The notes under the pieces: generated by a model
The model's input: the letters and a program-made list of their open reading frames with translations, nothing else
Told to the model about the DNA's origin: nothing
The model's database searches: none
Translations under genes and position numbers: made by a program
In this document: one piece after another, positions 1 to 53,101 of the stretch
How positions within the stretch are numbered: position 1 is the stretch's first letter
Layout of the letters: every line of letters begins with the position of its first letter
Assembly: GCA_029549985.1 (NCBI GenBank)
Contig: JAKPIB010000045.1
Span: forward strand, 1 to 53,101
Length of the DNA: 53,101 nucleotides
Source of the DNA: Bacillota bacterium
Lineage (GTDB): Bacteria; Bacillota; Clostridia; Caldicoprobacterales; DTU083
Direction: 5' to 3'

Positions 1-150
1 GAAAGGCTGATTATATACCTTAAATATTTTGCAGGCTATACGCTGGAAGAGATCGCTGACCTGGTCAATATGCCTGTTGGAACAGTGAAGACCAGGCTGT
101 ACGGCAACCTGAAGGCTATCAGGGCAAAGCTGAATTACAGGGAGGTGTGA
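1..150 (+). CDS. ECF-type RNA polymerase sigma factor, C-terminal end (partial)
   Basis: The first 49 codons, open from the left edge to a TGA, encode the end of a sigma-70 region 4 helix-turn-helix. The pattern YTLEEIADLVNMPVGTVKTR is the classic sigma region 4.2 signature that contacts the -35 element. The rest of the gene lies outside the window. It ends 3 bases before the next gene, whose product looks like a membrane anti-sigma factor, so the pair is probably a co-transcribed ECF sigma/anti-sigma module. The target regulon cannot be read from this window. Confidence 0.85.
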   Translation, partial: ERLIIYLKYFAGYTLEEIADLVNMPVGTVKTRLYGNLKAIRAKLNYREV

Positions 151-153
151 ATC

Positions 154-1518
154 ATGGCAGACGATATGGACAGAGAACTAAAAGAACTGGAGGCATTTAT
201 GCTCGAGGCGGAAAGGGAAGAGATCCCGGTACCGCCTATATTGGAAGCCAGGATCCGTGAGAGGGGAAGGAAGCTGAAACGGAGGGTGTCGTTTTATATC
301 AAGACCGGTGCTGCTGCGGCCATACTGCTTGCTGCTTTCTTTGCTTCAGCCCTCTTGATACCGCAAATCGCAGTATTTGCTTCTGATATACCGGGCATCG
401 GCACAGTGCTGGACTGGCTGCGGGGCGATAGCGGTATCGAATATGCCCGCAAGCATGGGTATAGTGTCATAAACGGAGTGACCATAAAGAGAGATGATTA
501 TACGCTTATTGTCGACAGCATATTCTTTGATGAGGACCGGCTGAGCCTGAAGGCTGCAATGGAGGGCCCGCTGGTAAAAGAGTCAATCGAGAAGTACCAC
601 AAAAGCATTCTTGAGGCCTTTGTCGATCTGGATGACGGGGTTGGAGTATACAGCAACACTCACTCGAATGATAACGGCGATCCTTCACGGATCGTAGTAG
701 ACATAGAGCATATATTTGAGGAAGGCGCTGCGAAAAAATTTCTGGAAGGTGACCCTGAATGCTTGAGTGTGCAAATATGCTTATATACAGAAGACAGCTC
801 TGGGGAAAGGACGGATATAAAAAAGGATGAGGTCAGGATACCCTTTTCCAGGGACAGGGTTTTGATGTCGAAGGTGTATGATATAAACAGGCAAAAGGAA
901 ATCAAGGTTGACAGGTTCATCAGCGGCTTGAATATAGACGTAGAAAAGCTGGCCGTAAGCCCCACAAGGCTCTGGCTCGATACCAATATAGCCCTTCCGG
1001 ACGGGTTTTGTTTCAGCGGCTTTGAAAACGCAAGGCTTGTGGATGACCGGGGAAATGTCTATAAATCCGAGGGCTTAGTATCAGTCGGGACCAAATTGTA
1101 CTTCGTACCCTCTGTTTACTTTGACGTACCGGAAAGGCTCATCTTCAAGTATGATGGATTCAGGCTTGCAAAGGAGGAGGGCGGCAGCTTTATGCTCCGT
1201 ATGGATGAGCCCCTGCCCAAGACCATCGAGTACATGGGTGAGAAAATAAAGATACTAAAAGCGGAGTACTCAAATGATAAAGGATGGTTGTCGATCGATG
1301 TGCAATTCCCCGATCCTGATATACTGAGGATCCAAAACCTGAATATCGAGGGCTCTGCCAGGGCAGGGTGGAGCGCAAGGGATCCGGGGTCCGATCATCC
1401 GGTTGTATCGGAATGCTTTATAGAGATAGACAGAAGGGATGTATATGAGGTTAGATTTGAGGGTATAGGCTACCTGATCAAGGAGCCCGGGGAGATAGAG
1501 CTCTCACTGATACGCTGA
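154..1518 (+). CDS. DUF4179-type membrane protein, probable anti-sigma factor
   Basis: This 454-residue protein has an acidic cytoplasmic N-terminus (about residues 1-45), one strong membrane segment (about 48-70) and a large extracytoplasmic C-terminal part. The stretch just after the membrane segment (IPGIGTVLDWLRGD, then a GY..VNGVTI region) resembles DUF4179 proteins, which are commonly encoded next to ECF sigma factors. The start ATG follows GGGAGGTGTGAATC, with the ribosome binding site inside the end of the sigma gene, which implies coupled translation. By analogy the short N-terminal region binds the upstream sigma factor and the outside domain senses envelope conditions. The role is inferred from topology and neighbourhood; the ligand is unknown. 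Confidence 0.75.
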   Translation: MADDMDRELKELEAFMLEAEREEIPVPPILEARIRERGRKLKRRVSFYIKTGAAAAILLAAFFASALLIPQIAVFASDIPGIGTVLDWLRGDSGIEYARKHGYSVINGVTIKRDDYTLIVDSIFFDEDRLSLKAAMEGPLVKESIEKYHKSILEAFVDLDDGVGVYSNTHSNDNGDPSRIVVDIEHIFEEGAAKKFLEGDPECLSVQICLYTEDSSGERTDIKKDEVRIPFSRDRVLMSKVYDINRQKEIKVDRFISGLNIDVEKLAVSPTRLWLDTNIALPDGFCFSGFENARLVDDRGNVYKSEGLVSVGTKLYFVPSVYFDVPERLIFKYDGFRLAKEEGGSFMLRMDEPLPKTIEYMGEKIKILKAEYSNDKGWLSIDVQFPDPDILRIQNLNIEGSARAGWSARDPGSDHPVVSECFIEIDRRDVYEVRFEGIGYLIKEPGEIELSLIR

Positions 1519-1540
1519 ATATCATACAATACTCATATAA

Positions 1541-1575
1541 AAAACACCTTATGTATGCTGACATAAGGTGTTTTT
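1541..1575. terminator. Bidirectional rho-independent terminator
   Basis: The arms AAAACACCTTATG and CATAAGGTGTTTT (1541-1553 and 1562-1574) form a 13-bp stem with an 8-base loop, flanked by A and T runs on both strands. It sits between the convergent anti-sigma and kinase genes. Confidence 0.9.
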
Positions 1576-1590
1576 CTGTAACAGGGCATA

Positions 1591-2076
1591 TCACCTGCTA
1601 TGGGCATGCTCAATGATTTCTTCTGCGAGAGCAGCAAGGTTGTCTGTATAAGACGCCTCACCCTGGGTCCCGGTGGTATCAATGCACATATCACAGGCGA
1701 CTTCATCCCACTCATTGACCTGGCGCTCCAACATCATCTCTACCGGCTTGGGAAGATTGCCTCTCATTCTTTTTGCGAAACGCTCCTTTATGACATCCAG
1801 GTCTGCTGTAAACTTCACACGAATTGCGTTATTAAAGGATGGCAGCCTTGATAGGATACTTTTTTCAGTAATTACATAAATGATAGGATCTCCTGCCAGC
1901 TCAGGGTCATCCGCCTTTGCTAATTTTTCCATGAATAATTTCCAGGCCTCTGCCTCATTTCTGGCAAGGGATAAATAGTCCTTGCCGGTATATACCTGCA
2001 TGCCCTTTTCGCTTTTTAGATAGTCAGCCAACGTAGACTTACCGGAGCAGCTTGGCCCCATAAATATGAATAACAT
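1591..2076 (-). CDS. Small P-loop nucleoside/nucleotide kinase-like protein
   Basis: The protein has 161 residues. A Walker A motif, GPSCSGKST, lies at residues 7-15, directly after the first beta strand (MLFIFM). The C-terminal half has an Arg-rich stretch (ERFAKRMRGN) that could act as the lid. The fold resembles guanylate kinase or adenylate kinase-like AAA nucleoside kinases, but the substrate cannot be assigned. The ATG at 2076 is preferred because GAAGGAGG lies just upstream on the minus strand; a 13-codon upstream extension would have no such site. The gene ends at the shared terminator with the convergent anti-sigma gene and stands alone. Confidence 0.7.
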   Translation of the reverse strand: MLFIFMGPSCSGKSTLADYLKSEKGMQVYTGKDYLSLARNEAEAWKLFMEKLAKADDPELAGDPIIYVITEKSILSRLPSFNNAIRVKFTADLDVIKERFAKRMRGNLPKPVEMMLERQVNEWDEVACDMCIDTTGTQGEASYTDNLAALAEEIIEHAHSR

Positions 2077-2184
2077 TTTTGGTCCTCCTTCTTCATTAAA
2101 ACCCCATATGTGCATCTTGATATATGCCTCTAGCTGTTTAGCAGGATGGCTAATCCTGAGCAGTTGTTGATTTTATGCCCGTTA

Positions 2185-2541
2185 TTATCTCTCTTCGATC
2201 AACCGTTTCAGCGCTTCAAGCTCCTCCCGAGAGATATCCTGCTCTTCCAGAAACGCCTGCATAAACACGTTTATCGAACCGTTGTACAGCTTGTCTATGA
2301 GATTTCTTGCTTCTATCCTGCTTACATCGGATTTTTGGCACAAGGGCTGGCAAATAAAGCCCGGGTCGACGCGTTTTACTGCAGCCTTGCCAATCAGCCT
2401 GTTTATGATGGTATAGGTCGTGTTCTTTTTCCATCCGTTTTTCTCTATGGCATATTCTGCTATTTCAGCAGCCTTCATGGGTCCATTGCTCCAAAGCAGC
2501 TGCATTATGGAGATCTCGGCATCACTCAATTTGTAATCCAT
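2185..2541 (-). CDS. BlaI/MecI/CopY family transcriptional repressor
   Basis: This 118-residue protein has the BlaI winged-helix pattern: LSDAEISIMQLLWSNGPMKA at the N-terminus, KKNTTYTIINRLIGK as recognition helix and turn, and a C-terminal dimerisation region ending LEALKRLIEER. Family members repress beta-lactamase, PBP2a or copper genes and are usually released when a membrane BlaR/MecR protease cleaves them. No such protease or beta-lactamase is nearby, so this is an orphan whose target is unknown. A good ribosome binding site (AAAGGAG) precedes the ATG. An inverted repeat 34 bases upstream (2575-2610) is a candidate autoregulatory operator. Confidence 0.88.
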   Translation of the reverse strand: MDYKLSDAEISIMQLLWSNGPMKAAEIAEYAIEKNGWKKNTTYTIINRLIGKAAVKRVDPGFICQPLCQKSDVSRIEARNLIDKLYNGSINVFMQAFLEEQDISREELEALKRLIEER

Positions 2542-2574
2542 AGGACCAACTCCTTTGGAAACCTGAATGCTTTA

Positions 2575-2610
2575 TACTACAATCGTAAAACTATTGCTAA
2601 GATTGTAGTA
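2575..2610. promoter_or_regulatory. Candidate BlaI-type operator (inverted repeat)
   Basis: The perfect 10-bp arms TACTACAATC (2575-2584) and GATTGTAGTA (2601-2610) are separated by 16 bases, directly upstream of the repressor start. The TACA/TGTA half-sites match the general BlaI/CopY operator style, but the arm spacing is wider than in a typical single site. Confidence 0.6.
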
Positions 2611-2803
2611 CACAAATCTATGGGATGCAAGAGGAAATTTACCAAATTCACTGTAGAAATATGAAATGATTCACTGACAAATGTTTATAAATAATCTTAA
2701 AAATCTATAAATTAATAAAATGTAAACAATACGTTCACAGTATATTCATATTTGTGCTTTATAATTAAACCAGGTAAGGTGGAAAAGGAAGGAGAGATGA
2801 TAT

Positions 2804-3130
2804 ATGGACCTGTTGGCATCCTTACTGCAAATAACCTTTATATTTCTGCTGTTCAGGACTATCCTGACGGTCATTGGCGGGATTAGCCTGAGTAAAAGGC
2901 TGAAAGAATCCAGGAGAAACAGTGGCACTGAAAGTGTTTATGATATAAGCGATAATGAGCAGGCAACCGATGCTGCACCAAGACATTCTGCAATTACTAT
3001 AGAAATGGTGAGAGACGATATCTGCGGCAGATATGTAGCCAGAAACAAGGCCTATATAATCCATTCCGATGATGAGGACCACTATTTTTGCAGCTGGGAG
3101 TGCAGGCAGAAGTATTTGGGCCAGGAATGA
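2804..3130 (+). CDS. Small membrane-anchored protein with C-terminal Cys motif (PP0621-like)
   Basis: The 108-residue product has an N-terminal membrane helix (about residues 3-25), a charged linker, and a C-terminal motif MVRDDICGRYVARNKAY followed by HYFCSWECRQKYL. This resembles the small TRASH/YHS-like metal-binding tail of PP0621-type proteins, where a CxxC pair and a CxxxC pair usually bind metal. Here the first Cys of the CxxC pair appears replaced (DDIC), leaving three Cys. The ribosome binding site GGAAGGAGAG precedes the ATG. A TATAAT at 2760-2765 could be its -10 box; I see no convincing -35. Function unknown. Confidence 0.65.
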   Translation: MDLLASLLQITFIFLLFRTILTVIGGISLSKRLKESRRNSGTESVYDISDNEQATDAAPRHSAITIEMVRDDICGRYVARNKAYIIHSDDEDHYFCSWECRQKYLGQE

Positions 3131-3135
3131 TCAGC

Positions 3136-3783
3136 TCATCTGCCTGCTGATGCATCCTGGCGTAATTTTTCAAGCCTGCGGAAAAACCGTATTCTTTTAG
3201 GTTCGGCTTTGCCGGCCTTTTGAATACCCAGGTCCGTAAAAAGGCTGTTCAGCAGGATAAGGGCATAGTCAGTCTGCTCAAGCTCCCATTCGATTTCGTG
3301 ATCCACTGTGTCAAGATACTTGTTTATATCCATAAGCAAAGGCGGAAGCTCTTCCCTGATGGTGAAAGCTATGCGGGTTGTCCTTAAGCGGCCATAGCAA
3401 ATGGTATCATAAAGCTCGTAGCTACCGAACTCCGGTATAGACGCAAAATGATCCTTGATATCTGCCGCAGACAACCCATTTTTTATATACAGGTACGCTT
3501 CTGCCAGGCTCAACCTGGCATTGTACTCATGGCTGCTTATCACATCTTTGTCTGTAAGCTCCCTGATAGGGATCTTGCACGTAAGCTCGGCTGTATCGTT
3601 GGCAAGCCTTATCCTTATATTCAGCAGCCCATACCGCCGCGACGGATCAGGCGAATCGAAATAATAGTTTACCTGTCTTGTAACGCGTGGCTTCGATCCC
3701 TTTTCAACAAGATAGGCATACAACCTTTTGAAGCTGCTCTTGCTGATTAGCAGCTTTATCTCGGTCTCTATATTGCCGGTCAT
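3136..3783 (-). CDS. CYTH domain protein (triphosphate tunnel metalloenzyme family)
   Basis: The 215-residue protein starts with MTGNIETEIKLLI, containing the ExExK signature (E-T-E-I-K) that defines the CYTH/TTM superfamily. Further matches are NYYFDSPD, alternating basic strands (LNIRIRLAND, ELTCKIPI) and a late acidic strand, WELEQTDYALIL. These proteins form a beta-tunnel that binds triphosphates and two divalent metals; bacterial members include thiamine triphosphatases, tripolyphosphatases and class IV adenylate cyclases. The actual substrate cannot be read from sequence. It ends 5 bases after the convergent neighbour stops. Confidence 0.82.
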   Translation of the reverse strand: MTGNIETEIKLLISKSSFKRLYAYLVEKGSKPRVTRQVNYYFDSPDPSRRYGLLNIRIRLANDTAELTCKIPIRELTDKDVISSHEYNARLSLAEAYLYIKNGLSAADIKDHFASIPEFGSYELYDTICYGRLRTTRIAFTIREELPPLLMDINKYLDTVDHEIEWELEQTDYALILLNSLFTDLGIQKAGKAEPKRIRFFRRLEKLRQDASAGR

Positions 3784-3881
3784 ATGCTCAGCCCCCTAAT
3801 AAATGCCTCGACCCTGTGCAGACCTAGTGTCAGTTCGTAAATAAATCAAAACAGATCAAAAATATGTTGTGTCGTATATTG

Positions 3882-4742
3882 CTAGTATCTGTCCAGCGCA
3901 ACAAAGCTATAGCCCATATCCTTCAGCTCGGTTATGATCTGAGGCAGGGCTTCGATGGTCGCCCGCCGGTTGTTTCTGCCGCCTGCGCAGTGCAGGAGCA
4001 CGATTGCTCCCGGGTGCACTCTTTCCACCACACACCTTACTATATCATCGGGATCGTCAAAATACCAGTCCATTGAATCGACAGACCATGCAAATACCTT
4101 ATAACCGGCCTCCTCCAGCGCGGCCATTTGGGCTTCGGTCACCAGGCCATAGGGAGGCCTGTAAAGCCTGCAAGCGCTCGTTATACCTGCTATGGCGCTT
4201 TCAGCAGCGGTCACTTCGCTTATGCATTTTCCGGTATCTATATCTGTAGGCCTCAAGTGGGACCAGCTGTGGTTTGCCGCCAGATGACCGCTTTCTATGA
4301 CCAGCCTGGCAGACCCGGGATTCCGGCTTATCTGGTTGCCTATGAAAAAGAATGTCGCCGGCACCTGAAAACGGTCCAGTATCTCAACGATCTCCCTTGT
4401 TGTATATGCGTCCGGGCCGTCATCGAAGGTAAGGGCCACGACCTTTTCATTGGTTGGCAGAGAAATAAAGAATGAATCGGGGTATTTGAGCATGAGCTCC
4501 TTCGCCTTAGTGCGAAATTCAGTCAAATGCTGCTCCATTGCCTCATCCAGGGGGAGGGGAATATCCCTTATATATGTCATATCCTTTGAAAAAGCCGGTC
4601 CTTCTTCTATTGCAGGTATGACCTGTTCGTCGCCTTCTGCCGGATCGCAGCTTTCGCCCTTGCCATGTAACAGGCCGCCCAGGGCTGCAAGGCCGGTTAT
4701 CAGGACGAAAGATACCAATGCCATTGTCACGTACCTGCGCAT
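3882..4742 (-). CDS. Polysaccharide deacetylase (NodB domain), membrane-anchored or secreted
   Basis: About 286 residues. The N-terminus is a basic-hydrophobic signal or anchor (MRRYVTMALVSFVLITGLAA). The NodB catalytic core follows: TFDDGPD (catalytic and metal Asp), NHSWSH (metal His pair), RPPYG (motif 3), SVDSMDW (motif 4) and VLLHCAG (motif 5, catalytic His). All five motifs are present, so activity on N-acetylated or O-acetylated cell-wall glycan is likely, outside the membrane. I chose the ATG at 4742 because AAGGAAGG lies 8-9 bases upstream; the ATG at 4748 and GTG at 4751 are too close to it. It is divergent from the iron transport operon. Confidence 0.88.
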   Translation of the reverse strand: MRRYVTMALVSFVLITGLAALGGLLHGKGESCDPAEGDEQVIPAIEEGPAFSKDMTYIRDIPLPLDEAMEQHLTEFRTKAKELMLKYPDSFFISLPTNEKVVALTFDDGPDAYTTREIVEILDRFQVPATFFFIGNQISRNPGSARLVIESGHLAANHSWSHLRPTDIDTGKCISEVTAAESAIAGITSACRLYRPPYGLVTEAQMAALEEAGYKVFAWSVDSMDWYFDDPDDIVRCVVERVHPGAIVLLHCAGGRNNRRATIEALPQIITELKDMGYSFVALDRY

Positions 4743-4811
4743 TTCCATCACCTTCCTTTATCAGGCTAGTTATTTTTTCCTGATTTCTTGCTTTTTATTC
4801 TCAATCTTTTA

Positions 4812-4865
4812 TTGACTCTGGAGGACGAAGGGTGTATAATCCATTGTAAGTGATAATCATTATCA
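4812..4865 (+). promoter_or_regulatory. feo operon promoter with Fur box 1
   Basis: TTGACT (4812-4817), a 17-base spacer and TATAAT (4835-4840) form a strong housekeeping promoter. Immediately downstream, TGATAATCATTATCA (4851-4865) is a perfect 7-1-7 Fur box that would overlap the transcription start, so iron-loaded Fur should block initiation. Confidence 0.9.
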
Positions 4866-4973
4866 ATTAGCTGATTACATAAAGGCGATAAAAGATACAT
4901 AATTATTAAATGGGCACATAAAAAGAAGTATGGTTGACATGCACGAGACCATGCTTAAATGTTGCCAATGGCA

Positions 4974-4994
4974 TGATAATGAATATCATTATCA
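4974..4994 (+). promoter_or_regulatory. Fur box 2 upstream of feoB
   Basis: TGATAATGAATATCATTATCA (4974 onward) is a 21-base palindrome matching the Fur consensus GATAATGATAATCATTATC at 17 of 19 positions. It lies 29 bases before the first feo start codon, about 110 bases downstream of box 1, suggesting a second Fur site acting as a roadblock or on a weaker second promoter (TTGACA at 4934-4939). Confidence 0.85.
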
Positions 4995-5023
4995 AACCAA
5001 TAATAGCGACACAGGAGGCAGCC

Positions 5024-5620
5024 ATGAAGAATACAGGCACAGCAATACTCAGAAACAAGAAGTCAGCCGCCGACCGGGAGGGCGCGGGATGCCATGCCCA
5101 GGTGCAGCAAAGCGTAGATCATCTTCCAAAGATCCTTCTCGTGGGGACGCCCAATGTCGGTAAGAGCGTTATCTTCAATAAGCTCACAGGCGCATATGTG
5201 ACTGTGTCCAATTATCCCGGCACGACCGTTGAGGTTTCCAAAGGCAGAGGCCGAATCGGGGACACAGTATACGGTATCATCGACACTCCCGGCATGTATT
5301 CCATGATGCCTATAACGGAAGAGGAACGGGTCACAAGGGACCTGCTGCTCACAGAGGATCCTGACCTTGTCATCCATGTCACCGACGCCAAGAACCTGGA
5401 GCGGATGTTGCCCATGACCCTGCAGCTTTGTGAGTCCGGACTGCCGGTCATCCTGGTGCTCAACGTAATGGATGAGGCTGAAAGCCTTGGGCTGGAGATA
5501 AATGTCCGCAAGCTGGAAAGCCTGCTGGGCATACCCGTTGTACCGACCGTAGCTGCTGCCAACAAGGGACTGGACAAGCTGAAAGAGAGGATCAGGGAGT
5601 ATGGAAAATCTGCTGCATGA
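5024..5620 (+). CDS. feoB: FeoB G-domain protein (N-terminal half of a split ferrous iron transporter)
   Basis: This 198-residue soluble protein carries the FeoB GTPase set: G1 GTPNVGKS (about residues 41-48), G2 YPGTT, G3 DTPGMYS and G4 NVMD. It ends just after the G domain, where a full-length FeoB would continue into the helical regulatory domain and the membrane channel. Those parts are encoded by the next gene, which overlaps it by 20 bases in another frame. The start at 5024 is favoured by ACAGGAGG 6-8 bases upstream; an upstream in-frame ATG at 4934 would run through Fur box 2. GTP binding here should gate iron uptake by the partner. Confidence 0.88.
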   Translation: MKNTGTAILRNKKSAADREGAGCHAQVQQSVDHLPKILLVGTPNVGKSVIFNKLTGAYVTVSNYPGTTVEVSKGRGRIGDTVYGIIDTPGMYSMMPITEEERVTRDLLLTEDPDLVIHVTDAKNLERMLPMTLQLCESGLPVILVLNVMDEAESLGLEINVRKLESLLGIPVVPTVAAANKGLDKLKERIREYGKSAA

Positions 5621-7052
5621 TTTCAGATATAACGAAAACCTGGAGGAAGCGATCAGGCGTATCGAGGGACTCCTTAAGTCGGCATACAGGATCTCAAAGC
5701 GGCAGATAGCGCTGCTCTTGCTTCAGGGAGATGAGCAAATTGAACAACTGGTCGATGCCAGCGAGCCTGACAGCCTGCAAGGCATTAAGCAGGTAGTCAA
5801 GGAGACCAGAGAGAAGTTCGACCAGCCCCTGAGCTATGTCATAGCCCTGGAGCGGCAGGAGCTGGCCAGCAGGATCGCTGCTGATGTCATCACCCAGAAG
5901 CCTAAAAAGGCAAGCAGGGTCTCTGAAGTATTGAGCAGGCTGACGATACAGCCCCTGACCGGCATCCCGATCCTCTTGCTCGTGCTCTATCTGGGATTCT
6001 ACAAATTCGTAGGGGAGTTAGGCGCGGGGACAGTAGTGGACTTCCTTGAAGGGACCTTGTTCGAGGAGTATATAAACCCATGGATAAACGGCCTGGTAGA
6101 GGCCCATATCCCATGGAAGCCCCTCCAGGAGCTGATAGCCATGGAATACGGGGTCCTGACCCTTGGGCTTCGGTATGCTGTCGCCATAATACTGCCTATA
6201 GTCGGCTTTTTCTTTTTGGTGTTCTCTGTCATTGAGGATTCCGGCTACCTGCCCAGACTGGCCCTGCTGGTAGACAGGGTGTTCAAGAAAATAGGCCTGA
6301 GCGGCAGGGCAGTCATACCAATGACCCTGGGGTTTGGCTGCGGTACCATGGCAACTATGGTCAGCAGGACCCTTGAGACCAAAAGGGAGAAATTCATCGC
6401 TACCTTCCTGCTGGCGCTGGCCATCCCCTGCTCTGCCCAGCTTGGAGTCATCATGGCCCTCTTGTCCTCGCACCCGGGTGCGATGCTGATCTGGCTACTG
6501 TTCATGGTAGTTATATTCCTCTTTATAGGTTTTCTCACTGCAAAGGTGGTGCCGGGCACCCCGTCCAACTTCTATATGGAGGTACCGCCCTTGAGGATGC
6601 CCAAGCTCGGCAATGTGCTGGCAAAGACATTCAGCAGGATGCAATGGTACTTCGTTGAGATATTGCCCCTGTTTTTGCTGGGCAGTATCATAATCTGGCT
6701 CGGCAATCTGACCGGCGTATTCAACATGCTCCTGTCCCTGGTAGAGCCAATAGTCAGGCTGATGGATCTGCCGCCCGAAGCGGCCGAATCCTTTGTGTTC
6801 GGCTTCTTCCGCAGGGATTATGGGGCGGCCGGGCTGTATGATCTGAGCTCAACAGGCGCTCTTTCACCAAGGCAGCTTGTGGTTGCGGCAGCATCCCTGA
6901 CCCTGTTCGTTCCGTGCGTAGCCCAGTTTACCATGATGATAAAGGAACGGGGTCTGAAGACCGCTGCAGGCATGGCTGCGATCATATTCCCATTTGCATT
7001 TTTGGCGGGCATCCTGTTGAATGCGCTGCTTAAATTTACGGGGGTGCTGTAA
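5601..7052 (+). CDS. feoB: FeoB membrane subunit (C-terminal half of a split, divergent ferrous iron transporter)
   Basis: The protein has 483 residues. About 1-110 is helical and soluble, equivalent to the FeoB GDI/spacer domain; the rest is two Gate/nucleoside-recognition-type membrane modules. FeoB-like Cys motifs are present but altered: GFGCG where GFGCNVPA is usual, IPCSAQLGV, and VPCVAQF in the second module. The sequence GFFRRDYGAAGLYD matches the FeoB region around the second gate. The start codon lies inside the G-domain gene, implying coupled, equimolar synthesis. It probably forms the Fe(II) channel with the upstream GTPase. The split and divergent pore motifs set it apart from canonical one-chain FeoB. 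Confidence 0.85.
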   Translation: MENLLHDFRYNENLEEAIRRIEGLLKSAYRISKRQIALLLLQGDEQIEQLVDASEPDSLQGIKQVVKETREKFDQPLSYVIALERQELASRIAADVITQKPKKASRVSEVLSRLTIQPLTGIPILLLVLYLGFYKFVGELGAGTVVDFLEGTLFEEYINPWINGLVEAHIPWKPLQELIAMEYGVLTLGLRYAVAIILPIVGFFFLVFSVIEDSGYLPRLALLVDRVFKKIGLSGRAVIPMTLGFGCGTMATMVSRTLETKREKFIATFLLALAIPCSAQLGVIMALLSSHPGAMLIWLLFMVVIFLFIGFLTAKVVPGTPSNFYMEVPPLRMPKLGNVLAKTFSRMQWYFVEILPLFLLGSIIIWLGNLTGVFNMLLSLVEPIVRLMDLPPEAAESFVFGFFRRDYGAAGLYDLSSTGALSPRQLVVAAASLTLFVPCVAQFTMMIKERGLKTAAGMAAIIFPFAFLAGILLNALLKFTGVL

Positions 7053-7252
7053 TGATGAAATGTTCCTTTTGTGGATTTTCCTTTGATGAGCTGGCCGCCC
7101 AGAAGGGCTGCAATGGCTGCCCCTTTCAGGGAGGCTGCAGAAAAATAAAATGCCCCAACTGCGGGTTTGAGATGCCGGAAGAGGCAGGATTGGTCAAGAT
7201 GCTGAGAAGCTGGAGGGGGAAGAGGAATGGCACAGAGCATCAGGGTTCTTGA
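7052..7252 (+). CDS. Cys-rich zinc-ribbon-like protein of the feo operon
   Basis: The 66-residue product contains KCSFCG, CNGCPFQGGC and KCPNCG: seven Cys in CxxC-type pairs, which suggests binding of zinc, iron or an Fe-S cluster. Its ATG overlaps the stop of the feoB membrane gene (TAATG), so translation is coupled. The 3' end overlaps the start of feoA by 26 bases. Small Cys-rich proteins (FeoC or FeoB-associated) accompany many feo operons, but this one is placed before feoA and does not look like classical FeoC. A metal-sensing or metallochaperone role is inference. Confidence 0.75.
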   Translation: MMKCSFCGFSFDELAAQKGCNGCPFQGGCRKIKCPNCGFEMPEEAGLVKMLRSWRGKRNGTEHQGS

Positions 7253-7460
7253 AATGAAGCCCCAAAACAAGGGTATAATCAGAGCCCTTGATACCACGAA
7301 TGAGCAAAAGGCACGCAAGCTTATGGCGCTTGGGATACTGCCGGGTATGCCCCTGACAGTCGTACAAAGGTTTCCCGCATGGGTGCTCAGGGTGGGCAAT
7401 ACCCAGGTAGCACTCGACGACGACTGTGCTTCCTGCATCACAGTGGAATTGCCGGAATGA
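7227..7460 (+). CDS. feoA: FeoA, SH3-like ferrous iron transport protein
   Basis: The 77-residue product is a single FeoA/SH3-like domain: KARKLMALGILPGMPLTVV is the diagnostic FeoA stretch, followed by VLRVGNTQVALDDD, in which the small barrel closes. FeoA is a cytoplasmic partner that supports FeoB activity. It is the last gene of the Fur-controlled operon and overlaps the Cys-rich gene, so all four genes are translationally linked. No clear terminator follows; the next promoter starts 26 bases later. Confidence 0.9.
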   Translation: MAQSIRVLEMKPQNKGIIRALDTTNEQKARKLMALGILPGMPLTVVQRFPAWVLRVGNTQVALDDDCASCITVELPE

Positions 7461-7486
7461 TATGCTGGTAAAATGCATAAGGATCC

Positions 7487-7515
7487 TTGAAAAAGAGTCA
7501 TGCATTCTGTATAAT
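7487..7515 (+). promoter_or_regulatory. Promoter of niaR
   Basis: TTGAAA (7487-7492), 17 bases, TATAAT (7510-7515): a near-consensus sigma-A promoter directly before niaR. Confidence 0.75.
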
Positions 7516-7547
7516 TAAGGAAACTCCATGTGGGGGGGGTGGATGAT

Positions 7548-8063
7548 ATGACTTCTGCGCAGCGACGGGAAAGGATATTGGCGGCCATCTCCGGTGCTCA
7601 TGCTCCTATCACCGGATCGGCATTGGCCGGCATGTTCAATGTCAGCCGCCAGGTCGTAGTTCAGGATATAGCTGTGCTCAGAGCTGCGGGATATGATATC
7701 ATCGCCACACCTCAGGGGTACATCATGCCCGGGATGATCCAGGCGGCAAGGCCGACCCGGGTGATGGCAGTCAGGCATAACAGCGGTCAGATCGAGGATG
7801 AGCTTATGGCTATCGTGGATCTGGGAGGCCGGATCCTTGATGTTATAATCGAGCATCCGATATACGGGGAGTTCAGGGGACGGCTTATGCTGTACTCGCC
7901 CAGCGATGTCAGGGCTTATATGCAGCTTATGGAGCAGAGCGATGCAGAGCCCTTGTCAGCTCTCACAGAAGGTATTCACCTGCACACCATTGAGGCGGAT
8001 TCTGAGCAGGTGCTTGACCGCATAGAAGACATGCTGGCGGAAAAGGGATACCTTTTAAAATAG
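7548..8063 (+). CDS. niaR: NiaR-type niacin-responsive repressor (HTH_11 plus 3H domain)
   Basis: The 171-residue product has an N-terminal winged helix (SAQRRERILAAISG, then NVSRQVVVQDIAVLRAAGYD with the recognition helix) and a C-terminal 3H domain with its spaced histidines (MAVRHNSGQ, IIEHPIYGEFRG, GIHLHTIEA). In Firmicutes this architecture is the NiaR/YrxA repressor of NAD biosynthesis and niacin uptake genes, with nicotinic acid as co-repressor. No NAD gene is adjacent, so it probably acts in trans. I chose the ATG at 7548, preceded by a G-rich ribosome binding site (GGGGGGTGG); a GTG at 7530 sits inside that run. Confidence 0.88.
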   Translation: MTSAQRRERILAAISGAHAPITGSALAGMFNVSRQVVVQDIAVLRAAGYDIIATPQGYIMPGMIQAARPTRVMAVRHNSGQIEDELMAIVDLGGRILDVIIEHPIYGEFRGRLMLYSPSDVRAYMQLMEQSDAEPLSALTEGIHLHTIEADSEQVLDRIEDMLAEKGYLLK

Positions 8064-8255
8064 CCTGGCTATTTTGGAGCTTACCGCCTCGTAATAGGCC
8101 TGCTCGTCGAGTTCGGCGGCTTTTCTGGCGATATCTTCCCTGCTGATTATGTTTTTCTCCACCAGCAGCTCTATTATGCTGGTTATAGCCAGTGTGTTCT
8201 TGTATTCTACTTCCTTCATGTCACCGAGCTGCGATATGATTTCCAGCTTGTTCAT
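8055..8255 (-). CDS. Small helical protein of unknown function
   Basis: The 66-residue product (MNKLEIISQLGDMKEVEYKN..., ending KIARLF) is predicted to be mostly helical. It has no Cys, no membrane segment and no motif I recognise. It has a plausible ribosome binding site (AAAGGCGG) six bases before the ATG, and its reading frame overlaps the end of niaR by 9 bases on the opposite strand. The central region (VEKNIISREDIARKAAEL) superficially resembles short helical adaptor segments. Real gene likely, function unknown. Confidence 0.6.
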   Translation of the reverse strand: MNKLEIISQLGDMKEVEYKNTLAITSIIELLVEKNIISREDIARKAAELDEQAYYEAVSSKIARLF

Positions 8256-8340
8256 GGAAAACCGCCTTTCAATACATGGATATTATTAATATATATTTTT
8301 GTCTCCGCGGTTTGATTCTATTCCGCCAGACATAATTTAG

Positions 8341-8368
8341 TTGCATGTTGGAAAAAATGTAGTATAAT
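8341..8368 (+). promoter_or_regulatory. Promoter of the serS T-box transcript
   Basis: TTGCAT (8341-8346), 16 bases, TATAAT (8363-8368), about 10 bases before the start of the T-box leader. Confidence 0.7.
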
Positions 8369-8374
8369 AATTAG

Positions 8375-8608
8375 AAAAGCGATGACGAGGACCAGTAAGA
8401 TAGGCTGTTCCATTCAGAGAGCCGGTGGTTGGTGCAAACCGGCTGGACATCTATCCGAATCCGCCTCCGAGTTGAAGTGCCGAACCTACAGTAAGCATTT
8501 CCGGCCGCGGTCCGTTATACCGGCATAGAGGTGGAGGGGCGACCCTCAACCAGGGTGGCAACGCGGATCCAATCTGTCCGTCCCTGCATGGGAAGGCAGA
8601 TTTTTTTA
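8375..8608 (+). ncRNA. T-box leader (serine-specific) upstream of serS
   Basis: The leader has a Stem I with an AGTA motif at about 8392-8395, an AGAGAG bulge region and a GGTG distal-loop segment near 8416-8434. A TCC Ser codon at 8460-8462 is the likely specifier. The conserved T-box AGGGTGGCAACGCGG is at 8552-8566, and a terminator follows (AATCTGTC at 8571-8578 pairing with GGCAGATT at 8595-8602, then a T run). Uncharged tRNA-Ser with anticodon GGA should bind the specifier and its CCA end the T-box, which disrupts the terminator and allows serS transcription. The specifier is inferred from position and agreement with the downstream gene. Confidence 0.93.
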
Positions 8609-8650
8609 TTTAATCGGACTTTAAGTAAGCAGTAAGCCGGCGGATTTTGA

Positions 8651-9967
<1,317 letters not shown>

Positions 9968-10002
9968 ATCCTCTCGCACCAGAATGTTCCCCAAAACAAT
10001 TA

Positions 10003-10032
10003 TTGACATGATACATTCGCATTTGCTATACT
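10003..10032 (+). promoter_or_regulatory. Promoter of the tRNA-Ser pair
   Basis: TTGACA (10003-10008), 18 bases, TATACT (10027-10032), 38 bases before the first tRNA. It gives the tRNAs a source of transcription independent of the serS T-box. Confidence 0.75.
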
Positions 10033-10069
10033 ATAACAGTGCCAGCTCTAAGACTGGTTTTTAAGGTGT

Positions 10070-10159
<90 letters not shown>

Positions 10160-10196
10160 ATGTTTTATATCCAATTTAATGTGACAGGCCCATTGT

Positions 10197-10290
10197 GGAG
10201 AAGTACCCAAGTTGGCCGAAGGGGCGCCCCTGCTAAGGGTGTAGGTCGGGGATTTCCGGCGCGAGGGTTCGAATCCCTCCTTCTCCGCCA
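10197..10290 (+). tRNA. tRNA-Ser (anticodon GCT)
   Basis: Acceptor arms GGAGAAG and CTTCTCC pair. The anticodon loop CTGCTAA has GCT at 10232-10234. The extended variable arm typical of serine tRNAs and the T-loop GGTTCGAATCC are present. CCA is encoded (10288-10290). It is 38 bases after the first tRNA-Ser and co-transcribed with it. Confidence 0.97.
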
Positions 10291-10295
10291 CATAT

Positions 10296-10330
10296 AACGA
10301 CGACTTTCGAAAGAAGGTCGTTGTTTTTTA
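10296..10330 (+). terminator. Terminator after the tRNA-Ser pair
   Basis: The stem AACGAC...GTCGTT, with an inner CTTTC/GAAAG helix, is followed by a run of six T. Confidence 0.85.
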
Positions 10331-10498
10331 TGCCCATCTTGACATCATTCAGTACTATGTTCATAATAGTTGGCAATATAGGAAATTATTTTTTGAAACA
10401 CTCGTATAACTGAATGTTGGCCAGGATTTAAAAGGGGAAAGCCCAGTAGCCTTTATGACAAGGGACCGGAGGGGTATAGACATGACATATGATGTATA

Positions 10499-10642
10499 GG
10501 CCTGAATGGAGCCAATGCATTATGTGAGGACCGCAAGCACCTGGATGTGCTTGCGGTTGGAGCCTATGATGAGGATATGCTTGTTGGACTTGCCGGGTGT
10601 TCAGCCGGCTGTGACCGGATGTGGCAGATTGGTGTTGAAGCA
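10499..10642 (+). pseudogene. GNAT-family N-acetyltransferase fragment
   Basis: Forty-eight open codons read GLNGANALCEDRKHLDVLAV, then GAYDEDMLVGLAGCSAGCD and RMWQIGVEA. This is the strand-2/strand-3 region of a GNAT acetyltransferase as I remember the family. The N-terminal part and the acetyl-CoA binding motif (normally QGIG/A shortly after WQIGV) are missing. The open frame stops being protein-like where it meets the inverted ABC ATPase remnant. It is best read as a gene relic with no start of its own. A family search with these 48 residues would confirm it. Confidence 0.6.
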
Positions 10643-10951
10643 TCATCCACCACTGCGGTTTTGTATTTGCGTCGGGCCGCTTCCTTATCTGCAACAAGCA
10701 CATTCCACTGATAATCAGCTTTACGATACGCAAGGATCTCCTTTTTATCTATTTGGTCAAAACTGCAGCCCCGCAGCGGATGATGCCGTAATGGTAACGC
10801 AGCTCGTCTTTGGTTTTGCAGAAGAGGACTTTACCCTGATGGATAAAAGTAATGTAATCTGCTACCTTCTACAGATCCGTTGTGAAACATTGTCCAGCCT
10901 AAATCCGTCATATTCCTTCGTCAAATTTTCCGCCTGTAAAATAGCATCCAT
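10638..10951 (-). pseudogene. Degraded ABC transporter ATP-binding protein
   Basis: Downstream of gntR on the minus strand, an ATG at 10951 starts MDAILQAENLTKEYDGFRLD, a typical ABC-2 type ATPase N-terminus. After NVS the frame breaks near 10870. It resumes in another frame as ADYITFIHQGKVLFCKTKDEL, the region after the H-loop, and shifts again near 10762 to FDQIDKKEILAYRKADYQWN, ending near VVDDA. Walker A, the signature motif and Walker B are all missing, so an internal deletion plus a frameshift has destroyed the gene. It was once the second gene of a GntR-ABC operon: the gntR stop lies 4 bases before its start. Confidence 0.75.
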
Positions 10952-10954
10952 TCC

Positions 10955-11332
10955 TTAGTCCTCCTCTTGATAAAACATCGTTAAAAGCTCGATCAGTTTG
11001 TCCAATGATATACCGCTTGTGCGTGCAATGTCAGCCGCCGCTTGCAGGTGTTCTTCGGCCAAGCGCTGCTGTTCTTCCTGGTAAAAGTCTTTATTCAAAG
11101 CGGATACAAAACTGCCGCGGCCCACAGTCGTTTCGATAAATCCATCTCTCTGCAGATCTTCATATGCTTTTTGCACTGTTATGACACTTACATGGAGAGA
11201 TTTTGCCAGCGCCCGCATAGAGGGTATGGGATCGCCGGGCCGCAATTCACCACTCATGATCATGGCTTTTATCTGAGAAGTGATCTGCTCATAAATAGGT
11301 TTACTTGTGTTGCTACTTATTATGATCTCCAC
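10955..11332 (-). CDS. GntR family regulator, YtrA subfamily
   Basis: The 125-residue product has the GntR winged helix (KPIYEQITSQIKAMIMSGEL, then PGDPIPSMRALAKSLHVSVI and TVQKAYEDLQRDGFIE) and only a short helical C-terminal tail, which is the YtrA subfamily. These repress their own operon, which usually encodes an ABC exporter responding to cell-wall antibiotics or other stress. Here the transporter gene downstream is broken, so the regulator may be autoregulatory only or may control something else in trans. A palindromic operator lies just upstream (11357-11377). Confidence 0.9.
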   Translation of the reverse strand: MEIIISSNTSKPIYEQITSQIKAMIMSGELRPGDPIPSMRALAKSLHVSVITVQKAYEDLQRDGFIETTVGRGSFVSALNKDFYQEEQQRLAEEHLQAAADIARTSGISLDKLIELLTMFYQEED

Positions 11333-11356
11333 AGCATCCTCCGTTTTGTTCTATAA

Positions 11357-11377
11357 TGTACTTAATGTATAAGTACA
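11357..11377. promoter_or_regulatory. Candidate GntR/YtrA operator
   Basis: TGTACTTA and TAAGTACA (8-bp arms, 5-base spacer) lie 24 bases upstream of the regulator start. The GTAC...GTAC half-sites are in the style of YtrA-type operators. Confidence 0.65.
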
Positions 11378-11494
11378 ATTTACGCACACTAACACTGTTT
11401 AACAATAGGGAAATCGAAATTTTTCTGAATTGTAAGCAAAAATTGAATATGTTAAAATCATACTATCAAGTCATATTTTAAGGAGATGCTTGTC

Positions 11495-11521
11495 ATGGTA
11501 TATGCAAGGCCCCCCTGTTAA
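11495..11521 (+). CDS. Putative leader peptide MVYARPPC upstream of the MFS exporter
   Basis: A very strong ribosome binding site (TTAAGGAGATG, 11479 onward) precedes ATG GTA TAT GCA AGG CCC CCC TGT TAA, encoding eight residues. The Arg-Pro-Pro-Cys end is short and proline-rich, the kind of sequence on which ribosomes pause. A hairpin (AAGGC at 11506-11510 with GCCTT at 11522-11526) overlaps the end of this frame. Further down, a CTCCTCC segment can mask the ribosome binding site of the MFS gene. The arrangement is that of translational or transcriptional attenuation of drug-resistance genes. Its role is inference. Confidence 0.6.
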   Translation: MVYARPPC

Positions 11522-11546
11522 GCCTTAATAATCAGTTCACGAGGCC

Positions 11547-11592
11547 CTCCTCCATTTTTGTTCTCATAAAACTGCAAACAAAATGAGAGGAG
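11547..11592 (+). promoter_or_regulatory. Hairpin that can sequester the MFS ribosome binding site
   Basis: CTCCTCCATTTTTG (11547-11560) pairs almost fully with CAAAATGAGAGGAG (11579-11592), which contains the AGAGGAG ribosome binding site eight bases before the MFS start codon. When this helix forms the site is covered; ribosome stalling on the leader peptide could favour another fold. There is no T run, so control of translation rather than termination is more likely. Confidence 0.6.
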
Positions 11593-11599
11593 TCTGAAT

Positions 11600-12775
11600 A
11601 TGAACGATGTTCGTCATAATGTCCCGAAGCTCTATGTCATCCGTTTTTTCAAAAACCTGATCCCTGCTTATGTCATCGAAAGGTTGTTTTGGGAGCAGAG
11701 GGGCATGACGATCCAGATGGTTGTATACACGGAGATCATATATGCGATAACCGTTGTCTTGCTTGAGATCCCAACCGGTATCATCGCTGACAGATGGGGC
11801 CGGAAAAGGATGATAGTGCTAGATTGTTTTCTAGGCTGCCTGGAACTGTTGATACTGGTATTCGCGACTGAATTCTGGCACTTTGCCGCAGCGATATTTA
11901 TAGCGGGGATCGGCCGTTCCGTAGGCAGCGGGTCTGAGAACGCACTGCTTTATGATTCATTGCTGTCAAGCGGCGATGAGCGCTCTTTTGAAAAATGCCT
12001 GGGACGTTTGAATGCCTGGGATTTTACCGCAGCGATCCTGGCGGCATTGAGCGGAAGCCTGATGGCCGGCCTGTTTGGATTTGAGCTGAATTATTGGGTA
12101 TCCGTTGCCGGGATGTTTGTTTCCTTGTGCATAGCATTGATGCTTGCAGAGCCTGAGGTAAAGAGCAAAAGCGACAGCCCCATCGCGGTCGGAGAATATG
12201 TGGCAGCTTCGGTGTCCTTTTTCAAGAGGAACTATGGAGTTTGTCTTATGCTGCTTTCAGCGATGGTTACCGGAGCAGCGCTGAATTTCATTGATGAGTT
12301 CTGGCAGCTTTATATAAACAGGCTGGGAGTGCCTGTCATATATTTCGGCTTGTTTTCATCAGGGCTGAGTTTACTAAGGCTCCCGGGGAACATACTTGCC
12401 TATAAAATCAAGGAAAAGATAAGTTACAGGGCAATGGTGTCGGGAGTAGTCCTGACCATTGCTGCCGGAATGTTCTACCTGTATGCGGTCAGAGGGATCA
12501 CAGGCCTTGCGGTGATTTTTCTCATCTGCCTTGTATCAGGCATTATTGAACCGGCAGCTACCGGTTATCTGCATCACCGTATCGATTCTTCGATGAGGGC
12601 TACCATCGATTCATTCCAGTCACTGGGATTGAGATCGATGATCATCATTATAGGACTGGGCTTCGGCTGGGTATCATCAAGATTTGACATATACGGCGGT
12701 TATGGGTTTATATCCTTGATATGCTGTGCATTCTTAGTGTTTTTCCTGATCTCATCAAAGCATATAGCACAATAG
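11600..12775 (+). CDS. MFS family transporter, probable drug efflux
   Basis: The 391-residue integral membrane protein has about 12 hydrophobic segments and an MFS motif A, GIIADRWGRKRM, between helices 2 and 3 (about residues 59-71). The N-terminus (VPKLYVIRFFKNLIPAYVIE) and length fit the small, poorly characterised MFS exporters found in Clostridia and Bacilli. The leader peptide and sequestering hairpin upstream suggest induction by a ribosome-targeting compound, which would make this an inducible efflux pump. The substrate is not predictable from the sequence. The nearby regulator gene is divergent and may not be involved. Confidence 0.85.
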   Translation: MNDVRHNVPKLYVIRFFKNLIPAYVIERLFWEQRGMTIQMVVYTEIIYAITVVLLEIPTGIIADRWGRKRMIVLDCFLGCLELLILVFATEFWHFAAAIFIAGIGRSVGSGSENALLYDSLLSSGDERSFEKCLGRLNAWDFTAAILAALSGSLMAGLFGFELNYWVSVAGMFVSLCIALMLAEPEVKSKSDSPIAVGEYVAASVSFFKRNYGVCLMLLSAMVTGAALNFIDEFWQLYINRLGVPVIYFGLFSSGLSLLRLPGNILAYKIKEKISYRAMVSGVVLTIAAGMFYLYAVRGITGLAVIFLICLVSGIIEPAATGYLHHRIDSSMRATIDSFQSLGLRSMIIIIGLGFGWVSSRFDIYGGYGFISLICCAFLVFFLISSKHIAQ

Positions 12776-12998
12776 TGAGGCTGCATTTAAATAAGGGGCA
12801 GATAATTCTGCCCCTCACTGATTCTATATAAATACACCACAGGCATCAAAGTGGATTTACCTGTTGGCTTAGCTTTTACATATGGTTTGCGATCTGATAT
12901 TGTTAGATAAGACATGCTACTGTTTATTATTACAATAGGCCGAAGCATAGCATGCTTTTTTTTAGCCGGCACAGCAAAAGTGTATTGGAGGAATTGCA

Positions 12999-13832
12999 TT
13001 GAAGCTGATCTCATGGAATATCGATTCATTGAACGCAGCGTTGACAGGTACATCCGAGCGCGCGGTCCTGACTCAGAAGGTCCTTGATACGATAAGCGAT
13101 CAAGCCCCGGATATCCTTGCCCTGCAGGAGACCAAGCTGTCCCCTGACGGGCCGGCTGAGAAACACCTTGAAATTCTGAAAGGAAGGTTCCCGGGCTACA
13201 GGGTGGCCTGGAACTGCTCTCGGGAGCCTGCGCGCAAGGGCTATGCAGGCACGATGTTTTTATATAAGGATCATCTGGAGCCACTGGTTTCCTGTCCCAA
13301 AATCGGAGCGCCGGACACCATGGATGATGAAGGCCGGATCATCACTTTGGAGTTTGAGCATTTCTACGTGACCCAGGTCTACACGCCGAATGCGGGAGAC
13401 AGCCTTAACCGCCTGGACGACCGGCAGATATGGGATATCAAGTTTGCCGACTACCTGGAAAGCCTGGATAAACTAAAGCCGGTCATAGTGACAGGGGATT
13501 TCAATGTCGCCCATAGGGAAATAGACCTGGCCTATCCCGAAAGCAACCGCCGTTCAGCCGGCTTTACCGATGAAGAGCGCCAGGGGTTTTCAAACCTGCT
13601 GGCCAGAGGCTTTACTGATACATTCCGCTATATCCATGGCGATGTGACCGGTGCCTATACCTGGTGGGCCCAGCGTGTGAAGACCAGCAAAATCAACAAT
13701 TCGGGATGGAGGATCGATTATTGGCTGGTCAGCGACCGGATCGCAGACAAGGTGATCAGGTCTGAGATGATCGATTCAGGCCCGAGGCAGGACCATACCC
13801 CCATCCTGCTTGAGATCGACCTATCCTTTTAG
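12999..13832 (+). CDS. Exodeoxyribonuclease III (Xth/ExoA family)
   Basis: The 277-residue endonuclease/exonuclease/phosphatase-fold protein begins MKLISWNIDSLNAAL. It has LALQETKLS (metal-binding Glu), GDFNVAHREIDLA (catalytic Asp and Asn), and near the C-terminus WRIDYWLVS and DHTPILLEI (the catalytic Asp-His pair). It cleaves at abasic sites and removes nucleotides 3' to 5' in base-excision repair. The start is a TTG eight bases after GGAGGAATT. It is alone in its transcription unit. A GC-rich hairpin (12794-12815) before it lacks a T run. Confidence 0.92.
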   Translation: MKLISWNIDSLNAALTGTSERAVLTQKVLDTISDQAPDILALQETKLSPDGPAEKHLEILKGRFPGYRVAWNCSREPARKGYAGTMFLYKDHLEPLVSCPKIGAPDTMDDEGRIITLEFEHFYVTQVYTPNAGDSLNRLDDRQIWDIKFADYLESLDKLKPVIVTGDFNVAHREIDLAYPESNRRSAGFTDEERQGFSNLLARGFTDTFRYIHGDVTGAYTWWAQRVKTSKINNSGWRIDYWLVSDRIADKVIRSEMIDSGPRQDHTPILLEIDLSF

Positions 13833-13921
13833 GTATACAGCAGTCTGACAGGCATCATGGCTCTTCGCGTGATAAACCCAATGCCGATGGATGCTGTTAT
13901 CAACCGTGTTAAAAACTGTGT

Positions 13922-13951
13922 TTGCAAAGAGCCGACCAAAATGTATATAAT
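13922..13951 (+). promoter_or_regulatory. Promoter of pyk
   Basis: TTGCAA (13922-13927), 18 bases, TATAAT (13946-13951), 47 bases before the pyruvate kinase start. Confidence 0.65.
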
Positions 13952-13998
13952 GATATACTGAGTTGATTTTTGCATCATATATAAAGGGGACTCTCAGT

Positions 13999-15411
13999 AT
14001 GAGGAAAACTAAGATCATTTGCACAATAGGGCCTGCATGCTCTGATGAGCATACACTTGAAGCTATGTGCCGGGCCGGAATGAACGTAGCCCGGCTTAAT
14101 TTTTCACATGGTACCCATGAGGAGCATCTGGAGAGGATCAACCTTATAAAAAAGGTCCGGGATAAGCTTGGCCTGCCCATCGCCATCATGCTGGACACCA
14201 AGGGGCCGGAATACAGGATAAGGACCTTCCGCGACGGCAAGGTCTATCTTAAGGAGGGCGACACCTTTTCATTCTCGGTGGCTGACGTGGAAGGCGACAA
14301 TACCCGTGTTTCGGTGAACTACAAGGGACTGGTCAAGGACCTGGCCGTGGGTGACAGGATCCTTTTGAACAACGGCCTTTTGGAATTCCAGGTGACCGGG
14401 AAAACGGAGTCAGAGGTGGTTTGCCTTGTCCTGACAGGGGGCGAGCTGTCTGACAGGAAGAGCATGAGCTTTCCCAACAAGGTCCTGAACCAGCCATATT
14501 TGAGTGAACAGGACAAGGCCGATCTGCTGTTTGGCATCCAAAACGATGTGGACTTTATCGCCTGTTCCTTTGTTTCGAGCAGGCAGGACCTGCTTGCAGT
14601 CAAAGAGTTTCTGAACGAAAACGGCGGCCGGGACATTGACCTTATAGCCAAGATCGAAAACAGGTTCGGCGTGGAGAACATTGAAGAGATCTGCATGGAA
14701 TGTGACGGCATCATGGTTGCCAGGGGGGACCTGGGAGTCGAGATCCCCTACGAGGAGCTACCGGCTATCCAGAAGCTGCTTATCACAAAATGCCGCCTGC
14801 TGGGCAAACGCGTAATAACAGCTACGGAGATGCTGGAGTCGATGATCCACAATCCCCGGCCTACCAGAGCTGAATTGTCCGACGTGGCCAACGCTGTCTA
14901 TGACGGGACAAGCGCCCTCATGCTTTCCGGCGAGACCGCTGTTGGCAAGTATCCGGTGAGGGCGGTGGAGGCCATGTCAAAGATCGCAAAGCAAACCGAG
15001 GACAATATCAATTATGTAAAGAGGTTTTTGAAGCACGACTTCAGGATCCAGAATACCGTCGATGCGATCTCCCACGCGACCTGTGGAATGGCTATAGATA
15101 TACATGCAAAGGCCATAGCTGTCTGCTCGGTTTCAGGCATGACAGTAAGGATGGTCTCCCGTTTCCGCCCGCCGGTCGATGTTCTTGGGATAACAGCCAA
15201 TGAAAAAACCTGGCGGAAGCTGGCCATGTCATGGGGCGTATTGCCCGTCCTTAGCGAAGAATTTGAGACCACAAGCGAGCTTTTTGAAAATGCCAAAAGG
15301 CTTGCAACCGAGATACTCAACCTGAAAAAAGGCGACAACATCGTGATCACAGGCGGTGTGATACTGGGTGTACCGGGAGGCACGAACCTGATCAAGGTAG
15401 AGACCGTATGA
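13999..15411 (+). CDS. pyk: Pyruvate kinase
   Basis: The 470-residue enzyme converts phosphoenolpyruvate and ADP to pyruvate and ATP in glycolysis. It begins MRKTKIICTIGPAC and contains LNFSHGTHEEH, LDTKGPEYR, the active-site block DLIAKIEN and MVARGDLGVEIP, and TATEMLESM with PTRAE (the phosphate and divalent-cation site). The C-terminal allosteric domain ends at about residue 470. The extra PEP-utiliser domain (about 110 residues) present in Bacillus-type enzymes is absent. The start ATG at 13999 follows AAAGGGGA; an upstream in-frame ATG at 13963 overlaps the promoter region. Confidence 0.96.
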   Translation: MRKTKIICTIGPACSDEHTLEAMCRAGMNVARLNFSHGTHEEHLERINLIKKVRDKLGLPIAIMLDTKGPEYRIRTFRDGKVYLKEGDTFSFSVADVEGDNTRVSVNYKGLVKDLAVGDRILLNNGLLEFQVTGKTESEVVCLVLTGGELSDRKSMSFPNKVLNQPYLSEQDKADLLFGIQNDVDFIACSFVSSRQDLLAVKEFLNENGGRDIDLIAKIENRFGVENIEEICMECDGIMVARGDLGVEIPYEELPAIQKLLITKCRLLGKRVITATEMLESMIHNPRPTRAELSDVANAVYDGTSALMLSGETAVGKYPVRAVEAMSKIAKQTEDNINYVKRFLKHDFRIQNTVDAISHATCGMAIDIHAKAIAVCSVSGMTVRMVSRFRPPVDVLGITANEKTWRKLAMSWGVLPVLSEEFETTSELFENAKRLATEILNLKKGDNIVITGGVILGVPGGTNLIKVETV

Positions 15412-15414
15412 TGG

Positions 15415-15437
15415 AAAGCAGCCATAGGCTGCTTTTT
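15415..15437 (+). terminator. Terminator after pyk
   Basis: AAAGCAGCC (15415-15423) pairs with GGCTGCTTT (15427-15435) through a 3-base loop, then a T run. It begins 3 bases after the stop codon. Confidence 0.93.
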
Positions 15438-15558
15438 TACTATACATAAAGGGCATGGGCCATAGTTAGAAAAATAACACATATTACATGAAGGAATACC
15501 CGCAGATGCGCAGAAGTATTACAGATATGAGAAAAAGGGCGAGAAAGAGGGGCAGCAC

Positions 15559-17022
15559 TTGAGGACTTTATCAAAACTGATCGGCTTATTGCTGGTTTTG
15601 ACAGTACTAATTTCGTCCTGCGGCATTTTTGTCCCTGTGGCGCCGCCGGATATAACAGTTTCGGACAAGCCTGAGCTGACAGCTGGGGTCGATGACAAAA
15701 CCCCGTACCCGGTCGAAGCGACAGAGCCGCCGCAGACAACCAACCCTCAGGTAAGCAGTCAGCCGGAGGACACTCTCGGTCCTACTGATAAGCCAGAAAA
15801 AAGCCCCAAGCCTACTGACACGCCCAGTGCTACAGTCAGGCCGACGGCCGAGCCTGCTCAGCCAATGCCCGGACCAACAGCAAAACCAACGGCACCGCCT
15901 ACGGCCAATCCTACGACCAGCCCCACGCAGACGCCTGGTCCGACACAGCAGCCCCCTGGGCAGTTGATGGAGCTAAAATACTTCAGATCGAAGCTCAGTG
16001 CACAGGACAGGGCCGTGTATGATGCGATCTATATGGCAGTCGAAGAATACAGGCCATCGCTGGAGCTAACCGGCTATGATATAGACTATGACAAGTTCTC
16101 TGACATCTGGGACGCATATACCAGCGACTCACCTGAGCATTACTGGGCGGGCTATATAGAGGTCATAGAATCAGTTGGATCATTAACGGTCGTGTTTAAC
16201 TATACCGTAAGCAAGGCTGACAAAGCCAAGTATGATAAAGTGATAGCTGAAAAGACAGCCGCGATCCTAAGCGGCATGAAAAAAAGCTTTTCAGAATATG
16301 AAAAGGTCAAATACATCCATGATCATATCGTCCTCAATACAAGATACGATGTGGATTCAAAGCATAACCAGAACATACTGAGTGTTTTCATCCATGGGTC
16401 TTCAGTATGCGCAGGCTATGCCAGAGCAACCCAGTATTTGCTCAACAAAGCGGGCATTCAGTGCATTTATGTCACTGGTAAGGCCGATAACGGCAGCGGG
16501 TCAGGCTATGTCCCACATGCCTGGAACATCGTAAAAGTGGGCGGCAAGTATTACAACCTTGATACTACCTGGGATGATCCGGTGTTTACTCCAGGCAATG
16601 GCACCATCGACTATTCCAGGCACATTAGCTACGAATTCTTTCTGATAACCGATGAACAGTTGAGCAAAACCCATGACCGGGACCCTGTACCTGTTTCTCT
16701 CCCAGCCTGTACAAGCACTGAAAGCAATTATTACGTCAGAGAAAGCCTGCTCTTCAGCAGGTTTGGAGAAGATGAGATCAGGAAGCTGGCGGATTTTATC
16801 AGCAGAAACATTAAAGACAGGCCTCAGTTCCTTTATTTTAAGTTTACAGGCAAGGACGCTTATGATGCGTTTCGCTCCAAGCCCTTGGGTGAAAACTATG
16901 TTAAGATAGTGGATGCCACAAATGACAAGCTGGGCAGCAACGTGCTGGATAAAAGCAGGTGTGTTTACCTGGAACCAAAAGGTGACAGCTATATCTTCTG
17001 TTATATTTTGCTGTACAAATGA
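15559..17022 (+). CDS. Secreted transglutaminase-like protein, putative lipoprotein
   Basis: The 487-residue product starts (TTG after AGAGGGG) with a signal sequence ending LTVLISSCG, which could be a lipobox with Cys at about residue 21. A low-complexity Pro/Thr/Ser linker (about 40-135) then spans the wall. The rest carries a transglutaminase-like fold: SSVCAGYARATQYLLN (catalytic Cys, about residue 283), PHAWNIVKVGGKYYNLDTT (His) and WDDP (Asp). The same triad order occurs in microbial wall or spore transglutaminase-like proteases and in S-layer or docking proteins. It is the first of two tandem paralogues. The substrate (cross-linking or proteolysis) is unknown. Confidence 0.82.
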   Translation: MRTLSKLIGLLLVLTVLISSCGIFVPVAPPDITVSDKPELTAGVDDKTPYPVEATEPPQTTNPQVSSQPEDTLGPTDKPEKSPKPTDTPSATVRPTAEPAQPMPGPTAKPTAPPTANPTTSPTQTPGPTQQPPGQLMELKYFRSKLSAQDRAVYDAIYMAVEEYRPSLELTGYDIDYDKFSDIWDAYTSDSPEHYWAGYIEVIESVGSLTVVFNYTVSKADKAKYDKVIAEKTAAILSGMKKSFSEYEKVKYIHDHIVLNTRYDVDSKHNQNILSVFIHGSSVCAGYARATQYLLNKAGIQCIYVTGKADNGSGSGYVPHAWNIVKVGGKYYNLDTTWDDPVFTPGNGTIDYSRHISYEFFLITDEQLSKTHDRDPVPVSLPACTSTESNYYVRESLLFSRFGEDEIRKLADFISRNIKDRPQFLYFKFTGKDAYDAFRSKPLGENYVKIVDATNDKLGSNVLDKSRCVYLEPKGDSYIFCYILLYK

Positions 17023-17093
17023 ATAGGTCATGAATAAAGCCAGAATATGCAGGTTCAGGTCCCTGACGATAGGTGCAAGGTGAGGATGAGCCA

Positions 17094-18338
17094 ATGAAAG
17101 CTGGATTAAGGGTATTAGGCATAATATCGGCCGCCATAATAGCTGTTATCGTCATGCAGCTTTTAGGCTTTTATCATATTCCCGGGTTTGAGGACGTCCT
17201 GCTCCTCCCGTCGCCGGATATCCTGTATGTATCAGAAAGCCCCGGCGCTACAACTGAGCCAGATGCTTCCTATTCCCCCGCCTACGCTGATATCATATCG
17301 ATCAAATATTGCAGGTCCAGGCTTGGAAAAAACGAGAGGGCGGTCTATGATACCATATACAATGCCGTCGACAGCTTGAAGGCAGAGGTCAGCTTGAAGC
17401 AGCACATGGTCGATGTTGATTCCCTGCTGAAGGTATACCATCTCTACACCCTGGACAGTCCTGAGCATTATTGGGTGGAGAACATAAGCTACTATTATGA
17501 TGAGTACACCAACCTTGTGAACAAGATCAGGTTTGTATACAACGTGAAATCACCGGAAGAAAAGGCCGGGCTGGATCAAAAGCTTGATGCAAGGGTAAAC
17601 AGCATACTGATGGATATCGACAAGAATGCTTCGGACTACAGCAAGGTAAAATATGTGCATGACCATATCGTATCAAACACAGCTTATGACAAGGCGGCAG
17701 AGCATAACCAGAACATACTGAGCGTATTGCTGTACAATACCTCGGTCTGCGCGGGATACGCTAGGACGACCCAGTACCTGCTCAACAGGCTGGGGGTGGA
17801 ATGTCTATACGTAGAGGGGACATCCAGGGGCGAGCACCATGCCTGGAATATCGTAAAGGTAGACGGGAAGTATTACAACCTGGATACGACCTGGGACGAC
17901 CCGGTTTTCAAAAGCCCCGCCGATATGGATTATTCCAGCTACATAAGCTATGAATATTTCCTTGTCACCGATGAAGCCATCAGCAAAACTCATAAAATGG
18001 GGCCTGCAGCCGTAAAATTCCCTGCATGCGTAAGCACGGAAAGCAACTACTTCAGGAAGGAAGGTCTCCTCTTTGATACCTTTGGCGCCCGGGAGGCCCG
18101 GACAGTAGCCGGGAAGATATATGACAACATCCTGAGCAGGCCCAGGTTCATCTCCTTCAGGTTCAGCACCCCTTCAGCATACGAGCATTACATGGACAAC
18201 ATAAGCAGCTATTGGTACGAGATCGCCAGGGCTGTGAATGAAATGCACGGCAGTGATATCGTAAATATGTATCAGGCTTCATATTTCAAGTCAGATGATG
18301 GCGGAAACACCGTATGCATGGTCATATACTACAACTGA
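17094..18338 (+). CDS. Transglutaminase-like protein, paralogue of the upstream gene
   Basis: The 414-residue product has a single N-terminal anchor or signal (GLRVLGIISAAIIAVIVMQL) but no lipobox and no Pro/Thr linker. The catalytic region is near-identical in layout to the preceding protein: TSVCAGYARTTQYLLNRLG (Cys, about 220), HHAWNIVKVDGKYYNLDTT (His) and WDDPVF (Asp). Both paralogues share SPEHYW, KVKYIHDHIV-type and CxSTESNY segments, which indicates a tandem duplication followed by divergence in the anchoring region. I chose the ATG at 17094, after GGTGAGG. The 71-base gap to the previous gene and lack of a terminator suggest one transcript. Confidence 0.82.
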   Translation: MKAGLRVLGIISAAIIAVIVMQLLGFYHIPGFEDVLLLPSPDILYVSESPGATTEPDASYSPAYADIISIKYCRSRLGKNERAVYDTIYNAVDSLKAEVSLKQHMVDVDSLLKVYHLYTLDSPEHYWVENISYYYDEYTNLVNKIRFVYNVKSPEEKAGLDQKLDARVNSILMDIDKNASDYSKVKYVHDHIVSNTAYDKAAEHNQNILSVLLYNTSVCAGYARTTQYLLNRLGVECLYVEGTSRGEHHAWNIVKVDGKYYNLDTTWDDPVFKSPADMDYSSYISYEYFLVTDEAISKTHKMGPAAVKFPACVSTESNYFRKEGLLFDTFGAREARTVAGKIYDNILSRPRFISFRFSTPSAYEHYMDNISSYWYEIARAVNEMHGSDIVNMYQASYFKSDDGGNTVCMVIYYN

Positions 18339-18387
18339 AGCTTGTTGCATAACATCAAACAATATTTGCAAATCATGGGGCTTGGCA

Positions 18388-18424
18388 AAAACGCTCCTCT
18401 TAAAGCATGAAGAGGAGCGTTTCC
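18388..18424 (+). terminator. Terminator after the transglutaminase-like pair
   Basis: AAACGCTCCTCTT pairs with AAGAGGAGCGTTT (18410-18422) over 13 bp with an 8-base loop. The T tract is short (TTTCCTATTTC). Confidence 0.8.
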
Positions 18425-18495
18425 TATTTCAGGCAACTCTTTTTATGTCAGTGCTGTTTTGCATGTATCGTCCTGAAAACCAGGTTCACCGGCAT

Positions 18496-20541
18496 TTAAA
18501 AGAGGGAGAATAATGCGAACAGTGAAGCTGCTATGGAAGCAACCAGGGAGACGACCGTGATCTGGGTATTGATCGAAGGCCCGGCAGTATCCTTGAAGGG
18601 ATCGCCGACTGTGTCGCCTATGACTGCTGCCTTGTGGGCATCGCTGCCCTTGCCGCCGAAGTGGCCTGCTTCGATATACTTCTTTGCATTGTCCCAGAGG
18701 CCGCCGGCATTGCTCATGAGCAGGGCCAGGAAGAGACCTGTCACGATATTGCCTGCCAGGAAGCCGCCCACAGCCCTAACGCCGCCGATAAAGCCGACTA
18801 CCAGGGTGATTATGATCGTTGTGAGGCCGGCGGGGATGAGCTCTTTAATGGAACCTATGGTAGCTATATCGATGCACTTGTCGTATTCGGGCATTACGCC
18901 TTCTTTGCCTTCCTTGAGGCCTTCTATGGTATCAAACTGCCTGTGGATCTCTTCGACCATCTTCTGGGAGTTGCGGTTGACACCGAGCATCAGCATGGCT
19001 GAGAAAACAGCCGGGATCGCAGCGCCAACCAGCGTGCCGAAGAATACGAGGGGATCCATGAGGTTAAAGCTGATGATCTCACCGGTAACAGATTCCACGA
19101 TCTCCTGGAATGCGCCCAGCAGGGCGATAACGGTCAGGCCTGCAGCGCCGATCGCAAAGCCCTTTGTTATGGCCTTTGCGGTATTGCCGGCTGCGTCCAG
19201 CTTATCGGTCGTTTCAAGGACATCATCGCCAAGGCCGCCCATTTCAGCAAGGCCACGGGCATTGTCAACGATGGGGCCGTATGCGTCGTTGGAAATGATC
19301 ATGCCAACGATCGACAGCATGCCTATTGCAGCGATGGAAATACCAAACATGGGGTATCCCGGGCCCAGGGGTTCGCAGAGCTTGTAAGCGCCAAGGGCAG
19401 CTACGCCTATACCTATTATTGAGGGCAGAATGCTTACCAGTCCATAGGAGAAGCCGGAGAGGATCGTAAAGGCAGGACCGCTCTTGCAGGCTTCGGCCAC
19501 CTTTTCAACGGGCTTCTTGTCGTCGCCTGTGAAGAAGTCACTGGTAAAGCCTATGATAACACCGACTGCCATACCAAGGATCGTTGCGCCCCAGACACGA
19601 ATATTGATGCTGCCTTTGCTCAGCATGGTGGCGATGAATGTGAGCACCAGATAAATGCCACAGGTGAGCAGGGTTCCGCCGTTTAGAGCCTTTCCGGGAT
19701 CGCCGTCCTTACCTACACGGGCAAAGAGCACACCTATGATGGAGGCCAGGAGTCCCAAGGCCCCGAAGCAGAAGATGACCTCGATCTGTCCTAAAGGAGC
19801 GGCAACTACGAGAGCTGCGGCGATAGATGCGATCTGAGAGTCGAACAGGTCAGCGCCCATACCTGCAACGTCACCTACGTTGTCGCCAACATTGTCAGCG
19901 ATAACGGCCGGGTTGCGGGGGTCATCCTCAGGGATGCCCAGCTCGACCTTACCGATAAGGTCTGCGGCAATATCAGCTGTCTTTGTAAAGATACCGCCGC
20001 CGGCTTTGGCAAACAGAGCCAGAGAGCTGGCGCCAAAGCTGAATGCTATGACCATGTTCGGATCATCTGTCAGTATGTGCAGGAGCGCTGCACCTGCCAA
20101 AGCAGTGCTGACAACGGCCATACCCATTACAGCGCCGCCGCGGAAGCCTGCCATATATGCCGGAGCAAGGCCTTGCTTAGCCGCTGATGCTGACCGTACA
20201 TTGGCAATGGTTGCGATGCTGATGCCTATATAACCGGCCAGGGCTGACAGGAGTGAGCCTGATATATATGCTGCTACGGCTATGACATTTGATAATGGGT
20301 TCTCGCTCTGCCAGATAGGTGACGGGTAAACCAGCAGGATCACGACGGCTGCGATACTTACGAATACAGCCAGGATGCGGTATTCACGCTTCAGGAACGT
20401 AAATGCGCCATTGCGTACCAGCTGACCTATACCTGCAATTTTTCCCTCTGCAACAGGGAGGTTCTGCACCCATTTGTAAAAATATGCGGCAACACACATT
20501 GCAATGAATGCCACAACTAGGGATAGATAAGACCACAACAT
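18496..20541 (-). CDS. hppA: Membrane-bound proton-translocating pyrophosphatase
   Basis: The 681-residue protein has about 15-16 membrane segments and hydrolyses pyrophosphate while pumping H+. The substrate-binding loop DIAADLIGKVELGIPEDDPR and NPAVIADNVGDNVGDVAGM are intact, as is GGKGSDAHKAAVIGDTVGDP near the C-terminus. The segment GNTAKAITKG has Lys at 456 and Thr at 459. In this family those residues mark potassium-independent, proton-pumping enzymes, whereas sodium pumps carry Ala there. The ribosome binding site AGGAGGTAGC precedes the ATG. It lies downstream of oadB-oadG on the same strand, separated by 216 bases with a long hairpin. Confidence 0.95.
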   Translation of the reverse strand: MLWSYLSLVVAFIAMCVAAYFYKWVQNLPVAEGKIAGIGQLVRNGAFTFLKREYRILAVFVSIAAVVILLVYPSPIWQSENPLSNVIAVAAYISGSLLSALAGYIGISIATIANVRSASAAKQGLAPAYMAGFRGGAVMGMAVVSTALAGAALLHILTDDPNMVIAFSFGASSLALFAKAGGGIFTKTADIAADLIGKVELGIPEDDPRNPAVIADNVGDNVGDVAGMGADLFDSQIASIAAALVVAAPLGQIEVIFCFGALGLLASIIGVLFARVGKDGDPGKALNGGTLLTCGIYLVLTFIATMLSKGSINIRVWGATILGMAVGVIIGFTSDFFTGDDKKPVEKVAEACKSGPAFTILSGFSYGLVSILPSIIGIGVAALGAYKLCEPLGPGYPMFGISIAAIGMLSIVGMIISNDAYGPIVDNARGLAEMGGLGDDVLETTDKLDAAGNTAKAITKGFAIGAAGLTVIALLGAFQEIVESVTGEIISFNLMDPLVFFGTLVGAAIPAVFSAMLMLGVNRNSQKMVEEIHRQFDTIEGLKEGKEGVMPEYDKCIDIATIGSIKELIPAGLTTIIITLVVGFIGGVRAVGGFLAGNIVTGLFLALLMSNAGGLWDNAKKYIEAGHFGGKGSDAHKAAVIGDTVGDPFKDTAGPSINTQITVVSLVASIAASLFALFSLF

Positions 20542-20666
20542 TTTATGCTACCTCCTGATTCTGTAATATTTATATCTGAAGACAGAGGATCAATAAAACA
20601 AGCCAACCCCCCGTCGTGTTAAGTTAGAACCGCGAGCCATCATGCCTGATGTACTTCACGGATGTC

Positions 20667-20732
20667 AAAAAACATCATCTTACCCGAGTTGCTCCTAAGA
20701 AGGGCAGCAGTCTGCAGATACGATGATGTTTT
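20667..20732 (-). terminator. Long hairpin with T run between oadG and hppA
   Basis: On the minus strand AAAACATCATC (20732-20722) pairs with GATGATGTTTTTT (20679-20667). The 42-base loop can itself form TGCT(G)CC/GGAGCA. The six-T run makes it terminator-like for oadB-oadG, but its size and inner structure also fit an attenuator for hppA, which starts 126 bases further on. Confidence 0.6.
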
Positions 20733-20757
20733 ATACTTGTGGTAAGTTGATATATGT

Positions 20758-20877
20758 TTATTTTTCAGGGAATAAGCGGAGCATCAGCTTGACCAGGAAG
20801 TAAAATATGGTGAGTACGAGAAAAACTCCGCCTACGCCAAACCCCATAACTTCGAGTGCACCCAGGAATATCTCCAT
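20758..20877 (-). CDS. OadG-like small gamma subunit of a sodium-pump decarboxylase
   Basis: The 39-residue protein is essentially one membrane helix: MEIFLGALEVMGFGVGGVFL, then VLTIFYFLVKLM and a short basic tail, LRLFPEK. This is the pattern of OadG/MmdD-type gamma subunits, which anchor the biotin-dependent decarboxylase to the membrane. The ribosome binding site TAGGAGGTAGC precedes the ATG. It starts 12 bases after the oadB stop, so the two genes form one operon. Being under 60 codons it is easily missed. Confidence 0.8.
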   Translation of the reverse strand: MEIFLGALEVMGFGVGGVFLVLTIFYFLVKLMLRLFPEK

Positions 20878-20889
20878 GTCAGCTACCTC

Positions 20890-22062
20890 CTAACTTAATA
20901 ATGCCAGAATTATGGCTCCGGCTATGACGGACCCGATCTGTCCGGCGACATTGGCACCTATGGCAGGCATGAGGACGAAGTTTGTCGGATCCTCTTTCTG
21001 AGCCATTTTCTGTACGATACGTGCAGACATGGGGAAAGCAGAGATGCCGCATCCGCCGATCATGGGATTTATCTTCTTTTTCAGGAACAGGTTCACGAAC
21101 TTCGCAAATAAAACGCCAAAGGCTGTGTCGAATACAAAAGCCAAAAGGCCAATGCCCAGGATAAGGAATGTCTGTACGGTGAGGAACTGCTCGGCTGCCA
21201 TGGTTGATCCGATGGTGATGCCCAGCAGGAGAGTGACAAGGTTTCCAAGCTCATTCTGGGCTGTCTGAGAAAGGCGCTCCAGCACTCCGCATTCACGGAT
21301 GAGGTTGCCGAACATAAGGGAACCGATCAGCGGCACGGATATGGGTGCTATGATACCGGCGACTATGGTAACTACGATGGGGAAGAGGATGAGCACTGTC
21401 TTGGATACCTTCACACCATAGTCGACATCCATGCGTATCTGGCGTTCCTTCTTGGTGGTCAGGGCCTTTATGACCGGTGGCTGGATCAGGGGCACCAGGG
21501 CCATGTAGGAGTAGGCAGCTACGGTTATGGCCCCTATGTATTTGGGAGCGAATTTTGTGCCGACAAATATCGACGTAGGCCCGTCCGCCGCGCCTATTAT
21601 GCCGACTGCGGCCGCTTCCTTGAGGGAAAAGAGCCCTTCACCAGGAGCCAGGCCTAAAAGGCTGGATATTGCTTCAGGCAATTCGATCAGGTTTGTGGAA
21701 GCAGCCATCAGCATCGAAGCGAATATACCGAACTGAGCTGCCGCACCAAAGAACAGTGTGACCGGCTGCTTGAGCAGAGGTGAGAAATCTATCATTGCCC
21801 CAACTGCAACAAATATCAGTATGGGGAACAGCTCATTGACGATCCCTGCATTATACAGGACGGTCAAAAATCCATGTTCGCCAACTGCCGTAGATCCTGG
21901 AATGTTGGTCAGTATCGCTCCGAAGCCTATCGGGAGAAGCAGCATGGGCTCGTATTCCTTTTTGATGGCAAGATAAATAAGTACGATCCCTATCAACAGC
22001 ATGACGCCATGCTGCCAAGTGAAATTGGTAAAGCCGTTCAATAATGATTGCAACTTGTCCAT
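20890..22062 (-). CDS. Sodium ion-translocating decarboxylase beta subunit
   Basis: This 390-residue integral membrane protein of the OadB/GcdB/MmdB family couples decarboxylation of a carboxybiotin carrier to Na+ export. Family hallmarks seen are IGAADGPTSIFVG, containing the conserved Asp of the Na+ site, KFAPKYIGAITVAAYSYMAL, GNLIRECGVLERLS, and INPMIGGCGISAFPMSARI at the end of the conserved core. The start at 22062 follows AAAGGA; a 12-codon upstream extension to 22098 has no such site. No carboxyltransferase (alpha) or biotin carrier gene is in the window, so the substrate (oxaloacetate, methylmalonyl-CoA or glutaconyl-CoA) is undetermined. Confidence 0.9.
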   Translation of the reverse strand: MDKLQSLLNGFTNFTWQHGVMLLIGIVLIYLAIKKEYEPMLLLPIGFGAILTNIPGSTAVGEHGFLTVLYNAGIVNELFPILIFVAVGAMIDFSPLLKQPVTLFFGAAAQFGIFASMLMAASTNLIELPEAISSLLGLAPGEGLFSLKEAAAVGIIGAADGPTSIFVGTKFAPKYIGAITVAAYSYMALVPLIQPPVIKALTTKKERQIRMDVDYGVKVSKTVLILFPIVVTIVAGIIAPISVPLIGSLMFGNLIRECGVLERLSQTAQNELGNLVTLLLGITIGSTMAAEQFLTVQTFLILGIGLLAFVFDTAFGVLFAKFVNLFLKKKINPMIGGCGISAFPMSARIVQKMAQKEDPTNFVLMPAIGANVAGQIGSVIAGAIILALLS

Positions 22063-22157
22063 AACGATCCTTTCCCTTGCTTTATTGAAGTAGCGCATAT
22101 AATGTTAGGCTTCATTATTGTGCAAATCCGCCTAAAATCAAAATATACCCCTATAGT

Positions 22158-22196
22158 ATATTATCAAAAAATTTCTGTTTGTCAATTGATTGACAA
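22158..22196 (-). promoter_or_regulatory. oadB promoter with Rex-like palindrome over the -35 box
   Basis: On the minus strand TTGACA (22185-22180), 16 bases and TAATAT (22163-22158) form a promoter. TTGACA is half of the palindrome TTGTCAATTGATTGACAA (22179-22196). This resembles the Rex operator TTGTNAANNNNTTNACAA, with C/G at the variable positions. A redox (NADH/NAD+) repressor site is plausible; the identity of the regulator is inferred. Confidence 0.55.
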
Positions 22197-22277
22197 CCAA
22201 TATATCAGGTCATTCTGCATATTTCGAACAGATTCTGGAAAACATAATACAAAGTACAGGAAGGGTGGTTTTAGACG

Positions 22278-22436
22278 ATGGCACAGGTTACCTGCTCTGT
22301 ATGCGGACGCAACTGTGATGAGGCAATAACAAGGAGTTGTCCTGAATGCGGAGACTGCGTATGCGATGACTGCGGTACTCTGTTCGAGGGATACTGCCAG
22401 GGCTGTTACAACTATGTAACCCAGCATTATGAATAG
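22278..22436 (+). CDS. Small Cys-rich zinc-ribbon protein
   Basis: The 52-residue product contains TCSVCGRNC, CPECGDCVCDDCG and CQGC: eleven Cys in CxxC spacing, as in zinc ribbons or LIM/RING-like treble clefs. The ribosome binding site GGAAGGGTGG lies nine bases upstream, and a terminator starts 20 bases after the stop. Frame, start signal and terminator together support a real gene despite its size. No function is assigned. It is divergent from oadB, and the same palindrome lies in its upstream region. Confidence 0.65.
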   Translation: MAQVTCSVCGRNCDEAITRSCPECGDCVCDDCGTLFEGYCQGCYNYVTQHYE

Positions 22437-22455
22437 GATCAGCTGATATATATAA

Positions 22456-22482
22456 AAGTCCCATAACGGGACTTCTTTTTTA
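22456..22482 (+). terminator. Terminator after the Cys-rich gene
   Basis: AAGTCCC (22456-22462) and GGGACTT (22468-22474) with a 5-base loop, followed by CTTTTTTT. Confidence 0.9.
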
Positions 22483-22530
22483 AAATTGGCCCTTGGCTTC
22501 TGAAACGGGAGAGACTAATATTAGAATATA

Positions 22531-22559
22531 TTGAAAAAATTCGAAAAATGTAGTATATT
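22531..22559 (+). promoter_or_regulatory. Promoter of the zinc-finger membrane protein gene
   Basis: TTGAAA (22531-22536), 17 bases, TATATT (22554-22559), 43 bases before the start codon. Confidence 0.7.
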
Positions 22560-22601
22560 GAACTAGTAAAATTTAGAATTTAAGGGAGGAGTATTGGGGG
22601 T

Positions 22602-23528
22602 ATGGTTTTTCCGGGCTTGAAAAAGTGGGCCGAAAACAACTCATGGACCGTGGGCAAGGACAGGATATACGGAGAGTACAACGGATATTACTTCACGGCA
22701 TTTGACGAGCAAAACCTCAAATGCTTCGTTGCAGCGCTTCCCGTAGTGACGGATGAACAGAAGAGGGCTATCCTATCTGATCTTGAAACTCACAAAAAGG
22801 AGCTTGGTATCGGGGAGTTCAGCCTTGAAAACAGTCTCTTGTCTGTGAGATTAAAGGAAGTATTGTCACCGGTGACCCAGGAGAAAATGAGGAACTATCT
22901 CGATCACATCACAACTGTCCTGAAGGAGCAGAAGGTAAGCGGGACAGGCCATTGCTTCAATTGCGAGCAGGAGGTGTCCACAGAAAAGGTTTTGCTGAAC
23001 GATATCCTTACACCCATGTGCGATGACTGCTACTCAAAGGCAGTGGATGCGATCCTGCAGGCTGAACGGGAGCTTGAAACAGAGGACAAAAACTACCCGA
23101 TCGGCTTTCTGGGTGCATTGGCCGGGGGAATAGTAGGAGCGATCCCGTGGATAATAGTCTCCTCATTCGGCTGGTTTGTTGGATGGCTGGGCTTTTTGAT
23201 CGGAAAGGCGGCGCTGAAAGGCTACACCCTGTGCAAGGGCAGGCTGGGCAAGGCTACGCCCTGGATAATAGCCGGCGTTACGGTCTTTTGCGTTCTGTTG
23301 GCTGAGTTCGTTTCGTTCTCATTGATGATATACATACAAGCCAGTCAGGAAGGCATACCATTCTCATTAGACCTGCTTTTACTTATCCTGACTGCTGAAG
23401 GTGTGCCGGGAGAGATCCTGCTAAACGTCGGCATCGGCATAGTGATAGCTTTGGTTGGTATAAGCCCGCTGTTCAAGGGTATCAACCAGGAAGTCAAATA
23501 CATGGTCCCAAGGGTTGAGAAGATCTGA
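22602..23528 (+). CDS. Membrane protein with N-terminal domain, zinc finger and C-terminal helices, unknown function
   Basis: The 308-residue protein has three visible parts. A soluble N-terminal domain (about 1-118) is rich in aromatic and charged residues. A CxxC...CxxC zinc motif follows (GHCFNCEQEV and PMCDDCYSKA, about 127-160). The C-terminal half has about four membrane segments (GFLGALAGGIVGAIPWIIVS, GWFVGWLGFLIGKAAL, TPWIIAGVTVFCVLLAEFVS, ILLNVGIGIVIALVGISPLF). I do not recognise a family with certainty; zinc-ribbon plus membrane proteins of this type are widespread hypotheticals in Firmicutes. It has its own promoter and terminator and is monocistronic. Confidence 0.8.
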   Translation: MVFPGLKKWAENNSWTVGKDRIYGEYNGYYFTAFDEQNLKCFVAALPVVTDEQKRAILSDLETHKKELGIGEFSLENSLLSVRLKEVLSPVTQEKMRNYLDHITTVLKEQKVSGTGHCFNCEQEVSTEKVLLNDILTPMCDDCYSKAVDAILQAERELETEDKNYPIGFLGALAGGIVGAIPWIIVSSFGWFVGWLGFLIGKAALKGYTLCKGRLGKATPWIIAGVTVFCVLLAEFVSFSLMIYIQASQEGIPFSLDLLLLILTAEGVPGEILLNVGIGIVIALVGISPLFKGINQEVKYMVPRVEKI

Positions 23529-23537
23529 CGTGCCAGT

Positions 23538-23579
23538 CCGGCAGCAGTCCTTCGGATGATTGCTGCCGGGCTTTATTTT
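23538..23579 (+). terminator. Terminator after the zinc-finger membrane protein gene
   Basis: CCGGCAGCA (23538-23546) pairs with TGCTGCCGG (23561-23569), followed by GCTTTATTTTG. Confidence 0.85.
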
Positions 23580-23665
23580 GTTCGCCGGACAACATTTAAC
23601 AGTTGACATTGGGGCTGCAAAATATTAATATAATATGGCAGTCTTTTTTTAGACCTGATATTCAT

Positions 23666-23742
23666 GTGCCTGTAGCTCAGTTGGATAGAGTGCTTGACTA
23701 CGAATCAAGAGGTCAGGGGTTCGAATCCCTTCAGGCACGCCA
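23666..23742 (+). tRNA. tRNA-Arg (anticodon ACG)
   Basis: Acceptor arms GTGCCTG and CAGGCAC pair perfectly. The anticodon stem CTTGA/TCAAG encloses CTACGAA with ACG at 23700-23702. D-loop and T-loop (GGTTCGAATCC) are canonical. CCA is encoded. A TTGACA (23603-23608) upstream with an AT-rich -10 region is its probable promoter, although the spacing is imperfect. Confidence 0.97.
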
Positions 23743-23781
23743 AAGGCCCGCATGCCATAAAGGCTTGCGGGCTTTATTTTT
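23743..23781 (+). terminator. Terminator after tRNA-Arg
   Basis: AAAGGCCCGCATGCC pairs with GGCTTGCGGGCTTT around an ATAAA loop, followed by ATTTTT, directly after the tRNA 3' end. Confidence 0.88.
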
Positions 23782-23821
23782 ATACCTGGGTATTTGCACC
23801 TGAGGGTACTATGGATCCGGA

Positions 23822-24139
23822 TCATTTGCGCGTTTGCTCATCTATCCATGCCAGATAGGCAGCGCTTCCCTTCTCTGCATCTACAAGCAGGAGCTCCGGG
23901 GTATCATACGGATGGATCTCAAGGAGTTTTTGCTCCAGCTCAGGATACAGGTCCTTTCTGGTTTTCAGCAGCACCAGGATCTCATCCTCATGGCAAAGCT
24001 CACCCTTCCTTGTATAATGGCTTTTGATCCTGATCTCCTGGACACATGCCGCCAGCTTGCATCGGATGATCTCATCTATCACAGGCTTTGCCTGCTCCTC
24101 ATTTGCAAAAGTCGTCATGACTATGCCGTACTGGCCCAT
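23822..24139 (-). CDS. cutA: CutA1 family protein
   Basis: The 105-residue product shows the CutA1 signature: IVMTTFANEEQAKPVIDEII, LAACVQEI, EDEILVLLKTRKDL, and HPYDTPELLLVDAEKGSAAY with the conserved IHPYDTPE and Tyr. CutA1 forms very stable ferredoxin-like trimers, historically linked to divalent-cation tolerance; the molecular role is still unclear. The usual CutA Trp of the YWW.G segment is replaced here (SHYTRKGEL). It is monocistronic and convergent with tRNA-Arg. Confidence 0.9.
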   Translation of the reverse strand: MGQYGIVMTTFANEEQAKPVIDEIIRCKLAACVQEIRIKSHYTRKGELCHEDEILVLLKTRKDLYPELEQKLLEIHPYDTPELLLVDAEKGSAAYLAWIDEQTRK

Positions 24140-24319
24140 GACAATACCTCCCGATAATTGTTTTCTTCATACTAATGTTAAAATACATAGAGCAAAATGC
24201 CAAGCCGTTTGTAGAGATGGCCCCGCTCTGCTAGAATAGGAAGTGATCCAATATAGCAACAAATATCAAGAAACGTACTTCCCGGTTGGTCTAGTATAAG
24301 CTTGGGAGGGAGAGCTTTG

Positions 24320-25432
24320 GTGTTATCATGGTATGACGAGGTACAGAAAATCAAGGCCTGGATAGATACAAACATCGAAGGGGATATATCTCTGGCGCAG
24401 CTCTCAAGCTATATGGGCTATTCTCCGTATTACCTGTCCAAGAAATTCCATGAGCATGAGGGGATCCAGTTGAAGGAATACATCCTGATCTCCAGGATCC
24501 AGCATGCTGCTGCCCGGCTGCATGAAACGAATGACAGGATAATCGATATCGCATTGAGCCACGGCTATTCATCCCAGGAGGCATTCTCAAGGGCCTTCAT
24601 TAAAGTATATGGGATAACTCCATGGTCATACCGAAAACTGCAAAAGCCTTCGCCAAGCGCTGAGAAATGCCGATTGCTCCACTCTGTCGGCCGCACCAAA
24701 CCAAGGGGAGGTATGGATATGAAAATCTATGTGAAGCAAATGTATGACTGGAACTATTATGCCTTCATCGCCGAGGATGTTGATGAAAAGTATTGGGATT
24801 ATTTCAGGGAGAATCTCTGGTGGCAGATAGGCAACAGCTTTATCAGGTCATACGACAATGTAAGGGACTTTGAATACTGCGCTGAGAACTTTACAAAGTA
24901 TGGGGAGACAGCTATAAAGCAGCAGCTGAAGCTGGCCGCGGCTCCCTGGGAAAATGCCCTGGACCGGTTTATCACTGAAATCAAAAAGCTGGATGTGGAT
25001 TGGTATGTTCACGGCAGTGCTGCCATGGCCCTTTGGGGGATGGATGTCAGGCCGAAGGATGTCAACATCATAATCCCCAACTACTCTGACTTTGACAAGG
25101 TCAGGGACCATTTCTGCAGGTTCGCGATAAGACCGATAGAGCGTTGTGAAAACTGGGTCATGAGCGGGTATGGAGAGATATTCATGGAGGCCGTGATCGG
25201 CATCGCATTCCACAATAAAGAGCTTGAACCGTACGATATGAGCAGGCTTGGCAAAACCACCTACAAGGGAACGGAAGTGTATTTGTCCAGCCTGGAGATG
25301 CTCCGACAGGACAATATTGATTTCAACCGGCCGGAACGAGTCAAAGCGATCGAGGAGAAAATGGGCATTAAGAGCTCAGATACTCCGATGGACATCAAAA
25401 ACCCTCCTATATTGCGGTTTATCGGCCGGTAG
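24320..25432 (+). CDS. AraC-type regulator fused to a nucleotidyltransferase-like domain
   Basis: The product has about 370 residues. Residues about 5-105 are an AraC/XylS DNA-binding domain at the N-terminus: GDISLAQLSSYMGYSPYYLS (first HTH) and RIIDIALSHGYSSQEAFSRA plus FIKVYGITPWSYRK (second HTH and signature). After a linker, residues about 130-370 carry YVHGSAAMALWGMDVRPKDV, which resembles the hG[GS] motif and metal strand of the minimal nucleotidyltransferase fold. The second acidic position reads D-V-N instead of D-x-D, so catalysis may be lost. The start (GTG 24320, or TTG 24317) follows GGGAGGGAGAG. The domain could sense a small molecule, or the protein could modify something; neither is established. 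Confidence 0.72.
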   Translation: MLSWYDEVQKIKAWIDTNIEGDISLAQLSSYMGYSPYYLSKKFHEHEGIQLKEYILISRIQHAAARLHETNDRIIDIALSHGYSSQEAFSRAFIKVYGITPWSYRKLQKPSPSAEKCRLLHSVGRTKPRGGMDMKIYVKQMYDWNYYAFIAEDVDEKYWDYFRENLWWQIGNSFIRSYDNVRDFEYCAENFTKYGETAIKQQLKLAAAPWENALDRFITEIKKLDVDWYVHGSAAMALWGMDVRPKDVNIIIPNYSDFDKVRDHFCRFAIRPIERCENWVMSGYGEIFMEAVIGIAFHNKELEPYDMSRLGKTTYKGTEVYLSSLEMLRQDNIDFNRPERVKAIEEKMGIKSSDTPMDIKNPPILRFIGR

Positions 25433-25659
25433 AGCATATAAGCAAAATGCCGATAGTATCTTCCCATTATAGGAGGATAAGGGCAGATAAAATCTCTTGC
25501 GTCGCGAAATGTCGAATTATAGGTGTGAATTGTAAACAGACCGGATTTGATATATTGGTATGCAGCAAGAACGGTTAATTATATGGATGCCGCCGGGAAA
25601 TAATATTAGCTGAAAGGCCATGCGGCCATATCAATATTATGCTAAAGGCGGTTGATCGA

Positions 25660-26370
25660 ATGAGAAAAGCAATCATCTTTCTGTTTGCCTTTTTAGTTGC
25701 CCTATTGCCCTTGTTCGCACCCCATGCTGTATGCGAAGCAAGGGAAGAGAGGCAGGTAGTGACGCAGGTCGTAAAAGGGGAGAATAAATTCATATCCTGG
25801 AACCTGGCCATACCACAGGTGCGGGGCCTGGCTGACGGCAAGGTCCAGAAGGAAATAAACGCAACATTCATCAAGGACCAGAAAGCCTTCAGGGACGACC
25901 TTGAAAAGCAGGCCAGGAAAGCTTATAAGGAGGCCCAGGAGTCGGGCAACCCCTTCAGGCAGTTTGCAGCCTATACTACCTATGATACGCATTATTTCAG
26001 CGAAAAAATACTCAGCCTTACCGTAGATATGTATCAGTACACGGGCGGAGCCCATGGGTTCACCACAAGGAAGGCTTACAACTACAACCTTGAAACCGGC
26101 GCTCAGATCACCTACAAGGACATATTCGGCCAGAAGATAGACTATGCTTCAGTGATCGTAAACGAGGTGGTCAGCCAGATACAGGCAAGGCCGGAGGACT
26201 TCTTCCCTGATGCCGTTGAAACGGTCAAGACCTTTACCGATGAGCAGCCCTTTTACCTGACAAATGACGGGATAGTGGTGTACTATGGGCTTTATGAAAT
26301 AGCGCCTTACGCTTCAGGAATCCAGGAATTCCTGATACCCTTCAGCAAGTTCAAAAAGCAAGCGGACTGA
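25660..26370 (+). CDS. Secreted DUF4163/DUF3298 (RsiV-like) protein
   Basis: The 236-residue product has a cleavable-looking signal peptide (MRKAIIFLFAFLVALLPLFA), then the DUF4163 region (INATFIKDQKAFRDDLEKQA) and DUF3298 features: MYQYTGGAHGFTTRKAYNYN and GAQITYKDIFGQ, ending in a beta-rich segment, GIVVYYGLYEIAPYASGIQE. The same domain pair forms the lysozyme-binding extracellular part of RsiV. Here it is a free secreted protein with no membrane anchor and no sigma factor beside it. It may bind a lysozyme or wall component; function unknown. I chose the ATG at 25660, after AAAGGCGG. Confidence 0.82.
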   Translation: MRKAIIFLFAFLVALLPLFAPHAVCEAREERQVVTQVVKGENKFISWNLAIPQVRGLADGKVQKEINATFIKDQKAFRDDLEKQARKAYKEAQESGNPFRQFAAYTTYDTHYFSEKILSLTVDMYQYTGGAHGFTTRKAYNYNLETGAQITYKDIFGQKIDYASVIVNEVVSQIQARPEDFFPDAVETVKTFTDEQPFYLTNDGIVVYYGLYEIAPYASGIQEFLIPFSKFKKQAD

Positions 26371-26427
26371 CATATAGGTCGGCTGGCCACATGCCATCCG
26401 GTGCAAGGGCATGACAGGGGCAAAAAC

Positions 26428-26470
26428 AAGAGGACCCTGGCGGACAGAGGTGCCGTCCAGGGTCTCTTTT
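26428..26470. terminator. Bidirectional terminator between the DUF3298 and ymaF genes
   Basis: AGAGGACCCTGG and CCAGGGTCTCT pair around an inner GC-rich loop. There are T runs after the stem on the plus strand (TCTTTTG) and on the minus strand (CTTGTTTTTG). Confidence 0.85.
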
Positions 26471-26478
26471 GCTTGCCA

Positions 26479-26838
26479 TCAGTCAACGGAAGTCTTTTCG
26501 CACATCTTGTGAGTATGCCAGTCTGCATATTCCGTTTTGAGCTTATACTCATGATAGTGCCCGTTTTTCGTCTCTATGGCAGGGCCTGTTTCATGGTAGT
26601 ATTTGTGCACGTGGCCGTCATTCAGGGTCGTGACACATTCGAATAAATGGGTATGCTTGACACCGCTTGGCGCAGGCTTGGTCACAGTAGCGTAGTGATG
26701 GACATGGCCGTCAACACATGATGTCGTTCCGGCCAGGGCATGGGTATGCATCCTTTTGCAGTCATCGTGCCAGCCGCAGCTTTCATACTGGCTGTATTCA
26801 TCATAATATCTTCCGTATATGTCGTAGCTGCCGTACAT
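26479..26838 (-). CDS. YmaF family His-rich protein
   Basis: The 119-residue product has repeated histidine motifs: RMHTHALAGTT, VDGHVHHYATVT, VKHTHLFECVTT, DGHVHKYYHE, NGHYHEYKL and WHTHKMC. This regular spacing is the signature of the YmaF family, first named in Bacillus subtilis, whose function is unknown. The repeated H-x-H on short beta strands suggests metal binding. It has a clear ribosome binding site (GGAGGTG) and stands alone, convergent with the DUF3298 gene. The N-terminal 30 residues are Tyr-rich. Confidence 0.85.
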   Translation of the reverse strand: MYGSYDIYGRYYDEYSQYESCGWHDDCKRMHTHALAGTTSCVDGHVHHYATVTKPAPSGVKHTHLFECVTTLNDGHVHKYYHETGPAIETKNGHYHEYKLKTEYADWHTHKMCEKTSVD

Positions 26839-26943
26839 GGGACAATCACCTCCTGCGGTTCATAATACGGATCTTATATATCCGATATATATCTGTTGCT
26901 ATATTATGAACAAGGCGCAGATTGGCGACTGTGTAGCTTTTTC

Positions 26944-28725
26944 TTATCTGCCGGCCAGCTCGATGAACCTGTCGATATCCCTTCTGACAAGGTCCAGTGA
27001 GCTTCTCCAGAAATCGATCGAATGGATGTCTATCCCAACCATGGCTGCAACATCGGCTATGTCGTTCTTGCCGGTCGATCTGAGCAGCCTGTCGTACTCA
27101 GGTACAAAGTCCCTGCCGCGCTTCAGGTATTCGGCATAAACGCCCTTGGCAAACAGAAGGCCGAAGGCATAGGGGAAGTTGTAGAAGCTGAGGCTTGCCG
27201 AGTAATAGTGGGACTTGTTTATCCACATATATGGATGGAGATGATCGGGATCCAGGCCGTCTCCATAGGCTTCCTTCTGCGCTTCGATCATGAGGTCTTT
27301 GAGCTCATTAACCGACAGGGCATGATCGCGCCTGAGTTCAAAGACTCTGCTCTCGAAAAGGAACCGGCTGTATATATCCACGATCACCTGGCCGGCATCG
27401 GATACGGAGGTCTCAAGGAGTCCCAGGGCCTGCTCCGGGTCAGCCTCCTTCAAGGCCGCATCCATGACTATGGTTTCGCAGAAAATCGAGGCGGTCTCTG
27501 CTATTGGCATGGGGTAACGGCTGTTCAGTATAGATTCATCCATGAGACAGGAACCATGATAGCCATGGCCCAGCTCATGGGCCAGGGTCGTGACATTGCT
27601 GAAGCTGCCGTTGAAGTTGGCCAGGATCCTGCTTTCGCCGATCGGATGGATATTTGAGCAAAAGGCGCCGCCTCGCTTGCCATCCCTTGGCTCGGCATCT
27701 ATCCAGCGCTTTTCAAAGGCATTGTATGCAAAATCAGCCAGCTTGTCGCTGAAGGATCTGAAGCTTGCAACTATATAGTCCCGGGCTTCTTCATAGGTAA
27801 ACTTCATGTCTGCCTTGCCCAGGGGCGCAAAGAGGTCGTAGAAGGGCAGGCCGTTCTTATACCCCAGCAGCTCTGCCTTTTTCCTGTAATACCTGCGGAA
27901 GTCGGGCAGGCTTTCTTTCATGGCATCGAGCATGGCGTTGAGGGCCTCCTGGTCCAGCCTGGATTTGACCAGGGTTTCATCCAAAGGGGATGAATATCCC
28001 CTGAGCTCCGCTACGGTTATGACTTCGCCCTTTATGCCGTTCAGGCAGGCGGCGGAGGCCTGCTCGATCTTTTCATAGGCCTTCAGCTCCGCCTCATAAG
28101 CTCTTTTCCTTAAGTCCGCGCTCCCGTCATAGGCCATATTCCTGACCACCGGCAGGGGGAGCTGCTTGTGCTGGCCGCCTTCCTCCATATCCACAAGCAG
28201 GGTGGAAACAAGGGTGTTTTGCAGCCTGGTCCAGGCCTTGGAGCCTGAGCTTGTCATTTTGGCGATCACCGCTTCCAGCTCTTCGCTCAAAAGGTATCTG
28301 GCTGTCTCCACCAGCCTTTTCAGGTAGTAGCTGTGTTTCTTCAGCAGCGGTGAAGATTCGATCGTCCCGTCTAGGTCATCAAGGGAGGCTAGCCACTTTT
28401 GGAACCTGACGGAGGGCTCGGTAAGCTCATTAAACTTTTTCTGAAGCTTGTCAATGGCCTTGAGGGCAGCTTCGTTTCTGGCATCGACACTTGAGGAAAG
28501 GTGTGAAAAAGTCATCAAACGCGTAAGCACATTTGTCAGCTCTATATCAGAGCTTATGTAATGCTCGATTTTTTCTCCCGCATTTTCACGGGATTCAAGG
28601 TTTTCTTTTGCCCAGGCAGAAAATCCTTCTATCAGCTTGTCGGCCTTATCCATGTCGGCTGTAAACTCCGGCGAATCAAAGGATGAGTAAAGCTCATCCA
28701 GGCTCCAGCGCATATCCATTTTCAT
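26944..28725 (-). CDS. pepF: M3 family oligoendopeptidase F
   Basis: The 593-residue zinc metallopeptidase degrades cytoplasmic oligopeptides. The catalytic HELGHGYHG (about residue 382) has the HExxH zinc ligands and active Glu, followed by the third ligand region PIAETASIFCE. The C-terminus has LSFYNFPYAFGLLFAKGVYA, which is diagnostic of PepF-type enzymes. I chose the ATG at 28725, preceded by GGGAGG; an upstream extension to 28842 would run into the clpB coding region. It follows clpB on the same strand with a 67-base gap and may be read through from the clpB promoter. Confidence 0.93.
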   Translation of the reverse strand: MKMDMRWSLDELYSSFDSPEFTADMDKADKLIEGFSAWAKENLESRENAGEKIEHYISSDIELTNVLTRLMTFSHLSSSVDARNEAALKAIDKLQKKFNELTEPSVRFQKWLASLDDLDGTIESSPLLKKHSYYLKRLVETARYLLSEELEAVIAKMTSSGSKAWTRLQNTLVSTLLVDMEEGGQHKQLPLPVVRNMAYDGSADLRKRAYEAELKAYEKIEQASAACLNGIKGEVITVAELRGYSSPLDETLVKSRLDQEALNAMLDAMKESLPDFRRYYRKKAELLGYKNGLPFYDLFAPLGKADMKFTYEEARDYIVASFRSFSDKLADFAYNAFEKRWIDAEPRDGKRGGAFCSNIHPIGESRILANFNGSFSNVTTLAHELGHGYHGSCLMDESILNSRYPMPIAETASIFCETIVMDAALKEADPEQALGLLETSVSDAGQVIVDIYSRFLFESRVFELRRDHALSVNELKDLMIEAQKEAYGDGLDPDHLHPYMWINKSHYYSASLSFYNFPYAFGLLFAKGVYAEYLKRGRDFVPEYDRLLRSTGKNDIADVAAMVGIDIHSIDFWRSSLDLVRRDIDRFIELAGR

Positions 28726-28792
28726 ATCCTCCCATAAACTATGTTTTAAAAATGATATTACATGAGTTGACTTATTACAAGAACGGAATGCC

Positions 28793-31378
28793 CTAGAGCA
28801 CGTTATAGGCAATATCTCCGTTTGAAACATCCAGCTCGACAAGGCTGTCCGGCCGGATCTCGCCCTTGATGATGCCCCTGCCCAGGGCGGTCTCGATGCT
28901 GCGCTCTATATACCGCTTGATCGGCCTTGCGCCGTAGACCGGGTCAAAGCCGCGCTCCACGATGAGGTCATAAACGGCATCATTCACCCTGAGCGTGATA
29001 TTCTTGTCCTTAAGCCTGTCTTCCACGTGCTTGAGCTGGATAGCGGCTATCTTCCTGATCTCATCCTTTTGCAGGGGCTTGAACAGCACGATGTCGTCGA
29101 TCCGGTTTATGAATTCCGGCCTGAAATGAGCCCTCAGCTCCTGCAGTACCAGGTTCCTTGTAGCCTCGTCGATATATCCCTTGCCCGACAAGCGCTCCAT
29201 GAGTATATTGCCGCCGATATTGGAGGTCATGATCACTACGGTGTTCTTAAAGTCAACGGTATGCCCCTGGCTGTCCGTGAGGCGGCCGTCATCCAGGAGC
29301 TGCAGCAGTATGTTGAACACATCGCCATGAGCCTTTTCTATCTCATCGAACAATACCACTGAGTAGGGCTTGCGCCGTACGGCCTCGGTAAGCTGGCCGC
29401 CCTCTTCATAGCCCACATATCCCGGAGGGGCGCCGGTCAGCCTGGAAACGGTGAATTTTTCCATATATTCGGACATGTCAATGCGTATCATATTGTCCTC
29501 GGAATCAAAGAGGACCTGGGCCAGGGTCCTGGCCACCTCGGTCTTGCCCACTCCGGTCGGGCCGAGGAATATAAAGGAGCCTATCGGCCGTTTCGGGTCC
29601 TTGAGGCCTGAACGCGCCCTGATCACGGCATCGACAACGGCGGATACGGCTTCATCCTGGCCTACTACCCTTTCATGCATGATGTCCTCCAGGCGCAGCA
29701 GCTTGTCGCGCTCGCTCTCTATCAGCCGTGAGACCGGGATGCCGGTCCACCGGGACACTATTTCACCGATCTCCTCCTCGGTGACCTCCTCCTTAAGCAG
29801 CCTCTTTGAGTAGCCCGCGCTGTCTATCAGCCGTTTTTGCTCCTCAAGCTTCTTTTCGAGAGAGGGGAGGACGCCGTATTTGAGCTCAGCCATTTTATTG
29901 AGGTCATATTCCCGCTCCATTTGAGCTATTTTAGCCTTGGTCTCCTCGATCTGCTCCTTTATGCGGTTGACCTCCCTGATGGCCTTTTTCTCGGCTTCCC
30001 ATTGGGCTGTCATAGCCTGGGAGCTTTCCTTGAGCTCTGAGATCTCCCTGATGACATCCTCCAGCCGCCGGGCAGACCGCTCATCCGTTTCCTTTTTCAA
30101 GGCTTCCCTTTCGATCTCAAGCTGCATGATCCGTCTTGTGATCTCGTCAAGCTCGGCCGGCATGCTGTCTATTTCAATGCGCAGCATCGCCCCTGCCTCA
30201 TCGATCAGGTCTATCGCCTTGTCCGGCAGGAAGCGGTCGGATATATACCGGTGGGAGAGGGTGGCCGCTGCGATGATGGCGTTGTCGGTGATCCTGACGC
30301 CATGATGGATCTCATAGCGCTCCTTCAGCCCCCGAAGGATGGATATGGTATCCTCGACGCCGGGCTGGTCGATCATGACCGGCTGGAACCTGCGCTCCAG
30401 GGCCGCATCCTTTTCAAAGTATTTCCTGTATTCGTCCAGGGTGGTGGCCCCTATGCAGTGGAGCTCGCCCCTGGCCAGCATGGGCTTTAAAAGGTTGCCT
30501 GCATCCATTGATCCTTCTGTCTTGCCTGCCCCTACTATGTTGTGGATCTCATCGATGAAGAGCAGGACTTCGCCCCGGGAATCCTGGATGTCCTTCAGCA
30601 CTGACTTCAGCCGCTCCTCAAACTCGCCCCTGTACTTGGCTCCGGCTATCAATGCGCCCATATCAAGGGAGAATATTTTCTTATCCTTCAATGACTCCGG
30701 CACGTCACCCTTCACTATGCGCTGGGCCAGGCCTTCGACTACGGCGGTCTTGCCCACACCGGGCTCGCCTATCAGCACCGGATTGTTCTTGGTCCTGCGG
30801 CTTAGGATCCTTATGATCCTGCGTATCTCCACATCGCGGCCGATCACCGGGTCAAGCCTGTTTTTCCGGGCTTCCTCCACCAGGTCCCTGCCGAATCGGT
30901 TCAGGGCATCATAAGTCGCTTCCGGGTTTTGTGAGGTGACCCGGCGCTGTCCTCTGACCTGGGCCAGTCTTTTCAGGACCTTGTCCTTTGTAACGCCGAA
31001 GGGCAACAATTGTCTCTCGGTCTCCTTGTCATCCAGTATGGCCAGGTACAGGTGCTCTACGCTGATATAGTCATCCTTGTACTCCTTAGCCTTGGCCTCC
31101 GCCTCTATGAGCCGCTCGTTGAACCGGCGGGAGGCATAGGGCTCAACGTTTCCTATGACCTTCGGCCGCTTGCCCACCTTTTCCTCCAGGTATCTTATAT
31201 AGGCATTGACATCCGCGTTCATGCCCTTTAGCAGCATAGGGACAAGGCCGTCCTCCTGGGTGACGAGGGCATAATGGAGATGGATATCGTCCAGCTCCTG
31301 CTGGCGCTTTGAGATCACAAGGTTCTGAGCAGAAAGGATGGCCTCCTGGGCCTTTTGTGTGAACTTCTCGATATTCAA
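28793..31378 (-). CDS. clpB: ClpB protein disaggregase
   Basis: The 861-residue Hsp100 ATPase resolubilises aggregated proteins with DnaK. It has an N-terminal ClpN double repeat (about 1-145), NBD1 with GEPGVGKT (about 200-207) and FIDEIHNI, and a long coiled-coil middle domain (about 400-530). That middle domain is what separates ClpB from ClpC/ClpA. NBD2 has [13 protein letters not shown] (about 601) and [14 protein letters not shown], and the C-terminus has [13 protein letters not shown]. The start is a TTG after GGAGGTGG. A CtsR-type operator lies between the -10 box and the ribosome binding site, so heat-shock induction is expected. Confidence 0.96.
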
Positions 31379-31394
31379 AGCCTGCCACCTCCGT

Positions 31395-31448
31395 ATTGAC
31401 TAACTTTGACCTTTATACAATTATAATCAGCCAGTATTTAATATGCAA
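31395..31448 (-). promoter_or_regulatory. clpB promoter with CtsR operator
   Basis: On the minus strand TTGCAT (31448-31443), 17 bases, TATAAT (31425-31420), then GGTCAAAGTTAGTCAAT (31411-31395). This matches the CtsR heptad repeat GGTCAAANNNGGTCAAA with two changes in the second heptad. The site overlaps the transcription start and early leader. Confidence 0.82.
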
Positions 31449-31480
31449 GCATTTCACTGAAAAAATAGCCCTTTGTAAAG

Positions 31481-31504
31481 AAAAAAGAGGCAATGCCTCT
31501 TTTA
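31481..31504 (-). terminator. Terminator after the ADP-ribosylglycohydrolase gene
   Basis: On the minus strand AAAAGAGGC and GCCTCTTTTTT form a 9-bp stem with a 3-base loop, 3 bases after the stop. It separates this gene from the clpB promoter. Confidence 0.88.
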
Positions 31505-31506
31505 TT

Positions 31507-32829
31507 TCATCTGGTAAGTATGTTTTCCGCCTGGCATGCGAACCGCTCCAGCACATCGTCTATTTTGAACTCCGGATGGCCGTTCATGTATGTCATCACC
31601 TTGTTGTTGAAGCTTTCATACCAGTGCCCGGGGATCCTGCTGATGCCCAGGACAGCGCCTGCGATGCTGCCTGCGGTCGCAGCGGTGCAGTCATTGTCAT
31701 AGCCCATGGCTACCGTCTCGCCTATGACCCTTGTAAAATCATCGCCGCCGATCATCAGACCGAATATGGTCAGGCAGGCATTGAGGTTCGTATGGACCCC
31801 GCTCATTGCTCCGAATCGTTCTTCCACGGCTTTTCTGGCTTCTTTATGATTCCTTATGCCCCTGCCTGCTTCCAGTGCCCAGCGGATATCCTTTGCCAGC
31901 AGGCAGTCCCTTGGGATCTCGGTCAGGCCGGTTTTCAGAGCATCGACAGCATCATCCGCCTCAAAGGCTGCTGCTATGGCAGCGCTGAAGAACATCTCCC
32001 CGTAAATGCCATTGCGCCTGTGGCTTATATATGCATCCCTGTAGGCCATTTCAGCAGCTTTCTCCGGATATCCCGGCGCCATGTAGCCCCAGGGGTCGGA
32101 CCTGATGTCAGCCCCTATCCACTGGCAGTATGGGTTGTCAACCTCGCCGGCCTTGTCCCATGGTATGCCGGCTTTGAGGTTTCTAAGCGCCACATCCTCA
32201 GCCGTGCAGGCATAGGGCAGGTATTTTACCCAGGCCTTGCCCACATCCTCCGTCGTAAAGTCAGGGCCGAAATCCTCGGCGATCAGAAGCCCCAGCAGGG
32301 TATAGGTGACGTCATCGTCCACTGGCACGCCGTCCAGGCCCTCTCTTGTATACCTGAAGCATGCGCTTACCCCATATCTTTTTTCGTTGGGATTTTTGAC
32401 TCTGGATCAGTAATCAACGGGAGGGAAGGGATCCCCTATGTATCCGGCCCAGTCTGCCATAGCTTCGACGCTCCAGAATTCAACAGGAGCGCCGAGGGTG
32501 CAGCCGGCCATCCTGCCAACAAAGGCTCCCATGAGCCGTTCGATGTACTTATCCTTGTTGAAATCCTTCCACAGTCTGCGGGGGCCATCCGGCCGCAAGC
32601 TGCGGATCGCATCAAGGCTGTCAGGCTCCTGCCTGGCCAGGACAGGGTCTATGTCCAGCCCCTTTGCCTCATCGATCAGCGACCTTATGGCATGGGCAGC
32701 TCTGTCAAGGACCCCCTGCAGCTTTTCCCTGTCTGCGCCCATCTCGTACTTAAGGCGGGCATACTCCAGCAATTGCTCCTGCAGAAGCTTAAGGTCAGGG
32801 AAATCAGGATAGTTTAGCGGATATTTCAT
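31507..32829 (-). pseudogene. ADP-ribosylglycohydrolase gene interrupted by one in-frame TGA
   Basis: One frame reads through 1,323 bases on the minus strand and is broken only by TGA at 32409-32407, after GDPFPPVDY and before SRVKNPNEKRYG. Both halves are clearly one protein: MGAFVGRMAGCTLGAPVEF (the start of the DraG fold) before the stop; VPVDDDVTYTLLGLL (metal Asp cluster) and GYDNDCTAATAGSIAGAVLG (second metal site) after it. The family removes ADP-ribose from proteins or small molecules using two Mg2+. TGA acts as a normal stop elsewhere in the window. The rest shows no other damage, so this is a fresh nonsense mutation, a sequencing error, or readthrough. Confidence 0.8.
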
Positions 32830-32972
32830 AGTACACCTCCATAAACAATAAACTGCCGGACAAGTTGTATGATTCCTGTATAGTAGTATAATATAAGCGG
32901 CGGCCGATTTCTATAAGGCCCGATAAATCATATCAGCAGGCCTCTATGGATATATACAGGGAAAATCGTCCT

Positions 32973-33002
32973 TTGACCGGGCTCAAAAAAAGGGATTATA
33001 AT
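32973..33002 (+). promoter_or_regulatory. Promoter of tdh-kbl
   Basis: TTGACC (32973-32978), 18 bases, TATAAT (32997-33002), 75 bases before the tdh start. A second possible promoter, TTGTAT-16-TATAAT, lies at 32865-32892. Confidence 0.65.
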
Positions 33003-33076
33003 AAAAGTACACAGGAGTATAATGGTATTGGCCTTATTCAAGGCATATATCAAATTTCAGAGGGGAAGCGGATTTT

Positions 33077-34120
33077 GTGGGTACAGTCAAATCAATGAAA
33101 GCTCTGGTTAAGAAGTATGAAAAGCCCGGGATATGGATGGACGAAGTGCCGGTACCTGAGCCCGGCATAAATGATGTGAGGATCAGGGTGCTCAGGACCT
33201 CCATCTGCGGTACGGATATCCATATATACAAGTGGAATGACTGGGCAAAAAGGACCATTCCGGTACCCATGGTCATCGGGCATGAGTTTGTTGGAGTGAT
33301 AGACAGCGTAGGCAGCAATGTCCAGGGCTTTCAGCCGGGGGACCTGGTATCAGCGGAGGGGCATGTAGTATGCGGCATATGCCGCAACTGCCTTGCCGGA
33401 AGAAGGCACCTGTGCAGGAACACCAGCGGTATAGGCGTCAACCGGCCAGGCGCATTTGCTGAGTATGTAGTGGTCCCGCAGACAAATGTATGGTACTGTG
33501 ACCCTGCCATACCCAAGGATGTGCTAAGCTGCTTCGACCCCTTCGGCAACGCGGTCCATACGGCTCTGAGCTTTGACCTTTTAGGTGAGGATGTCCTCAT
33601 AACCGGAGCAGGCCCAATAGGCATAATGGCAGTAGCTGTTGCGAAGCATGCAGGGGCCAGGCATGTGGTGATAACGGACATGAATCCCTACAGGCTGGAC
33701 CTGGCCAAAAGTATGGGAGCCACAGCCGCACTGGATGTAAGGACTGATTCAATAAAGGAATGCATGAGCAGGCTGGGCATGAAGGAGGGCTTCGATGTAG
33801 GGCTTGAGATGTCCGGCAGCAGCGGCGCCTTCAATGATATGATCGATGTGATGTGCCATGGCGGCAAGATAGCCCTGCTCGGGATCCAGGGCAAGGATAC
33901 GGCCATAGACTGGGAGAAGGTAGTGTTCAACGGCCTTACCATAAAGGGCATATACGGCCGCCAGATGTTTGAGACCTGGTACAAGATGACCGTGATGATC
34001 CAGTCCGGGCTGGACATTTCCCCGGTCATCACCCACAGGTATAAAGTGGATGATTATCAGGAAGCCTTTGAAGTGATGGCCTCGGGCAATTCCGGGAAGG
34101 TAGTGCTGAGCTGGGAGTAG
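33077..34120 (+). CDS. tdh: L-threonine 3-dehydrogenase
   Basis: The 347-residue zinc-dependent alcohol dehydrogenase oxidises threonine to 2-amino-3-ketobutyrate with NAD+. It shows [15 protein letters not shown] (catalytic zinc Cys), IGHEFVG (His-Glu), [15 protein letters not shown] (structural zinc, four Cys), [30 protein letters not shown] and the Rossmann motif [11 protein letters not shown]. Alignment by memory with E. coli Tdh is close throughout. The GTG start at 33077 follows GAGGGGAAG; the ATG at 33095, where E. coli Tdh begins, has no ribosome binding site. It is followed by kbl, the next step. Confidence 0.95.
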
Positions 34121-34185
34121 GCATCGGCTGCCCGGTATAGATAGAGTTGACCAAAAGATCAAATACTTGTGGAAGGGGTGCTCAG

Positions 34186-35364
34186 ATGAGCAAGAGATTC
34201 TACGAGAGTATCGAAAACCAGCTTTTTGAGATGAAGGCAGCGGGCAAATACAAGGAATACAGGTTTCTGGAGTCGCCAATGGCTGCCCATGCGAGGATCG
34301 AGAACAAGGGAGACGTCCTGGTGCTCTGTTCCAACAACTACCTTGGATTGTCCGATAAAAAGGAGCTTATCGAAGGCGGGAAAAAGGCCCTGGAAAAATA
34401 CGGGGCAGGCGGTGCCAGCGTGCGGTTTATCTGCGGCACCTATGACATCCACAGAGCCCTTGAGGACAAGGTGGCAGAGTTTTTGAGCACGGAAGCGTCA
34501 CTTACCTATACATCATGCTGGCATGCCAATACCGCAGTGATACCTGCCCTGCTCAAGCCGGGAGACACGGTGATCTCCGACGAGCTCAACCATGCAAGCA
34601 TAATAGACGGCTGCAGGCTGGTGGCCAGGGGCGTCGACAAAAAGATATACAAGCATTCTGATATGGATGACCTGGAGCAGAAGCTCAAGGAGGCCAATCC
34701 TGAGGGCAGCAGGTTGGTCATTACGGACGGGGTCTTCTCAATGGAGGGAGATATAGCGAAGCTGCCTGATATACTGGAGTTGGTGCGCAAATATGACGCC
34801 GTGCTCATGGTGGACGACTCCCATGCGACCGGGGTAATAGGAAAGACCGGCAGGGGGACTGCCGAGTACTATGGACTTGACGGTCAGGTCGATATCATAA
34901 CTGGGACCTTTGGCAAGGCCCTGGGCGGAGCCGGAGGCGGCTTCGTAGCCGGCAGGCAGTCGGTCGTAGACCTGTGCATCCAGACCTCCAGGCCTCACCT
35001 GTTCTCAAATTCCCTGCCGCCGGTGCTCGCAGCTATCGCCCTGTCTGCCCTGGAGTACCTGGAAGCCCACCCCGAGCTCGTCCGGTCCCTTCGGGACAAG
35101 ACCGATTACTTCAGGAGGCTGCTCAAGGAAAAGGGTATGAACATACTGGAAGGCGACAGCGCCATCATACCGATCATGGTGCATGACACAGCAAAGGCCA
35201 TAAGGCTGGCCAACCGCCTCTTTGAAGAGGGCATCTATGTGACCGGGTTCGGATATCCGGTAGTGCCCGAAGGCCAGGCCAGGATCAGGCTCCAGGTGTC
35301 AGACTCGCTCAGCTATGAGGATATCGACAGGGCCGTCGAGGTCATACACAGGCTGGTAGATTAG
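34186..35364 (+). CDS. kbl: 2-amino-3-ketobutyrate CoA ligase (glycine C-acetyltransferase)
   Basis: The 392-residue PLP enzyme of the alpha-oxoamine synthase family splits 2-amino-3-ketobutyrate with CoA to glycine and acetyl-CoA. Evidence is LCSNNYLGLS, GGASVRFICGTYDIHRALE, DELNHASIIDGCRL, the PLP-Asp region MVDDSHATGVIG, and the PLP-Lys motif IITGTFGKALGGAGGGFVAG. Gene order and the 65-base gap place it in one operon with tdh, giving the two-step threonine-to-glycine pathway. The ATG at 34186 follows AAGGGGTG. The start could be confused with an in-frame codon at 34147 lacking a ribosome binding site. Confidence 0.93.
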   Translation: MSKRFYESIENQLFEMKAAGKYKEYRFLESPMAAHARIENKGDVLVLCSNNYLGLSDKKELIEGGKKALEKYGAGGASVRFICGTYDIHRALEDKVAEFLSTEASLTYTSCWHANTAVIPALLKPGDTVISDELNHASIIDGCRLVARGVDKKIYKHSDMDDLEQKLKEANPEGSRLVITDGVFSMEGDIAKLPDILELVRKYDAVLMVDDSHATGVIGKTGRGTAEYYGLDGQVDIITGTFGKALGGAGGGFVAGRQSVVDLCIQTSRPHLFSNSLPPVLAAIALSALEYLEAHPELVRSLRDKTDYFRRLLKEKGMNILEGDSAIIPIMVHDTAKAIRLANRLFEEGIYVTGFGYPVVPEGQARIRLQVSDSLSYEDIDRAVEVIHRLVD

Positions 35365-35377
35365 AGGCGAATCTCTT

Positions 35378-35413
35378 ACGTCCCGCCCTTGCTTGGCGGG
35401 ACGTTTTGCTTTT
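35378..35413 (+). terminator. Terminator after kbl
   Basis: ACGTCCCGCC (35378-35387) pairs with GGCGGGACGT (35395-35404), followed by TTTGCTTTT. Confidence 0.9.
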
Positions 35414-35604
35414 ATATATGCAAATCCTGAAGGTGCCTTCCATTTGCAAGGGGTGTTCCTTCTACCTGCATTTGAAATTATTGCATATAAAGCAGGTAAA
35501 GGCCGATTGCAGAAAGAATATATATCATCAATATTGTTTTAGTTGTTTTGGCCTGGCTTAAAAAAGCATATGGATGACAGCAAACCAATAAGGAGGAGTG
35601 CAAA

Positions 35605-38016
35605 GTGAAGTACGGTTATTTCGACAATGCCAACAGGGAATATGTCATAACCAACCCCAAAACACCGACCAAGTGGATCAACTATATCGGCGGGCTGGAG
35701 TTCGGCGGCTTTGTGGACCACACCGGAGGGTCCCTCATCTGCAAGGGAGACCCCGCGCTGAACCGCATAGTGAAGTACATACCCCAGATGCCTGACTCCG
35801 ACTTCAAGGGGGAGACCCTCTACATAAGGCTGAAGGAGCAGGACGGATACAAGATCTTTTCACCCTTCTATGTCCCGACCCTGGACAAATACGACCTGTA
35901 CGAATGCCACGTAGGCCTGGGCTATTCGAGGATAGTCTCGGAGTTTTACGGCATTCGCTGTGATGTCACCATTTATGTGCCCTATAAAAGCGGCAGGGTG
36001 ATCAGGGATATCAAGGTGAAGAATATGCGCAACACTCCGGTTGTGATCGATGTGATCCCGGTAGTAGAGTATACCCATTTCGATGCCCTGAAGCAGTTCA
36101 ACAACAATGACTGGGTGCCCCAGACCATGCAGTCCAGGGCGATCCATGAGGACGGCGGCCTCAAGACCATATTGCAGTATGCCTTCATGAGAAGGGACTT
36201 TGCAGTCAACTACTTTACATCCAACTATCCTGTGTCCTCCTTTGAGACCGATCGCCGCATCTTCCTGGGTGACAACGGCTATGGCACCTGGGCTCATCCC
36301 TTAAGCCTTGAAAATGATGAGCTGAGCTGCTATGAGGCGCATCGCGGGGACAACATATGCGCCTTGCTGCACCATCTGGGCGAGGTAAGGCCAGGCGAGG
36401 AGAAGCGTATAATCACCCAGCTGAGCCAGGGGGAGAGCTATGAGAGCGAGAAGGAAAGGATAGACTATTACAGAAACGAGGCCAATGTGGACAAGGCCTT
36501 TATGGAGCTTAGGGACTTCTGGGAGGAATACCTTTCCTACCTGCAGGTGGAGACACCGGATGAGAACTTCAACACAATGGTGAATGTCCACAATCCCAGG
36601 CAGTGCTACATCACCAAGAACTGGTCCAGGTACCTTTCCCTGTACCAGGTCGGCCTCGGTGCCAGGGGCATAGGCTTCCGCGACAGCTCCCAGGATTCGA
36701 TGGGGATCTTGTACAGCAAGCCTGAGGAGGCAAGGGAGCTTATGGAGATGCTCCTGCATGTGCAGAAGATCGACGGCAGCGCGATGCACCAGTTCAATCC
36801 GCTGACGATGGTAGCCAACCAGGGTGATTCCAGAGATATGGAGGGGCGGCCCCAGTACTATGGGGATGACCACCTGTGGATCATCCTGGCCGTGGCTGCC
36901 TATATAAAGGAAACGGGCAACACTGACTTTTTGAACACCGAGATACCCTTCTATGACAAGGACAAGGACGGGAATCCCATAGAGACCGGCACAGTGTTTG
37001 AACACCTGAAACGGGCGATCGAGTTCACCCATGACAACGTCGGGCGCAACGGACTGCCGCTTTTGGGCTTTGCAGACTGGAACGATACGGTCAACCTGCC
37101 CGCCGGCGCAGAATCTGCGTTCAATGCCAACCTATACGGCTATGCCCTGCTCCAGATGATCGATATTTGCACCCATATCGGCGATGATGCCCTGGTTCAG
37201 AAATATAAGGGCTACTATGAGGAAATGAAGCATGCCTTCAACAAGGCCTGCTGGGACGGGGAATGGTATGTCAGGTACTTTGACAAGGACGGCAACCCCT
37301 TGGGTTCATGCAGGAATGAAAAGGGCAAGATATATGTGAATGCCCAGTCATGGTCGATAATATCAGGGTTTGCGCCTGAGGACAGGGCAAAGCAGGCCAT
37401 GGAGTCCGTAAACAAGCACCTGAACACATCCAAGGGCATAAAGCTGAGCACCCCCGGCTTCAACGGCTTTGATCCCGTAATAGGGGGCATAACCACCTAT
37501 CCGCCGGGAGCCAAGGAAAACTGCGGCATTTTCATGCACACCAACCCGTGGGCGATCATTGCTGAAACCCTTATAGGCAACGGCGACAGGGCTTATGAGT
37601 ATTACGACCAGATAAACCCCATAGCCAAGAACGATATCATAGACGAGTATGAATCGGAGCCTTATGTATATCCGCAAAACGTCCTGGGTGATGAGCATCC
37701 CCAGTTCGGGCTTGCCCGCAACAGCTGGCTGTCGGGTACCGCATCCTGGGCTTACCAGGCGGCGACCAAGCATATCCTGGGCCTGCAGCCTGCGATGGAC
37801 GGCCTCATCATTGACCCCTGCATACCTGCCAGTTGGGATGGCTTCAAGGCTGTCAGAAAGTTCAGGGGCGCAGTCTACAAAATCGAGGTCATAAACGGCG
37901 CGCATGTGACAAAGGGCGTCAAGTCAGTGACTGTAGACGGAAAAGAGATCAAGGGCTATGTGGTCCCGGTCTTTGGCGACGGCAAGGAGCATACGGTCAA
38001 GGTCGTAATGGGATAA
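35605..38016 (+). CDS. GH94 family beta-glycoside phosphorylase (cellobiose phosphorylase-like)
   Basis: The 803-residue protein begins KYGYFDNANREYVITNPKTP, matching the N-terminus of cellobiose and chitobiose phosphorylases. The beta-sandwich N-domain is followed by an (alpha/alpha)6 barrel, with RGIGFRDSSQD (substrate loop), FGFADWNDTVNLP (catalytic Asp region ADWND), and the phosphate-binding area GITTYPPGAKENCGIFMHTN. There is no signal peptide, so it acts inside the cell, splitting an imported beta-linked disaccharide with phosphate to a sugar 1-phosphate. The GTG start at 35605 follows AAGGAGGAG. Exact specificity (cellobiose, laminaribiose, other) is not predictable. Confidence 0.88.
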   Translation: MKYGYFDNANREYVITNPKTPTKWINYIGGLEFGGFVDHTGGSLICKGDPALNRIVKYIPQMPDSDFKGETLYIRLKEQDGYKIFSPFYVPTLDKYDLYECHVGLGYSRIVSEFYGIRCDVTIYVPYKSGRVIRDIKVKNMRNTPVVIDVIPVVEYTHFDALKQFNNNDWVPQTMQSRAIHEDGGLKTILQYAFMRRDFAVNYFTSNYPVSSFETDRRIFLGDNGYGTWAHPLSLENDELSCYEAHRGDNICALLHHLGEVRPGEEKRIITQLSQGESYESEKERIDYYRNEANVDKAFMELRDFWEEYLSYLQVETPDENFNTMVNVHNPRQCYITKNWSRYLSLYQVGLGARGIGFRDSSQDSMGILYSKPEEARELMEMLLHVQKIDGSAMHQFNPLTMVANQGDSRDMEGRPQYYGDDHLWIILAVAAYIKETGNTDFLNTEIPFYDKDKDGNPIETGTVFEHLKRAIEFTHDNVGRNGLPLLGFADWNDTVNLPAGAESAFNANLYGYALLQMIDICTHIGDDALVQKYKGYYEEMKHAFNKACWDGEWYVRYFDKDGNPLGSCRNEKGKIYVNAQSWSIISGFAPEDRAKQAMESVNKHLNTSKGIKLSTPGFNGFDPVIGGITTYPPGAKENCGIFMHTNPWAIIAETLIGNGDRAYEYYDQINPIAKNDIIDEYESEPYVYPQNVLGDEHPQFGLARNSWLSGTASWAYQAATKHILGLQPAMDGLIIDPCIPASWDGFKAVRKFRGAVYKIEVINGAHVTKGVKSVTVDGKEIKGYVVPVFGDGKEHTVKVVMG

Positions 38017-38030
38017 TGCATCAGAATAAC

Positions 38031-38067
38031 GGGCTGTCTTGATTCAATCATAAAGACAGCCCTTTTC
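38031..38067 (+). terminator. Terminator after the GH94 gene
   Basis: GGGCTGTCTT (38031-38040) pairs with AAGACAGCCC (38053-38062), followed by TTTTCTT. Confidence 0.9.
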
Positions 38068-38192
38068 TTAACTATCCGGGGAAACTATATGCGAACCTCG
38101 ATTTAGCTGCAATATTGCCAGAATTCAACGTAAATTTATGATGCATTTTAACCCTCCTTCAGAGTCATACTATCAGAAAAGGAGGGTGTTGC

Positions 38193-38447
38193 ATGAAACA
38201 CATAGCGGTGCAAAAGGGTTTGAGCCCGGTGATCGATTACCTTCAGAATGTCGGCTACAAGGTCTCAGAATTTGATCTGAGGCAAAAGGGCTCAAAGGAT
38301 TTCCTTGATGGCTTTGATGCAATAGTCTTCACTGGGATGAATGACAATATAATGGGTATGCAGGATACCAATCATAATGTGCCTGTGATCGATGCCCGGG
38401 GTATGACTCCCCATCAGATCCGGCAGGAGATCGAAAAGAGGATGTAG
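38193..38447 (+). CDS. YkuS/UPF0180 family protein
   Basis: The 84-residue product matches the YkuS family: MKHIAVQKGLSPVIDYLQNV, YKVSEFDLR, DGFDAIVFTGMNDNIMGMQD and VPVIDARGMTPHQIRQEIE. These small proteins with an alpha/beta (receiver-like) fold are common in spore-forming Firmicutes; their function is not known. The ribosome binding site AAAAGGAGGGTG is strong. The gene is monocistronic, followed by a terminator within about 25 bases. Confidence 0.88.
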   Translation: MKHIAVQKGLSPVIDYLQNVGYKVSEFDLRQKGSKDFLDGFDAIVFTGMNDNIMGMQDTNHNVPVIDARGMTPHQIRQEIEKRM

Positions 38448-38470
38448 GGCAAAGAAAAATAAAACAACAA

Positions 38471-38505
38471 AAAACACTAAGTCGTTCATGGCTTAGTGTT
38501 TTTTA
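38471..38505. terminator. Bidirectional terminator after ykuS
   Basis: AAAACACTAAG (38471-38481) pairs with CTTAGTGTTTT (38492-38502), followed by T; the minus strand also has a T run. Confidence 0.85.
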
Positions 38506-38666
38506 CTTTCATTATTTTTGTTGTTATAGATACGCTGAAATAGTTCATCATGAGTATAAACCGCATTGCAGGATATACAGTTCATCCTCATACTATTTTT
38601 ATTACTGCATAAATCTCGTCGTCCGTTTTTTCGTACATGCCAAAGGCAGTTAGCCATATCAGGCAT
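38493..38666 (-). CDS. Possible small Cys-containing protein
   Basis: A 57-codon frame begins MPDMANCLWHVRKNGRRDLC and contains MNCISCNAVYTHDELFQ. An AAGGA lies five bases upstream of the ATG. Four Cys, one CxxC pair and a plausible ribosome binding site support it. Against it are AT-rich codon use unlike the neighbours and a stop codon inside the terminator stem. It fills the 267-base gap between ykuS and the GH43 gene, which otherwise holds only that terminator. Low confidence. Confidence 0.3.
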   Translation of the reverse strand: MPDMANCLWHVRKNGRRDLCSNKNSMRMNCISCNAVYTHDELFQRIYNNKNNESKKH

Positions 38667-38713
38667 TTATCCTTCATGGCTCATGATCTCAATGCTGCAG
38701 CTATATGCAAAGC

Positions 38714-40045
38714 TCATTTCATAAACACAAAGGATTCAAGCTCAAACAGGTGCTTGCCATTGAACATGTGGGGAAACCATCCTCCATAGGTGTCCTCTAC
38801 GATAAAGAACACGGCATGCCTGCCTGTTATGTTTCTGACAACAGTGCTGTACACCCCGTCATCAGCGCCTATGTCACATACACCGACTTCTTCGCCGTTT
38901 TCATAGCTGTCCAGCAGGATCCTGATTTTCGATCTGCATCCGGTGCCCTTTATCCTGGCGCTGAATTTCATTGTTGTGCCGGAGTAATCCTTGCCGAAAT
39001 CAAAATACTTGTAGCCGATTATGCATCCGCTGGTTATAGCTGTAATGGGCCTCGTCATCGGGTTTTTTTCCGTTATGAAGCAGCCTCCCTTGAGCACGCA
39101 GGCAAGCTCAGCCGGGGTTATCTTATATGGGGACAGGGAATGGTCAAAGCCCAGGGAGGTCATCTCGACCTCGGGGATCGTACCGTCGGGCAGGATCTCA
39201 ATCCTCTCGACGCAGGCCCGCCTTGACATTATCGTGTTGTTTGTCATCCGGTGGTAAAAGATGTACCACTGGCCATTTATATTGCATATCGAACCATGAT
39301 TGTTGCCGCCGGGATAATCAACGCCGTTGTCTATTATGACTCCCCTGTATTCAAAGGGGCCGGTCGGCGATTTGGAAGTGGCATAGACCAGCCTGCTTCC
39401 TCTTTGCGGTGAATAGATGAGGTAGTATGTATCCCCCACCTTCCTCGGGGAGCAGGCCTCGAAGAAGGCATAAGGCTCCTCAACGGGGATGATGTCCTCC
39501 TGGTATGTGCCGTCTATGATCTCATACATATTGCCAGGGTCTATCTGTGCGACGAAGGACCGCTGATAGCCGCAGTAAATATAGACCTTGCCGTCATCAT
39601 CAACAAGGACGCCGGGGTCGATGAACCAGCCGCCATTGAAGCTGCCCTCGTCCTTGCCCTCCGGGATCCTGTATTTGTATTTGGACAGCAGCCTGAAGGG
39701 GCCTTCAGGCCTGTCGCTCACTGCTACGCAGCCCTTTGCGCCCATTATGTACGCATATAGATAGTATTTGCCGTCCTTTTCCACTACATCGGGCGCGTAC
39801 AGGTCGCCGTCCGTCCAGGGGGTTTGGGACGCATGGTCCCGGTCATCCCTGGTATGAAAGGAGTGGCCGTGACAGGTCCAGTTGTTCAGGTCATCAACCG
39901 GCGCAGACCATACCTTCAGCTTGTAGTCACAGAACTTATCCGAGCCCGCAGTATCATGGGACCCGTATAAGTATACACGGTCGCCGAAGACCCTGGGCTC
40001 ACCGTCAGGGATATATTCCCATAGGGGAAGAAACGGATTTGGCAA
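38714..40045 (-). CDS. GH43 family glycosidase with C-terminal carbohydrate-binding-like domain
   Basis: The 443-residue product starts with a five-blade propeller. Key parts are YIPDGEPRVFGDRVYLYGSH (catalytic Asp), WFIDPGVLVDDDGKVYIYCG (pKa-modulating Asp), AFFEACSPRKVGDTYYLIYS (general acid Glu) and GNNHGSICNINGQWYIFYHR. The C-terminal about 120 residues (GYKYFDFGKDYSGTTMKFSA) look like a CBM6-type jelly roll. Likely activities are beta-xylosidase or alpha-L-arabinofuranosidase. There is no signal peptide, so it acts on imported oligosaccharides. The start is a TTG nine bases after GGAGG. It is 17 bases downstream of the DUF3006 gene, and GH10 is upstream on the same strand. Confidence 0.87.
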   Translation of the reverse strand: MPNPFLPLWEYIPDGEPRVFGDRVYLYGSHDTAGSDKFCDYKLKVWSAPVDDLNNWTCHGHSFHTRDDRDHASQTPWTDGDLYAPDVVEKDGKYYLYAYIMGAKGCVAVSDRPEGPFRLLSKYKYRIPEGKDEGSFNGGWFIDPGVLVDDDGKVYIYCGYQRSFVAQIDPGNMYEIIDGTYQEDIIPVEEPYAFFEACSPRKVGDTYYLIYSPQRGSRLVYATSKSPTGPFEYRGVIIDNGVDYPGGNNHGSICNINGQWYIFYHRMTNNTIMSRRACVERIEILPDGTIPEVEMTSLGFDHSLSPYKITPAELACVLKGGCFITEKNPMTRPITAITSGCIIGYKYFDFGKDYSGTTMKFSARIKGTGCRSKIRILLDSYENGEEVGVCDIGADDGVYSTVVRNITGRHAVFFIVEDTYGGWFPHMFNGKHLFELESFVFMK

Positions 40046-40062
40046 TTTGAAAAACCTCCATC

Positions 40063-40278
40063 CTATTTGTTCTTATTCCGCAGCTTCTCAAGCAGATTGC
40101 ATATCTTTTCCCTCTGCTGGATTTCGCCTTTCTGATCCAGCTCAAATGTGACCTTCAGCCAGCTGCCCTCCCGGGCTCCTTCCGGCAGGAGCCTAGATGG
40201 CATCTCTATCCTGTGCTCGTCTTCATCAAGCAGTATAACGGCTACGCCGTCCACTATACGGTCAATGACTGCCTTCAT
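40063..40278 (-). CDS. DUF3006 domain protein
   Basis: The 71-residue product reads MKAVIDRIVDGVAVILLDED, then MPSRLLPEGAREGSWLKVTF. It is the compact beta-barrel DUF3006 domain. These small proteins are repeatedly encoded beside ComEC-like metallo-beta-lactamase-fold hydrolases in Firmicutes, as here. Their molecular role is unknown. I chose the second ATG (40278), eight bases after GGAGG. Between it and the hydrolase gene lie 99 bases in which I see no terminator. Confidence 0.82.
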   Translation of the reverse strand: MKAVIDRIVDGVAVILLDEDEHRIEMPSRLLPEGAREGSWLKVTFELDQKGEIQQREKICNLLEKLRNKNK

Positions 40279-40377
40279 ACGCATATCCTCCATTGCTTGT
40301 TCTTATGTCCTATCTGTCCATGCTGCAAGCAGGGACCTGGATGCTTCCATAGGGCGGTCTGTTGACAGGGTGGGCCA

Positions 40378-41253
40378 TTATTTCTCAGTGGTCACATCAT
40401 AGGTCTTGCCGTCGGTGGTGACCACTATGGTGCCGCTGATATCCGTCCGGTAGACATCGATATCATATTCTGCCAGCAGCTCGATGGTCTCCTCATGGGG
40501 ATGGCCATAGGAGTTGCCCTCGCCGCACATTATGACTACGGTCTCAGGCGAAACGGCCTTTAGGAAATCCTCACCTGTGCTGGTGCTGCTGCCGTGGTGC
40601 CCGGCTTTCAGGATAGTGCTGCTGACATCAAAGCCCCGGCCGAGTATTTCCTTTTCCGATTTTTTCTCCGCATCACCGGTGAATAGAAAGCTTATTTTTC
40701 CGAAGGTCAGCCTTGCTACGATCGAGGCGTTGTTAAGGTCATTTTCCTTTGGCTGCGCCGGGTGCAGCAGCTCAAGCAGGACCCCGTCACCCAGGTCCCT
40801 GGTATCCCCTGCTCTGCCTTCGGTAAATACGATATCCTTTTCATCTATCAAGGTGAGGTATTTTTCAAAGGTCTTGCTCGTGTGTACTACGCCTGGGTCA
40901 ATGACCTCCTTGACCTCTATGGCCTCCAGCACATCCACAAGCCCGCCGATATGATCGGAATGAGGATGGGTGCAGATGACCAGGTCGAGGGAGTCAACAG
41001 CGAGCCCTTGCAGGTAATCTACTACTGTATCGCCCCGTTCTCCGGCATCTATCAGTATGTTTTTCGAAGGCGTCCTAATATATATTGAGTCGCCCTGGCC
41101 TACATCTATGAAGTGGACCTGGAGCTCGCCTTCAGCAGGAGGAGGGGGAGTATTAACCGGAAACAGCCTATGGATAAGCTGGCTGCAGCCGCTCAGCAGG
41201 GCGGCTGTCAGGACCGATGCCAGTAAAACCGTCAACAGCTTTTTCGTCCTCAA
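40378..41253 (-). CDS. ComEC/Rec2-like metallo-beta-lactamase-fold lipoprotein
   Basis: The 291-residue product has a lipoprotein signal (MRTKKLLTVLLASVLTAALL, then SGCS) and a short Pro linker. It then carries the MBL fold as found in the ComEC C-terminal domain: HFIDVGQGDSIYIRTPSKNI, THPHSDHIGGL (metal ligands), FLFTGDAEKKSE (metal Asp) and ILKAGHHGSSTST. It has no ComEC membrane channel, so it is a stand-alone secreted hydrolase, probably a nuclease or phosphodiesterase bound to the outer face of the membrane. It is paired with DUF3006 downstream; the pair is a recurrent but unexplained association. Confidence 0.87.
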   Translation of the reverse strand: MRTKKLLTVLLASVLTAALLSGCSQLIHRLFPVNTPPPPAEGELQVHFIDVGQGDSIYIRTPSKNILIDAGERGDTVVDYLQGLAVDSLDLVICTHPHSDHIGGLVDVLEAIEVKEVIDPGVVHTSKTFEKYLTLIDEKDIVFTEGRAGDTRDLGDGVLLELLHPAQPKENDLNNASIVARLTFGKISFLFTGDAEKKSEKEILGRGFDVSSTILKAGHHGSSTSTGEDFLKAVSPETVVIMCGEGNSYGHPHEETIELLAEYDIDVYRTDISGTIVVTTDGKTYDVTTEK

Positions 41254-41375
41254 AATATCACCTCATATCAGCTACTAACAAGGATCTGATGCCTGCCCCG
41301 CTTTTGGCGGCTGTTATTGCAGCGTATCGCGGTCATTTATCGTCTGCGCTACAGCGTTAAAGCTGCATGTAGTGT

Positions 41376-42605
41376 CTATACAGTGATAGCTTCTTCTGTG
41401 GAACCCTTGTCCAGCCGGAAGCTTATCGTCTTATCCTTCAGCCTCAGCTCATAGGTGCCCAGATAGCCACTTATCTCGACCGATCCCATGTCATCTGTAA
41501 CCAGCGTATGGGGGCCTGTGCGCCATTCCTCATTCACAAGTCTGTCGATCTCAAAGTACACGGGCTTTGGTGAGTAATCCCTGCGCAGGAACCCTGCCGG
41601 CGCATTCAGCCACCTGCCGTCAACAAAGTTCCACCAGGTGATGGATTCTACCAAGGGGTGTGCAAAGAGGGTCTTGTAGTGGGTAACGGTCTCCTGGGCC
41701 TGGCGCTCTTCTCCCTCGGGAGTAGATGGCCAGTCAGATACCTGGAAGTCGTTCAGGTCAACTATATGGCGCGGCATTATATCCCCTGACACGATAGTGT
41801 TTTCTGTGAAGTGCAAGGGCAGGTTGAAGCGGGAGAAGCGCTCCAGGACCCTCAGGGTCTTTTCCACGCCCCAGTACCCCTGATGCATGTGGGATTGTAT
41901 GCCGATCGCATCGATCCTTACGCCTGCCTCCAGGCAGCCCTCAATAAGTATGGCGTATGCCTCGGAGGTATCAAAATCGTTTATCAGCAGTACTGCATCA
42001 GGATTCGCCTGCCGGGTGGCTTCAAAAACCTTCTTTATGAGCCTGATCCGGCCCAGGTCCTTGCAAATGCGGGTGATGCCGTTGTCGTACTTGTCGAACA
42101 CCGGCATTATGACAGCTTCGTTTATGACATCCCAGATGTCAACGATGCCCTTGAAGTCCGATACCTCGCGGTTTATCCTGTCGAGCTGGGCGGCAAGGAT
42201 CTCTTCGTTGCTCAGGTCAAGCAGCCACTGGGCTGTCACCGTATGCCAGCACAGGGGATGGCCTTTCAGGTCGATGCCTTTGGACTTGAACCAGAGGGCT
42301 GCCTTCCTGACCTGCTCGGTCTGCGGCTTGCCCCTTACCGGCTCAAACCTGCCCCAGTAGAAGGGAAGGGTCGCTGTATTGAACAGCCTGAAGAATTTAT
42401 CGAACATCCCGGCTGCCTGTTCCTTTTGCCTGTCATCCATAAGTCCGTTCACATAGGGTATGCATTCGAATTCGGAGCATCCAAACTGGAATGAATGCCC
42501 GGTCTGCTCTACAGTGACCCGGGCATTTCTTACCGGAGTACCGTCACTTTGCTTTAATGTAAGCTTGATCTTGCCTTTACGGTGTCTCAGGGCATCATTA
42601 CTCAT
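41376..42605 (-). CDS. GH10 family endo-beta-1,4-xylanase, intracellular type
   Basis: The 409-residue product has a short N-terminal beta-sandwich segment (KIKLTLKQSDGTPVRNARVT), then the GH10 barrel: FYWGRFEPVRGK, GIDLKGHPLCWH, IWDVINEAVI (acid/base Glu), DAIGIQSHMHQGYWG, LHFTENTIV (nucleophile Glu) and ITWWNFVDGRW. The C-terminal tail is another small beta-rich domain. There is no signal peptide, which is unusual for a xylanase and points to hydrolysis of imported xylo-oligosaccharides. The ATG at 42605 follows GGAGG; an upstream in-frame stretch to 42731 lacks one and does not look like protein. Confidence 0.9.
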   Translation of the reverse strand: MSNDALRHRKGKIKLTLKQSDGTPVRNARVTVEQTGHSFQFGCSEFECIPYVNGLMDDRQKEQAAGMFDKFFRLFNTATLPFYWGRFEPVRGKPQTEQVRKAALWFKSKGIDLKGHPLCWHTVTAQWLLDLSNEEILAAQLDRINREVSDFKGIVDIWDVINEAVIMPVFDKYDNGITRICKDLGRIRLIKKVFEATRQANPDAVLLINDFDTSEAYAILIEGCLEAGVRIDAIGIQSHMHQGYWGVEKTLRVLERFSRFNLPLHFTENTIVSGDIMPRHIVDLNDFQVSDWPSTPEGEERQAQETVTHYKTLFAHPLVESITWWNFVDGRWLNAPAGFLRRDYSPKPVYFEIDRLVNEEWRTGPHTLVTDDMGSVEISGYLGTYELRLKDKTISFRLDKGSTEEAITV

Positions 42606-42804
42606 TTGTAAAACCTCCATTATATCTTTATGCAGTGACATGATTAGCGGATCCATACAAGCCGCATATGCATTATTAAGTATTCGATACACGGCTGCAA
42701 AGTCCTTCCATACAGGCGGTCGTACAGGCATATGTTATATGATATAATTTGCATATGACCTGTGCTTGCACCGGTATCAAAATTTATCGTTAGGGGGTTT
42801 TTAT

Positions 42805-44052
42805 GTGCTGAAGGGCTTCACACTGAAGGAGAGAAGCTGGATATGGTATGACTGGGCCAACTCGGCCTACTCGGCTATCGTCACGGCTGCAGTCGCTCCT
42901 GCCTTTTTCGCATCGATGGCAGAAAGCGGCGGCCTGGATAAGGTCACGGCCAACTCCTACTGGGGCTATGCCACCTCGGCCGCAACACTTGTTGTGGCTT
43001 TACTGGCACCTATCCTGGGTACGATAGGCGATTACCGCAACATGAAAATGCGGTTTTTCAAGGTCTTCCTTATTATCAGTATCCTTAGCACTGCAGCGCT
43101 GGCAGTGACTGACAAGTGGCTTTCGATCCTGATCATCTACATGGTAACCATTATCGGCAACTCCGGAGCAAACCTTTTTTATGACGCATTTCTGGTGGAT
43201 GTAACGGATGAGGACAGGATGGACAAGGTCTCGACCTACGGCTATGCCCTGGGTTACATAGGCGGCAGTACGATACCATTTATAGCTGCCCTGGCCCTGA
43301 TCATGTTTGGTGAGAAGATCGGGATCCCAACCAAGCTTGCGACCCAGCTGTCCTTTGTTATCACAGCCGTCTGGTGGGCTGTCTTTTCGATACCGATCCT
43401 TAAAAACGTCAAACAGATCCACTACATAGAGCCGGAGCCTCATGTGATAAGAAACAGCTTCAGGCGTATCGCAAATACCTTTATGAACATCCGGCAGTAC
43501 AAGCATATCTTTTTGTTCCTGCTGGCATATTTCTTCTATATCGACGGTGTAGGTACGATAATCCACATGGCCACGGTATATGGCAGCAGCGTGGGGATAG
43601 ATCAGAACTCCATGATACTAGCCCTGCTGGTCATTCAGATAGTCGCCTTCCCCTGCGCCATAGTGTTCGGAAATCTGGCCCGCAGGCTAGGCAACCACAT
43701 CATGATAACCGTCGGTATAGCGATATATATCGTCATATGCCTGCTGGGCTACAGGATGCAGACAGCGCTGGAATTCTGGCTGCTGGCGCTTTTGGTCGCC
43801 ACGTCCCAGGGCGGGATACAGGCCTTGTCCAGGTCGTATTTCGGCAAAATGATCCCGAAGGAGAAGGCCAACGAGTTCTTCGGGTTTTATGACATATTCG
43901 GCAAGTTCGCTGCGATCATGGGGCCTGCCCTGTTTGCATTCACAGCGGACATCACCGGCAACTCCAGGTTCGGCGTATTGAGCGTCGCCCTGCTGTTTAT
44001 CATAGGCGGGGGCCTGTTCCTGATGTCATACCCTAAAAAGGAGGGCACATAA
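42805..44052 (+). CDS. MFS transporter of the UMF1/Atg22-like family
   Basis: The 415-residue membrane protein begins [20 protein letters not shown], the diagnostic N-terminal stretch of UMF1 family permeases, and has 12 predicted helices. Also seen are [20 protein letters not shown] (motif A-like) and [20 protein letters not shown] with [12 protein letters not shown], which is strongly conserved in this family. The GTG start at 42805 lies seven bases after TAGGGGG; a nearby ATG at 42803 is out of frame. It is divergent from the GH10 gene, so it may import sugars or export a product; the substrate is unknown. Confidence 0.88.
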
Positions 44053-44061
44053 TAGCCTGAC

Positions 44062-46059
44062 TCAGGCGCGGGAGTATATCAGCCTGCTGCCAACGGCTCT
44101 GGCAACTACACGGACCTCCATGAGCAGCTCGACCCTCGCATCCTCATACTTGTCGATGTCGATCCTGACCTCCCTGGTGATATTGGATGCACCCATGGCA
44201 GCTGCATGCTCACCGGCCAGCATCAGGGCTGTGCTTTTTGCCCACTCCAGGGCCTCGTCATAGTCCTCCGTTTCGAAATAATCGCTCGAGGCATGGCAGC
44301 CATAGCCTGTGATGCCTGATCTGTCATACCGAGGCTTTATGAGCACTGTTTCCTCGGCTGCTATGCTGCCGGTCACAGCGCCTACAGCGTTGGCTATGCC
44401 TGCATGCGGGGGTATCATGCCCACGGTGCCCAGCCTGGAAGCGACTTTATCAATATATACATGGGCAGGGGCCCCTATGCCTATTATGGGCAACCTAGTG
44501 GTGATATCAATGCGTACATCCTCACAAGGCTTGGAAAAGCTCATGTCGAGAAGCGCCCGGGCATCTGGCGCCTGCAGCCCTTTTAGGCCCGCATTCGTCG
44601 AAAGGAGGAACTCAACTATCAGGTTGTAGAGCATGCGGACTATCTCACTGTTCACCCTGTCGATCAGCTGGTCTACGGTCATGTTGAGCCGCCTGGCCAT
44701 TATCCTGGTGCCGGATAAAGCGGCTTCCCTGTCCCATGCCAGATAGTCGTTGGTCACGTGCATTATATCCGATGGGGTCAGTCCACCCCTGATGACAAAG
44801 CCAGACCGTTCCAGGCTTTCAGTATATAGAAGGAACATGCTGACATCCAGGGCCTCGGAGAGCTGCTGCCTGCTCAAGGGGCCCTTTTCCAATGCTGCTA
44901 CGATGGCTTTTTCCGCTTCAGTCAGCTCGTATGTTTTTTCAGGCCTGGCAGCAAGGCAGAAGAACTCACCCAGGGGCAGGGTATGCCACCTGTTTTCATG
45001 TTCGATTTTCCGAAGCTCCTCTTTTACCGCTGGGTACTTCAAGGCAAGGTATGACAAGGGCACGGCTTTTCTGGGGCCTATGGTCAGGCAGTCATTCTTG
45101 TCAAAGGAGATTATGCTGTCGCCGCCAAGGCCTATGGTTTTTATCCTGATCGCGCTGGTACCGGTCTTCCATGAGCCTACGTCCACACCCTGCTCAGCCA
45201 GTACGGTCATGCCGCCCTTGACCTGGGCAAGATCGCTGGTGGTGCCCCCTATATCGAGGATAAGGGCGCTTTGGCAGTCTGTCAGCTTCATGCCCCCGAC
45301 AACACTTGCCGCTGGCCCGGATAGGAGGGTCTCCACCGGATGCTCTCTGGCAAAAGCTTCAGACATAAGGGTCCCGTCGCCCTTTACCACCATTATGGGT
45401 GCAGCTACGCCAAGCTCGCAAAGCCCTTCCTTGACCGCATCCAGCAAGGCATCGATGAGGTTTATGAGATTGGCGTTGAGCAAGGTAGTGGCAGCCCTGC
45501 GCAGGGTATTTATCTCTGTGCTCAACTCATGGGCGCAGACGACGGGCCTGCCTGTCCAGCCGCGTATCAGGTCCCTGGCCTGCTGTTCAAAGGCTGAGTT
45601 CCTTATGCCCCAGTACTCAACGATGCCATAGGCATCGGTATGGTCAAGGGTCTCCCTGATCCGCTCTTCCAGGGCAGTCCAGTCGGGCTCTGCCGCTACC
45701 TGGCCCTGCTGGTTGTGACCGCCGTCTATCATGATCACTTCCTTCATGTCCGGCAGCCCGTATCTGCCCTTAAGCCTTTGATAAAGGTCTGCATCATAGC
45801 CTATCAGTACCAGCCGTCCGCGGCCGCCCTTGCCTTCGACGCAGGTGTTGGTGGCCAGGGTGGTAGACAATGATACCAGCCCGACCTCTTTTATGATATC
45901 ATTCGGCAGCTGCCTTAAAGACCTTATTATGCCGGTTGACAGGTTGTCCCTGGTAGTCAGCGCCTTTGCGCCGGCAACCACCTCTTGTGCTTCAAAATCA
46001 TATATGACGGAATCCGTGTATGTCCCGCCGGTATCTATGCCCAGTCCCAGTCTCATCAT
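44062..46059 (-). CDS. Hydantoinase/oxoprolinase family protein (HyuA-like)
   Basis: The 665-residue product has the actin-like ATPase fold. The N-terminal phosphate loop LGIDTGGTYTDSVIYD is followed by LSTTLATNTCVEGKGGRGRL. The centre has LLSGPAASVVGGMKL and ALILDIGGTTSDLAQVKGG, and the C-terminal half has IGIGAPAHVYIDKVA. A winged-helix-like insertion (LTEAEKAIVAALEKGPLSRQ, then LSEALDVSMFLLYTESLERS) lies near 385-440. HyuA normally works with HyuB in ATP-dependent ring opening of hydantoins or 5-oxoproline; no HyuB is present in this window, so the reaction is undetermined. The start follows AAAGGAGCGCC. It ends 9 bases from the convergent MFS gene. Confidence 0.85.
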   Translation of the reverse strand: MMRLGLGIDTGGTYTDSVIYDFEAQEVVAGAKALTTRDNLSTGIIRSLRQLPNDIIKEVGLVSLSTTLATNTCVEGKGGRGRLVLIGYDADLYQRLKGRYGLPDMKEVIMIDGGHNQQGQVAAEPDWTALEERIRETLDHTDAYGIVEYWGIRNSAFEQQARDLIRGWTGRPVVCAHELSTEINTLRRAATTLLNANLINLIDALLDAVKEGLCELGVAAPIMVVKGDGTLMSEAFAREHPVETLLSGPAASVVGGMKLTDCQSALILDIGGTTSDLAQVKGGMTVLAEQGVDVGSWKTGTSAIRIKTIGLGGDSIISFDKNDCLTIGPRKAVPLSYLALKYPAVKEELRKIEHENRWHTLPLGEFFCLAARPEKTYELTEAEKAIVAALEKGPLSRQQLSEALDVSMFLLYTESLERSGFVIRGGLTPSDIMHVTNDYLAWDREAALSGTRIMARRLNMTVDQLIDRVNSEIVRMLYNLIVEFLLSTNAGLKGLQAPDARALLDMSFSKPCEDVRIDITTRLPIIGIGAPAHVYIDKVASRLGTVGMIPPHAGIANAVGAVTGSIAAEETVLIKPRYDRSGITGYGCHASSDYFETEDYDEALEWAKSTALMLAGEHAAAMGASNITREVRIDIDKYEDARVELLMEVRVVARAVGSRLIYSRA

Positions 46060-46240
46060 GGCGCTCCTTTCAGCCAGTTATTCAGCAAGCATAAGCTAAT
46101 TATCTCCTATATGTGCCGGGCTGTAAATGTCCCTGCCTCAACTCGACAATATATTACAACTCTATGCAAAATACAGCCCTATGTGCAGCAGCCGGTTTCT
46201 TGTGCTACAATATACTAAAGCATATGGACATGCAGGGGTG

Positions 46241-46942
46241 ATGGATTTGGTCAGGCTTGGCAACGACTGGGACGAGCTTTTGAAGGACGAGTTCGAAAAG
46301 GAATATTACAAGAGGCTAAGGCAGTTTTTAAAGCACGAGTACAGCACGAAGACCATATATCCCGACATGTACAAGATATTTGAAGCTTTGAAGCTGACCT
46401 CATACAGCGATACGAAGGTGGTCATCCTCGGCCAGGACCCGTACCACGGGCCAAATCAGGCCCATGGGCTGGCTTTTTCAGTGCAAAGGGGCGTAGAGAT
46501 CCCGCCATCCCTTGTGAATATTTACAAGGAGCTGCAGACCGACTGCGGCTGCTACATTCCGGATAACGGGTGCCTTGAGCACTGGGCCAGGCAGGGAGTG
46601 CTTCTGCTCAATACCAGCCTGACGGTCATAGCAGGCCAGGCCAACTCCCACAGGAACAAAGGCTGGGAGATATTCACCGACAGCATCATAAAGCGGCTCA
46701 ATGACAAACCGACCCCGGTCGTGTTCATGCTTTGGGGCAGCAATGCCAGGAGCAAGACGGTTTTTATAACGAACCCGTCCCATCTGGTGCTGACCGCACC
46801 CCATCCCAGCCCCCTGTCGGCATCCCGCGGCTTTTTCGGGTGCAGGCATTTTTCAAAGGCCAATGAGTTTTTAAAGTGGACAGGCCAGCAGGAGATAGAC
46901 TGGCAGATACCCAATATATATCCTGCACGGGAAATAAGTTGA
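46241..46942 (+). CDS. ung: Uracil-DNA glycosylase
   Basis: The 233-residue family 1 enzyme removes uracil from DNA. The water-activating motif [20 protein letters not shown] (catalytic Asp) is present, as are [15 protein letters not shown] (uracil-binding Asn), [15 protein letters not shown] and [20 protein letters not shown] (the minor-groove intercalation loop with catalytic His). The sequence aligns closely by memory with B. subtilis Ung. The ATG at 46241 is used; the TTG at 46247 has better spacing from GCAGGGG, so the start is uncertain by two codons. It is monocistronic, upstream of the flagellar genes. Confidence 0.95.
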
Positions 46943-47074
46943 TTTATGTAAGAAAAGCAGGTATAACATGGAGATTTGTAGAATTTTGTGATATTATAGG
47001 TATATATTCCGCAAAGCGCATAGTTATAGAGACATAAGTGTGAATGACAAACCTTGCAAAGGGGGAGAGTTGGA

Positions 47075-48070
47075 TTGGAGGAAGTGCTGTCACAGCAGGA
47101 GATAGATGCATTATTATCAGCCATATCAGCGGGTGAGATAGAGACAACGCAAGCCCTCAAGGAAGTAAACCAGCACAAGGTAAGGTATTATGACTTTCGG
47201 CGGCCCAACAAGTTCTCCAAGGATCTTATCAACATCCTCAAGCTGATACATGAAAACTATGCGCGGATAATGTCCAATTCGCTTTCATCCCAGTTGCGTA
47301 CCAATATCCTGATCAAGGTGATGTCAATAGATCAGGTGACATATGAAGAGTTCATACGCTCAACTCCCAACCCAACACTGCTCATGACTCTTAAAATGCC
47401 GCCGCTCAAAGGTGTCATTCTCTTTGACCTGAACCTTGAAATCGCTTTTCAGATCATAGAGTTTTTATGCGGCGGTAAAAAGGGCGGACAAATCAAGCCC
47501 AGGGCGTTGACGGAAATAGAGAAGAATATCTTCAGCGAGATCACTTCCGGCTTCCTTGATGGCATGGCTCTGGCCTGGCAGGATGTAATGGAGGTTTCGC
47601 CGTCTGTTGAATCCATAGATGACAACCCCCAGCTCAATCAGAACATGTCGCCTACAGAGTCCGTTGCCATTGTTACCTTCAGCATAGAGGTAGCAGGGAC
47701 GCTTGGGTTTGCAAATCTGTGCATCCCCTATCTGGCGATCGAAAAGGTCCTGGACAGGCTGAACGTGAGGCATTGGTATGAGACCTACAGCCAGGACCAG
47801 AACACTGAATATGAAAAGGCGATCGAGGAAAGGCTGCTCAATTGCAAGCTGGAGTTAAGCGTGCTCCTGGGCAAGACAAATATCACGGTCAGGGAGTTCA
47901 TGGATCTGTCCAAGGGAGATGTGGTCCAGTTGGACAAGCCCGCAGGCGAGCCCCTGAAAATGTTTGTGGAAGGAAAACTACATTTTCTTGTGCAGCCCGG
48001 TATATGTAAAAATCAGCTTTCAGTACAGGTCATAGATTGCATAGGAAGGGATGGGGAACAGCATGAATGA
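47075..48070 (+). CDS. fliM: Flagellar motor switch protein FliM
   Basis: The 331-residue C-ring protein begins MEEVLSQQEIDALLSAIS, where EIDALL is the CheY-phosphate binding motif. The middle CheC-like domain (YDFRRPNKFSKDLINILKLI, FIRSTPNPTLLMTLKMPPLK) binds FliG. The C-terminal SpoA domain (LSVLLGKTNITVREFMDLSK, GDVVQLDKP) binds FliY/FliN. The start is a TTG seven bases after AAGGGGGAG; an in-frame TTG at 47054 lacks a site. The gene overlaps fliY by 8 bases. Confidence 0.95.
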   Translation: MEEVLSQQEIDALLSAISAGEIETTQALKEVNQHKVRYYDFRRPNKFSKDLINILKLIHENYARIMSNSLSSQLRTNILIKVMSIDQVTYEEFIRSTPNPTLLMTLKMPPLKGVILFDLNLEIAFQIIEFLCGGKKGGQIKPRALTEIEKNIFSEITSGFLDGMALAWQDVMEVSPSVESIDDNPQLNQNMSPTESVAIVTFSIEVAGTLGFANLCIPYLAIEKVLDRLNVRHWYETYSQDQNTEYEKAIEERLLNCKLELSVLLGKTNITVREFMDLSKGDVVQLDKPAGEPLKMFVEGKLHFLVQPGICKNQLSVQVIDCIGRDGEQHE

Positions 48071-49034
48071 TACTTTGTTGTCTCAACAGGAAATCAACTC
48101 GTTGCTGCAGAAAAACGAAGAGCTCAACAGCTATCCGTATATAACGGATGAAGAGAAAGACATACTGATGGAGATAGGAAATATCTCCATGTCTGCAGCC
48201 GCCATGCTTTTGACAGACATGCTGGGCAGGGAGGTAAGCCTGACAGCCGTACAGTTGAAAGCAACAGCCCCTTCGATGCTCCTGTCCGGGCTTGACCAAC
48301 CGCATGTGGCACTGTATGGCCGATTTCACGGAGGGCTCAGCGGCCCGTTCGTCATAATGCTTCGGGAGGCAGATTCGTCTGCAGTCTCAACTCCTGTATC
48401 AGATAGCATGAACAGGATAGCTGATGCCGTATGCGACGCAGTTGCCAAACTGATCAAAAGGGATGTAAAATTCTCTGCATCCGGCACAGAAGTGATCGCC
48501 TCAAACAGTGACTTAGGTAAACTTGGCATTTCTGAAAATACGGAATTGGTCAAAATCGAATATGGCTTCAAGATAAAGGGCAGCCTGGACAGCTTTATGC
48601 AGCTGGTCTTGCCCCTTGATACAGCAAGGGCTATCATCGGCGAGCTAATGAAGGATGAAATGGTCCAGGAGGTCAAGGAGCCTGAGCCACCGGCAGAGCA
48701 GGAGGCAAGCAAGCGGACTGTGCCTGTACAACGGCCCCAGTTTGGTGAGTTGGAAGCCAAGCCCTCCTCAGGACAGAGACAAAATATCGACCTTATCCTG
48801 GACGTGCCTTTAGAGCTAAGCGTAGTGCTTGGAAGTACAAAAAAGTCCATTAAGGAGATATTGTCCCTGAACCCGGGCTCGGTCGTTGAGCTGGGCAAAT
48901 ATACGGAGGAGCCTCTTGAGGTTTATGTGAACGGGAAATTGATAGCACACGGAGAAGTGGTAGTGATCAATGAAAACTTTGGTATCCGCATAACGAGCAT
49001 TATCAGCGCTGCTGAAAGAGTCAAGAGGCTATAA
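48063..49034 (+). CDS. fliY: Flagellar motor switch phosphatase FliY
   Basis: The 323-residue product has an N-terminal CheY-P binding motif (LLSQQEINSLLQ), a CheC-like domain, and a C-terminal SpoA/FliN domain (LELSVVLGSTKKSIKEILSL). CheC-type CheY phosphatase sites follow D-x3-E-x2-N. One is intact (DILMEIGN, Asp33, Glu37, Asn40); the second, DSMNRIADAV, has lost both Glu and Asn. It is probably a one-site CheY-P phosphatase at the motor. The ATG at 48063 inside the end of fliM, after GATGGGGAAC, is preferred over the ATG at 48051. Confidence 0.93.
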   Translation: MNDTLLSQQEINSLLQKNEELNSYPYITDEEKDILMEIGNISMSAAAMLLTDMLGREVSLTAVQLKATAPSMLLSGLDQPHVALYGRFHGGLSGPFVIMLREADSSAVSTPVSDSMNRIADAVCDAVAKLIKRDVKFSASGTEVIASNSDLGKLGISENTELVKIEYGFKIKGSLDSFMQLVLPLDTARAIIGELMKDEMVQEVKEPEPPAEQEASKRTVPVQRPQFGELEAKPSSGQRQNIDLILDVPLELSVVLGSTKKSIKEILSLNPGSVVELGKYTEEPLEVYVNGKLIAHGEVVVINENFGIRITSIISAAERVKRL

Positions 49035-49044
49035 GAGGTTATCG

Positions 49045-49078
49045 GCATCCTGATCAAGGTCGGGATGCTTTTATATTT
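49045..49078 (+). terminator. Terminator after fliY
   Basis: GCATCC (49045-49050) and GGATGC (49063-49068), followed by TTTTATATTT. The six-base stem is modest; it overlaps the start of the downstream promoter region. Confidence 0.65.
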
Positions 49079-49084
49079 GCAGGC

Positions 49085-49111
49085 TAAACTTTTTATGATA
49101 ACTGCCGATTT
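49085..49111 (+). promoter_or_regulatory. Sigma-D (sigma-28) promoter of the late flagellar operon
   Basis: TAAA (49085-49088), exactly 15 bases, GCCGATTT (49104-49111). This matches the FliA/SigD consensus TAAA-N15-GCCGATAA at 11 of 12 positions, 27 bases before the flgM start. Confidence 0.92.
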
Positions 49112-49137
49112 AGTATATAGGAGGGTGGTATGCAAAT

Positions 49138-49443
49138 ATGAAGGTCAATGGCTACAATCCTATAAGCTATATAAACCAGGTCTATAAAAGCAACAGCGAA
49201 AGGGTCAAGGCCGATAGGGACGAGACTGGCAAGGCTTCATTGGAAGACCGGATAGAGCTTTCCGATGCCAGCAAGGACATCAGGAATTATATAGATAAGG
49301 CAAAGGGCCTGAGCATACGGAACCAGGATAAAACAGACCGCATAAGGCAGGCTTTAGACAGCGGGACCTACAGCATTTCCCCGGATCAGCTGGCGCAGGC
49401 TATCCTGGAAAGGATAACTGACCAGCAACATGGAAGGAGATAA
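49138..49443 (+). CDS. flgM: Anti-sigma-D factor FlgM
   Basis: The 101-residue product is mostly helical and probably unfolded when free. The C-terminal half (DRIELSDASKDIRNYIDKAK, then IRQALDSGTYSISPDQLAQAI) is the FlgM sigma-binding region with its typical L[S/D]xxA and Y.[IV]...A pattern. FlgM holds SigD inactive until exported through the hook-basal body. Its own SigD promoter forms a feedback loop. A three-codon frame (ATG CAA ATA TGA, 49130-49141) sits at optimal spacing after GGAGG and overlaps the flgM ATG. Confidence 0.9.
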   Translation: MKVNGYNPISYINQVYKSNSERVKADRDETGKASLEDRIELSDASKDIRNYIDKAKGLSIRNQDKTDRIRQALDSGTYSISPDQLAQAILERITDQQHGRR

Positions 49444-49447
49444 CATC

Positions 49448-49888
49448 GTGGAACTGATAGCTTACCTTTCTCAGCTGCGATCCATACTGGAGAGCATATG
49501 CGATTGCCTGGAGCGGGAACAGGAGGCTCTGATCAGTGAGGATCCCAATATGCTGCTAGAGATCATAGAGGAGAAAAAGCGGTGTGTGGACGAGCTGGCC
49601 AGGGTAGAGGAAATGCGCAATGGAGAATACCCGGGTCTATCTATCAGCAGATTGGCTGAGGAAGGCCGGCTGACTCCCGAGATAGAAGCGGTCGGGGCGG
49701 ACCTAAGGGCGCTCACCGAAAGGGCATCGAAGCTGCAGGAAACGAACAGGCTGCTGATGCAAAAGTCCAAGGAATACGCGGATAAAATCATATCCATGCT
49801 GCACGGCGCCAGCAAAAACACCTACGGTTCCGACGGCAAGATCAAAGACAGCCAGAAGCTCAATTCGGTACTGGATTCCTCTGTATGA
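49448..49888 (+). CDS. flgN: Flagellar export chaperone FlgN
   Basis: The 146-residue product is nearly all helix and strongly charged: ELIAYLSQLRSILESICDCL, then EQEALISEDPNMLLEIIEEK, and a C-terminal heptad region, RASKLQETNRLLMQKSKEYA. This fits FlgN, the cytoplasmic chaperone that escorts FlgK and FlgL to the export gate; both substrates are encoded next. The GTG start at 49448 follows AAGGAGATAAC, four bases after the flgM stop; the ATG at 49430 overlaps flgM and has no ribosome binding site. Confidence 0.85.
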   Translation: MELIAYLSQLRSILESICDCLEREQEALISEDPNMLLEIIEEKKRCVDELARVEEMRNGEYPGLSISRLAEEGRLTPEIEAVGADLRALTERASKLQETNRLLMQKSKEYADKIISMLHGASKNTYGSDGKIKDSQKLNSVLDSSV

Positions 49889-49919
49889 TCAAACAGCATT
49901 CAGTTAAGGAAGTGAATCG

Positions 49920-51539
49920 ATGTCAGGTATTTTCAGCACGTTCAACATAGCAAAAAGAGGATTGTTTGCACAGCAAAACGCTGTGAGCACAACCAGCCAT
50001 AATATAGCCAATGCCAACACAGAAGGGTATTCCAGGCAAAGGGTCCATTTCGAGACTACTCCTGCCCACTTCAAGACCGGTGTCGGTGTGATCGGTACCG
50101 GTGTTGATATAGCGTCCATCAACCGTATACGGGACGCATATCTGGATACCCAGGTGCGCTATGAGACAGGTATCTTAGGCCGGTACAATGCCCGGCAGGA
50201 GATCCTTGAGCAGGTTGAAATGGTTTTCATGGAGCCCAGCGAATCAGGGCTCAGCACCGTCATGGGCAAAATGTGGGATGCATGGCAGGAGCTCAGCAAG
50301 TCTCCGGAAAGCTCCTATGCCAGGGCCATAGTAAGGGATCAGGCCCTTACCTTTACCGACAGCCTGAACCATATGTATGAACAGCTTGAAACCCTGAAAA
50401 GCGACAGCATAAACCTGACCGAGAAGAAGGTGCTCGATGCCCACTCCATAATCGACCAGATCAAAAGCCTGAACGACCAGATCTCCAGGGTCGTTATAAA
50501 GGGTGAAACGCCAAATGACCTGATGGACAGAAGGGACCTGCTGCTGGATCAGCTTTCAGTGATAGTAGATTTCAAGACAACAGAGGACAAGTTCGGCCGG
50601 ATCTCGATAGAAAGCGGCGGCATAAAGCTGCTGTCTGCGGCGGAAGGAGATGAAACGGCGGTTGAGCTGTCCGTTGTCAGATCCGCTGTAATGAATGGGG
50701 ACGGCAGCGTTACGGTCACCCTGGCCAGAGGCGGGGACTCGATCAACGGAGTCATCGTGTTGACAATGACGGAGGAGGAGTACAGAAACCATTCCTTCCT
50801 TAAAGACGGTGCGGTCGTGTTCAACGATAAGGCATGGGACGGAAAGGACCTATCAGGGCTTGAGCCCTTTAAAATGAGCAATGGTGAGCTGCTAGGCTAT
50901 CAGTCGATGAGCGATGAAATCAGTATGTACCAGGATCAGTTGAACGGCCTGGCAAGGGCCTTGGCCTATGCGGTGAATACCATCCATACCGACAGCGGCT
51001 CTCATGGGGTACCTTTTTTTGTGGGTGATGGCGGGAGCAGCGATCTGTCCGCGATCACGGCCGGCAATATTACTATAAACCAGGCTATAATCGACAACCC
51101 TAAGAATATCAACACTGCAACGCTCCCGGGCAATCCCGAGGGTGACGGAGGACGAGCCCTTGCCATAGCGCAGCTTAGAAGCGTAAGGCTGCCCGTCCAG
51201 GACTTCATTGATGATCCGGATGCAGCCGCTGCATCTATAACATACAACAACGATACCATGTCCTTTGAAAATGTAAGCGGTGGAGGCACCTTCGAGGGCT
51301 ATTACAAGGACATGATCGCAAAGCTTGGCATATCCTCACAGCAGGCGGTCAGGATGGTGGAAAACCAGGAGACACTGACCGGGCAGCTGCTGCAAAGAAG
51401 ATACTCGGTATCTGGGGTTTCGATAGATGAAGAAGTGGCGAACCTTATCCTGTTTCAGCATGCCTATCAGGCAAACGCCAATGTCATATACACACTGAAT
51501 GCCATGCTCGATACCTTGATTAACCGGATGGGGGTATAA
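49920..51539 (+). CDS. flgK: Flagellar hook-associated protein 1, FlgK
   Basis: The 539-residue junction protein forms the ring between hook and filament. The N-terminal IFSTFNIAKRGLFAQQNAVS and TTSHNIANANTEGYSRQRVH and the C-terminal SGVSIDEEVANLILFQHAYQ, then ANANVIYTLNAMLDTLINRM, are the conserved rod/hook coiled-coil ends. The middle (about 170-440) is the variable exposed domain. It is exported by the flagellar type III apparatus with FlgN's help. The ribosome binding site AAGGAAGTG is five bases upstream. Confidence 0.95.
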   Translation: MSGIFSTFNIAKRGLFAQQNAVSTTSHNIANANTEGYSRQRVHFETTPAHFKTGVGVIGTGVDIASINRIRDAYLDTQVRYETGILGRYNARQEILEQVEMVFMEPSESGLSTVMGKMWDAWQELSKSPESSYARAIVRDQALTFTDSLNHMYEQLETLKSDSINLTEKKVLDAHSIIDQIKSLNDQISRVVIKGETPNDLMDRRDLLLDQLSVIVDFKTTEDKFGRISIESGGIKLLSAAEGDETAVELSVVRSAVMNGDGSVTVTLARGGDSINGVIVLTMTEEEYRNHSFLKDGAVVFNDKAWDGKDLSGLEPFKMSNGELLGYQSMSDEISMYQDQLNGLARALAYAVNTIHTDSGSHGVPFFVGDGGSSDLSAITAGNITINQAIIDNPKNINTATLPGNPEGDGGRALAIAQLRSVRLPVQDFIDDPDAAAASITYNNDTMSFENVSGGGTFEGYYKDMIAKLGISSQQAVRMVENQETLTGQLLQRRYSVSGVSIDEEVANLILFQHAYQANANVIYTLNAMLDTLINRMGV

Positions 51540-51543
51540 GTAA

Positions 51544-52464
51544 ATGCGTATAACAAACCAGGGATTGCTGAACAATTATTTAAATAACCTGAACAAGAAC
51601 CTGACCCTGATGTCAAAATACCAGGACCAGCTGTCCTCCGGCAAAGAGGTCCGAAGGCCCTCCGATGATCCCTTTGCAGTCACAAGGTCCATGTCTCTGC
51701 GTACTTCAATAAAGCAGAACGAGCAGTACCTGAAAAACATAGAGGACTCTATGGGCTGGGTGGATATGACGGATTCTGCCCTGGGCCATATAGGCGATAT
51801 ATTGAGCCGGATAAGGGAGCTGACAGTCAAGAGTGCGAATGGTGCCATGTCAGATACAGACCTCAGGTCAGTAAGGTATGAGGTAGAACAGCTGGTGAGT
51901 CAGATAGCCCAGATAGGCAATACCAACTATGACGGAAGATATATCTTCGGCGGACAGTTGACCACAGAGCCGCCCTTTACCGGAGACAGCGGGGTTTTGG
52001 AATACCATGGAGCCACCGGTGCCAACGCGATCCTGAAAAGAGAGATCTCACAGAATGTGATTATGGAGATCAATGTCCCCGGGAACTGGATCCTGGAAGG
52101 CAAGAACGGGGAACTGACAGAGGACCTGCCCTCTCTGCTCGGCCGCATAATCACCGCCCTGGACTCCGGGGACGCTTCGTCCATAAAGGAACTGGGCAAT
52201 GAGATCCTTACGAGGCTGGACAGCCATATAGACAATATACTCACCTTAAGGTCTGAGATAGGCGCAAAATACAACCGGCTGGAGGCGGCAAAGCAGAAAA
52301 ACGAAGAAGAGACCTTCAATATGACCGACCTTCTTTCAAAAACCGAGGATATAGACTTTGCAGAGAAAATCATGCATTATGCTGTGCTGTCCAGTGTATA
52401 CAATGCATCCCTTTCAATGGGGGCAAGGATCCTGCAGCCGACGCTGCTGGACTTCCTAAAATAA
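51544..52464 (+). CDS. flgL: Flagellar hook-associated protein 3, FlgL
   Basis: The 306-residue flagellin-like junction protein begins MRITNQGLLNNYLNNLNKNL, with the SSGKEVRRPSDDPFAVTRSM motif typical of FlgL and flagellin N-termini. The C-terminal helices (LLSKTEDIDFAEKIMHYAVL, then SSVYNASLSMGARILQPTLL) are also conserved. It forms the second ring at the hook-filament junction. It starts 4 bases after the flgK stop. Confidence 0.94.
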   Translation: MRITNQGLLNNYLNNLNKNLTLMSKYQDQLSSGKEVRRPSDDPFAVTRSMSLRTSIKQNEQYLKNIEDSMGWVDMTDSALGHIGDILSRIRELTVKSANGAMSDTDLRSVRYEVEQLVSQIAQIGNTNYDGRYIFGGQLTTEPPFTGDSGVLEYHGATGANAILKREISQNVIMEINVPGNWILEGKNGELTEDLPSLLGRIITALDSGDASSIKELGNEILTRLDSHIDNILTLRSEIGAKYNRLEAAKQKNEEETFNMTDLLSKTEDIDFAEKIMHYAVLSSVYNASLSMGARILQPTLLDFLK

Positions 52465-52490
52465 CAACATGCAAAGAAGGGTGCCAATTG

Positions 52491-52925
52491 GTGATCAACA
52501 CTAAATATTTTGGTGAGACAGAAATAGATGATAGCAGGATCATATCTTTCCCCAACGGCCTTCCGGCCTTTGAGGAGATAAAGGAATTCGTCCTGCTTGA
52601 CCTGCCCGGCAACAGCTGCTTTCACTGTCTGCAAAGCATCAGGCATCCTGAGATCGCCTTTTTGCTGATAAGGCCATGGAGCTTCTTCAATGACTATGAT
52701 ATCGAACTGCCAAGGAGTGAGCTGGAGGAGCTAGGGATAACAAAGCAGGAGCAGGTAGCTGTTTATAACATCGTGACCATACCGGCGGATGCAAAGAAGA
52801 TGACAGCCAATCTGTTAGGGCCGATAGTTATAAACAATGAAACGCTTGTGGCAAAGCAGGTCATACTCCATGACTCCGGATACAGTACCAAGCACTTATT
52901 ATTTCCTGAAAGGGAAGCGGTGTAA
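52491..52925 (+). CDS. fliW: Flagellar assembly factor FliW
   Basis: The 144-residue beta-barrel protein reads INTKYFGETEIDDSRIISFP, then NGLPAFEEIKEFVLLDLPGN. FliW binds both flagellin and CsrA and so relieves CsrA repression of flagellin translation as filament assembly proceeds. The GTG at 52491 follows AAGAAGGGTG; a TTG one codon earlier is also possible. It is immediately upstream of csrA, the standard Firmicutes order. Confidence 0.93.
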   Translation: MINTKYFGETEIDDSRIISFPNGLPAFEEIKEFVLLDLPGNSCFHCLQSIRHPEIAFLLIRPWSFFNDYDIELPRSELEELGITKQEQVAVYNIVTIPADAKKMTANLLGPIVINNETLVAKQVILHDSGYSTKHLLFPEREAV

Positions 52926-52928
52926 AGC

Positions 52929-53101
52929 ATGCTGGTAGTTACAAGAAGGCAGGATGAGGGCATCGTCATAAACGGTGATATCAGAGTCGTAGTTTTGGGC
53001 GTTGAGGATGGCAAGGTAAGGCTGGGCATAGAAGCGCCAAAAAGCGTGAAGGTATACCGGGATGAAATATATGAGGCAGTCAAACAGGAGAACAAGCAGG
53101 C
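52929..53101 (+). CDS. csrA: Carbon storage regulator CsrA (partial, runs off the right edge)
   Basis: Fifty-seven codons are visible: MLVVTRRQDEGIVINGDIRV, then VVLGVEDGKVRLGIEAPKSV and KVYRDEIYEAVKQENKQ. This is the whole conserved RNA-binding CsrA core; only a few residues and the stop should be missing. It represses translation by binding GGA sites and is antagonised by FliW, encoded 3 bases upstream. The ribosome binding site GGAAGCGG lies inside the end of fliW. Confidence 0.95.
   Translation, partial: MLVVTRRQDEGIVINGDIRVVVLGVEDGKVRLGIEAPKSVKVYRDEIYEAVKQENKQ

What the first reader, a model, noticed from the sequence alone, without database searches (positions are those of the whole stretch)
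11479..11600. Leader peptide and RBS-masking hairpin before an MFS exporter: likely antibiotic-sensing attenuator
The sequence shows an eight-codon frame, MVYARPPC, with a strong ribosome binding site. A small hairpin overlaps its end, and a CTCCTCCATTTTTG segment pairs with the MFS ribosome binding site and its flank (CAAAATGAGAGGAG). From established knowledge, leader peptides of erm, msr and cat genes sense ribosome-targeting drugs by stalling. The inference is that an Arg-Pro-Pro-Cys stall exposes the exporter's binding site. I do not know this leader peptide from any described system.
Basis: partly seen in the sequence, partly recalled or inferred. Interest (0 to 1): 0.62.

Follow-up and report, generated by a model that had tools for sequence, protein, structure and literature searches.

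The report
Stop-codon readthrough switch for an exporter
A tiny leader gene in front of a bacterial drug-type exporter appears to work as a detector of failed stop codons: a second conserved stalling signal lies in frame behind the leader's stop codon, so the exporter is probably switched on when ribosomes run past that stop, which would be a new way for bacteria to sense toxins.

Summary
The leader (11495-11521, MVYARPPC) and the hairpin over the exporter's ribosome-binding site are real. They are conserved in about 100 exporter homologues across Bacilli and Clostridia, consensus A-R-(P/S/A)-P-(C/S)-stop. The proposed stall-at-the-leader mechanism is not what the comparison shows. In 82 of 83 leader-plus-hairpin loci a second motif, R-(A/G/P)-P-P, lies behind the leader's stop, always in the leader's frame although the spacing varies from 4 to 9 codons (at least 13 changes on the tree). 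In-frame stops are avoided between the two (79/82 open) but not in other frames or after the motif. RAPP/RGPP are the strongest known RAPP-like ribosome-arrest motifs, and here their codons are the very bases that mask the exporter's ribosome-binding site. Folding indicates that a ribosome at the leader stop cannot open that site, whereas one at RAPP can. In Exiguobacterium the leader's stop is followed directly, in frame, by the exporter, without a conserved start codon and under purifying selection from the first codon on. Best reading: the exporter is gated by readthrough of the leader stop, presumably raised by a toxin that blocks termination or causes miscoding. Readthrough and its inducer are not shown experimentally. 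No bacterial counterpart was found.

The parts
11430..11458 (+). weak sigma-70-like promoter candidate for the leader transcript (TTGTAA-17-TAAAAT, TG before -10)
   Evidence: consensus scan only; not evidence of function
11480..11485 (+). leader Shine-Dalgarno AAGGAG
   Evidence: sequence; an SD lies before the leader in the homologues
11495..11521 (+). leader ORF MVYARPPC-TAA; first motif R-P-P-C (11507-11518), stop TAA 11519-11521
   Evidence: consensus A-R-(P/S/A)-P-(C/S)-stop; stop TAA in 80 of 82, TGA in 2; synonymous third positions vary, so the peptide is conserved, not only the RNA
11522..11539 (+). readthrough spacer, 6 codons ALIISS, in frame with the leader
   Evidence: stop-free in frame 0 in 79 of 82 loci against 29 and 47 of 82 in the other frames
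11540..11551 (+). second arrest motif R-G-P-P (CGA GGC CCT CCT), in frame behind the leader stop; 11547-11552 is the anti-SD
   Evidence: RxPP in frame 0 in 82 of 82, in no other frame; RAPP 62, RPPP 12, RGPP 7 in the tree set
11547..11592 (+). hairpin masking the exporter SD (5' arm 11547-11558, 3' arm 11577-11592)
   Evidence: SD paired with the RAPP segment at mean probability 0.71 in 82 loci
11588..11592 (+). exporter Shine-Dalgarno AGGAG
11600..12775 (+). MFS exporter, 391 aa, about 12 transmembrane helices
   Evidence: Pfam MFS_1 E = 1.8e-19; AlphaFold pLDDT 87; NorA, MdfA, VMAT and SLC19A1 among Foldseek matches

Best explanation
This is a readthrough-gated translational attenuator. Normally ribosomes make the 8-9 residue leader and stop at TAA; the exporter's ribosome-binding site stays paired with the CCUCC bases further on. 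When a compound slows termination or causes miscoding, some ribosomes read through TAA, translate 4-9 more codons in the same frame, and stall on R-(A/G/P)-P-P. The CCUCC bases are part of those Pro codons, so the stalled ribosome covers the masking strand and frees the exporter's SD. The first motif, R-x-P-(C/S), may be a weaker version of the same arrest that makes the following stop leaky or drug-sensitive. In Exiguobacterium the circuit is reduced to its core: leader, stop, exporter, all in one frame, so readthrough itself makes the exporter. Shown by comparison: conserved leader and stop, in-frame coding constraint from the stop to RAPP, no constraint after it, SD masked by the RAPP codons, exporter coding directly behind the stop in Exiguobacterium. 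Inferred: that readthrough occurs, that RAPP arrests here, that a toxin raises readthrough, and that the exporter removes it.
For: Second RxPP motif in 82/82 loci in frame 0 and never in frames 1 or 2, while the distance from the stop to the exporter start is free (25/20/38 in the three frames). At least 13 spacing changes on the exporter tree, all whole codons. No in-frame start codon between stop and RAPP in any locus. In-frame stops avoided between stop and RAPP (79/82 open) but not in other frames (29, 47) or after RAPP (47/82), Fisher p = 1e-9 to 8e-17 (loci are not fully independent). Third codon positions of R-A-P-P vary while first and second are nearly fixed. Residues at x (A, G, P) and the invariant Arg match the published mutational tolerance of RAPP arrest, with RGPP strongest (PMC12992588); the C > S preference in the first motif matches the published A-site ranking Pro > Cys > ... 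Ser (PMC7897499). SD opens only with the ribosome on RAPP, and RAPP codons mask the SD better than random synonyms (p = 2e-9). Exiguobacterium: 21 distinct leader-TAA-exporter frames, pN/pS 0.33 in the first five codons after the stop, against 1.0 and 2.2 in shifted frames over codons 1-15. Drugs that trap release factors or cause miscoding raise readthrough (PMC7544508).
Against: No experiment. Three of 82 loci (L047, L061, L067) have a second in-frame stop before RAPP. One locus (L130) has RLPC instead of RAPP, L045 has KPPC, L093 lacks a start codon for its leader, and three close relatives of the window's exporter (L021, L023, L053) have lost the leader. SD opening with the ribosome at RAPP is only partial in the model (0.36 if the leader upstream stays free to pair, 0.53 if it is covered). 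UAA, the tightest stop, is used almost throughout. Substrate and inducer are unknown; an MFS exporter for a termination inhibitor is not known to me.
Confidence: 0.72

Rival explanations
1. Classical translational attenuation: a drug-bound ribosome stalls at R-P-P-C/stop and this alone opens the exporter SD.
For: Conserved short leader of 8-9 residues with a conserved C-terminus and stop; the length resembles leaders that sense exit-tunnel drugs such as MsrDL and ErmCL (own knowledge).
Against: A ribosome at the leader stop does not open the SD in 82 loci; in-frame RAPP and a stop-free spacer behind the stop are unexplained; in Exiguobacterium there is no second initiation site to unmask.
Confidence: 0.08
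2. Readthrough is real but not drug-induced: the R-x-P-C/S-stop is an intrinsically leaky stop that sets a constant exporter level or reports release-factor status of the cell.
For: All structural evidence for readthrough applies equally; R-x-P-C resembles a weak arrest motif that could slow termination unaided (PMC7897499).
Against: A plain weak SD would set a constant level more simply; the bipartite arrest plus masked SD is built for a conditional signal, and the downstream gene is an exporter.
Confidence: 0.2
3. The RAPP block is conserved only as RNA (anti-SD, CCUCC) and its frame is coincidental.
For: The block does pair with the SD and its codon choice favours pairing.
Against: Frame 0 in 82/82 with at least 13 codon-sized spacing changes; third positions vary; stops avoided in frame 0 only.
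Confidence: 0.03
4. The frame is resumed by another recoding event (ribosome hopping over the stop, or termination and reinitiation on a non-standard codon next to the stop) rather than by decoding the stop.
For: GUY follows the stop in nearly all Exiguobacterium loci, and reinitiation next to a stop is common in operons (own knowledge).
Against: In the leader-plus-hairpin loci the codon after the stop is variable and no start codon lies before RAPP; reinitiation would not need the frame kept with the leader.
Confidence: 0.08

Closest known systems
Drug-inducible translational attenuators (ErmCL, MsrDL, ToiL/topAI in PMC12121999)
   Same: short leader ORF, masked SD of the downstream gene, ribosome position decides whether the SD is free
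   Different: the decisive ribosome position lies behind the leader's stop codon and is reached only by readthrough; there it is an RAPP/RGPP arrest that covers the masking strand
RAPP-type arrest peptides ApcA, ApdA, ApdP (PMC7897499, PMC10951233, PMC12992588)
   Same: R-(A/G/P)-P-P core with invariant Arg and the tolerated residues; regulates the gene downstream
   Different: hidden behind a conserved stop codon, nascent chain of only about 17-20 residues, no signal sequence or TM segment, upstream of an exporter in Bacillota, where annotated RAPP leaders were reported absent
Human AMD1 readthrough-stall element (PMC13025110)
   Same: stop-codon readthrough followed by a programmed stall in the extension regulates expression
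   Different: eukaryotic, stall at a second stop 384 nt on, acts on the same gene; here bacterial, a few codons on, and it would activate a downstream exporter
Programmed frameshift in prfB (RF2), own knowledge
   Same: slow termination at an in-frame stop is the signal
   Different: frameshift and negative feedback of a release factor; here in-frame readthrough and an exporter

Membership tests
Leader-peptide translational attenuator (ErmCL type) | short leader ORF with SD upstream of a resistance or exporter gene | tested here: met
Leader-peptide translational attenuator (ErmCL type) | SD of the downstream gene sequestered in the uninduced fold | tested here: met
   mean unpaired probability 0.24 in 82 loci
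Leader-peptide translational attenuator (ErmCL type) | a ribosome stalled within the leader opens the SD | tested here: not met
   0.24 vs 0.24 with the ribosome at the leader stop, p = 0.99; model only
Leader-peptide translational attenuator (ErmCL type) | induction by a ribosome-targeting drug | not testable with these tools
   needs reporters
RAPP-type arrest peptide | R-(A/G/P/S)-P-P core with invariant Arg, translated in frame | tested here: met
   82 of 82 loci; translation inferred from coding constraint
RAPP-type arrest peptide | N-terminal signal or TM segment and sec/yidC gene downstream | tested here: not met
   8-11 residue leader and MFS exporter
RAPP-type arrest peptide | ribosome arrest in vitro | not testable with these tools
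   toeprint needed
Stop-codon readthrough gene | conserved stop with protein-coding constraint directly behind it in the same frame | tested here: met
Stop-codon readthrough gene | measured readthrough product | not testable with these tools
   proteomics or ribosome profiling needed
MFS drug exporter | MFS fold | tested here: met
MFS drug exporter | named resistance subfamily (Tet and others in NCBIfam) | tested here: not met
   all NCBIfam hits far below cut-off, e.g. Tet(40) 26 of 800 bits

The most novel reading that the evidence does not exclude
A widespread bacterial genetic switch whose input is failure of translation termination: readthrough of a conserved UAA carries the ribosome onto a hidden RAPP arrest site (or, in Exiguobacterium, straight into the exporter), giving inducible defence against an as yet unidentified class of termination-blocking or miscoding toxins.
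Probability: 0.6. Interest if true: 0.93.

Novelty: new variant of a known kind. Interest (0 to 1): 0.85.

Why it matters
If true, bacteria use stop-codon readthrough as a regulatory signal. This would be a distinct trigger for leader-peptide regulation and a ready-made biosensor for compounds that attack termination. It would place RAPP arrest sites in Bacillota, where annotated ones were reported missing, because these lie behind a stop codon. It predicts that the Exiguobacterium exporters are genuine readthrough genes, probably mis-annotated, and it points to an unknown natural toxin class exported by a conserved MFS family.

Tried and rejected
Known RNA family in the leader: none in Rfam. 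Named resistance exporter: none; no sequence relative in the PDB. Close relatives on plasmids: at most 36% identity. Viral contigs: no exporter relative and no bipartite motif at the commonest spacing. The leader in front of other genes: the leader pattern in about 1,190 genomes found this exporter behind every convincing copy whose locus was fetched; the ten other hits looked like chance, and the reversed-pattern control gave 7 hits in Paenibacillales against 53 genomes with true hits. Conserved neighbour genes: none obvious in 10 loci. A start codon between the stop and RAPP: 0 of 82. Frameshift instead of readthrough: rejected, because the second motif is in frame 0. Folding energy as evidence by itself: z only -1.14. 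Scanning the whole own genome for more such motifs was not possible.

Full report
The observation. The leader ATG is at 11495 and its stop TAA at 11519-11521; it encodes MVYARPPC behind the SD AAGGAG (11480-11485). The exporter starts at 11600 with SD AGGAG at 11588-11592. The pairing between CTCCTCCATTTT and the exporter SD is the main hairpin of the predicted fold, although its energy is not unusual against shuffled sequence (z = -1.14). The exporter is an MFS protein (Pfam MFS_1) outside all named resistance families, with a confident all-helical model resembling NorA, MdfA, VMAT and others at fold level only.

Conservation of the leader. The exporter protein fetched 79 loci from named genomes of Bacilli and Clostridia. 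In 74 of them a short frame ending R-(P/S/A)-P-(C/S)-stop lies just upstream; L045 has AKPPC. Most of the leader-plus-hairpin leaders are 8 or 9 residues long (79 of 83). Only the C-terminus is conserved, and synonymous codons vary (AGA/CGA/AGG/CGT; CCT/CCC/CCG/CCA; TGT/TGC/AGC/AGT), so the peptide is what is kept. A DNA pattern for the leader, independent of the exporter, hit 53 of 392 Paenibacillales genomes (7 hits for the reversed control), 12 of 398 Bacilli and 6 of 398 genomes of the window's phylum. Behind every convincing copy that was fetched lies this exporter. The leader therefore appears dedicated to this gene family.

What lies behind the stop. In 82 of the 83 leader-plus-hairpin loci a second motif, R-(A/P/G)-P-P, follows the leader stop in the leader's own frame. 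In the window it reads TAA GCC TTA ATA ATC AGT TCA CGA GGC CCT CCT, i.e. stop-ALIISS-RGPP. The spacing is 4 to 9 codons and never a broken number of codons (82 of 82), while the distance from the stop to the exporter start falls in all three frames (25, 20, 38). On a tree of the exporter the spacing changed at least 13 times. Between the stop and the motif, in-frame stop codons are nearly absent (79 of 82 open), against 29 and 47 of 82 in the two other frames and 47 of 82 in frame behind the motif. No in-frame ATG, GTG or TTG lies between (0 of 82). First and second codon positions of the motif are nearly fixed and third positions vary. This is the signature of translation that continues from the leader through its stop up to RAPP and matters no further. 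The stop itself is under selection: TAA in 80, TGA in 2.

Meaning of the motif. RAPP and RGPP are the most robust of the known RAPP-like arrest sequences: Arg is irreplaceable, Gly enhances, Pro is tolerated at the second place, and EF-P does not relieve the stall (PMC12992588; structures in PMC10951233). The set found here (RAPP 62, RPPP 12, RGPP 7 in the tree set) lies within that tolerated set. The leader's own motif R-(P/S/A)-P-(C/S) looks like a weaker relative, because Cys and Ser follow Pro among the A-site residues that support RAPP-type arrest (PMC7897499). The survey in PMC12992588 reports RAPP leaders as absent in many Gram-positive bacteria including Bacillota; the ones described here lie behind a stop codon and would be missed in annotated proteins (inference).

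Mechanism in the leader-plus-hairpin loci. The exporter SD pairs with the RAPP-coding bases at a mean probability of 0.71 per SD base. Its mean unpaired probability is 0.24 without a ribosome and 0.24 with a ribosome at the leader stop (p = 0.99), and 0.53 with a ribosome at RAP/P when the RNA behind it is covered (p = 7e-14), or 0.36 when the leader is left free to pair (an earlier run with a cruder SD definition gave the same order). Actual RAPP codons mask the SD better than random synonymous codons (0.24 vs 0.31, p = 2e-9), so the segment serves two purposes, peptide and RNA.

Exiguobacterium. Here the hairpin and RAPP are absent and the leader's TAA is followed directly, in frame, by the exporter: M(K)RARSPS-TAA-V(G/R)RN... 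or MNPVRPPC-TAA-VGLRRN.... Seventeen of 19 genomes of the genus hold the gene, and 21 distinct loci have this frame (two of these come from unnamed Bacilli genomes). No start codon is conserved before TM1; in several the first possible one is codon 17 or 22. The first five codons behind the stop evolve under purifying selection (pN/pS 0.33), whereas shifted frames over codons 1-15 give 1.0 and 2.2. One locus, L093, has lost the leader's start codon. A distant homologue, L072, also has a leader-like frame, a TAG and the exporter in one frame. Readthrough is the common denominator of both arrangements.

What raises readthrough is inferred. Compounds that trap release factors (apidaecin) cause readthrough at all three stop codons, and miscoding drugs do so more weakly (PMC7544508); azithromycin and amikacin raised it in reporters (PMC10959953). 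UAA, read by both release factors and normally the tightest stop, suits a detector of general termination failure. The exporter presumably removes the compound. The short, length-restricted leader would also suit a drug in the exit tunnel. I cannot tell these apart.

Weak points. There is no experiment. Three of 82 loci carry an extra in-frame stop before RAPP, L130 has RLPC in place of RAPP, and three close relatives of the window's exporter lack the leader. The fold calculations treat the ribosome as a simple mask. The statistics on loci do not fully correct for relatedness, except the count of spacing changes on the tree, which is a fast tree. The literature held here is open-access only, and my searches found no bacterial readthrough-gated attenuator; that does not prove that none is published.

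Verdict. It works like a translational attenuator, but the signal is passage of the leader's stop codon. I file it as a new variant of leader-peptide regulation, with readthrough sensing as the new element.

Noticed in passing
window 8373-8588 and 8684-9967: T-box leader (RF00230) upstream of a gene that looks like seryl-tRNA synthetase, followed by two tRNA-Ser genes (10070-10290); ordinary.
   Followed up: no
window 10955-11332, minus strand: GntR-family regulator (PmtR-like, below the curated cut-off) on the opposite strand just upstream of the leader promoter; no obvious counterpart was seen next to the exporter in the ten other loci inspected.
   Followed up: partly
L021 1940-2000: Close relative of the window's exporter without the leader; it keeps an SD hairpin whose 5' arm overlaps the end of an upstream gene, suggesting coupling to that gene instead.
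   Followed up: partly
L009 1900-2010, minus strand: Homologue whose match covers only residues 6-140 (frame apparently disrupted) keeps the TTCACGAGCACCTCC block and hairpin but has lost the RPPC leader.
   Followed up: partly
last sense codon of all leaders: Only TGY (Cys) or AGY (Ser) occurs before the stop (apart from L072); Ser codons TCN never occur although one base change away, hinting that the P-site tRNA or the bases before the stop matter.
   Followed up: no
L072 1970-2060: Distant MAG homologue with TTG-YTRPYH-TAG-exporter in one frame; possibly an independent or decayed case of the Exiguobacterium arrangement.
   Followed up: partly
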